Shown: one piece after another, positions 1 through 39,881 of the stretch | Position numbering within the stretch: the stretch's first letter is position 1 | How the letters are laid out: every line of letters begins with the position of its first letter | NCBI GenBank assembly: GCA_021821365.1 | Contig: JAKACN010000013.1 | Span: forward strand, 1-39,881 | Direction of reading: 5' to 3' | Origin: Pseudomonadota bacterium | GTDB taxonomy: Bacteria; Pseudomonadota; Gammaproteobacteria; Burkholderiales; Burkholderiaceae_D | Length of the DNA: 39,881 nt | Position numbers and translations under genes: made by a program | Notes under the pieces: model-generated | Database searches by the model: none | Seen by the model: only the letters and a program-made list of their open reading frames with translations | Told to the model about the DNA's origin: nothing

Positions 1-1
1 G

Positions 2-1558
2 ATCTCGCGCCTGTCCGACCTGTTCCGCGACATCACGCTCGAATACGACGACCGCGCGATCATCGAACCGATTCACCACGGCTTTGAAGATGCGGTCCGC
101 CACATCCGCGAGCGTCTCGAAACCGAGCGTTGCGATGCCGTCATCGCCGCCGGTTCCAACGCTGCCTACCTGAAGGGCCGGCTCTCGCTTCCGGTCGTCA
201 TCGCCAAGGCGACCGGCTTTGACGTGTTGCAGGCACTTGCCCGCGCGCGCAAGATCTCGCCGGAAATCGGACTGGTGAGCTACCAGGAAACCATGCCCGA
301 GCTGGCCGACTTCCAGGCGACCTTCGGCCTGAAGATCGCGCAACGCACCTACACCACGGAAGAAGATGCCCGCGCGCAGATCAACGAACTGAAAGCGAGC
401 GGCATCAAGGCGGTCGTCGGCGCCGGCCTTGTCACCGACCTGGCCGAGGAAGCAGGTCTCGCCGGCATCTTCGTGTATTCGGCAACCTCGATCCGCCAGG
501 CCTTCGAGGACGCACTGGAAATCGCACGCTTCACGCAACTGGAATCCGGTCGCGGGCGCAACCTGCAGGTCGCCGACACCCTGCGCGCCAAGCACGGCCT
601 GAACGATCTGCGCGGCGACTCGCCGGCCATGCAGGCGGTGCGCCACTCGATCGAACTGTTCGCGAAATCCCCCGCCACCGTGCTGATCCAGGGAGAAACG
701 GGCACCGGCAAGGAGCTGGCGGCGCAGGCCATCCACCGTGAAAGCCAGCGCGCGCGCCAGCCATTCGTTGCGATCAATTGCGGCGCCGTGGCCGAATCGC
801 TGCTGGAATCCGAATTGTTCGGCTACGAGGAAGGCGCATTCACCGGTTCGCGGCGCGGCGGCCATGCCGGCCTGTTCGAAGCAGCCAACCGCGGCACCCT
901 GTTCCTCGATGAAATCGGCGAGATGCCATTGCAGTTGCAGACGCGCCTCCTGCGCGTACTGGAGGAACGCGAAGTGGTACGCGTGGGCGGCACCCGACCG
1001 GTTCCCGTCAACGTGCGCATCATCAGCGCCACGCACTGCGACCTCGACCAGCGTGTGAAGGACGGCCGTTTCCGCGCCGACCTGTTTTATCGCCTCGGCG
1101 TATTGCGCCTGACGCTGCCGCCCTTGCGCGAACGCAAGGAAGACCTGGTCGCGCTGGCGGAATGGGGATTGAAGAATGCGCTCGCCTCGCTCGGCGTGCG
1201 GCCGCATGCCAACCTGCATGCCGAGATCACCGCCTGCGCCGAACTATTGTCCGGCTACGGATGGCCAGGCAATGTGCGCGAGTTGCGCAACCTGATGGAG
1301 CGGCTCGCCTTGTTTCTCGCGGCCGAACCGCTACAGGCGCTCTCGCCGAGTTTCATGATGACGGCGGCACCGGAGCTGGGCAAGGCGACGGAACAGTTGC
1401 CTGCGCTACAACCGGTCGTCGCGCCGGCATCGGAATCCATGGAAGAGGTTCTTGCACGTTTCAACGGCAATCGCGAGGCGGCCGCGAAATACCTCGGCAT
1501 CAGCCGCACCACTTTGTGGCGAAAATTAAGCAAGGGCAACGCGATTCCGTCGGCATAA
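2..1558 (+). CDS. prpR: Propionate catabolism regulator PrpR (5' end outside window)
   Basis: Sigma-54-dependent activator of the methylcitrate (prp) genes. The reading frame is open from base 2, so the start lies upstream; about 518 residues are present and, against the remembered E. coli PrpR (528 aa), only some 15-25 N-terminal residues are missing. Visible residues 1 to about 180 form the PrpR_N sensor domain thought to bind 2-methylcitrate. The AAA+ domain follows, with Walker A GETGTGKE (visible residues 231-238), the sigma-54 contact loop GAFTGS (278-283) and Walker B FLDEIGE. The end carries a Fis-type helix-turn-helix ([20 protein letters not shown]). The gene should sit beside a prpBC operon to the left, outside the window. 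A shorter start at GTG 224 is rejected because it would cut the sensor domain. Confidence 0.95.
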
Positions 1559-1615
1559 ACGACATGCGGATTTGCTCTATCATTGCGTGTTCGAAGGTCC
1601 CGTAGCGATGTTGCC

Positions 1616-1804
1616 ATGACACAGAATCCCTCCCGCCCCGACACGCCCTGCGTCGCGGTCTGCACCACCACCTTCGACGACGTATGCCGCGGCTGCGGCC
1701 GCACGGTTGCCGAAGTCGCCAACTGGGTATTCATGAACGAAGAGGAAAAGGAACGCGTGTGGGCGAGGATCACCGCGGAAGGCTATCCGCGCAGGCAATC
1801 CTGA
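1616..1804 (+). CDS. DUF1289 small cysteine-rich protein
   Basis: A 62-residue protein of the DUF1289 family. It has the family's four-cysteine pattern near the N-terminus (PCVAVC, then DVCRGCGRT), which looks like a small metal-binding knuckle, followed by a helical EVANWVFMNEEEKERVWARI segment. Function is unknown. I chose ATG 1616 because it puts the first cysteine about 13 residues in, as usual for the family; an in-frame upstream start near 1583 adds unconserved residues. No convincing Shine-Dalgarno sequence is visible at either. It follows prpR by 57 bases and converges on glnG. Confidence 0.85.
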   Translation: MTQNPSRPDTPCVAVCTTTFDDVCRGCGRTVAEVANWVFMNEEEKERVWARITAEGYPRRQS

Positions 1805-1847
1805 GCGGGGGCTTGACGCACGGTTGAGCGTTCACAATGGAATAATT

Positions 1848-2024
1848 TTTGTCCACGAAAAACACAAAATGCACGAAAAATTTTTCGTGCATTTTTTGTT
1901 TTCTGTTGACAAATGATTCTTGCAGATGATGTCTTGCTTTGCGCATCAGATGTACTGCATGTGCTCGATGTCCCCACATAAGGCACAAAAATTTTTCGTG
2001 TATTTTGTGTTTTTCGTGGACAAA
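1848..2024. repeat. Inverted-pair intergenic repeat, copy A
   Basis: Three copies of a roughly 33-base AT-rich unit (core TTTTTCGTGTATTTTGTG, ending TTCGTGGACAAA) lie between the convergent DUF1289 and glnG genes. Copy 1 (1848-1880) is inverted. Copy 2 (1881-1913) is direct and more diverged (about 5 differences). Copy 3 (1992-2024) is direct and matches the reverse complement of copy 1 at 32 of 33 positions. The same unit recurs as an inverted pair at 36133-36275. No coding potential is evident. Confidence 0.85.
1866..1895. terminator. Perfect palindrome, possible bidirectional terminator
   Basis: Head-to-head copies 1 and 2 of the repeat create a perfect 15-base inverted repeat (AAAATGCACGAAAAA, then its complement) with no spacer. 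T-rich sequence follows on the plus strand (to about 1902) and on the minus strand. It lies between the stop codons of the convergent DUF1289 and glnG genes. The stem is AT-rich, so terminator strength is uncertain. Confidence 0.45.
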
Positions 2025-2047
2025 CGCTTCTGCGCCTCAGTGGAAGA

Positions 2048-3649
2048 TCAATCGTCCTTCGCTCCATCGATCCCGAGTTCGTGGATCTTGCGCGTGATGG
2101 TATTGCGCCCGATGCCGAGGCGGATGGCAGCATCGTTCTTGCGGCCATGCGTATGCTTGAGCGCCGTCTTGATCAGTGCCGATTCGAACTGCCTGCCCAA
2201 GGCATCCATCACTTCCGGCTGACCGGCCGCCAGCATCTGCGCGGCTTCGTTCTCGAGCAGGGCTATCCAGCTCGCCTTGTCGGCGGCCCCATTGCCGCTC
2301 CCGCTCGAGGGCAAGGATGGCGCGAATGCTACGGCACCGCCGGTTCCCGCTTGCAAGGACGCGCCGTCTGGCTGCGAAATGAATACCTGCGGTTGCCTGA
2401 TCGGCTGCACGATCGGAGCCTGTGTCCCAGCAGGGAGTGTGGCAGAGGGCGACACGGCAGTTGCCTCGCTCGTCACCGCAGGCGGAATGAACTCCTGCCC
2501 ATGCGTCAATTCAGGCGGCAGGTCCTTGATCTCTACCGTCTGCCCGGGCGCCATCACGGTAATCCAGTTACACAGGTTTTCGAGCTGTCGCACATTGCCG
2601 GGAAAATCCAGGCTGGCAAGGAAATGCATGGCGGCGTCCGACATGCGCTTGGCCTCGACGCCGAGCTGCTTGGCGCTCTGCGCCAGGAAATGGCGTGTCA
2701 GCAGCGGAATGTCTTCGTGCCGCTCGCGCAGGCTGGGCAAGCGCAGGCGAATCACGTTTAGCCGGTGATACAAGTCCTCGCGGAACAAGCCCTCCTTCAC
2801 GCGCAGTTCCAGGTTCTGGTGCGTGGCGGCGATCACGCGCACATTTGCCTTCAGCGGTTGATGTCCGCCGACGCGATAGAAATGCCCGTCCGAGAGCACG
2901 CGCAGCAGGCGCGTCTGCAGGTCGAAGGGCATGTCGCCGATTTCGTCGAGGAACAGCGTGCCGCCTTCGGCCTGCTCGAAACGGCCGCGCCGCGTCGCCT
3001 GCGCGCCGGTGAAGGCGCCGCGTTCATGGCCGAACAATTCGGATTCCAGCAGGTCCTTGGGAATCGCAGCGGTGTTCAGTGCGATGTATGGCTGTGCCGC
3101 GCGCGGGCTGTGCTTGTGCAGCGCGCGCGCCACCAGTTCCTTGCCGGTGCCCGATTCGCCCGTGATGAGTACGGTCACGTTCGATTGCGACAGGCGGCCG
3201 ATGGCACGAAACACGTCCTGCATGGCAGGCGCCTGACCGAGGATTTCCGGCGTCTCGGGCGCGGCCTGTTCGACGTTCGACTCGCGCAGGCTTTCCTCCA
3301 ATGCGCGTCGGATCAGCTCCACCGCCTTGTCGATGTCGAAGGGTTTGGCCAGATATTCGAATGCACCGCCCTGGAACGCGGCGACCGCGGAATCCAGGTC
3401 GGAGAATGCGGTGATGACGATGACCGGCAGGCCGGGGTGCTTCGCTTTCGCTGCCTGCAGCAATTCGAGCCCTGACTCGCCGGGCATGCGAATGTCGGAA
3501 ACAAGCACTTGCGGAACGCTGCTCTGGAGAGCATCCATCGCGTCTCGCGCGTTGGAAAAACTCCTGGTGGCGAGGTTTTCGCGGGCGAGCGCCTTTTCGA
3601 GCACCCAGCGAATCGATTCATCGTCGTCAACAATCCAGATTGGCTTCAT
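2048..3649 (-). CDS. glnG: Nitrogen regulation response regulator NtrC
   Basis: Response regulator of the NtrB/NtrC two-component system; a sigma-54 activator for nitrogen-limitation genes such as glnA. The 533 residues have the full NtrC layout. The receiver domain (about 1-120) has phosphoacceptor D52 in VLVSDIRMPGESG and K102. The AAA+ domain has Walker A GESGTGKE (164-171), sigma-54 loop GAFTGA (211-216) and Walker B FLDEIGD (233-239). A Fis-type helix-turn-helix closes the protein (GRKNDAAIRLGIGRNTITRK). A proline/alanine-rich linker of about 80 residues (roughly 400-480) separates the AAA+ and DNA-binding domains and is longer than in E. coli NtrC. The gene lies 33 bases downstream of glnL on the same strand, surely co-transcribed. 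Confidence 0.96.
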   Translation of the reverse strand: MKPIWIVDDDESIRWVLEKALARENLATRSFSNARDAMDALQSSVPQVLVSDIRMPGESGLELLQAAKAKHPGLPVIVITAFSDLDSAVAAFQGGAFEYLAKPFDIDKAVELIRRALEESLRESNVEQAAPETPEILGQAPAMQDVFRAIGRLSQSNVTVLITGESGTGKELVARALHKHSPRAAQPYIALNTAAIPKDLLESELFGHERGAFTGAQATRRGRFEQAEGGTLFLDEIGDMPFDLQTRLLRVLSDGHFYRVGGHQPLKANVRVIAATHQNLELRVKEGLFREDLYHRLNVIRLRLPSLRERHEDIPLLTRHFLAQSAKQLGVEAKRMSDAAMHFLASLDFPGNVRQLENLCNWITVMAPGQTVEIKDLPPELTHGQEFIPPAVTSEATAVSPSATLPAGTQAPIVQPIRQPQVFISQPDGASLQAGTGGAVAFAPSLPSSGSGNGAADKASWIALLENEAAQMLAAGQPEVMDALGRQFESALIKTALKHTHGRKNDAAIRLGIGRNTITRKIHELGIDGAKDD

Positions 3650-3682
3650 ATGTGTTCAGTTTCCCGCATCGATGGCAACGGT

Positions 3683-4756
3683 TCAAGGCAGCGGTATCAG
3701 GATCCGGAAGTCGGTGTAGCCCGGGCGGCTTTCGCATTCGATGACGCCCATGTGCTGTTGCACGAAGTTCTGCGCCAGCGTCAGCCCGAGTCCGCTGCCG
3801 CCTTCCGTCCCCGACACCAGCGGATAGAAGATGCGGTCCCGGATTTCGGGCGGGATACCTGGTCCATTGTCGATGATATGCAAGTCTAATGCCAGCCTGT
3901 AGCGCACTTTGGCGAGCGTGACCTGCCGCGCGATCCGCGTCTGCAGCGTGAGCACCGCATCGCCTGCCTTGATCCGCGCCGAGAGCGCCTGCGCCGCATT
4001 GTGCGCAATGTTGAGCACCGCCTGGATCAACTGCTCCTTGTCGCCGCGGAATTCCGGCACAGACAGGTCATAGTCGCGCCTGATCGTCAGCCCCTGCGGA
4101 AACTCCGCCATGATCAGGCTGCGCACCCGCTCGCACACCTCGTGGATGTTCACGTCGCCGACGATATGCGGATGCCGGTGCGGCGCGAGCAGGCGATCGA
4201 CGAGCGTCTGCAGGCGGTCCGCCTCCTTGATGATCACCTGGGTGTATTCCCGCAGATCCTTCGCGTCCCGCTCCGGCAGCTCGAACTCCAGCAATTGCGC
4301 TGCGCCGCGAATGCCGCCCAGCGGATTCTTGATTTCGTGCGCCAGGTTGCGGATCAGCTCCTTGTTGGCCTGGCTCTGGTCGAGCAGGCGCTCCTCGCGG
4401 TCCAGCTTGAGCTGCTGCACGTTCTCGCGCAACTCGATGAGCACCGGCGTATCCGGATTATCGAGCGCGGTGACGATCACGTGCACCTGCAACGACTCGC
4501 GCCCTGCGCGCTCCAGCGTCAGGTCGAGGCGCTTGTCGGCGAAGCGGTGCTGCACGGCTTCCCGGAACACTTCATTGAGATGCTCGCCATTGAGGAACAG
4601 CGCGCCCAGCTTTTGGCCGCGCAATGCCTTGACCGAAATCTCGAACAGGTGCTCCGCGGCTGCATTCGCATAGGTGATCCGTGCGTCGGCATCCAGGATC
4701 ACCACTGCCGACGAAAGAAGATCAAGGCCGCTGAACAGGTTTGCTGATGTCTTCAC
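3683..4756 (-). CDS. glnL: Nitrogen regulation sensor kinase NtrB
   Basis: Cytoplasmic histidine kinase that phosphorylates NtrC under nitrogen limitation and, with PII protein, dephosphorylates it under sufficiency. The 357-residue protein has an N-terminal PAS domain (about 8-110), the H-box NLAHEIKNPLGG with phospho-His140, the N-box NIAHNAAQA (N253), the G1 box DNGPGIP and the G2 box GSGLGLTLA. There is no membrane segment, as expected for NtrB. Length and motif order match the family. It is the first gene of the glnLG pair; its own promoter would lie in 4757-4866, which also holds the terminator of the upstream DUF4124 gene. Confidence 0.96.
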   Translation of the reverse strand: MKTSANLFSGLDLLSSAVVILDADARITYANAAAEHLFEISVKALRGQKLGALFLNGEHLNEVFREAVQHRFADKRLDLTLERAGRESLQVHVIVTALDNPDTPVLIELRENVQQLKLDREERLLDQSQANKELIRNLAHEIKNPLGGIRGAAQLLEFELPERDAKDLREYTQVIIKEADRLQTLVDRLLAPHRHPHIVGDVNIHEVCERVRSLIMAEFPQGLTIRRDYDLSVPEFRGDKEQLIQAVLNIAHNAAQALSARIKAGDAVLTLQTRIARQVTLAKVRYRLALDLHIIDNGPGIPPEIRDRIFYPLVSGTEGGSGLGLTLAQNFVQQHMGVIECESRPGYTDFRILIPLP

Positions 4757-4781
4757 AAGGTTTCCAGAACATGTGGGGCGA

Positions 4782-4809
4782 AAAATAAGGGCCGCGTCGC
4801 GCGGCCCTG
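4782..4809 (-). terminator. Intrinsic terminator of the DUF4124 gene
   Basis: Perfect 9-base-pair stem AGGGCCGCG (4789-4797) with CGCGGCCCT (4801-4809) and a 3-base loop. Read on the minus strand it is followed by TATTTTTC, a U-tract. It lies 58 bases after the DUF4124 stop codon and insulates that gene from glnL. Confidence 0.85.
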
Positions 4810-4866
4810 TTCATGCAAGCGTCATACCTGGCCTCCGGTGTGCCCAGGACCTGTCAGGGCAGACTC

Positions 4867-5355
4867 CTACTTCAGATTATTGATCTCGCGCTTCAAGGCT
4901 TCGATGTTCTTTTCCGTGCGGTCAATGTCTTCCTTCATCGCCGCCACGCGCTCCAGGTATTTTGCATAATTGTGTTCGCTGCCAAGACGTTCGGGCTCGC
5001 CTTTGTTGTAATCCTTCTTCAGGTTCGCCAGCTTCTGCTCTTCGCCTTTCAGCTCGTCCAGCAGGATCTGCTTGCGTTCGCCGTCGCGCGCCTTCTGCGT
5101 GCCGTTGTCGACCTTCGGAAAATCCGGCGGCGTGCTGGCGGGCCTGGACGCCGCCGGCAGCGCCGGCTTCTTCGGCGGCGCCGGAATCATGGTAATGCCC
5201 GGCAGGTCCACCTTCTTGCAACCCTTGGTCGGACCGGTGTTCTTGTATTCCTTCTTGCCGTGCTCGTCGACGCACAAGTACACATCGCTCTGTGCGTAAG
5301 CATGGGCCGCCACAGCCGCCAGCAAGATCAGCCCGGTGATTTGTCGCTTCATCAT
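4867..5355 (-). CDS. DUF4124 exported coiled-coil protein
   Basis: A 162-residue (or 161, since two ATG codons are adjacent) exported protein. Residues 1-21 form a typical signal peptide (MMKRQITG, then LILLAAVAAHAYA, cleavage before QSD). A DUF4124-like segment follows with two cysteines (VYLCVDEHGKKEYKNTGPT, then KGCKK), then a proline-rich linker. A charged C-terminal half (about 85-160) has heptad-like spacing (LLDELKGEEQKLANLKKD; IDRTEKNIEALKREINNLK) predicting a coiled coil. It should act in the periplasm; function is unknown. It sits between glnA and glnLG on the same strand but is bounded by terminators on both sides, so it is probably a separate transcription unit. A near-consensus purine stretch AAAGAAAG precedes the start. 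Confidence 0.85.
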   Translation of the reverse strand: MMKRQITGLILLAAVAAHAYAQSDVYLCVDEHGKKEYKNTGPTKGCKKVDLPGITMIPAPPKKPALPAASRPASTPPDFPKVDNGTQKARDGERKQILLDELKGEEQKLANLKKDYNKGEPERLGSEHNYAKYLERVAAMKEDIDRTEKNIEALKREINNLK

Positions 5356-5483
5356 CTTTCTTTATGGAGACATTAGGGAGCGCTTACTAGTCTAGGGTAA
5401 GAATCAAGGCTTTACAAACATTACAGGGTAAAACGCTTTAAGTCGCAACACTACCTCTTGTTGCCGTGTCGAGGCAATGCGCA

Positions 5484-5518
5484 ATAAAAAAAGCGGGGAA
5501 AACCGAAGTTTTCCCCGC
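5484..5518 (-). terminator. Intrinsic terminator of glnA
   Basis: Perfect 11-base-pair stem GCGGGGAAAAC (5493-5503) with GTTTTCCCCGC (5508-5518), loop CGAA. On the minus strand a run of seven T then ATTGC follows. It lies 35 bases past the glnA stop codon. Confidence 0.92.
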
Positions 5519-5553
5519 CTTGCGATGGAATCCGCCTTGCGGCGAAGCGCCGA

Positions 5554-6969
5554 TTACAGCGAGTAGTACATGTCGAATTCGATCGGATGGGTCGTCATGC
5601 GGAAGCGCTGCACTTCGGCCATCTTCAGTTCGATGTAAGCGTCGATCATGGTGTCGCTGAACACGCCGCCGCGGGTCAGGAATTCGCGGTCCTTGTCGAG
5701 ATACTCGAGCGCCTGGTCCAGCGAGGAGCACACGGTCGGGATCAGCGCGTCTTCTTCCGGCGGCAGGTGGTACAGGTCCTTCGAGGCGGCTTCGCCCGGA
5801 TGGATCTTGTTCTGCACGCCGTCCAGACCTGCCATCAGCAGGGCAGCGAAGCACAGGTACGGGTTGGACAGCGGATCCGGGAAGCGCGCTTCGACGCGGC
5901 GGCCCTTCGGATTCGCGACGTGCGGAATGCGGATCGATGCGGAACGGTTGCGAGCCGAGTAAGCCAGCTTCACCGGGGCCTCGAAGCCAGGCACCAGGCG
6001 CTTGTAGGAGTTGGTGCCCGGGTTGGTGATCGCGTTCAGCGCGCGGGCATGCTTGATGATGCCGCCGATGTAGTACAGCGCGAACTCGGACAGGCCGGCA
6101 TAGCCGTCGCCCGCGAACAGGTTCTGGCCATCCTTCCAGACGGACTGGTGGACGTGCATGCCCGAACCGTTGTCGCCAACGAGAGGCTTCGGCATGAAGG
6201 TCGCCGTCTTGCCGTAGGTATGCGCGACGTTCCAGATCACGTACTTCATGTTCTGGGTCCAGTCGGCGCGCTCCACCAGCGTGGAGAACTTGGTGCCGAT
6301 TTCGTTCTGGCCAGCACCTGCCACTTCGTGGTGATGCACTTCAACCGGAATGCCCATGGCTTCGAGAATCAGGCACATTTCCGAGCGCATGTCCTGGAAG
6401 CTGTCGACCGGGGGAACCGGGAAATAGCCGCCCTTGATCGTCGGACGATGGCCGGTGTTGCCGCCTTCGAGTTCCTTGCCGGTGGACCAGGATGCCTCTT
6501 CGGAGCCGATCTTCACGAAGCAGCCGGACATGTCGATCTTCCAGCGCACGTTGTCGAAGATGAAGAATTCGGGTTCCGGACCGAAGTAGGCGGTGTCGCC
6601 CAGGCCGGAGGACTTCAGGTAGGCTTCGGCGCGCTTCGCGATGGAGCGCGGGTCGCGGTCATAGCCCTTGCCGTCGGACGGTTCGATCACGTCGCACTGC
6701 ATGAAGAGGGTGGTCTCTTCCATGAACGGGTCGATGTTGGCGGTGTTCGGATCCGGCATCAGCAACATGTCGGACGCTTCAATGCCCTTCCAGCCGGCGA
6801 TCGAGGAGCCGTCGAACGCATGGCCGGACTCGAACTTGTCCATGCCAAATTGCGAAACCGGAACGGTAACGTGCTGCTCCTTGCCCCGGGTGTCAGCAAA
6901 GCGAAAATCAACGAACTTGACCTCGTTGTCCTTCGCCATCTTCAAGACGTCTGCGGCCGTCATTGCCAT
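5554..6969 (-). CDS. glnA: Glutamine synthetase, type I
   Basis: ATP-dependent condensation of glutamate and ammonia to glutamine; a cytoplasmic dodecamer. The 471-residue length is typical of proteobacterial GSI-beta. Hallmarks are DGSSIAGW (53-60), the catalytic-site stretches [10 protein letters not shown] (131-140) and [27 protein letters not shown] (316-328) and the adenylylation loop [10 protein letters not shown] with Tyr400. The modifying enzyme gene glnE is in this same window at 29824. I chose ATG 6969 because AGGAG lies six bases upstream of it; an ATG at 6963 is also in frame. Upstream are a sigma-54 promoter and three NtrC-type sites, implying NtrB/NtrC control. Confidence 0.98.
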
Positions 6970-7093
6970 GCGAATCTCCTAATGTGAGAAGTGGTACGGG
7001 ATGTTATGAAATTGGTTTGAGCCGACTGTGTTGGCCGTATCACGGTGAACGCAAAACATGCCGAAGTGCGACCAGAACTCAACCGGCAATGAT

Positions 7094-7109
7094 AGCAGAT
7101 TCCATGCCA
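7094..7109 (-). promoter_or_regulatory. Sigma-54 (-24/-12) promoter of glnA
   Basis: The minus strand reads TGGCATGGAATCTGCT, against the RpoN consensus TGGCACN5TTGCW. The invariant GG and GC doublets are both present with exact spacing. Transcription would begin near 7083 and leave a leader of about 114 bases before the glnA ATG. The NtrC-type sites upstream support the call. Confidence 0.8.
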
Positions 7110-7216
7110 CCAATTTGAGAAATCACAAGCCCACGCCTCCCGGAAAAAGCCCGCGAATTCATGGAAATAATGCGGGGTTGAAACGGTTTTAGCGTAAAAA
7201 GACATTCGGCGGGCAC

Positions 7217-7300
7217 GCACAAAAAAGGTGCGCATTTTACCTCACGCACCTAACTGGTGCGATGAAGCCCTTCCCGGAACTTTTCGCACCAAGTCGGTGC
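7217..7300 (-). promoter_or_regulatory. Three NtrC-binding palindromes upstream of glnA
   Basis: Three matches to the NtrC operator pattern GCAC-N5-6-GGTGC: GCACAAAAAAGGTGC (7217-7231), GCACCTAACTGGTGC (7246-7260) and GCACCAAGTCGGTGC (7286-7300). The last two have perfect 5-base half-sites. They lie roughly 110-190 bases upstream of the -24 element, the normal enhancer position. Centre-to-centre spacings are about 29 and 40 bases. The rightmost site is only 77 bases before the divergent rhodanese start, so it could also affect that gene. Confidence 0.82.
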
Positions 7301-7376
7301 GCCGGCCTTCGTGTTCCTCCATGCTCGGGATAGCACGATAAAATGGCTAAAATTTCACTTCTGGAGGCAGATTCCG

Positions 7377-7829
7377 ATGGATATTCTTGAAACGGCCCGC
7401 CAACGCGGCCAGGAAAAACAGTTGCCCTATGCCGGCGCGGTCACCCCGTCCGAGGCCTATGCACTGCTTCAGCAGAACCCTGCTGCCAAGCTGGTCGACG
7501 TACGCACCGACGCCGAGCGCGACTGGGTAGGTCGCGTCGCCATCCCCGATCCGCAGCACGCCGCGGTGCAATGGAACCTCTATCCGGGCGGCACGCCCAA
7601 TCCCGGCTTCCTCGATCAGCTGGCCCAGGCAGCCGCGAAAGACAACGTACTGCTGTTCCTGTGCCGCTCCGGCGTTCGCTCACGTCACGCCGCAAAGCTG
7701 GCAACGGAACACGGCTACCAGAATTGTTTCGACATCCTGGAAGGTTTCGAGGGCGACAAGGATGCGGAAGGCCATCGCAAGACGGTCGGCGGCTGGTGCA
7801 AGGCCGGCCTGCCGTGGGTCGGCGCCTGA
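7377..7829 (+). CDS. Rhodanese-like sulfurtransferase
   Basis: Single-domain rhodanese of 150 residues. It has the CH2A-like LVDVRTDAERDWVGRV stretch and the active-site loop LCRSGVRSRHAA with catalytic Cys96, which carries a persulfide in this family. The extended loop with PGGTPNPGFLDQL and the C-terminal GWCKAGLPW resemble a rhodanese subgroup common in beta- and alphaproteobacteria. The sulfur donor and acceptor are unknown. I chose ATG 7377 because GGAGG lies nine bases upstream. It is divergent from glnA and converges on the TAXI gene with 36 bases between stops. Confidence 0.9.
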   Translation: MDILETARQRGQEKQLPYAGAVTPSEAYALLQQNPAAKLVDVRTDAERDWVGRVAIPDPQHAAVQWNLYPGGTPNPGFLDQLAQAAAKDNVLLFLCRSGVRSRHAAKLATEHGYQNCFDILEGFEGDKDAEGHRKTVGGWCKAGLPWVGA

Positions 7830-7865
7830 GCCCTTCCCTCCAGGAGCCTGCGCGGCAGAAGGCGC

Positions 7866-9197
7866 CTAGTCGGGTTTCATCAGCCCGGCAATGCGCCGCC
7901 GCACGAAATTGATATGGCTGCGCAGGCCATACAGCTCATCGGCGAACGACAACGGGATCGAGATGCGGTTCACCCGCTCCTCGATGTCGTTCAGCCGTTC
8001 GAGCTGCGCGCGATACACGCTCTCCCGATGTTCCTGCGACACGTCCTCGATTGCCTGCTCCACCGCGCGCAACTGCCCGTACCAGCGATAGACGCGCGAA
8101 CGGACCTTCCACACATACAGCGGCGGAATGATGCGCGATAGCGGCAGAATCAGAGCGCCCAGCGCGACCACGACCACCCACATTCGCTCCAGCAGGTTGG
8201 CCACCCAGAACGGCAGATACCGTTGCAGCAACGGCGCTCCGCCCTTATAGAACTTTTGCGCCGCGGGCGATACCGCAATCTCCGTATAGCTGGCCGTCGG
8301 GAATTCGCCCTTTTTCTGGAACCAACCCGCACCGCCATGAATGTCCGACGCCGCCTGCACGAACAGGTCGACCAGCGCCGGGTGAAGCTGCTCGCGCGCG
8401 ACCAGCGTCGCCGTCGGCGCGATCAGATGATAGTCCTTGGGCGGAATATCACGGCCCAGATCGACGATCCCCCGCGGCAGGACGACATGCGAAAGGAAGG
8501 GAAAGCGCCGCGTATACGCTTCGGCCTGCACGAAGTCGAACAGCTTGATGCCGGGCGTCTGCAGCAGCATCTGGATCAAGGGTGCATCCGGCGCGGAACT
8601 GAATACCAGCCCGTCGATGCGCCCCGCCAGCAGCTCGACAGTGGCCGGCGTATTCTCCAGCGCGCCCAGTGTCAAGTCGGCAGGCTCCACGCCGTTGAGC
8701 GACAGGATTTCCTTGAACAGCTTCGGCACGCCCGTGCCGTCCGGCCCGACGTTGATTCTCAGTCCCTTGAGCTGCGTAAGCTGGTGGACATGCTTCGCCT
8801 CGCGCAGGAACAGCCACACCGGTTCGGTGAAGAGGCTGCCCAGCGACACCAGGCCCTTGCGCTCCGCCTCCTCCTGCTGTGTCGACCCGCTCTGGACGAA
8901 GGCAATGTCAACATCGGAGGATGGATCCCTCAACCTCTGCAGGTTCTCCTGCGAGCCGAGCGAGGGCTTGAGCGTCACGCCGATATCGACCTTCGCCAGC
9001 GCGGCGGCATATTTCTTTCCAAAGGCTTCATACGCGCTGTTCTCCTGCCCGGTGGAAAGCGTGACATGTTTCGGCGGCGATGGATCGACCCACCAGTAGG
9101 CAAGCAGGCAGGTCGCGATAATCGCCACTGCCGCGGGCCCAGCCGCGACCAGAAAATCATGCAACGAAAACCTTGAAAACTTGAGGATCTTTGGCAT
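7866..9197 (-). CDS. Membrane-anchored TAXI-family solute-binding protein
   Basis: A 443-residue protein. The N-terminus (MPKILKFSRFSLHDF) is followed by a hydrophobic helix at about 14-36, an uncleaved anchor rather than a clean signal peptide. A TAXI-type periplasmic binding domain follows (about 45-325; VTLSTGQENSAYEAFG, FVQSGSTQQEE, GLRINVGPDGTGVPKLF). A second membrane helix lies at about 330-357 (RMWVVVVALGALILPLSRII), then a basic segment and a coiled coil (about 370-415; YGQLRAVEQAIEDVSQEHRE). TAXI proteins usually work with a TRAP permease, but no permease gene is nearby. The ligand is unknown. I chose ATG 9197 because the conserved sequence begins there; the Shine-Dalgarno is weak. 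Confidence 0.8.
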   Translation of the reverse strand: MPKILKFSRFSLHDFLVAAGPAAVAIIATCLLAYWWVDPSPPKHVTLSTGQENSAYEAFGKKYAAALAKVDIGVTLKPSLGSQENLQRLRDPSSDVDIAFVQSGSTQQEEAERKGLVSLGSLFTEPVWLFLREAKHVHQLTQLKGLRINVGPDGTGVPKLFKEILSLNGVEPADLTLGALENTPATVELLAGRIDGLVFSSAPDAPLIQMLLQTPGIKLFDFVQAEAYTRRFPFLSHVVLPRGIVDLGRDIPPKDYHLIAPTATLVAREQLHPALVDLFVQAASDIHGGAGWFQKKGEFPTASYTEIAVSPAAQKFYKGGAPLLQRYLPFWVANLLERMWVVVVALGALILPLSRIIPPLYVWKVRSRVYRWYGQLRAVEQAIEDVSQEHRESVYRAQLERLNDIEERVNRISIPLSFADELYGLRSHINFVRRRIAGLMKPD

Positions 9198-9289
9198 GTG
9201 TGTCCCGATAGAAATCATCGGACACACCATGCCAAGAAATGCGCGACGGCGCAAGAGCCGCAAACACGAGGAGGTAAATCAGTTGAGCG

Positions 9290-9330
9290 GCCGGGCGAAA
9301 GGCCGTGTGTTCGCCCGGTGTTCGCCCGGC
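9290..9330 (-). terminator. Hairpin with two alternative right arms
   Basis: GCCGGGCGAA (9290-9299) can pair with TTCGCCCGG at 9310-9318 or with TTCGCCCGGC at 9321-9330. The two right arms are an 11-base tandem duplication of GTGTTCGCCCG. It lies directly after the stop of the hemerythrin-like gene. No U-tract follows, so it may be an RNA end-protecting hairpin rather than an intrinsic terminator. Confidence 0.35.
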
Positions 9331-9332
9331 GG

Positions 9333-9902
9333 CTAGCGCGTATTGGCGATCGTTCGCTGGCTTACCGATGCGCGCGCGGGGAGCACACGACGCCGACGGT
9401 CGTAGGCGGCGGCGTCCTCGGACAGGAATTTTGCCGCGATCGAGAACCAGTCCTCAATGGAAAACAGGCATTGCGCCAGCGGAAGCAGTTCTCTCTCTTC
9501 CTTGTCGAGCCGCATCACGATTCTCTCGCAGTAAGACTCCATGGCATGACAGACCTCATTGACCTTGATACTGCCGAGCTCGAAGGCGCCCGCGAGCTGA
9601 TCGCCGACGAAGCGGAGCAGGCAAGCCGCCTTCGCACTCAAGGCTTCCAGTTCCTCGATCAATGCCTCCGCCTCCGTCGATACGCCGCGCATCGCCGGAA
9701 TGAGATACACCTCGAGCTTGCGATTGCTGCAGAACTTGTCGAACTGCATGAGCCTGTTGAACGCTGTTTCGAGGAAAGCGAAATCGAAACCCTGCAATCC
9801 ACGCCATGTTGCCTGGAAATACTGCCTCAGGCGGCCCAGCATGCTCCGGGCCTTGTCCTGTTCGGCGGTGATGGCAACAAGCGAATAGGTGGCAGTCAGC
9901 AT
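9333..9902 (-). CDS. Helical protein resembling the hemerythrin (HHE) fold
   Basis: A 189-residue, all-alpha-looking soluble protein with no signal peptide. The late segment KVNEVCHAMESYCERIVMRL, then DKEERELLPLA and LFSIEDWFSIAAKFL, has the rhythm of the third and fourth helices of HHE-domain proteins (an HxxxE-LLPLA-like motif). However, most of the histidines that would hold a di-iron centre are absent, so an oxygen- or metal-binding role is doubtful. I chose ATG 9902 because AAGGAG lies five bases upstream; a GTG at 9908 is also in frame. Function is unknown. Confidence 0.6.
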   Translation of the reverse strand: MLTATYSLVAITAEQDKARSMLGRLRQYFQATWRGLQGFDFAFLETAFNRLMQFDKFCSNRKLEVYLIPAMRGVSTEAEALIEELEALSAKAACLLRFVGDQLAGAFELGSIKVNEVCHAMESYCERIVMRLDKEERELLPLAQCLFSIEDWFSIAAKFLSEDAAAYDRRRRVLPARASVSQRTIANTR

Positions 9903-10265
9903 GAGCACTCCTTGATCTTTTTGTTGCTAAACAAACGTTTCGGACCCTATCGGATTCCGAACGCTGCGCGACGGCTGCACCGCGAAAACCGGGGAAGAGG
10001 AATCAGGAAAAACGTGTTGTCCGAGTATAAGGTCTTGTCTTTGGAATCCATTGACAATTCTCAAACAGCGCCAGGTATTGCGGCGATCCGTGCATCTACG
10101 GTGCCGAACCTGGGACTATCTGCAGCGAAACCGCAACGCGTGCAAAAGATTGCGGACGGTCCGCATGACAACAGAAAAACGGATGAAGGAAATGCTTCGG
10201 GGGATCTTTTTCGAGCAGAAACGATCCCCCTGCAAGACAGGAGGCAAACGAACGCCGGACCGCGC
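9903..10265. other. Intergenic region between the HHE-like gene and prfC
   Basis: About 360 bases without a convincing gene. It should hold the promoter of the HHE-like gene (minus strand) and the end of the prfC transcript. Two hairpins are visible. TGCGGA/TCCGCA (10151-10165) is followed on the minus strand by ATCTTTT, a weak terminator candidate for prfC. GGGGGATC/GATCCCCC (10199-10230) has a 16-base loop and no U-tract. I see nothing else. Confidence 0.4.
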
Positions 10266-11933
10266 TCAGCCGAGCTTGACGGCGTGCTCGCGTGTTGCGT
10301 GGAAAGTCAGTTGCGGCCAGCGTTCCTGTGTCAGCTTCAGGTTGACACCGGAGGTCGCGAGGTAAGCCATGTTTCCGGCGGCGTCGAAAGCGATATTGCC
10401 GCCGGCCGAGGACTTTTCAAAATCCGCCAGGGCCTTCTTGTCCTCGCTGGTAATCCAGCGGGCGCTGCTGATGCTGGCACCTTCAAACACGGCATCGACG
10501 CCATATTCGTTCAACAGGCGGCTGGCCACCACTTCGAACTGCAGCACACCGACCGCACCCAGAATCAGGTCGCCGCCATGCACTGGCTTGAACACCTGGA
10601 CCGCACCCTCTTCGCCCAACTGCTGCAAGCCCTTGTGCAACTGCTTGATCTTCAGGGGATTGCGGATGCGTACCGTGCGGAAAAAGTCCGGCGCGAAATA
10701 CGGGATGCCGGTGAATTGCAACATTTCCCCTTCGGAAAAGCTGTCGCCGATCTGCATGTTGCCGTGATTGGGCAGTCCGATGATGTCGCCGGCATAGGCT
10801 TCTTCCACCTGCTCGCGGCTGGACGCCATGAAGGTCACCACGCTCGACACCTTGATGTCGCGGTTCAGCCGCAGGTGCTTGATCTTCATGCCGCGCTCGA
10901 AGCGGCCGGAACACACGCGCAGGAACGCGATACGATCGCGATGCGCCGGGTCCATGTTGGCCTGGATCTTGAACACGAAGCCAGAGAATGGCGTTTCGAT
11001 CGGCTCCACCGAACGCACGGTTGCGTCGCGCGAGCGCGGCGGCGGCGCCCAGTCGAGCAGCGCATTGAGAATCTCGCGCACGCCGAAGTTATTGATCGCC
11101 GACCCGAAGAACACCGGCGTCTGGGTTCCCGCGAGGAAGGCTTCGAGGTTAAACGGATGCGAGGCGCCGTGTACCAGTTCCACTTCGTTCTTCAACTGCT
11201 CGATCTCGAGCGGGAACATCTCGGCGAGACGCGGATTGTCGATGCCCTTGACGACTTCGAACTCCTGGTCGGCACGCTCCTCGCCCGCCTTGAACAGCAG
11301 GATCTCGTCGCGCAGCAGGTGGTACACGCCGCGGAAGGTCTTGCCCATGCCGATGGGCCATGTCACTGGCGCACACTGAATCTTCAGCACCGACTCGACT
11401 TCATCGAGCAGTTCCAGCGGATCGCGCGTTTCGCGGTCCATCTTGTTCATGAAGGTCAGGATCGGCGTGGCGCGCATGCGGCACACGTTCAGCAGCTTGA
11501 TGGTCTGTTCTTCCACACCCTTGGCGGCATCGATCACCATCAGCGCCGAATCGACCGCTGTCAGCACGCGGTACGTATCTTCCGAAAAGTCCTGGTGGCC
11601 CGGCGTGTCGAGCAGGTTGACCACGTGTTCGCGGTATTCGAACTGCATGACGGAGCTGGCAACCGAAATGCCCCGCTGCTTCTCGATTTCCATCCAGTCC
11701 GACGTCGCATGGCGGCCGCTCTTGCGCGCCTTCACGGTACCGGCCAGCTGAATCGCGCCGGAGAACAGCAACAGCTTTTCGGTCAGCGTCGTTTTGCCCG
11801 CGTCCGGGTGGGAGATGATGCCGAAAGTGCGCCGGCGCGCGACTTCGCGCGCAATCAGCTCGGTGGAGACCTTGCGGGGTTCGGGTGCGGTGTCGAGCGC
11901 GTCGCTCGAAGGAAGATCTGTTGCGGAGGCCAT
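10266..11933 (-). CDS. prfC: Peptide chain release factor 3 (RF3)
   Basis: Ribosomal GTPase that removes RF1/RF2 after termination. With the ATG at 11933 it has 555 residues, slightly longer than E. coli RF3 (529) because of an N-terminal tail rich in Ser/Asp/Pro. G motifs are SHPDAGKT (G1, 41-48), RGISVASS (switch region), DTPGH (109-113) and NKMD (163-166). The domain II and III sequences ([40 protein letters not shown]) are characteristic of RF3 rather than EF-G. AAGG lies seven bases upstream of the chosen ATG. The next gene upstream on the minus strand, orn, ends 78 bases away. Confidence 0.96.
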
Positions 11934-12011
11934 GTTGCGCCTTAAAAAGTGTTCAGGTTGACTGGCACCATGTGGGGACGTCCGATTCCCGCACAAGGGC
12001 CGCAGGATGCA

Positions 12012-12599
12012 TCAGGGCTGGATGAAGTGTGTACGGTAGTAACGCAGTTCCTCGATCGATTCAACGATATCGGCCAGCGCCGTATGCTTCTGGTGCTTCT
12101 TGAAGCCGCTTGCAATGGCCGGCTTCCAGCGCTTGCACAATTCCTTCAATGTCGAGACATCAAGGTTGCGATAGTGGAAAAACGCCTCCAGCTTCGGCAT
12201 GCCGCGCGCCATGAAGCGGCGGTCCTGGCAGATGGAATTCCCGCACATCGGCGATTTGCCCGAGGGAACGAAGTGTTTCAGAAAATCGATCAGGGCCTTT
12301 TCCGCATCGGCTTCGGCGATGGTCGATGCCTTTACGCGGTCAATCAGACCGGAACGGCCGTGCGTGCCCTTGTTCCACGCATCCATGCGATCGAGCACCT
12401 CACCCGGCTGATGGATCGCAAAAACCGGCCCTTCAGCCAGCACGTTCAGTTCCGAGTCGGTGACGACGACGGCAACCTCGATGATGCGGTCATTATCCGG
12501 GTCCAGGCCGGTCATTTCCATGTCCACCCAGACAAGATTGAATTCGTTCGGGCGGGCCGGCGCATTGATCGGGGCTTGAGATTCGGTAGCTTGTGACAT
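12012..12599 (-). CDS. orn: Oligoribonuclease
   Basis: 3'-to-5' exoribonuclease of the DEDDh family that degrades 2-5-nucleotide RNAs, including pGpG from cyclic-di-GMP breakdown; cytoplasmic homodimer. The 195 residues include D26 and E28 in [13 protein letters not shown]126 in [11 protein letters not shown], and H172 with D177 in [12 protein letters not shown], the complete catalytic set. A 17-residue Ala/Pro-rich N-terminal tail precedes the conserved core. It is divergent from the M48 peptidase gene. Its pGpG-clearing role links it to the cyclic-di-GMP enzyme encoded at 32927. Confidence 0.96.
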
Positions 12600-12832
12600 A
12601 ATTGTTTTCCTTGGGGGCTGCCATCAATTTTTTCGGGGCTGCCGCGCACCGGCAATGCCGGCATGCGACGCGTGCGGTCCGTTCGTTTCGGGTTCATTCG
12701 ACAGGGCGCCACCGGCAAGGCCGTCCGGCCTTCGCGATACCGCAAGCCAGTCATGGCGCGCACCCTGCGATGAACGGATATCCCGAATCGGTTGGGCCGT
12801 TCCAAAACCCGCCATTTTCTCACAGGCACAGA

Positions 12833-14092
12833 ATGTCATCACTTGCGTTTTCGGTTTTGTTTGTTGCTTTTCTTGTGGTAACCCTGACGGTACGCTTCTG
12901 GCTGGCGTCGCGCCACATCCGCCACGTGTTCGCGCATCGCAGCGCCGTACCCGCTGAATTCGCCGAAAAAATTCCATTGTATGCCCATCAGAAGGCCGCG
13001 GATTATACCGTTGCCAAGACCAAGCTGGGCATGCTGACCATGTTCGTGAATGCCGCCATGCTGATCGGCTTCACCCTGCTTGGTGGATTGCAGGCACTGT
13101 CGGTCGCGCTGTTCGGGCAATTCGGTTCGGGCATGGTCTACCAGCTCGCTCTGCTTGCTTCATTCGCATTCATCACCGCGGTCGTCGACTTGCCTTTCGA
13201 CTATTACCGGCAGTTCGTGCTGGAAGCCAGGTTCGGCTTCAACAAAATGTCCTTGCGCCTGTTCATCTCAGACCTGCTGAAGAACACCCTGATCGGCATC
13301 GTCATCGGACTGCCCCTGACCTGGGTGATTCTCACCCTGATGGAAAGTTCGGGCAACTTGTGGTGGTTCTACGCCTGGCTCGTCTGGAGCGGATTCCAGC
13401 TACTGATGCTGATCCTCTATCCGACCGTCATCGCGCCGCTGTTCAACAAATTCACGCCCTTGCAGGATGAAGGACTGCGCGCCCGCATCGAAAGCCTGAT
13501 GCACCGCGTCGGGTTCGCATCGAAGGGACTGTTCGTGATGGACGGCTCCAGGCGCAGCGCGCATGGCAACGCCTATTTCTCCGGCTTCGGCGCGGCCAAG
13601 CGCATCGTCTTCTTCGACACGCTGCTCGCGCGGCTCGGCCCGCAAGAGATCGAGGCTGTGCTGGCGCATGAGCTGGGACATTTCAAGCTCAAGCATGTCA
13701 TCAAGCGCATCGTGCTGATGTTCCTGCTTTCGCTCGGATTCCTTGCGCTGCTTGGCTACCTGAAGACGCAGATATGGTTCTTCACCGGGCTGGGCGTCGA
13801 CCCGCTGCTGATCGGCGCCAATAATGCCATGGCATTGATCCTGTTCATGATGGTGCTGCCTGTGTTCACCTTCCTGTTTTCGCCGCTGATGTCGGTCACC
13901 TCGCGCAAGCATGAATTCGAAGCGGATGCATTCGCGGCGAAGCATACCAACGCGCAGGAACTGGTGTCGGCGCTGGTGAAATTGTATGAAGACAACGCGT
14001 CGACGCTGACGCCTGATCCGCTGCATTCCGCGTTCTACGACTCGCATCCGCCGGCCGCAGTGCGCATCCAGCATCTGCTCGCGAGCCAATGA
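12833..14092 (+). CDS. M48 family (Ste24-type) membrane zinc metallopeptidase
   Basis: A 419-residue integral membrane protease resembling CAAX prenyl protease/Ste24. N-terminal membrane helices (about 3-20, 60-80, 100-120) belong to the M48 N-terminal domain. The zinc motif HELGHFKLKH is followed by two membrane segments and the third ligand region HEFEADAFAA, giving the HExxH plus downstream E arrangement. In bacteria such proteins are linked to membrane-protein quality control. I chose ATG 12833 because it begins at the first hydrophobic helix; the open frame extends further upstream only through unconserved sequence. It is followed by phhB after 24 bases and is probably co-transcribed with phhB and rsgA. 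Confidence 0.93.
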   Translation: MSSLAFSVLFVAFLVVTLTVRFWLASRHIRHVFAHRSAVPAEFAEKIPLYAHQKAADYTVAKTKLGMLTMFVNAAMLIGFTLLGGLQALSVALFGQFGSGMVYQLALLASFAFITAVVDLPFDYYRQFVLEARFGFNKMSLRLFISDLLKNTLIGIVIGLPLTWVILTLMESSGNLWWFYAWLVWSGFQLLMLILYPTVIAPLFNKFTPLQDEGLRARIESLMHRVGFASKGLFVMDGSRRSAHGNAYFSGFGAAKRIVFFDTLLARLGPQEIEAVLAHELGHFKLKHVIKRIVLMFLLSLGFLALLGYLKTQIWFFTGLGVDPLLIGANNAMALILFMMVLPVFTFLFSPLMSVTSRKHEFEADAFAAKHTNAQELVSALVKLYEDNASTLTPDPLHSAFYDSHPPAAVRIQHLLASQ

Positions 14093-14116
14093 AAAACATT
14101 GAGAGGAGAGTCCATC

Positions 14117-14467
14117 ATGGTAACTGCCAGTGAACTTCGCAACGGAAAATGCCGGCATCTGGAAACCGGATTGACCGATGCCGAAATCAAGGATCGCCTG
14201 GCTGCCGTCGACGGCTGGGCACTGCAGGACGGCAAGGTGGTCAAGTCGTACGGTTTCAATAACTACTACCAAACGCTGGCCTTCGTGAATGCAATTGCCT
14301 ACGTCATCCATGCCGAAGACCATCATCCCGAACTGGTCGTGACCTATAACCGCTGCGTGGTGAAGTTCGACACGCATTCGGTCAACGGCGGGCGCGGCGG
14401 CATTTCGGAAAACGACTTCATCTGCGCGGCCAAGGTGGATGCGGTATTCCAGCAGGCCGCGCTCTGA
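14117..14467 (+). CDS. phhB: Pterin-4a-carbinolamine dehydratase
   Basis: Dehydrates 4a-hydroxytetrahydrobiopterin, recycling the cofactor of aromatic amino acid hydroxylases. The 116 residues contain the family signature HAEDHHPELVVTYNRC (about 65-80, with EDHHP at 67-71) and the following FDTHSVNGG. I chose ATG 14117 because GAGAGGAGAG sits just upstream. No phenylalanine hydroxylase gene is nearby. It lies between the M48 peptidase gene and rsgA, three bases before the latter, so it is probably expressed as part of that run. Confidence 0.92.
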   Translation: MVTASELRNGKCRHLETGLTDAEIKDRLAAVDGWALQDGKVVKSYGFNNYYQTLAFVNAIAYVIHAEDHHPELVVTYNRCVVKFDTHSVNGGRGGISENDFICAAKVDAVFQQAAL

Positions 14468-14470
14468 CCG

Positions 14471-15370
14471 ATGAGCGGGCGTATCGACACCACCGGCACC
14501 GTCATTGCCGCCCATGGGCGGCATTACCTGGTCCAGACGGGCGGCGTCAGGCTGCAATGCGTCACCCGAGGCAAGAAGAGCGATGTCGCCGTCGGCGATA
14601 TTGTGAGACTGAAACAGACTTCGCCGGACCAGGGCGTGATCGAATCGATCAACGAGCGCAAGACGCTCCTCTACCGTTCCGACCAGTACAAGTCGAAGCT
14701 GCTCGCAGCCAACGTCACGCAGCTTTTCATCGTCGTGGCGACCGAACCGGGTTTTTCCGACGACCTGGTGTCGCGCGCCTTGGTGGCGGCCGAGGCAGCG
14801 GGCATCAAAGTCCATCTCATCCTGAACAAGATCGATATTGCAGATCCGTTGCCGAAGACGCGCGAGCGCCTTTCGCTTTATGCAAATCTGGATTACCCGA
14901 TCCACGAAGTCTCTGCACGCGCCATGCCGGAGCACGCCTGCACCCTGCTCGCCCCCCTGCTCAAGGGCCATTCGACGATCCTGATCGGCCAGTCGGGCAT
15001 GGGCAAGTCGTCGCTGATCAACCTGCTGGTGCCGGATGCGGAACTGGCCACCCGGGAAATTTCGGCGGCGCTGGATTCCGGGAAACACACCACGACCTTT
15101 ACCCGCCTGTTCGCACTTGATGCCGGGACGGCCGTCATCGACTCGCCGGGTTTCCAGGAATTCGGCCTGTATCACCTGACCGAGGGCATGCTGGAGCGTG
15201 CCTTCCGCGAATTCCGGCCCCATCTCGGAAATTGCAAATTCTACAACTGTCACCACCTGAATGAGCCGGGTTGCGCCGTGCTGGCCGCCGTCAATGCAGG
15301 CACCATTTCGCCCATGCGGCACGCCCTCTATCGACAGCTCGTGCATGAATCCTCGCAGCAGCTTTATTGA
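14471..15370 (+). CDS. rsgA: Ribosome small subunit-dependent GTPase A
   Basis: Circularly permuted GTPase that acts late in 30S subunit maturation. The 299 residues start with an OB-fold (about 1-65). The permuted G domain follows: G4 NKID (119-122) precedes G1 GQSGMGKS (173-180) and G3 DSPG (224-227). A C-terminal zinc knuckle C255-x4-C260-x-H262-x5-C268 completes it. Length is typical of short betaproteobacterial RsgA. It starts three bases after phhB and is the last gene of the M48-phhB-rsgA run; no clear terminator follows before the argF leader. Confidence 0.96.
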
Positions 15371-15456
15371 TCCATGCCAAGCAATGGCGATTCCTTGGCG
15401 ACGGTTATCTTTTTCAGGAAAAATCCCTTATACTTGAACAAGTTACAAACGTCCTT

Positions 15457-15491
15457 CGGCGGCAGGCGCCAACTTGCCGCCGTTTTCCTTT
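15457..15491 (+). promoter_or_regulatory. Terminator-like hairpin abutting the argF start
   Basis: CGGCGGCA (15457-15464) pairs perfectly with TGCCGCCG (15475-15482), with a 10-base loop that itself contains the palindrome GGCGCC. TTTTCCTTT follows and then immediately the argF ATG at 15492. A TATACT (15429-15434) upstream is a good -10 box, though its -35 partner is weak. The hairpin occupies the place where a Shine-Dalgarno sequence should be. It could be the rsgA terminator, an argF attenuator or a translation-control element. Confidence 0.5.
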
Positions 15492-17797
<2,306 letters not shown>

Positions 17798-17800
17798 TCG

Positions 17801-18019
17801 ATGGGGACGGTATTTGGCTTCACCGAAGAGCAAATCGCACATTTCGGCACTACCTGGGGCGTTGGCGGGTTGATCCTGTTCATGCTGTTCATCATCGGCG
17901 AAATCGCCTGGCGTTCGAAGGCCGGCAAGCGCGGCACCTTTGTCCTGTTCCTGGTGCTGTCCGTCGGCATGTTCGGATTCGTCGTCAAGGAGATCCTGCA
18001 GGCAGTACTCAAGGTTTGA
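17801..18019 (+). CDS. DUF2788 small inner-membrane protein
   Basis: A 72-residue protein of the DUF2788 family. It has two membrane helices (about 20-38, [18 protein letters not shown]; about 46-68, [21 protein letters not shown]) joined by a short basic loop RSKAGKRG. Function is unknown. It begins three bases after argG with an AAGGA inside the argG end as its ribosome binding site, so it is translationally linked to argG. A strong terminator follows at 18071. Confidence 0.85.
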
Positions 18020-18070
18020 CCTGCGCAGGATGCATGGCCTGGCGAACTACCGTAACCATGCACCACATGC

Positions 18071-18097
18071 AAAAGGACCCGTTGCGGGTCCTTTTTT
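18071..18097 (+). terminator. Intrinsic terminator of the argFG-DUF2788 unit
   Basis: Perfect 11-base-pair stem AAAAGGACCCG (18071-18081) with CGGGTCCTTTT (18085-18095), loop TTG, ending in a run of six T (18092-18097). It lies 51 bases after the DUF2788 stop. Confidence 0.93.
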
Positions 18098-18143
18098 CAA
18101 ACAGCGTCGCCCCGATTTTTCCATCTTCCGAAAAGGAACCACC

Positions 18144-18464
18144 ATGACCACGCAATTCGACAACGTTTCCGTCGTCAAGAAAGCCAACATCTACTTCGAC
18201 GGCAAATGCGTCTCGCATACCGTCCAGTTCGCAGACGGCACCAAGAAGACCATCGGCGTAATCTTCCCGTCTTCGCTGACCTTCAACACCGGCGCGCCGG
18301 AACGCATGGAACTCAATGCCGGCAAGTGCCGCATTCGCCTGAAGGGCGAAGACGCGTGGAAGACCTTTGAAGGCGGTCAGAGCTTTGACGTGCCGGGCAA
18401 TTCCAGCTTCGATATTGAAACGCTGGAGACGCTGGATTACGTCTGCCATTTCATTGCGGCCTGA
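18144..18464 (+). CDS. ppnP: Pyrimidine/purine nucleoside phosphorylase (DUF1255)
   Basis: Small cupin-like enzyme (E. coli PpnP, formerly YaiE) that phosphorolyses several nucleosides to base and ribose-1-phosphate. The 106 residues match the family in length and sequence: a beta-rich fold with [22 protein letters not shown], then the segments [20 protein letters not shown] and [15 protein letters not shown] 18144 is preceded by AAAAGGA with good spacing. It stands alone between the argG-unit terminator and the convergent murB gene. Confidence 0.93.
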
Positions 18465-18484
18465 TCGGCTGATTGCGCAAGGCA

Positions 18485-18554
18485 GGTAGCGTACGCCGTG
18501 CGTACGATCGGGCGCGATGCATTGCCCACTTTCGTGCGCGCAACGCAGGCTACC
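18485..18554. repeat. Pseudo-symmetric intergenic element
   Basis: A 70-base GC-rich stretch bounded by GGTAGC (18485-18490) and its complement GCTACC (18549-18554), with an inner hairpin CGTACGC/GCGTACG (18490-18506). Its two halves are loosely complementary. It lies between the stops of the convergent ppnP and murB genes. It resembles dispersed intergenic repeats of Burkholderiales, but no second copy is visible here. Confidence 0.35.
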
Positions 18555-18575
18555 GATCCTGAGAACGCTGAATAT

Positions 18576-19604
18576 TCAGATGAATACCGGTTCCGGTTCC
18601 AGCATCACGCCGAACCTGGACATCACATCCATCTGAATCGCGTTCGCCAGCGCCGCGATCTCCTGCCCGGTCGCGCCGCCACGATTCACCAGCACCAGCG
18701 CCTGCTTCTCGTACACACCCGCGGCGCCCATGCTCTTCCCTTTCCATCCGCTCTGGTCGATCAGCCATCCTGCCGCAAGCTTGTAGCTGCCGTCGGGCTG
18801 AGGATAGCTGACCAGGTTCGGATGACTGGCCAGCAGCGCGTCGCGCAGGTCTGCCGATACCACCGGATTCTTGAAGAAGCTGCCTGCATTGCCGATTTTC
18901 GCCGGGTCCGGCAACTTGCGGTTGCGAATGGCAATGATCGCATCCGCGACATCCTGAGGCGCCGGCGATGCGACGGCGCGGGCCGTCAGCTCCTGAGCGA
19001 CATCAGCATACTGCGTCTGTGCCCGCCAGTTTTTCGGAAGGGCAAAGGTCACATCGAGAATCACTGCACGATCGCGCAATGCGTGCTTGAATAGGCTGTC
19101 GCGATAACCGAACCGGCAGGCGGCCTTGTCGAGCACGACGATTTCGCCCGTGTCGAAATCGAATGCCGTCAATGCATGAAAGCAATCCTTCACTTCAACA
19201 CCGTAAGCGCCGATGTTCTGTATCGGCGCAGCACCGACGCTGCCCGGTATGAGTGAGAGATTCTCCAGTCCGCCCATGCCCTGCCCGAGCGTCCACTGCA
19301 CGAACTGGTGCCAGTTCTCGCCCGCGGCGGCCTTGACGTACGTCGCTCCGGCATCCTCGGCGACGATTTCCACGCCGCTGGTCGACATGTGCAGGACAAG
19401 GCCCGCAAAATCGCGTGTCAGCAGCAGATTGCTTCCACCGCCGAGCACCAGCCGCGGCAGGCGTGCAAGGAAATCATCGCTCCTCACCTGCGTCAGCATG
19501 TCGGCCGACGTAACGCGCAGGTAAGCCTTGGCCTTTGCTGCGATGCCGAAGGTATTCAGGCCTTGCAGGGAAAAATCGTACTGGATGGGAAGGACAGGGG
19601 TCAT
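18576..19604 (-). CDS. murB: UDP-N-acetylmuramate dehydrogenase
   Basis: FAD- and NADPH-dependent reduction of UDP-GlcNAc-enolpyruvate to UDP-MurNAc in peptidoglycan synthesis; cytoplasmic. The 342-residue protein is the E. coli-like type I form. Conserved sites are LNTFGI near the N-terminus, the FAD loop GGGSNLL (55-61), IPGSVGAAPIQNIGAYG (119-135) and GNAGSFFKNP containing the catalytic serine that protonates the product. It lies outside any mur/fts cluster and is divergent from yajQ, with 149 bases between starts. Confidence 0.96.
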   Translation of the reverse strand: MTPVLPIQYDFSLQGLNTFGIAAKAKAYLRVTSADMLTQVRSDDFLARLPRLVLGGGSNLLLTRDFAGLVLHMSTSGVEIVAEDAGATYVKAAAGENWHQFVQWTLGQGMGGLENLSLIPGSVGAAPIQNIGAYGVEVKDCFHALTAFDFDTGEIVVLDKAACRFGYRDSLFKHALRDRAVILDVTFALPKNWRAQTQYADVAQELTARAVASPAPQDVADAIIAIRNRKLPDPAKIGNAGSFFKNPVVSADLRDALLASHPNLVSYPQPDGSYKLAAGWLIDQSGWKGKSMGAAGVYEKQALVLVNRGGATGQEIAALANAIQMDVMSRFGVMLEPEPVFI

Positions 19605-19753
19605 AGCGCGGCATTATATAGGGGTGGGCGCGCAGAACCTAGCCACCCGATTTTTTGTCGGCTAGAATGCCCCGGTTAATCGAACCACAATACAGCCCTG
19701 CCAGATAAAAATGACAACAGGCCTGTTGCCAAACGTGAAAAGAGAGTCCAGCC

Positions 19754-20239
19754 ATGCCGTCTTTTGATGTCGTATCCGAAGCCAACCTCGTCGAAGTCAA
19801 GAATGCCATCGACCAGTCGAACAAGGAAATTTCAACCCGCTTCGACTTCAAGGGCAGCGACGCCCGCGTGGAGCAGAAGGAACGCGAACTCACCGCTTAT
19901 GCGGATAGCGAATTCCAGTTGAACCAGGTGCGCGACGTGCTGACCGGAAAAATGGTGAAGCGCAACGTCGATGTCCGGTTCCTCGACATCGGCAAGATCG
20001 AGAAGATCGGCGGGGACAAGGTCAAGCAGGTCATCAAGATCAGGAACGGCATCGAATCGGACGCCGCCAAGAAGATCGTGCGCCTCGTCAAGGACAGCAA
20101 GCTGAAGGTTCAGGCCAGCATCCAGGGAGATGCCGTGCGAGTGACTGGTGCCAAGCGCGACGACCTGCAATCGGCCATCGCCCTGCTACGCAAGGAAGTG
20201 ACGGACCTGCCGCTGGAATTCAACAACTTCCGCGACTAG
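19754..20239 (+). CDS. yajQ: YajQ family nucleotide-binding protein
   Basis: A 161-residue protein of the YajQ/DUF520 family. Members fold as two ferredoxin-like domains that bind nucleotides; several have been shown to bind cyclic-di-GMP. Family segments are [20 protein letters not shown] at the start, [12 protein letters not shown] (29-40), [20 protein letters not shown] (69-88) and FNNFRD at the end. GAGAG lies eight bases upstream of the ATG. It is divergent from murB and stands alone. Confidence 0.95.
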
Positions 20240-20370
20240 CACGACAGACTGTGGCGTCAGGTGAGGTCGGCAAGGACAGAAGTTGTGTGCCGGAAGAGGA
20301 AGGTGTTATTCTGCTCATGCAACTTTGCACCGTGGCATGAACCCGGCATGTTCGACTGACTTTCCTTGCT

Positions 20371-21003
20371 ATGCGCCCGACCACCCTTGCAGCCAGCCTC
20401 CTTCTCCTTGCCGGTACTGCCAACGCTGCCGATATCAGCGTGGTCGGATTGTTTCCCAACAAGGCGGTGCTGGTGGTGGACGGGGCAGCGCCGAAAACCT
20501 ATTCGGTCGGAGGGACGATTGCCAACGGCGTCATCCTGGTAGCGGCCGACAAGGCGTCAGCGACCATTGAAGCCAACGGCAAGCGGCAAGTCATCGCACT
20601 GGGCGAATACATGAACCGGAACGCCGGAAGCGGACGATCCAGCGTGACCCTGAAGGCCGACAGCCAGGGACATTACATGGTGCAGGGCCAGATCAACGGC
20701 GGCAGCGTGCGCATGCTGCTCGACACCGGGGCGACCATGATCGCCCTGCCCGCCTCCGATGCGACGCGACTCGGGATCGATTACAAGCGAGGCCGTGTAG
20801 CCTACATGAATACCGCCAACGGTGTTGCTCCGGCCTACCTGGTCAAGCTCAATACCGTCAAGGTCGGTGATATCGAAATCAACCAGATCGATGCCGTCGT
20901 GCAGGAACAGGGGCTTCCCTTCATTCTGCTCGGCATGTCCTTCCTCAATCGCACCGAAATGCGCCGCGAGGGCGACCAGATGGTGCTGACCAAGCGCTTC
21001 TGA
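20371..21003 (+). CDS. Retropepsin-like aspartic protease (exported)
   Basis: A 210-residue protein with a signal peptide (1-19; TTLAASLLLLAGTANA, cleavage before ADIS), then a DUF4124-like or linker region. A TIGR02281-type single-lobed aspartic protease domain follows (about 100-205) with the catalytic motif MLLDTGATMIALP (Asp118) and the second hydrophobic turn ILLGMSFLNR. Such proteins act as homodimers; the periplasmic substrate is unknown. No clear Shine-Dalgarno sequence precedes ATG 20371. It follows yajQ after 131 bases and converges with the DUF1269-type gene. Confidence 0.87.
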   Translation: MRPTTLAASLLLLAGTANAADISVVGLFPNKAVLVVDGAAPKTYSVGGTIANGVILVAADKASATIEANGKRQVIALGEYMNRNAGSGRSSVTLKADSQGHYMVQGQINGGSVRMLLDTGATMIALPASDATRLGIDYKRGRVAYMNTANGVAPAYLVKLNTVKVGDIEINQIDAVVQEQGLPFILLGMSFLNRTEMRREGDQMVLTKRF

Positions 21004-21028
21004 ACGCCGCTTTCGCGGCATCGCACCA

Positions 21029-21541
21029 TCACGGGAACGCCGGGATGTGCGGCTCCATGCCGCCGAACCTGGCTTCCGGATGACGTTTGAGCACCAGCTG
21101 CTCCGTTTCCGTGACACGCCGGTTCGGCACATCGATCATCAGAAGGACTTGCCCTCGCTCCATCGCCGCCTCGAAAGCTTTCAGGCGGGAATTGGGGATG
21201 GCAGCCGCCACCATGCCGGAGGCCCAGGCGCCGAACAATGCGCCGACGATGCCCGCGACCAGGACTGCGATCATCTGCAGACGCACCCCCTCCGGAGGGA
21301 ACAGAACGAGCAGCGCGCCGCCGACAAGGCCGATCGCGCCGCCAATCAGCATGCCGGACTCGGCGCCATGCACCAGGTCGGTTTTCTGCAGGAAGCTGGC
21401 CTCCGGCATGTCGGGAAGCGGAGTGCCATCCTTTGCACAAAAGTGGATGTACCGCTCCTCGATGCGGGCAAGCAGCAACTCGTCCAGCAGGCTGCGGGCA
21501 CTCGGAACGTCCGGCAGCATGAAATAGAGCCTGCGGCGCAT
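21029..21541 (-). CDS. DUF1269-type membrane protein
   Basis: A 170-residue protein that resembles the DUF1269 family. The soluble N-terminus (MRRRLYFMLPDVPSARSLLD) is ferredoxin-like in rhythm. Two glycine-rich hydrophobic segments follow (about 64-82, MLIGGAIGLVGGALLVLF; about 89-113, MIAVLVAGIVGALFGAWASG), then IPNSRLKAFEAAMERGQVLLMIDVP and a C-terminal tail ending EPHIPAFP. Glycine-zipper-like helices suggest membrane packing. Function is unknown. A strong AAGGAGG lies just upstream of ATG 21541. Confidence 0.8.
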   Translation of the reverse strand: MRRRLYFMLPDVPSARSLLDELLLARIEERYIHFCAKDGTPLPDMPEASFLQKTDLVHGAESGMLIGGAIGLVGGALLVLFPPEGVRLQMIAVLVAGIVGALFGAWASGMVAAAIPNSRLKAFEAAMERGQVLLMIDVPNRRVTETEQLVLKRHPEARFGGMEPHIPAFP

Positions 21542-21682
21542 GATTGCCTCCTTTTGACGCAGAGATTAGGGTCGTTATAGCAAACCCGCTTCGATCATGA
21601 AAGGACAATCTCGGGTAATTTCACCACTTTCCGGACGCGCATTTCAGCTTGGCAAGCATTGCGGCGCCGCAGGCACCGCCAG

Positions 21683-22744
21683 TTACTCCGATTCGTGCAG
21701 ACGGCGTTGCCTGACCGCGTCTGCCAGCCCTTCCAGGATCGTCACACTGGATTCCCAGTCGACGCAACCATCCGTGATCGACTGCCCGTATGTCAGCGGC
21801 TTGCCGGGAACCAGGTCCTGCCGGCCGCCGACCAGGTGCGACTCGACCATCACGCCGACGATACGTGTATCTCCGCTGGCAATCTGGCGCCCGATATCGG
21901 CGCAGACGGGAACCTGGTTTTCCGGCTTCTTGGAGCTGTTCGCATGGGAGGCGTCGATCATCAGGCGCGATGCCAGGCCGTTGGCCGCGATGTCCTTGCA
22001 GGCAGCATCGACGCTCGCCGCGTCGTAATTCGGCGCCTTGCCGCCACGCAGGATGACGTGGCAATCCTCATTGCCGTTGGTCGACACGATGGCCGAGTGC
22101 CCGCCCTTGGTGACCGACAGGAAGTGGTGCGGCTGGGACGCCGCCTTGATCGCGTCGACTGCGATCTTGATGCTGCCGTCGGTGCCGTTCTTGAATCCCA
22201 CCGGGCAGGACAAGCCGGACGCGAGTTCGCGGTGGACCTGCGATTCGGTGGTGCGCGCGCCGATCGCGCCCCAGCTGATGAGATCGGCCACATACTGCGG
22301 ACTGATCACGTCGAGGAATTCTGTGCCTGCCGGCAAGCCCAGCTCATTGATGTTCAGCAGCAGCTCGCGCGCCATGCGCAGGCCCTCGTTGATGCGGAAA
22401 CTGTTGTCCATGTAGGGGTCGTTGATCAGGCCCTTCCAGCCCACCGTGGTGCGCGGCTTCTCGAAATACACCCGCATCACGATTTCCAGGTCGCCGATGA
22501 AACGCTCGCGCTGCTCCGCTAGCCGGCGCGCATATTCCATCGCTGCCTTGGGATCATGGATCGAGCACGGACCGATCACGACCATCAAGCGGTCATCCTG
22601 ACCGTGCAAGATGCGATGCAAGGCGGTACGGGAGTCGGCAACGGTCGTTGACGCCTTGTCCGTGCAGGGGAATTCGCGAATGAGGTGCGAAGGTGGCGCG
22701 AGTTCTTTCAATTCTCGTATCCGTAGGTCATCGGTGCGCGGCAT
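21683..22744 (-). CDS. 3-deoxy-7-phosphoheptulonate (DAHP) synthase, class I
   Basis: First step of the shikimate pathway: phosphoenolpyruvate plus erythrose-4-phosphate to DAHP. The 353 residues match the AroF/G/H family, with GPCSIHD (58-64; metal-binding Cys60), RVYFEKPRTTVGWKG (Arg91, Lys96) and late motifs SVTKGGHSAIV and MIDASHANSSKKPENQ. I cannot decide from sequence alone which isozyme it is, so no symbol is given; the leader peptide rich in Phe and Tyr codons suggests response to those two amino acids. I chose ATG 22744 because CCGGAG precedes it; an upstream alternative adds nine unconserved residues. An attenuator lies directly upstream (22790-22926). Confidence 0.95.
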   Translation of the reverse strand: MPRTDDLRIRELKELAPPSHLIREFPCTDKASTTVADSRTALHRILHGQDDRLMVVIGPCSIHDPKAAMEYARRLAEQRERFIGDLEIVMRVYFEKPRTTVGWKGLINDPYMDNSFRINEGLRMARELLLNINELGLPAGTEFLDVISPQYVADLISWGAIGARTTESQVHRELASGLSCPVGFKNGTDGSIKIAVDAIKAASQPHHFLSVTKGGHSAIVSTNGNEDCHVILRGGKAPNYDAASVDAACKDIAANGLASRLMIDASHANSSKKPENQVPVCADIGRQIASGDTRIVGVMVESHLVGGRQDLVPGKPLTYGQSITDGCVDWESSVTILEGLADAVRQRRLHESE

Positions 22745-22789
22745 GTTTTTTCTCCGGGTCAAAAGTTTCAAAACATAAAGCTGAAAAAG

Positions 22790-22817
22790 AAAAAACCGCC
22801 ATCGCTGGCGGTTTTTT
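22790..22817 (-). terminator. Attenuator terminator (segments 3:4) of the DAHP synthase gene
   Basis: Perfect 12-base-pair stem AAAAAACCGCCA (22790-22801) with TGGCGGTTTTTT (22806-22817), loop TCGC. Read on the minus strand the stem ends in six T followed by CTTTTTC. It lies 45 bases before the DAHP synthase ATG, so it must be read through for expression. Confidence 0.9.
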
Positions 22818-22900
22818 CTAGAAATTCGGTTCGAGCTCTCTTCTATTCGTGCGCTTACCGCTTTTCCACCGCCATGGGGCTGGAATAGCTAAAGTGGAAA
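22790..22900 (-). promoter_or_regulatory. Phe/Tyr transcription attenuator
   Basis: Four mutually exclusive segments can be drawn on the minus strand. Segment 1 TTTCCAC (22894-22900, inside leader codons 10-11) pairs with segment 2 GTGGAAA (22863-22869, codons 20-22). The overlapping segment-2 sequence TGGCGGT (22868-22874, codons 18-20) pairs with ACCGCCA (22806-22812), the left arm of the terminator. Segments 3:4 form the terminator at 22790-22817. Ribosome stalling at the aromatic codons (3-14) would leave segment 2 free and permit the antiterminator. This is a paper model. Confidence 0.75.
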
Positions 22901-22926
22901 TAAAAGTAAAAGCGCGCGAAAGTCAT
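22855..22926 (-). CDS. Aromatic-rich leader peptide of the DAHP synthase attenuator
   Basis: A 23-residue open frame beginning MTFARFYFYFHFSY; of residues 3-14, five are Phe and three are Tyr, far beyond chance composition. It ends at TAA (22855-22857), 37 bases before the terminator stem. This composition and position are those of a leader peptide whose translation senses charged tRNA-Phe and tRNA-Tyr, as in pheA-type attenuators. No good Shine-Dalgarno sequence precedes ATG 22926, which is the main weakness; the promoter in 22927-23060 is not evident either. The product itself is expected to have no other role. Confidence 0.8.
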   Translation of the reverse strand: MTFARFYFYFHFSYSSPMAVEKR

Positions 22927-23060
22927 GTTTTTCAGAGGTTTTGCAGAAAATCTAGATGAATAGTGCAATAAATAATGGGGTTTTGCAAGGGATCAGGGCG
23001 AATTTTGTCTCTGCCGCAGGAAAAATCATGGTTTCCGAGGCGAAAGGGCGGCCTCCCCGA

Positions 23061-24521
23061 TCAAGCCGTCCCGCCCACCGTCACGCCTTCGATCCGCAGG
23101 GTCGGCTGGCCGACGCCAACGGGGACGCTTTGCCCTTCCTTGCCGCACACGCCGACACCGCTGTCCAGCCGCATGTCGTTGCCGATCATGGACACCCTGT
23201 TGAGTACATCCGGGCCGTTGCCGATGAGTGTGGCGCCCTTGACCGGATAGGTTACCTTGCCGTCCTCGATCATGTAGGCTTCGCTCGCCGAGAAGACGAA
23301 CTTGCCGTTGGTGATGTCGACCTGGCCGCCGCCGAAATTCACGGCATACAAGCCATTCTTCACGGAAGCGATGATCTCAGCCGGATCCTTGTCGCCGGCC
23401 AGCATGTAGGTATTGGTCATGCGCGGCATCGGCAGGTGCGCATAGGATTCGCGCCTCGCATTGCCTGTGACGGCCATCTTCAACAGGCGGGCGTTCATGG
23501 TGTCCTGCATGTAGCCTTTCAGGATGCCGTCTTCGATCAGCGTTGTGCACTGGGTCGGATTGCCTTCGTCGTCGATATTGAGTGAACCGCGGCGATTGGC
23601 GATGGTGCCGTCGTCCACGACGGTCACGCCCTTGGCCGCAACGCGTTCGCCGATGCGCCCGGAGAAGGTGCTGGAGCCCTTGCGGTTGAAATCGCCCTCG
23701 AGGCCATGGCCGATCGCTTCGTGCAGCAGCACGCCCGGCCATCCCGGCCCGAGCACCACGGTCATGGTCCCGGCCGGCGCAGGACGCGCATCGAGGTTGA
23801 CGATGGCCGCCTCAACTGCCTCGGTGGCATAGCGCTCCAGCAGTTCGTCGCTGAAATAGCCATAATCGTAGCGACCGCCGCCGCCGCTGGAGCCGATTTC
23901 GCGACGACCGTTCTGTTCGGCAATCACCGTCACCGAGACACGTACCAGCGGGCGGATATCCGCGGCTAACACGCCGTCGCTGCGTACCACCAGCACGACA
24001 TCGTATTCGCCCGCCAGGCCGGCCATCACCTGCACCACGCGGGGATCGCGCGCGCGGGCAATACGCTCGACCTTTTCAAGAAGCTTCACTTTCGCCGTGG
24101 CGTCGAGCGAAGCCAGGGGATCGTTCGGCAGATACAAGGAACGCCCCCCCGCAGTCTGTATCGACGACGCGACCTTGACCTTGCCCGCACCCTGGCGCGC
24201 GATGGTGCGCGTGGCCTCCGCCGCCTGCAGCAATGCGCTTTCGGAAATCTCGTCCGAATAGGAAAAGGCCGTCTTGTCGCCGGATACCGCGCGCACGCCG
24301 ACACCCTGGTCAATGGAGAAGCTGCCTGTCTTGACGATGCCCTCTTCCAGGCTCCAGCCCTCGTTTTTCGTGAACTGGAAGTACAGGTCGGCGTAATCGA
24401 CACGGTGGCTGAAAATCGCATCCAGTGCCTTGATCAGCTTGCCTTCATCCAGGCCGAAAGGCGCAAGCAGGATATCGCGGGCAACGGCAAGGGTTTGAAG
24501 ATTCGGTTCGAACGGATTCAT
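23061..24521 (-). CDS. tldD: Metalloprotease TldD
   Basis: Subunit of the TldD/TldE (PmbA) heterodimeric metallopeptidase, which cleaves unfolded peptides and in E. coli matures microcin B17 and degrades CcdA. The 486 residues match the family (481 in E. coli). The zinc motif HEAIGH lies at 267-272 within [15 protein letters not shown]. The [23 protein letters not shown] stretch and the C-terminal glycine-rich [19 protein letters not shown] are typical. I chose ATG 24521; an upstream TTG adds six residues. The partner gene tldE is not in the window. It lies downstream of the nitrilase-family gene and yhdP on the same strand. Confidence 0.96.
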
Positions 24522-24663
24522 GGGATTGGTGCGCGCCAATGGCGCGAATTCGGATTGGTCAATGCAATAGATTGTAGAGCATCTGTCTGCGCTCTGGTTT
24601 CTTCGAACGTGCCGCTCGAAAAAAAGAACGCGCCGGCAGAAGTCGTTTTCCCGCAGGAACGCG

Positions 24664-25473
<810 letters not shown>

Positions 25474-25488
25474 GGCGTTTCGATCGTC

Positions 25489-28400
25489 CTATCCGGAATT
25501 GCCGACTGCTTCCGTTGCGGGGGCAGTCGTCTTGCGCAAGAGCTTGGTCACCACCGGGTCCTTCCATGGTCCGGTCACCTGGTACTCGAAAGTGAAGGCT
25601 TTCATCAGCGGGTCGCGCAGAAACAGTTGCGCGAGGAAACTGCCCACGCCAATCACCGGGTTGACAGCCAGGCCATACACCACCGATGCGGTACCGACGT
25701 TGATCTCGGGGATCACCACGACATGCAGATTCTGCACCTCCTTGTCGATATCCGCACTGCCGTCGATCAGCACGGTCGCGGAGGAACCGCGCATCTTGAA
25801 GTTGTCGGTCTTCGCCACGCCCTGTGCGATGCTTGCCGTGGCGGTCACGCCGTCGAAGGCGAATCCTTCCGAGAATACGTCGCGAAAATCCAGCGCGAGC
25901 CGGCGCGGAAGCGATTGCAGGCTCAGCACGCCCAGCAGCTTGGCCGCGCCCGGTTCAACCTTCAGGAACTGGCCGGAGGCGAGATCGAGCCGCAACTGTC
26001 CGCTCAGGCTCGGGATGTCGAGCGAGAACGGCAAGCCTTTCCAGCTGATCTCGCCCTCCATCTTGCCCTTGCCGCCGCGCAGGACGTTGTTGAAGCCGAA
26101 CCTGTCAAGCAGCCGGCCAGCATCGCTGATGTTCAGCGTGTAATTCAGGTTCGACAGGCTCTCGCCGTCCTTGTTCGTCCATTTGCCGATGGCTTTCAGC
26201 TCGGCATCGGGATTGGCGATCGAGAGCTTGCTGATGCGCCATTCGCGCCCGCTGAATCCGCGGCGGTTCTGGGCCATCAGTTCCAGGTGGCCGAACCTCT
26301 TTCCGAACAGTTCAAAATTCTCGGCAACGATGTCGACCGCCGGCATCTGTGTCGTGGTGTCCTTGCCCTCGAACAGCTCGGTCACGTCCGACGCCGCGGA
26401 CTTGGGAATGATGAGGGACGCCAGCCGCGCGGTGATCTTGCCGAGGGCCTGGCCCGCCTGCGATTCGGTCCAGGTGACATAACCCGAAACCTGCTCCGAA
26501 TCGATGTTCGCCTGCCATGCGCCCTTCTGATGCGATGCGCCCACCACGACGTCGTTGAGGGTCCTGCCTTGCACGATCAGTTCGGTGGCACGCGCTGCCA
26601 GCACTTCCGGATCGATATACTGCGAAATCGACAGCGCATCCGGCTGCTTGCGCGTTTCCACCTGGCGGCCGGCAGACACGACCGACGTCATGGCACGACG
26701 CCATGCATCAATGTCGAGCGACTTCATGCTGACATTGGCGATCACGCCACTGTCCGGCTGCGGCGCGGGCACATTGACGCCGATGCCGCCGCGCACCACG
26801 CGCCATTCGGCATCCTTCTCAGGACCCTTCTGACGCTCGTAGCGCGCAGAAATCGCGGATCCGAGCGACAGCTTCATTTCGTCGCGCGAGATGGACGCAT
26901 CTGTCGAGGGTAGCCCGGCAAGCTCGAAGCGCAGCGGCATCACCTCGTTCGCGGCTTTGCGCAAGGGCACGGGAAAGTCCAGCGAAATGCCGGCAAGATT
27001 CGATTCGACCACGATTTCCGGATGCTTGTTTTTCACGCGAACGGTCGTCGTGTAGCGCGTGCTGCCCGCAAAGCGTTCCGACGAATGCTGCGTGACCGGT
27101 ATGGCATATACCTTGCGCACGCCATCCGCGGTCAGGCTACCTTCGGCCTTCACGAGAATCGTCCCGTCACGCTGCGTGCCTCCGGACACCACCACCGGTC
27201 CGCCAAGAAAATTCGATTTGATGCCGCCGATGGAAAAGCCGTTTTCGTGGAATTCCAGCTTGCCGTTCGATGCCTGCAAGGGCGGCATTGCATTTTTCAG
27301 GATGACGCTGTTGCCGATGAATTGCAGACTACCGTTCACCTTCGCCGCATGCAGATCCTCCAGGGGGAGCCGCAGTTTCAGTGCAAGTTTCGCGTTGCCG
27401 GAACCTTTTGTTTCCTCGGTGAAGTGATCGATCCAGCCGGCGACCGGGCTCTCGTTGGTAAACCGGAGGAATTCCTGCAGGGGTCCGGCGGCATCGCCGT
27501 CGACATCGAGCATCATGTCAGGGCGGGACAAATCCGGAATCACGGCTTTCACGCGCGAGAGGCTGGTGCCGGATGTCCTCGCGCTGTCGGCGGTGATTTC
27601 CATGCGCGCGCGCTCGAAGGCGATCGTGCCGTTGATCCGGTCGATCACCGGCCAGAGCGGCGACTTGCCGTCGTCAGCAAACTTGCCCGGCGCATAGTTC
27701 AGCACGCCGTCCTCGATGCGTCCGAACACGCTGAATTCGCCCCTGGGCTTGTCGCGATACGTGCCCGCATTGAACGGAAACTGGTCGAGGTCGCCCTTGA
27801 GTCGCAGGCGCACGTCCTTGACGGCTCCGCCGACCAGCGCGCCGGTCAGCCACTCTCGCAGGGTTGCCGGCGTCTGGATCGGCAGATAGCGTCCGACTTG
27901 CGGCAATTCGAGCCTGTTCAGCTTTCCGGTGATGTCGATATGGCCCTGCAGCTTTCCCGGCTGCCGGGTCAAGGGCATCAGATGCCTCCCGGAGAACGAG
28001 CCGGAAAGACCCTCTTGGACGAAATCCATCTTCTGCAGGTCGACCAGCAGCTGGTTGTTTTCCTGGAATACCCAGTTGGCCTGCATGTTGAGCCGGTCGA
28101 ACGGCATGGCCGGCTCCTCGAAATAGCCCGGCAATTGCAGCACGAGCTTGTCCGACGCAAGGCTGAGCAGACCGCCGCGGTCGTTGGCCTCCACTCTGCC
28201 GGTCAGGTTGTCGAAGCCCGGGATGGCCGGCACGGCGGCCTGGGCGGACACGCCTGCGGACTTGGGCCGGGCCGGGCGCGCGGCCTGCGGCTTGAGCGAC
28301 AGTCCAATGAATTCACCCTTGATGTTGTAGGCGGATATGTCCGGATAGGCGCCGTGCCACTGCGCGGAAAAATCCCGAAGGACGCCGCGCGGCGCGAAAT

Positions 28401-29664
28401 CCGCCAGCATCTGGCGTTGCTCCGCGGGCAGGGGCAGGCGTTCGGCAAAATTGGCAATCGTCTTCAGGTCCAGCAACCTGGCGTTGATGTCGGTCCGCGC
28501 CGGATGCCCCTTGCGGGCCGGGGTGAAGCTTTCCTTGATGGTCGTCTTCGGCAGGTACAGGCCGTCATCGGTCTGCAGCGTGAAATCCGTAAGCGAAACG
28601 GAATGGCCGTCCTGGCCGAACACCGGCTTTCCCCCGCCAACTCCGGCGCCAAGCTCCTCCCGCACCGAGACCCGTCCGCTGACCTCGACCAGGTTCATGG
28701 AATCGAGATCCTTGCGCAGGCGCGCCGATACATTCGCGAGCGTCAGGTCTGCGGTGAAATCGGCTACCCTGGCGTGGTCGAAATTCAACCATGCGCGGAT
28801 CGAACCCTTCCCCTGCTGGATCGCGATCGGATAGTCGACATACGCCTTCCAGACCGTTAGGTCGGTGTTGCGCATATCGGCATAAATCTCGCCCTGCCAC
28901 TTCGACGCGTCGGACGCGCTGCCAAAGCGCGGATGCACGAAGGATGCGCGCACGTCGAGCGGCGCGGCAAACGCGGCAGGAGGTGTCGCCTTCAAGGCAA
29001 AGCGGTGATGGTTCCACAGGTTGCGCAGGACGAAGTTGACATCGTCGAGCACCAGTTCCGGCGCTGCGCGCCGGTAGTCGTTCCAGCGCAGGCGACCGTC
29101 GCGGATCACGATTTCCGTCTGCGATAATACCCAGTCCGCGCCCTGCCCGCCGCCCACCTTGCCCGTATCGACCTGGATGCCGGCGACGAACAGCTTGCCG
29201 TCGGCGTCGCGCAGGATGTCCATGTCCGGCCGGTTGATGGTCAGGCGATGCAGGCGCAGTTCCCCGACGACCAGCGACCACCAGGACAAGGTGGCCGAGA
29301 CATTGGGCAGCGTCAGCGAAGGATTGCCGAACTTGTCATGGATGACTACCTTGTCGAGCGACAGGCGCGGACGCAAGCCGGACCATGATGCGTCGATATC
29401 CGCGATCGACACTTTGTTGCCGATCGCATGCGATGCAAAACGCTCGACATCCGGTTTGTAGCTGTCGATATTCGGCAGCACGACATAGCGCAGGCCAAGG
29501 ACCAGCGCGCAGAAGACAAAGTAGGCGAAGACGATGAACTTGAGGAGAAAGCCAAGCGCGTGATGGGTCAGGGCATTGGCGATTAGATAACATTCTTTGA
29601 ATGCAAACCACCATCGGGACAACCAGGCTGCGGTCTTGCGTGGAATGTTTTGGTCAATGGACAT
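25489..29664 (-). CDS. yhdP: YhdP family AsmA-like envelope protein
   Basis: A giant 1391-residue protein of the YhdP (TIGR02099) family. In E. coli, YhdP with TamB and YdbH carries phospholipid between inner and outer membranes. One N-terminal anchor helix (about 37-62; HALGFLLKFIVFAYFVFCALVLG) is followed by a very long beta-rich periplasmic part typical of bridge-like AsmA proteins. An AsmA-type C-terminal region ends with GLAVNPVIGVGSFLAQLFLRDPLMKAFTFEYQVTGPWKDP. I chose ATG 29664, directly after an in-frame TTG. It is divergent from glnE and heads the yhdP-nit-tldD run. Confidence 0.94.
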   Translation of the reverse strand: MSIDQNIPRKTAAWLSRWWFAFKECYLIANALTHHALGFLLKFIVFAYFVFCALVLGLRYVVLPNIDSYKPDVERFASHAIGNKVSIADIDASWSGLRPRLSLDKVVIHDKFGNPSLTLPNVSATLSWWSLVVGELRLHRLTINRPDMDILRDADGKLFVAGIQVDTGKVGGGQGADWVLSQTEIVIRDGRLRWNDYRRAAPELVLDDVNFVLRNLWNHHRFALKATPPAAFAAPLDVRASFVHPRFGSASDASKWQGEIYADMRNTDLTVWKAYVDYPIAIQQGKGSIRAWLNFDHARVADFTADLTLANVSARLRKDLDSMNLVEVSGRVSVREELGAGVGGGKPVFGQDGHSVSLTDFTLQTDDGLYLPKTTIKESFTPARKGHPARTDINARLLDLKTIANFAERLPLPAEQRQMLADFAPRGVLRDFSAQWHGAYPDISAYNIKGEFIGLSLKPQAARPARPKSAGVSAQAAVPAIPGFDNLTGRVEANDRGGLLSLASDKLVLQLPGYFEEPAMPFDRLNMQANWVFQENNQLLVDLQKMDFVQEGLSGSFSGRHLMPLTRQPGKLQGHIDITGKLNRLELPQVGRYLPIQTPATLREWLTGALVGGAVKDVRLRLKGDLDQFPFNAGTYRDKPRGEFSVFGRIEDGVLNYAPGKFADDGKSPLWPVIDRINGTIAFERARMEITADSARTSGTSLSRVKAVIPDLSRPDMMLDVDGDAAGPLQEFLRFTNESPVAGWIDHFTEETKGSGNAKLALKLRLPLEDLHAAKVNGSLQFIGNSVILKNAMPPLQASNGKLEFHENGFSIGGIKSNFLGGPVVVSGGTQRDGTILVKAEGSLTADGVRKVYAIPVTQHSSERFAGSTRYTTTVRVKNKHPEIVVESNLAGISLDFPVPLRKAANEVMPLRFELAGLPSTDASISRDEMKLSLGSAISARYERQKGPEKDAEWRVVRGGIGVNVPAPQPDSGVIANVSMKSLDIDAWRRAMTSVVSAGRQVETRKQPDALSISQYIDPEVLAARATELIVQGRTLNDVVVGASHQKGAWQANIDSEQVSGYVTWTESQAGQALGKITARLASLIIPKSAASDVTELFEGKDTTTQMPAVDIVAENFELFGKRFGHLELMAQNRRGFSGREWRISKLSIANPDAELKAIGKWTNKDGESLSNLNYTLNISDAGRLLDRFGFNNVLRGGKGKMEGEISWKGLPFSLDIPSLSGQLRLDLASGQFLKVEPGAAKLLGVLSLQSLPRRLALDFRDVFSEGFAFDGVTATASIAQGVAKTDNFKMRGSSATVLIDGSADIDKEVQNLHVVVIPEINVGTASVVYGLAVNPVIGVGSFLAQLFLRDPLMKAFTFEYQVTGPWKDPVVTKLLRKTTAPATEAVGNSG

Positions 29665-29823
29665 CAATCGGAAAACAAGCGGCGTAGAATAGGGTCAAAT
29701 TGACATGCGAGCTGCTCGCATGGATATCATAGTGTCGTTCCACCGGCCGGCACGGCCTTCTTGATCAAACAACCGGATATTCATGCGCAAGGCGTACGGC
29801 TTCCAATTTCATCCCCCAATATT

Positions 29824-32559
29824 GTGACCCAATCTTTTTTGACCAGCGCCGCGGCATCCCGGTTCTACGCCCGATGGCTGAACGCCGATCCAACCCGTGC
29901 GGGCATGGTTGCGGATCTTGCCCAATTATCTATTACCCCTGCAATTTTTGCTCATCTTTTACAAAAAGAAACAGCAGCCGGCATGCCCTTGCAGCGCGCC
30001 ATGCGGCGCGTGCGGAATCTGGTCGTTGCCACGCTGATCGAGCGCGATTTGAGCGGACGGGCGGACCTGGCCGAAGTACTGGAGACCATCAGCAGCTTCG
30101 CGGAGTTCGCGGTGCAAGCGCATGCAACCGCACTGACGGCCGAAATGATCGCGGCGCACGGTACGCCGATCGGCAATGAATCGGGCGAGCAGCAGGAACT
30201 GATCGTGCTCGGCATGGGGAAGCTGGGCGGCCGCGAGCTGAATGTCTCTTCCGACATCGACCTGATCTTCGTGTATCCGGAAAATGGCGAAACGCGCACG
30301 ACCTCGCCCGAACAGCGGCCATTGTCAAATCACGAATTCTTTACCCGTCTGGGCAAGAAGCTGATCGGCGCGCTGTCGGAGATCACGGAAGACGGATTCA
30401 CTTTCCGCGTCGACATGGCCCTGCGACCCAACGGCGCATCCGGTCCGCTCGCCGCCAGCTTCGGCATGGTGGAGGACTACCTGATCGTGCAAGGCCGGGA
30501 ATGGGAACGGTACGCGTGGGTGAAAGCCCGTGCCGTGACGGGACGCCCGTCCGATATCGCTGCACTGGAACAGATCGCCAGGCCTTTCGTCTATCGGCGC
30601 TACCTCGACTTCGGCGCGATCGAGGCCTTGCGCAACATGCATGCGCAGATCCGTGCCGAAGTCAAACGGCAGGAAGCACGTCACCCGGGGCGCAGCAACA
30701 ACGTCAAGCTGGGGCGGGGCGGCATCCGCGAGGTCGAATTCCTGGCGCAGGTCTTCCAGCTGATCCGCGGCGGACGCGATGCCTCGTTGCGCGACCGCTC
30801 CACGCGCGCGACGCTCGCGACGCTGGCGGCAAAGGACCTGCTGACGCAGGAGGAAGTCGACCAGCTGCTGCAGGCATACACCTTCCTGCGCAACCTGGAG
30901 CATCGCCTGCAATACCTGGACGATGCGCAGACCCATTCCCTGCCGTCCAATCCGGAAGACCGCCTGACCGTGGCGAAGATGATGGGTTTCACCGACGTGG
31001 AGTCGCTGCTGGAAGAGCTCGATGCGCACCGCGCGATCGTGGCGGCGCAATTCGATGCGATCTTCGCCGACAAGCGCAGCGCGCAGGCATCCGTTGCCGC
31101 GACCGAGGCACACCCCGAAGCGCACGTCGTCCTGAGCGATGCCGACAGCCGCGAAGCCATCGAAGCGCGCCTGGCGACCCTGCATTTCGACGACGCGCCG
31201 GCCGCCGCGCAGCGCCTGCAGATCACCTGCCAGTCGCCCAAACTCCAGTCGCTGCCTGAAGCCAGTCGCGGCAAGCTGATGGCGCTGATCAATGCCGCGC
31301 TGCCGCTCATCGCCGCAACCACGGAGGCGCGCAGCGCCACGCTCGGCCGCCTGCTCGATTTCTTCGAGGCGATCGCGCGCCGCGCCGCCTATCTGGCCCT
31401 GCTCACCGAATATCCGCACACGCTGGAACGCGTGATCCGCATGATGAGCGCGAGCGACTGGGCAGCCAAGTACCTGACGCGCCACCCCATCCTGCTGGAT
31501 GAACTCCTGGAAGACCGCACACTGAAAGCCGCCCCGGACTGGACGGCCTTCGCGCAGGAAGTACAGCGCCAGCTCGACGCCAGCGAAGGCGACACCGAGC
31601 ATCAGATGAACGTGCTGCGCGACCTGCACCATGCGCAATTGTTCCGTCTGCTGGCGCAGGACCTGGAGGGCGACCTGACGGTAGAAAGACTGGCCGACCA
31701 TCTTTCCGCGCTGGCCGACATCCTGGTCGGCGCGACCGTCAAGGCGGTATGGAAAACCATTCATAACCGCCACCGGGAAGATCCGAAATTCGCCGTCGTC
31801 GCCTATGGCAAGCTGGGCGGCAAGGAGCTCGGCTACGCCTCGGACCTGGACGTCATCTTCCTGTTCGACGACGACAACCAGGAAGCGCCGGCGCTCTATG
31901 CGAAACTGGCGCAGCGCTTCATTACGTGGATGACCACCCACACGCCGGCCGGTATCCTGTTCGACATCGATATCGCCCTGCGCCCGGATGGCGCCAGCGG
32001 ACTGCTCGTGTCGCGCCTGGCGGCATTCGAAAAATACCAGGCCGAATCCGCGTGGGTATGGGAACACCAGGCGTTGACGCGCGCGCGCTTCTGCGCCGGC
32101 GACGCGCACATCGGCGCGCGCTTCGAAGCCATCCGCGAAAGCGTCCTGCGCCAGGCGCGCGACGACGCGACGCTGCGCAAGGAAGTGCTGGATATGCGGA
32201 AGAAGATGCATGACGCGCATCCGAACCGCTCCTCGCTGTTCGATATCAAGCATGATGCCGGTGGCATGATCGACATCGAGTTCATCGTGCAGTACCTGGT
32301 GCTACGCCACGCCGCCCGCTATCCGCAGCTGACTGCCGACATCGGCAATATCGCGCTGCTCAAGCTTTGCGGCGAACTCGAATTGATCGACAAGGAACTG
32401 GCGCTGGAGGTGGCGAATGCCTATCGCAGCTTCCGCAAGCTGCAGCACCAGATCCGGTTGCAGGGAAGCGACCGTGCGCGGGTGGAAATCGAGCGCGTGG
32501 CGCAGGAAGCGGCGCAAGTCAGGCGCCTGTGGGTGTCGACGCTGGGCGGCGCAGACTGA
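29824..32559 (+). CDS. glnE: Bifunctional glutamine synthetase adenylyltransferase/adenylyl-removing enzyme
   Basis: Adenylylates GlnA at its loop tyrosine (Tyr400 here) and removes AMP by phosphorolysis, controlled by PII. Two nucleotidyltransferase domains are visible: the N-terminal removase with GMGKLGGRELN (from residue 130) and SDIDLIF (D144, D146), and the C-terminal transferase with AYGKLGGKELGYASDLDVIFLF (from 660; D674, D676). The start is unsure: there is no ATG in the right place. GTG 29824 puts the conserved RFYARWL 12 residues in, as in relatives, giving 911 residues; TTG 29761 gives 932. Neither has a Shine-Dalgarno sequence. The gene is divergent from yhdP. Confidence 0.95.
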   Translation: MTQSFLTSAAASRFYARWLNADPTRAGMVADLAQLSITPAIFAHLLQKETAAGMPLQRAMRRVRNLVVATLIERDLSGRADLAEVLETISSFAEFAVQAHATALTAEMIAAHGTPIGNESGEQQELIVLGMGKLGGRELNVSSDIDLIFVYPENGETRTTSPEQRPLSNHEFFTRLGKKLIGALSEITEDGFTFRVDMALRPNGASGPLAASFGMVEDYLIVQGREWERYAWVKARAVTGRPSDIAALEQIARPFVYRRYLDFGAIEALRNMHAQIRAEVKRQEARHPGRSNNVKLGRGGIREVEFLAQVFQLIRGGRDASLRDRSTRATLATLAAKDLLTQEEVDQLLQAYTFLRNLEHRLQYLDDAQTHSLPSNPEDRLTVAKMMGFTDVESLLEELDAHRAIVAAQFDAIFADKRSAQASVAATEAHPEAHVVLSDADSREAIEARLATLHFDDAPAAAQRLQITCQSPKLQSLPEASRGKLMALINAALPLIAATTEARSATLGRLLDFFEAIARRAAYLALLTEYPHTLERVIRMMSASDWAAKYLTRHPILLDELLEDRTLKAAPDWTAFAQEVQRQLDASEGDTEHQMNVLRDLHHAQLFRLLAQDLEGDLTVERLADHLSALADILVGATVKAVWKTIHNRHREDPKFAVVAYGKLGGKELGYASDLDVIFLFDDDNQEAPALYAKLAQRFITWMTTHTPAGILFDIDIALRPDGASGLLVSRLAAFEKYQAESAWVWEHQALTRARFCAGDAHIGARFEAIRESVLRQARDDATLRKEVLDMRKKMHDAHPNRSSLFDIKHDAGGMIDIEFIVQYLVLRHAARYPQLTADIGNIALLKLCGELELIDKELALEVANAYRSFRKLQHQIRLQGSDRARVEIERVAQEAAQVRRLWVSTLGGAD

Positions 32560-32602
32560 AGCGGACGGCATGAAGTTGCCGCAAAGCATGTGGTGGCGCG
32601 CT

Positions 32603-32630
32603 TTGCAATCTCGCTATAAATTACTATTTT
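32603..32630 (+). promoter_or_regulatory. Possible sigma-70 promoter for the SSS-GGDEF-EAL pair
   Basis: TTGCAA (32603-32608) and TATTTT (32625-32630) with a 16-base spacer, each matching four of six consensus bases. It lies 62 bases before the small membrane protein gene in an AT-richer patch. Sequence similarity only. Confidence 0.35.
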
Positions 32631-32692
32631 GTGAATGAGCGAGTTGAGCACTTCGTCGTGCGCAGGCATGGCAGGTTGCCATGGAGATTTGC

Positions 32693-32887
32693 ATGATCAA
32701 GTCAAACGTCAAGGGCCAGCGTCTGGCAGCGTTGTTTCTGTTGGGAAACGCCCTGTTCAATTACCCGCTGCTTGCCCTCTTCAACCGACACGCGACAGTC
32801 GCCGGAATTCCGCTTCTGTATCTTTACGTATTCGCAGCCTGGGCCTTGCTGGTGGTACTGCTCGCCTTCGTTGTGGAAAAGAAATAA
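32693..32887 (+). CDS. Small two-helix membrane protein
   Basis: A 64-residue protein with a short basic start (MIKSNVKGQR) and two hydrophobic helices (about 11-28, LAALFLLGNALFNYPLLAL; about 37-60, GIPLLYLYVFAAWALLVVLLAF) ending VVEKK. ATG 32693 has GGAG six bases upstream. It is 39 bases before the SSS-type gene on the same strand. Small two-helix proteins often accompany sodium/solute symporters, which suggests an accessory subunit, but I do not recognise the family with certainty. Confidence 0.75.
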   Translation: MIKSNVKGQRLAALFLLGNALFNYPLLALFNRHATVAGIPLLYLYVFAAWALLVVLLAFVVEKK

Positions 32888-32926
32888 GCCGACACGCCAC
32901 TACACATTTCCTAGAACAGGCTTGCA

Positions 32927-35900
32927 ATGCTGCCCGGATGGCTGATCGCACTCGCCGCTTTTTCCTACCTCGGGATCCTGTTCGCGATTGCCTATTACGG
33001 CGACCGGGCCGCCGCCCGTGGCCGCAGCGTCATTGCGAATCCCTACGTCTATGCCCTGTCGATGGCGGTATACGCTACCGCCTGGACTTTCTACGGCAGT
33101 GTCGGACGCGCAGCGGGCAGCGGCATCGGATTCCTGCCGGTGTACCTCGGCCCGACGGTAATGGCAACGCTGTGGTGGATCGTCCTGCGCAAGATCATCC
33201 GCATCGCGAAAGACAACCATATCACCTCGCTCGCGGACTTCGTCTCATCCCGCTACGGCAAAAGCGCGCTGCTGGCCGGCCTGGTTGCCACCATCGCGGT
33301 GGTCGGCGTCACGCCCTACATGTCGTTGCAACTGAAAGCGATTTCCTCCAGCTTCAATATCCTGCTGCACTATCCCGATCTTGTCCGGGCGCAAGGGACG
33401 ACTCCGCCGGTGCTGATGGACAGCGCTTTCTATGTCGCATTGCTGCTTGGCGCCTTCACCATCCTGTTCGGTGCCCGCCATTTGGATGCCGCCGAGCGCC
33501 ACGAAGGCATGGTCGCCGCCATTGCCTTCGAATCGGTCGTGAAACTCGCCGCATTCCTGTGCGTCGGCCTGTTCGTGACTTACGGAATTTACGATGGTTT
33601 CGGCGATGTGTTCACCAAGGCGGCGCAGCTGCCGCAGGCGCATGCGGTGTTCGTGATCGGCGGCGCCAGCGAAGATGTCTATCATAGCTGGGCCTCCCTG
33701 TTCTCCGTGGCATTCCTGTCGATGCTGGCAATCATCTTTCTGCCGCGCCAGTTTCAGGTCGCCGTGGTGGAGAACGTTGACGAATCCCACCTGAACAAGG
33801 CGATCTGGCTGCTGCCGCTGTACCTGTTGCTGTTTAACATTTTCGTTTTGCCGATCACCTTCGGCGGCATGCTGCATTTCCAGGGCGCCGGCGTCAACCC
33901 CGACACCTTCGTGCTGACGCTGCCCATGTCGGTGAACCAGCTCGGACTCGCCCTGCTGGTATTCATCGGCGGCGTTTCCGCTGCAACCGGCATGGTGATC
34001 GTGGAGAGCATTGCACTGTCCACCATGGTGTGCAACGACCTGGTCATGCCGGTGCTGTTGCGCATCAAACGCCTGAGGCTGACGGAAAGCCACGACCTGT
34101 CGCGCCTGGTGTTGCGCATCAGGCGTATCACCATCATGCTCGGCATGCTGCTGGGCTATGCATTCTTTCGCTGGGCGAGCGAGCCGTACACGCTGTCGTC
34201 GATCGGTCTGATCTCCTTCTCCGCGGTGGCCCAGTTTGCGCCCGCAGTTCTGGGCGGCATTTACTGGAAGGGCGCGACGCGACGAGGCGCGCTCGCCGGC
34301 CTGAGCGCCGGCTTTGCGGTCTGGATCTATACCCTCATGGTGCCTGCACTGGCACGCTCGGGTCTGCTGCCCATGGCGCTGCTCGACCACGGACCGTTCG
34401 GCATCGGATTTCTGCACCCTCTGCAACTGTTCGGGTTGGAGGGCCTGGATGAAATCACGCATTCCATGGTGTGGAGCATGGTCGCCAACATCGGCGCGTT
34501 CATCGGCGTGTCGGTGACAACCGGCCAGTCCGCGCTGGAGCGGACGCAGGCGGCGCTGTTCGTCGATGTGTTCAAGCATGAACGCAGCCTGCCCGAACCC
34601 ACCCTGCGCACCAAGGGTTCACTGCCCGAGCTGCAGGCCCTGCTGTCGCGCTTCCTCGGCTCGACGCGTGCCGTGGCAACCTTCAGCAATTATGCGAAAC
34701 AGCAAGGTCTCGATTGGCCTCGCGAAGCGGATGCCGACCTGGTGAGCATGTCGGAGGCGCAGTTAGCCGGTGTGATTGGGGCGGCATCGGCGCGTGCCAT
34801 GATCGAGTCCGTGATCGAGGAAGAGCCTTTGTACGACAGCCTGACCGGACTGCCCAATCGCGCGCTGCTGCTCGACCGGATCGAGGACGCGATGAAGCAG
34901 GCACGCCAGCGCAACAATTTCAGCTTTGCGCTGATGATCCTCAGCCTGGACCGCTTCCGCATCATCGCCAACAGTCTCGGTCGCGCAGTTGGCGATCAGT
35001 TGCTGATCAATGTCGGTCTGCGGCTGAAAGCGAGCCTGCGCATCGGCGAGACGGTGGCGCATCTCGGCGGCGATGAGTTCGCACTCCTGCTCAATGATGT
35101 CAAGGACGCGAACGAGGCCAGGCGCTTCGCCGATCAGTTGCAGAGCACGCTGACCAATGCCTACCAGCTGGAAGACCACGAGATCTATACCACGGCAAGC
35201 ATCGGCATTGCCCTGAGCAAGCCGTCGTACGCCGATCCGTCCGATATCCTGCGCGACGCAGCTACTGCCAATCACCTCGCCGTGCATCGCGGCGGCGCCT
35301 GCTGCGAGGTGTTCGAATCCGGCATGCGCACGCGCGTGGTCGCCCTGCTCGACATGGAAACACGATTGCGACAGGCGGTGGTGAAGGGGCAGGAATTCGT
35401 CGTGCACTACCAGCCGATCGTTGCACTCGATACCGGCCGCCTGTCAGGTTTCGAGGCCCTGGTGCGCATGCGCCGCCCGGACGGCACACTGGTGCTGCCG
35501 AACGAATTCATTCCACTGACAGAAGAAACCGGTCTGATCGTGCATATCGGGCGCTGGGTGCTGGTGGAAGCATGCCGCCAGATGCGGACATGGCAGACCA
35601 AGTTTCCCGACCTGCCGCCGATGCAGATGAGCGTGAATCTCTCCGGCCGCCAGTTTGCGCAGGCCAACCTGATGGAACAGATCGAAGAGGTCCTGCGCGA
35701 GACGGCACTCGATACGCAGAGCCTGAAACTGGAAGTGACCGAAACCGTGATCATGGAACACGCGGAAGAAGCCGCGGCGGTGCTCGTCAAGCTGCGCGGC
35801 AAGGGCATCAAGCTGCTGATGGACGACTTCGGCACAGGCTACTCATCGCTATCCTACCTGCATCGGTTCCCGGTCAACACGCTCAAGATCGATGCGTCCT

Positions 35901-36127
35901 TCGTACGAAGGCTGGACACGGGCAGCCGCGACATCGAGGTGATTCATGCCATCGTCACGCTGGCGCATACGCTGGGCATGGACCTGATCGCGGAAGGGGT
36001 GGAAACCGCCGCGCAACTGGCCAAGCTGCGTGAACTCAAGGTCGAATTCGGCCAGGGCTACCATTTCTCCGGCCCGCTCGATGCCGCCAGCGCGGAAGCA
36101 TTGATTGCCTCATGGCCGAAATGGTAG
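32927..36127 (+). CDS. SSS transporter-like/STAC sensor with GGDEF and EAL domains
   Basis: A 1066-residue membrane protein. Residues about 1-540 form a sodium:solute symporter-like domain with about 12-13 helices, of the type that precedes histidine kinases in CbrA. A STAC-like linker follows (about 564-635; [19 protein letters not shown], then [19 protein letters not shown]). A GGDEF domain has an intact GGDEF at 714-718, and an EAL domain has EAL at 843-845, [10 protein letters not shown] and IAEGVET. Both catalytic signatures look intact, so it could make or break cyclic-di-GMP in response to a transported or bound solute; which activity dominates cannot be told. The receptor role is inferred from the CbrA architecture. 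The stop is five bases before a repeat element. Confidence 0.92.
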
Positions 36128-36132
36128 GGGTA

Positions 36133-36275
36133 TTCACGAAAAACACGAAATACACGAAAAAGGTAATGTCCTTTTTTCAGGTCGTTGACGCGGACAGATG
36201 CGTTATGGCCGCAAGTAGGGTCAAACAGATTCGGGCTTCATCCTTTTCGTGTATTTCGTGTCTTTCGTGGACAAA
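36133..36275. repeat. Inverted-pair intergenic repeat, copy B
   Basis: The unit of 1848-2024 recurs here as an inverted pair. The left arm (36133-36161) matches the reverse complement of 1992-2024 at 27 of 29 positions; the right arm (36244-36275) matches 1993-2024 at 30 of 32. About 82 unrelated bases lie between the arms. It fills the gap between the convergent GGDEF-EAL and lepB genes, five bases from each stop codon. Confidence 0.85.
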
Positions 36276-36280
36276 AATCT

Positions 36281-36961
36281 TTACTGCAGCGAAGCGCCGA
36301 AACGGTCGGCACGCGGCAGGTAGAAGTTGCCGGTATCGACGGAGAACGCCACGCGCTTCACCTGTCCCGTGATCAGGTCGCGCTTGACGAAGCCAATGTA
36401 GCGGGAATCCTTGCTGGCGTCGCGATTGTCGCCGAGCATGAGATATTGGCCCGGCGGCACCGTGACCGGGCCGAAGGAGCGTGCGGCGAATCGCTCGGGC
36501 ATGACGATGATCGGGTGCTGGATGCCGGGAAGCTTTTCGTTGAGTACCAGTTGCCGACCAGCGTAGTCCGGCGTCAACCGGGTGGCGAATGCGGTGGCGG
36601 CAGAGGCATACGATGCCGGCTCGCCATTGATGACCAGCTCTTCACCACGCATTTCGACGATGTCTCCGGGCAAGCCGATGATGCGTTTGACAAGGCGATC
36701 GCCATTTTCCGGAGAGCTGAAGGTGACGATGTCGCCACGCTTCGGATCGGCGATATGCTTGACAATCACATCGGTGAAAGGAATCTTGACGTCGTACGCA
36801 AGGCGATCGGCAATGATGCGGTCACCGATCATCAGTGTCGGATACATGGAACCGGAAGGTACGCCGTACCAGTCGGCAATCGCGCTGCGCACCAGCACCA
36901 TGCCGAACAGGAAGAACAGAAAGCCCTTGTTTTCGGCGAGCAATCTCTTGATCCGCTTCAT
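36281..36961 (-). CDS. lepB: Signal peptidase I (S26 family)
   Basis: Inner-membrane protease that removes signal peptides from exported proteins. The 226 residues are short compared with E. coli LepB (324). One N-terminal membrane helix (about 12-30; GFLFFLFGMVLVRSAIADW) precedes the catalytic serine in PSGSMYPTL (Ser38), the Lys in DRLVKRIIGLPGD (Lys92) and the late GDNRDASKDSRYIGFV box. I chose ATG 36961 because AAGGGA lies six bases upstream; ATG 36967 is also in frame. There is no lepA or rnc neighbour, unlike the usual lepA-lepB-rnc operon, so this may be a second copy in the genome. Confidence 0.93.
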   Translation of the reverse strand: MKRIKRLLAENKGFLFFLFGMVLVRSAIADWYGVPSGSMYPTLMIGDRIIADRLAYDVKIPFTDVIVKHIADPKRGDIVTFSSPENGDRLVKRIIGLPGDIVEMRGEELVINGEPASYASAATAFATRLTPDYAGRQLVLNEKLPGIQHPIIVMPERFAARSFGPVTVPPGQYLMLGDNRDASKDSRYIGFVKRDLITGQVKRVAFSVDTGNFYLPRADRFGASLQ

Positions 36962-37004
36962 GCGCATTCCCTTCTTCGACCGATCCTGAAAACGCAAATA
37001 TAAC

Positions 37005-37031
37005 AAAACGCCCCGGCATGCGGGGCGTTTT
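37005..37031 (-). terminator. Intrinsic terminator of gap
   Basis: Perfect 11-base-pair stem AAAACGCCCCG (37005-37015) with CGGGGCGTTTT (37021-37031), loop of five bases. On the minus strand it ends in TTTTGTTATATTT. It lies 21 bases after the gap stop codon and 43 bases before the lepB start on the same strand. Confidence 0.9.
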
Positions 37032-37052
37032 TGCTTGCCTGACGAAGCCTGC

Positions 37053-38063
37053 TTACTTGGCAGCCATCAATGCCATTGTGGTATCGAGCATGCGGTTGGA
37101 GAAGCCCCACTCGTTGTCATACCATGAAGAGACTTTTACCAGGCGTCCGGAGACCTTGGTCAGGGTCGCATCGAAGTTGCTCGATGCCGGATTGTGGTTG
37201 TAGTCGACCGACACCAGCGGTTCGGTGTTGTAAGTCAGGATGCCCTTCAGCGCACCGTTGGCGGCGTCCTTCATGATGGCATTGATTTCATCCACCGTCG
37301 TGTCGCGCGCAGCAATGAACGACAGGTCGACGATCGACACGTTGATCGTCGGAACGCGGATCGCGTAGCCGTCGAGCTTGCCGTTCAGTTCCGGCAGCAC
37401 CAGGCCCACCGCTGCGGCGGCGCCGGTCTTGGTCGGGATCATCGACATCGTGGCCGAACGCGCGCGGCGCAGGTCTTCATGCATCACGTCGGTCAGCACC
37501 TGGTCGTTGGTGTAGGCATGCACCGTGGTCATCAGGCCGTTCAGGAGGCCGATCTTGTCGTGCAGCGGCTTGACCAGCGGGGCCAGGCAGTTGGTGGTGC
37601 AAGAGGCGTTCGAAATGACCGTGTCCGTTGCCTTCAGCACGTTCTGGTTGACGCCGAACACGATGGTCGCATCCACATCCTTGCCGCCCGGCGCGGAAAT
37701 GATGACTTTCTTGGCGCCGCCCTTCAGGTGTGCGGAAGCCTTTTCCTTGGTGGTGAAGAAGCCGGTGCATTCGAGCACCACGTCGACGTTCAGCTCGCCC
37801 CACGGAATCTGCGCCGGATCGCGCTGCGCAAACACCTTGATCTTGTCGCCGTTGACGACCATGAATTCGCCGTCGACTTCAACGGTGCCGGGGAACTTGC
37901 CGTGCGCGGTGTCGTAACGGGTCAGATGCGCGTTGTGCTGCGCATTGCCGAGGTCGTTGATCGCTACGATCTGGATGTCGTTCTTCTTGCCGCCTTCGTA
38001 GTGAGCACGAAGGATGTTGCGGCCGATGCGGCCGTAGCCGTTGATTGCGACGCGAATAGTCAT
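37053..38063 (-). CDS. gap: Glyceraldehyde-3-phosphate dehydrogenase, type I
   Basis: NAD-dependent oxidation and phosphorylation of glyceraldehyde-3-phosphate in glycolysis, and the reverse in gluconeogenesis; cytoplasmic tetramer. The 336 residues have the Rossmann start [10 protein letters not shown] (8-17), an acidic coenzyme residue in AINDLGN (Asp37), and the active site [13 protein letters not shown] with catalytic Cys155, followed by the catalytic His in [14 protein letters not shown] precedes ATG 38063 with good spacing. It is 42 bases downstream of tkt on the same strand and ends at a strong terminator. Confidence 0.97.
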
Positions 38064-38105
38064 GGTTTTTCTCCTGAGTTGTAATCCGAATTGCGTGAAT
38101 TGCGT

Positions 38106-39881
38106 TTAGACCAGAACCGATTTCACCTTGGCGACCACATTCTCGGTCGTGAAGCCGAAGTGCTTGAACAGCACGCCCGCCGGTGCGGATTCGCCGAAAG
38201 TGTCGATACCCACGACCGCGCCTTCCAGGCCGACGTACTTGTACCAAAAATCAGTGACGCCCGCTTCCACCGCAACGCGCGGCAGTCCCTTGGGCAGAAC
38301 GCTTTGCCTGTAAGCGGCATCCTGGCGGTCGAACAGATCGGTGCAAGGCATGGAAACCACGCGCACCGGTGTGCCCTGCTTCGCCAGCTCGTCCGCGGCC
38401 TTCATTGCCAGCTCGACTTCCGAACCCGTTGCGATCAGCACGGCCTTGGCATCGGGCGCATCACGCAGCACGTAGCCGCCGCGGTTGATCGCGAGGAGCT
38501 GCTCCGGCGTGCGCTCCATGAAGGGAAGGTTCTGGCGCGAGAAGATCAGCGTGGTCGGGCCGTGACGGCGCGCAACAGCATGCTTCCAGGCGATTGCAGA
38601 TTCGACCGTGTCGCAGGGACGCCAGTTCTCCAGGTTCGGGATCAGGCGCAGGCTGGATACGTGTTCGATGGACTGATGGGTCGGGCCGTCTTCGCCGAGG
38701 CCGATCGAGTCATGCGTGAATACGAAGATCGTGCGGATCTTCATCAGCGCGGCCATGCGAATGGCGTTGCGGCTGTAGTCGGAGAAGGTCAGGAAGGTGC
38801 CGCCGAACGGGATGTAGCCGCCGTGCAAGGCGATGCCGTTCATGACGGCGCTCATGCCGAATTCGCGTACGCCGTAGTTGATGTGGTTGCCCGCCTGGTT
38901 GGCGCGCACCGCCACGCATTCTTTCCAGTTGGTCAGGTTCGAACCGGTCAGGTCGGCCGAGCCGCCGAGGAATTCCGGCAGTGCCGGCGCCAGCGCCTGG
39001 ATGGCGTTCTGGCTGGCCTTGCGGGTCGCGATGTTTTCCTTCTTCTCGACGCAGGTCGCGACATAGGCATCGATGACGTCGTTCAGCTTGCCCGGCAATT
39101 CACCCTTCATGCGGCGCAGCAACTCGCCTGCTTCCTGCGGATGACGCTCGTCGTAAGCCTTGAACAGCGCGTCCCATTCGCCTTCGACCTTCTGGCCGGA
39201 AACTTTGGCGTCCCATGCAGCGTAAACGTCGGCGGGAATTTCGAACGGCGGGTGGTTCCAGCCGATGGCGTCGCGTGTTGCAGCGATTTCCTTGTCTCCC
39301 AGCGCTGCACCATGCACGTCGTGTGTGCCGGCCTTGTTCGGGCTGCCCTTGCCGATGACGGTCTTGCAGCAGATCAGGGTCGGCTTGTCGGATTTCTTCG
39401 CGGCGGCGACCGCGGCCTCCACGGCGGCGACGTCATGGCCGTCGACATTGCGGATCACGTTCCAGTTGTACGCTTCGAAACGCTTCGGCGTGTCGTCGAT
39501 GAACCAGCCTTCCACGTGGCCATCGATCGAGATGCCGTTGTCGTCGTACAGCACGACCAGCTTGTTCAGGCGCAGCGCACCGGCCAGCGAACAGGCTTCG
39601 TGCGAAATGCCTTCCATCAGGCAGCCGTCGCCGACGAAGACATAGGTGTGGTGATCGATGAGGTCGAAGCCCGGCTTGTTGAATTCGGCGGCGAGCAGGC
39701 GCTCGGCAAGTGCCATGCCGACGGCGTTGGTCAGCCCCTGGCCGAGCGGGCCGGTGGTGGTTTCGACGCCCGGCGTGACATGCACTTCCGGATGGCCGGC
39801 GGTCTTCGAATGCAGCTGACGGAAATTCTTGAGTTCCTCCATCGGCAGGTCGTAGCCGGTCAGATGCAGCAGCGCGTAATG
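38106..39881 (-). CDS. tkt: Transketolase (5' end outside window)
   Basis: Thiamine-diphosphate enzyme of the pentose phosphate pathway that exchanges two-carbon units and yields erythrose-4-phosphate. The frame runs off the right edge: residues read there are [20 protein letters not shown], an internal transketolase sequence, so roughly the first 70-90 residues are missing. About 591 residues are present. They include the ThDP motif [13 protein letters not shown], then [21 protein letters not shown], and the second-domain [16 protein letters not shown]. No frameshift is seen. It is followed by gap after 42 bases, suggesting a tkt-gap operon. Confidence 0.97.

Follow-up and report, generated by a model that had tools for sequence, protein, structure and literature searches.

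A candidate ribosome-mediated attenuator with Phe and Tyr codons upstream of aroG-type DAHP synthase genes in Burkholderiales

The leaders of enterobacterial pheA and pheST combine a Phe-rich peptide, alternative hairpins and an intrinsic terminator, all of which are shared with the aroG leader described here, and in attenuators of the ilvGMEDA, ilvB and thr type a single leader serves several amino acids of one pathway. Upstream of aroF in Acholeplasma, the uORFC-13-1 motif, comprising a Phe uORF and a terminator, has been proposed; according to the passages that describe it, the motif occurs in Acholeplasma and in environmental sequences and includes one or more Phe codons together with an RBS (PMC8632094). 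The same passages cite a 1980 paper as having hypothesized attenuation of E. coli aroF (PMC8632094). In the relevant section of another report, trpL of Sinorhizobium meliloti is presented as a leaderless attenuator, with the transcript starting with the leader ATG (PMC7298713). Putative attenuators of tyrA-holding operons, including two Vibrio DAHP synthase-tyrA operons, have also been listed (PMC1173090); because the part of that survey concerned with these attenuators is limited to tyrA operons, it is silent on lone aroG genes. Among the literature matches listed, no title or abstract opening names an aroG leader in Burkholderiales, although the comparative studies regarded as classic, Panina 2001 and Vitreschak 2004, may predict one.

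The DNA considered here is a stretch of 39,881 nucleotides (the window), on the minus strand of which the following features were delineated.

23061-24539, minus strand: tldD, just upstream of the promoter and leader
22960-22988, minus strand: predicted sigma-70 promoter, TTGCAA / 17 nt / CACTAT (sequence prediction)
22855-22926, minus strand: leader ORF, MTFARFYFYFHFSYSSPMAVEKR plus stop, 23 codons, from the ATG at 22926 to the stop at 22855
22894-22900, minus strand: TTTCCAC, strand 1 of the initial annotation, partner of GTGGAAA in the predicted fold of the window, not conserved
22878-22886, minus strand: conserved strand 1, ATTCCAGCC, UUCCA[G]CC pairing with GGUGGAA
22858-22874, minus strand: strand 2, TGGCGGTGGAAAAGCGG, with strand 1 or, through TGGCGGT, strand 3 as partner
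22820-22831, minus strand: AACCGAATTTCT, which supplies the 3' arm within the antiterminator interior
22790-22817, minus strand: intrinsic terminator with loop GCGA, formed by AAAAAACCGCCA (strand 3) and TGGCGGTTTTTT (strand 4)
21683-22744, minus strand: aroG-type DAHP synthase gene, with a GGAG site and ATG within 22755-22742

The product of the downstream gene was identified as an AroG-type DAHP synthase (NF006723, 594.7 bits vs. a cut-off of 568). An ORF of 170 aa that follows aroG (21029-21541, minus strand) has no NCBIfam match. The leader contains eight aromatic codons among residues 3-14 and is not preceded by a Shine-Dalgarno sequence, while the terminator, found 37 nt past the leader, is a perfect 12-bp hairpin with a 4-nt loop and a T run closing the 3' arm. 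TGGCGGT at 22874-22868, within strand 2, is identical to part of the distal arm of the terminator, and the GGAAA and CGGT of strand 2 can also pair with AACCGAATTTCT inside the antiterminator. Upon recounting, the coordinates and letters given by the initial annotation for the leader, its eight aromatics, the 37-nt spacing, the 12-bp hairpin, TGGCGGT and TTTCCAC all proved exact.

Taken alone, the comparison with shuffled sequences makes the aromatic ORF suggestive only. When the 319 nt upstream of aroG were shuffled by dinucleotides, an ORF with eight aromatics in 14 residues arose in 5 of 2000 cases, and when frames of 12-45 aa were ranked across the whole window, the top two were the leader and the same frame begun at an upstream TTG (eight aromatics each), with the next frame holding six. 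What settled the observation was the conservation of the core motif and terminator in relatives. A search with the DAHP synthase yielded the best 80 of 574 loci, nearly all from Oxalobacteraceae as judged by record title (Noviherbaspirillum, Herbaspirillum, Collimonas, Undibacterium, Massilia, Duganella, Janthinobacterium and others, with some metagenome bins being named otherwise or more broadly), and in 79 of these 80 named loci the core motif and terminator lie upstream of aroG. The exception, L057, was excluded, such that the 79 loci and the window make up the Oxalobacteraceae set of 80 leaders. In 70 of the 80, a TTGC[CA]A / 16-19 nt / CACTAT- or TATAGT-like pair is found upstream.

The peptides of the Oxalobacteraceae set are mostly alike, with an aromatic run ending in FYFS being followed by S[SN]P.AVE. 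In seven of the 80 (L060, L075, L078, L091, L094, L096 and L100), a different frame encodes the peptide end and the RNA is mostly unchanged; the tail thus looks to be kept as RNA and not as peptide. Across 64 distinct leaders of this set sharing the common frame, variation shows no excess at the third codon position (0.287, 0.288 and 0.276 for the three positions). The upstream region of L081 holds two copies of TTTTTACTTTAGCT, exact or nearly so, one upstream of the leader ATG and one inside the leader, as if the control region had been duplicated in part.

To follow the leader outside its family, we built from 55 leaders a covariance model (R1), which was used in searches blind to the downstream gene. 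At E <= 0.01, R1 matched 81 of 399 Burkholderiales genomes, and 52 of the 54 full-length matches outside the family lay upstream of aroG (18/18 for L126-L143 and 34/36 for L144-L179). Matches situated elsewhere, namely, L159 and L177 (full-length) and L180 and L181 (partial), were left out of the resulting set of 52 other-family Burkholderiales loci. Within the genome containing the window, R1 detected one full-length copy, together with three other rows at E <= 10, all partial, one of which corresponds to the terminator on the opposite strand. A further model (R2), built from 60 diverse leaders, matched 105 of the 399 Burkholderiales genomes at E <= 0.001, 27 of 121 genomes of a second order (that of genome G441) at E <= 0.01 and 7 of 274 genomes across the class at E <= 0.001. 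An aroG homologue lies downstream of 66 of 71 further loci (all but L233, L265, L270, L287 and L288; L189 and L193 are the same places as L183 and L184). The locus checks left aside further partial R1 matches, as well as G803 and G813 (R2, order of G441). The frame beside aroG in L184, which we take by eye to be GroEL-like, suggests that the order of G441 is Xanthomonadales.

An aromatic ORF is present in each of the 132 loci considered together (79 named, the window and 52 other-family loci), and 130 of them hold at least five aromatics in 14 residues, the exceptions being L166 and L178; frames rich in aromatic codons are thus a property of the homologous leaders, one of the comparative points to check that the initial annotation had named. 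The best frame falls below five aromatics in three of the 66 further aroG loci (L236, L255 and L260). In these three and in L178, all detected upstream of aroG by the models, the best frame offers just 2-4 aromatic codons, possibly reflecting frames that are decaying or were misread.

No such leader precedes the second DAHP synthase gene of the same genome (C318, 52% identity), where the best upstream frame offers four aromatics in 50 residues. The same holds for the 28 best-matching DAHP synthase loci of the class outside the order of G441 (L291-L318, drawn from a class search in which 77 of 104 genomes gave a DAHP synthase match), where the best frames hold 0-5 aromatics in 14 residues. Two of these loci were considered as candidates and set aside: L293 reaches five aromatics through the Trp run GRWSWRRWW (equaled in 0/100 shuffles) but offers no hairpin with a T run, whereas L299 has a GC hairpin and T run, yet just three aromatics. 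Elsewhere, an ORF ending in CFFYFSFFSPALGG stands together with a GC hairpin ahead of a DAHP synthase gene of another family (L234:1400-1830; product 35% identical to that of the window), perhaps representing a distant or independent aromatic leader; the T stretch of its hairpin is only short. In G056 (L289 / L348 / L349), two aroG copies stand in tandem, with the leader before the first copy and the second copy following after a short gap.

Upstream regions of aroG were also compared by lineage. The leader was found in seven of eight further regions from the family, all but L336, and was absent from 10 of 10 regions from other families picked for having no R2 match. On a first aroG tree, the leader appeared as a single clade with two changes of state, a result that was discarded, given that the other-family Burkholderiales rows there had been chosen as leader-bearing. 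The tree was thus enlarged with 11 leaderless and five leader-bearing aroG copies from other families and one leaderless copy from the family. On the enlarged tree of 123 aroG proteins, from which 12 partial proteins were excluded and for which support values come from a quick search, leader state requires eight changes, many rows having been picked for having the leader; such a pattern points to patchy loss or gain. Leaders of the G441 order fall within Burkholderiales aroG at two positions of the tree, and this nesting suggests that aroG may have moved between orders along with its leader.

As a matter of sequence, it is certain that the leader carries Phe and Tyr codons as its putative control codons, these being found in 132 of 132 leaders. 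Trp codons appear in 39 of the 132 (14/80 and 25/52), and in the G441 order all three aromatics are encoded by 24 of 24 leaders of full length; Trp sensing is therefore likely in some lineages only. Under the picking rule, 14 of the 80 frames start with TTG or GTG, and use of the nearest in-frame ATG alters only the Trp count, from 17 to 14. In the aromatic run of 36 other-family leaders, the first codon position varies less than does the second (0.386 vs. 0.611), as would be expected of changes among TTY, TAY and TGG.

The spacing of these codons was next related to the pairing strands. The distance between the ribosomal A site and the leading edge of the ribosome is about 14 nt. In 69 of the 132 loci (44/80 and 25/52), 14 nt separate the start of the last aromatic codon from strand 2, such that a ribosome waiting at that codon would be predicted to hide strand 1 and to end just short of strand 2. 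Stop codons end 8 to 46 nt after the start of strand 2, i.e., in or past that strand, and a ribosome halted at the stop codon would be predicted to cover it. The spacing of both the aromatic codons and the stop codons agrees with stalling.

When start sites were scored for a Shine-Dalgarno sequence, GGAG, GAGG or AGGA preceded only 4/79 and 6/49 leaders, as compared to 75/80 aroG starts. The lack of such a sequence, initially seen as the weak point of the annotated attenuator, is hence borne out as a trait of the whole leader family. Promoters were scored for 78 of 80 leaders in the Oxalobacteraceae set and for 52 of 52 from other families. In the former, the gap that separates the leader start from the predicted -10 box has peaks of 25 and 33 nt, with the window showing 33 nt; in the latter, the peak is at 6-8 nt (26 of 52), with the start codon then expected at roughly +1 to +3 of the predicted transcript. 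In three Duganella loci (L091, L096 and L075), the predicted -10 box, TATAGT, is separated from the leader ATG by 6 nt, and the transcript is predicted to begin at or adjoining the start codon; in three others (L070, L095 and L106) the gap is instead 26 nt. In L044, a gap of 4 nt is seen together with a poor -10 box.

The capacity of the leader RNA to adopt alternative structures was considered by folding, with strand 4 left out. In the unmasked leader of the window, TTTCCAC pairs with GTGGAAA, as had been proposed for the 1:2 hairpin. That part of the proposal stands for the window itself, but TTTCCAC is present at that place in only 2 of 80 leaders, i.e., those of the window and of L043; the strand 1 that is conserved is UUCCA[R]CC, directly following the aromatic run. 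When the first 45 or 50 nt were hidden, strand 2 paired with strand 3 (-23.1 and -22.7 kcal/mol, respectively), with an inner helix formed by GGAAA and CGGT with AACCGAATTTC, and when 57 or 60 nt were hidden, the 2:3 pairing was lost. Single folds of 55 leaders without strands 1 and 4 gave the outer 2:3 helix in 52-55 cases, with the inner helix being variable. In a dereplicated set of 60 loci, the antiterminator interior was more stable than its shuffles (mean z -1.07 for 21 loci and -1.03 for 39 loci; 50 of 60 negative), whereas the 1:2 hairpin showed no extra stability over versions in which its 5' part had been shuffled (mean z -0.10 and -0.33, respectively).

The same 60 loci were used in arm swaps, in which the arms of each locus were compared with those of others. 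Own arms proved better for 1:2 (z -4.5 for the outer arms and -4.1 with the core), 2:3 (z -6.4), the antiterminator interior (z -7.6) and 3:4 (z -10.8), as against -1.3 and +0.4 for pairs from control regions. Inside the Oxalobacteraceae set alone, where the letters hardly vary, the 1:2 swap was flat (z -0.5). As arm swaps leave the relatedness of the loci in place, columns slid by 1-3 positions served as a second test. Here, 98.3% of cells were paired for 3:4 and 81.0% for 2:3, as compared to at most 55.5 and 55.2%, respectively, after sliding. Cells with a two-sided change exceeded every shuffle (29 vs. 8.0 for 3:4; 20 vs. 10.7 for 2:3), although pairs showing a two-sided change, two in each case, were no more numerous than in shuffles. 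Because the GGCGG core had served to locate strand 2 (placed by hand in L135 and L178, as was the terminator of L178), independent evidence for 2:3 comes from the flanks only, where, out of 60 rows, pair 81:175 is unpaired in 23 and pair 87:169 in 43. At position -1 of strand 2, which lies on the opposite flank from 87:169, a T-A or C-G pair with strand 3 is seen in 36 of 52 other-family loci, as compared to 20.7 expected upon shuffling. The mutually exclusive 1:2, 2:3 and 3:4 pairings thus co-vary across the 60 loci in arm swaps, which was the comparative check proposed with the initial annotation. The parts, spacing, conservation and covariation described above are read directly from the sequences, and two other features by which leader-peptide attenuators are recognized, namely, an ORF with end-product codons and an intrinsic terminator before the first gene, are both present.

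These results point to a ribosome-mediated transcription attenuator of aroG that would read charged tRNA-Phe and tRNA-Tyr and, where leaders hold Trp codons, tRNA-Trp as well, a reading to which we assign a probability of about 0.9. The original interpretation, textbook attenuation at a DAHP synthase gene, is supported at this level. From the arrangement of the leader, we infer transcription start, leader translation, stalling, termination and read-through as follows. With aromatics plentiful, the ribosome would run on as far as the stop codon, situated within strand 2 or just beyond it, and cover that strand, leaving strands 3 and 4 to form the terminator. With Phe or Tyr in short supply, the ribosome would stall in the aromatic run and cover strand 1; strand 2, now free, would form a long antiterminator with strand 3, allowing polymerase to read into aroG. 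More tentatively, and at slightly less than even odds, a single leader, mostly devoid of a Shine-Dalgarno sequence and leaderless in many lineages, may read all three aromatics and have travelled with aroG from Burkholderiales to a second order.

Other explanations can be weighed against this evidence. Were the hairpin simply to end the tldD transcript, with the ORF being an accident of a T-rich spacer, the location of tldD just upstream on the same strand and the 5 in 2000 shuffles that reach eight aromatics would be accounted for. Such a terminator would not, however, explain the promoter-like pair that 70 of 80 loci carry ahead of the leader or the persistence of the leader in 79 of 80 named relatives and across families despite diverged letters, nor would it need co-varying 1:2 and 2:3 arms, rendering this account highly improbable. 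Arrest by the nascent peptide, with the tail FYFS[YN]S[SN]P.AVE stalling the ribosome on a ligand, as in the examples of TnaC and SecM, draws on the strong conservation of that tail in the Oxalobacteraceae set. Still, with the tail being read in a different frame in 7 of 80 loci where the RNA is mostly intact, and with tails differing in other families, RNA pairing fits and a peptide motif does not; we consider arrest to be very unlikely.

That ACTTTAGC and GGCGGTGGA are highly conserved in nucleotides could alternatively mean that the leader RNA binds a metabolite or protein, with the ORF being incidental. In our reading, though, the strongly conserved letters are largely aromatic codons and switching arms, and the lower variability of the first than of the second codon position in the 36 other-family leaders likewise speaks for a translated run. 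Moreover, no Rfam family reached its gathering score in the window (Phe_leader, RF01859, scored 20.3 bits vs. 55 on this strand), and a binding RNA accordingly seems most improbable. A search of plasmids matched no similar DNA. Lastly, a released short RNA or peptide might act in trans in addition to attenuation, as do rnTrpL/peTrpL of Sinorhizobium meliloti, a precedent found in the relevant section of PMC7298713; we deem this unlikely.

Should attenuation of aroG be confirmed, it would offer a testable answer to the question of how many Burkholderiales may control aromatic amino acid flux at the transcript level. The targets for mutation (start codon, control codons, pairing arms) are now specified, and the covariance models find the leader in other genomes. 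The leader would also provide a natural case of leader-peptide initiation that is Shine-Dalgarno-less and possibly leaderless.

In terms of known systems, comparison lends good support to the view that this is textbook leader-peptide attenuation of a known kind, acting on a target, DAHP synthase, that has hardly been described. The initial annotation could cite no DAHP synthase under the control of a joint Phe/Tyr leader, a doubt partly answered by the Phe uORF proposed before the Acholeplasma DAHP synthase gene. Compared by description only, uORFC-13-1 resembles the aroG leader in placing a Phe uORF and a terminator before such a gene, both being predictions, but differs in being found in other organisms and in having an RBS (PMC8632094). 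As described in the pertinent section of PMC7298713, S. meliloti trpL relies on Trp codons and is linked to trpE(G); the aroG leader, by contrast, is leaderless by promoter prediction only, and in a part of the family that does not include the window. Relative to the Phe_leader of pheA and pheST, the aroG leader precedes another gene and includes Tyr codons in 132 of 132 and Trp codons in 39 of 132 loci. Finally, whereas attenuators of the ilvGMEDA, ilvB and thr type read branched-chain amino acids or Thr/Ile, the aroG leader would read aromatics and, on the more tentative reading in which it senses all three, would be the aromatic counterpart of the branched-chain ilv attenuators, situated at the entry enzyme of the common pathway.
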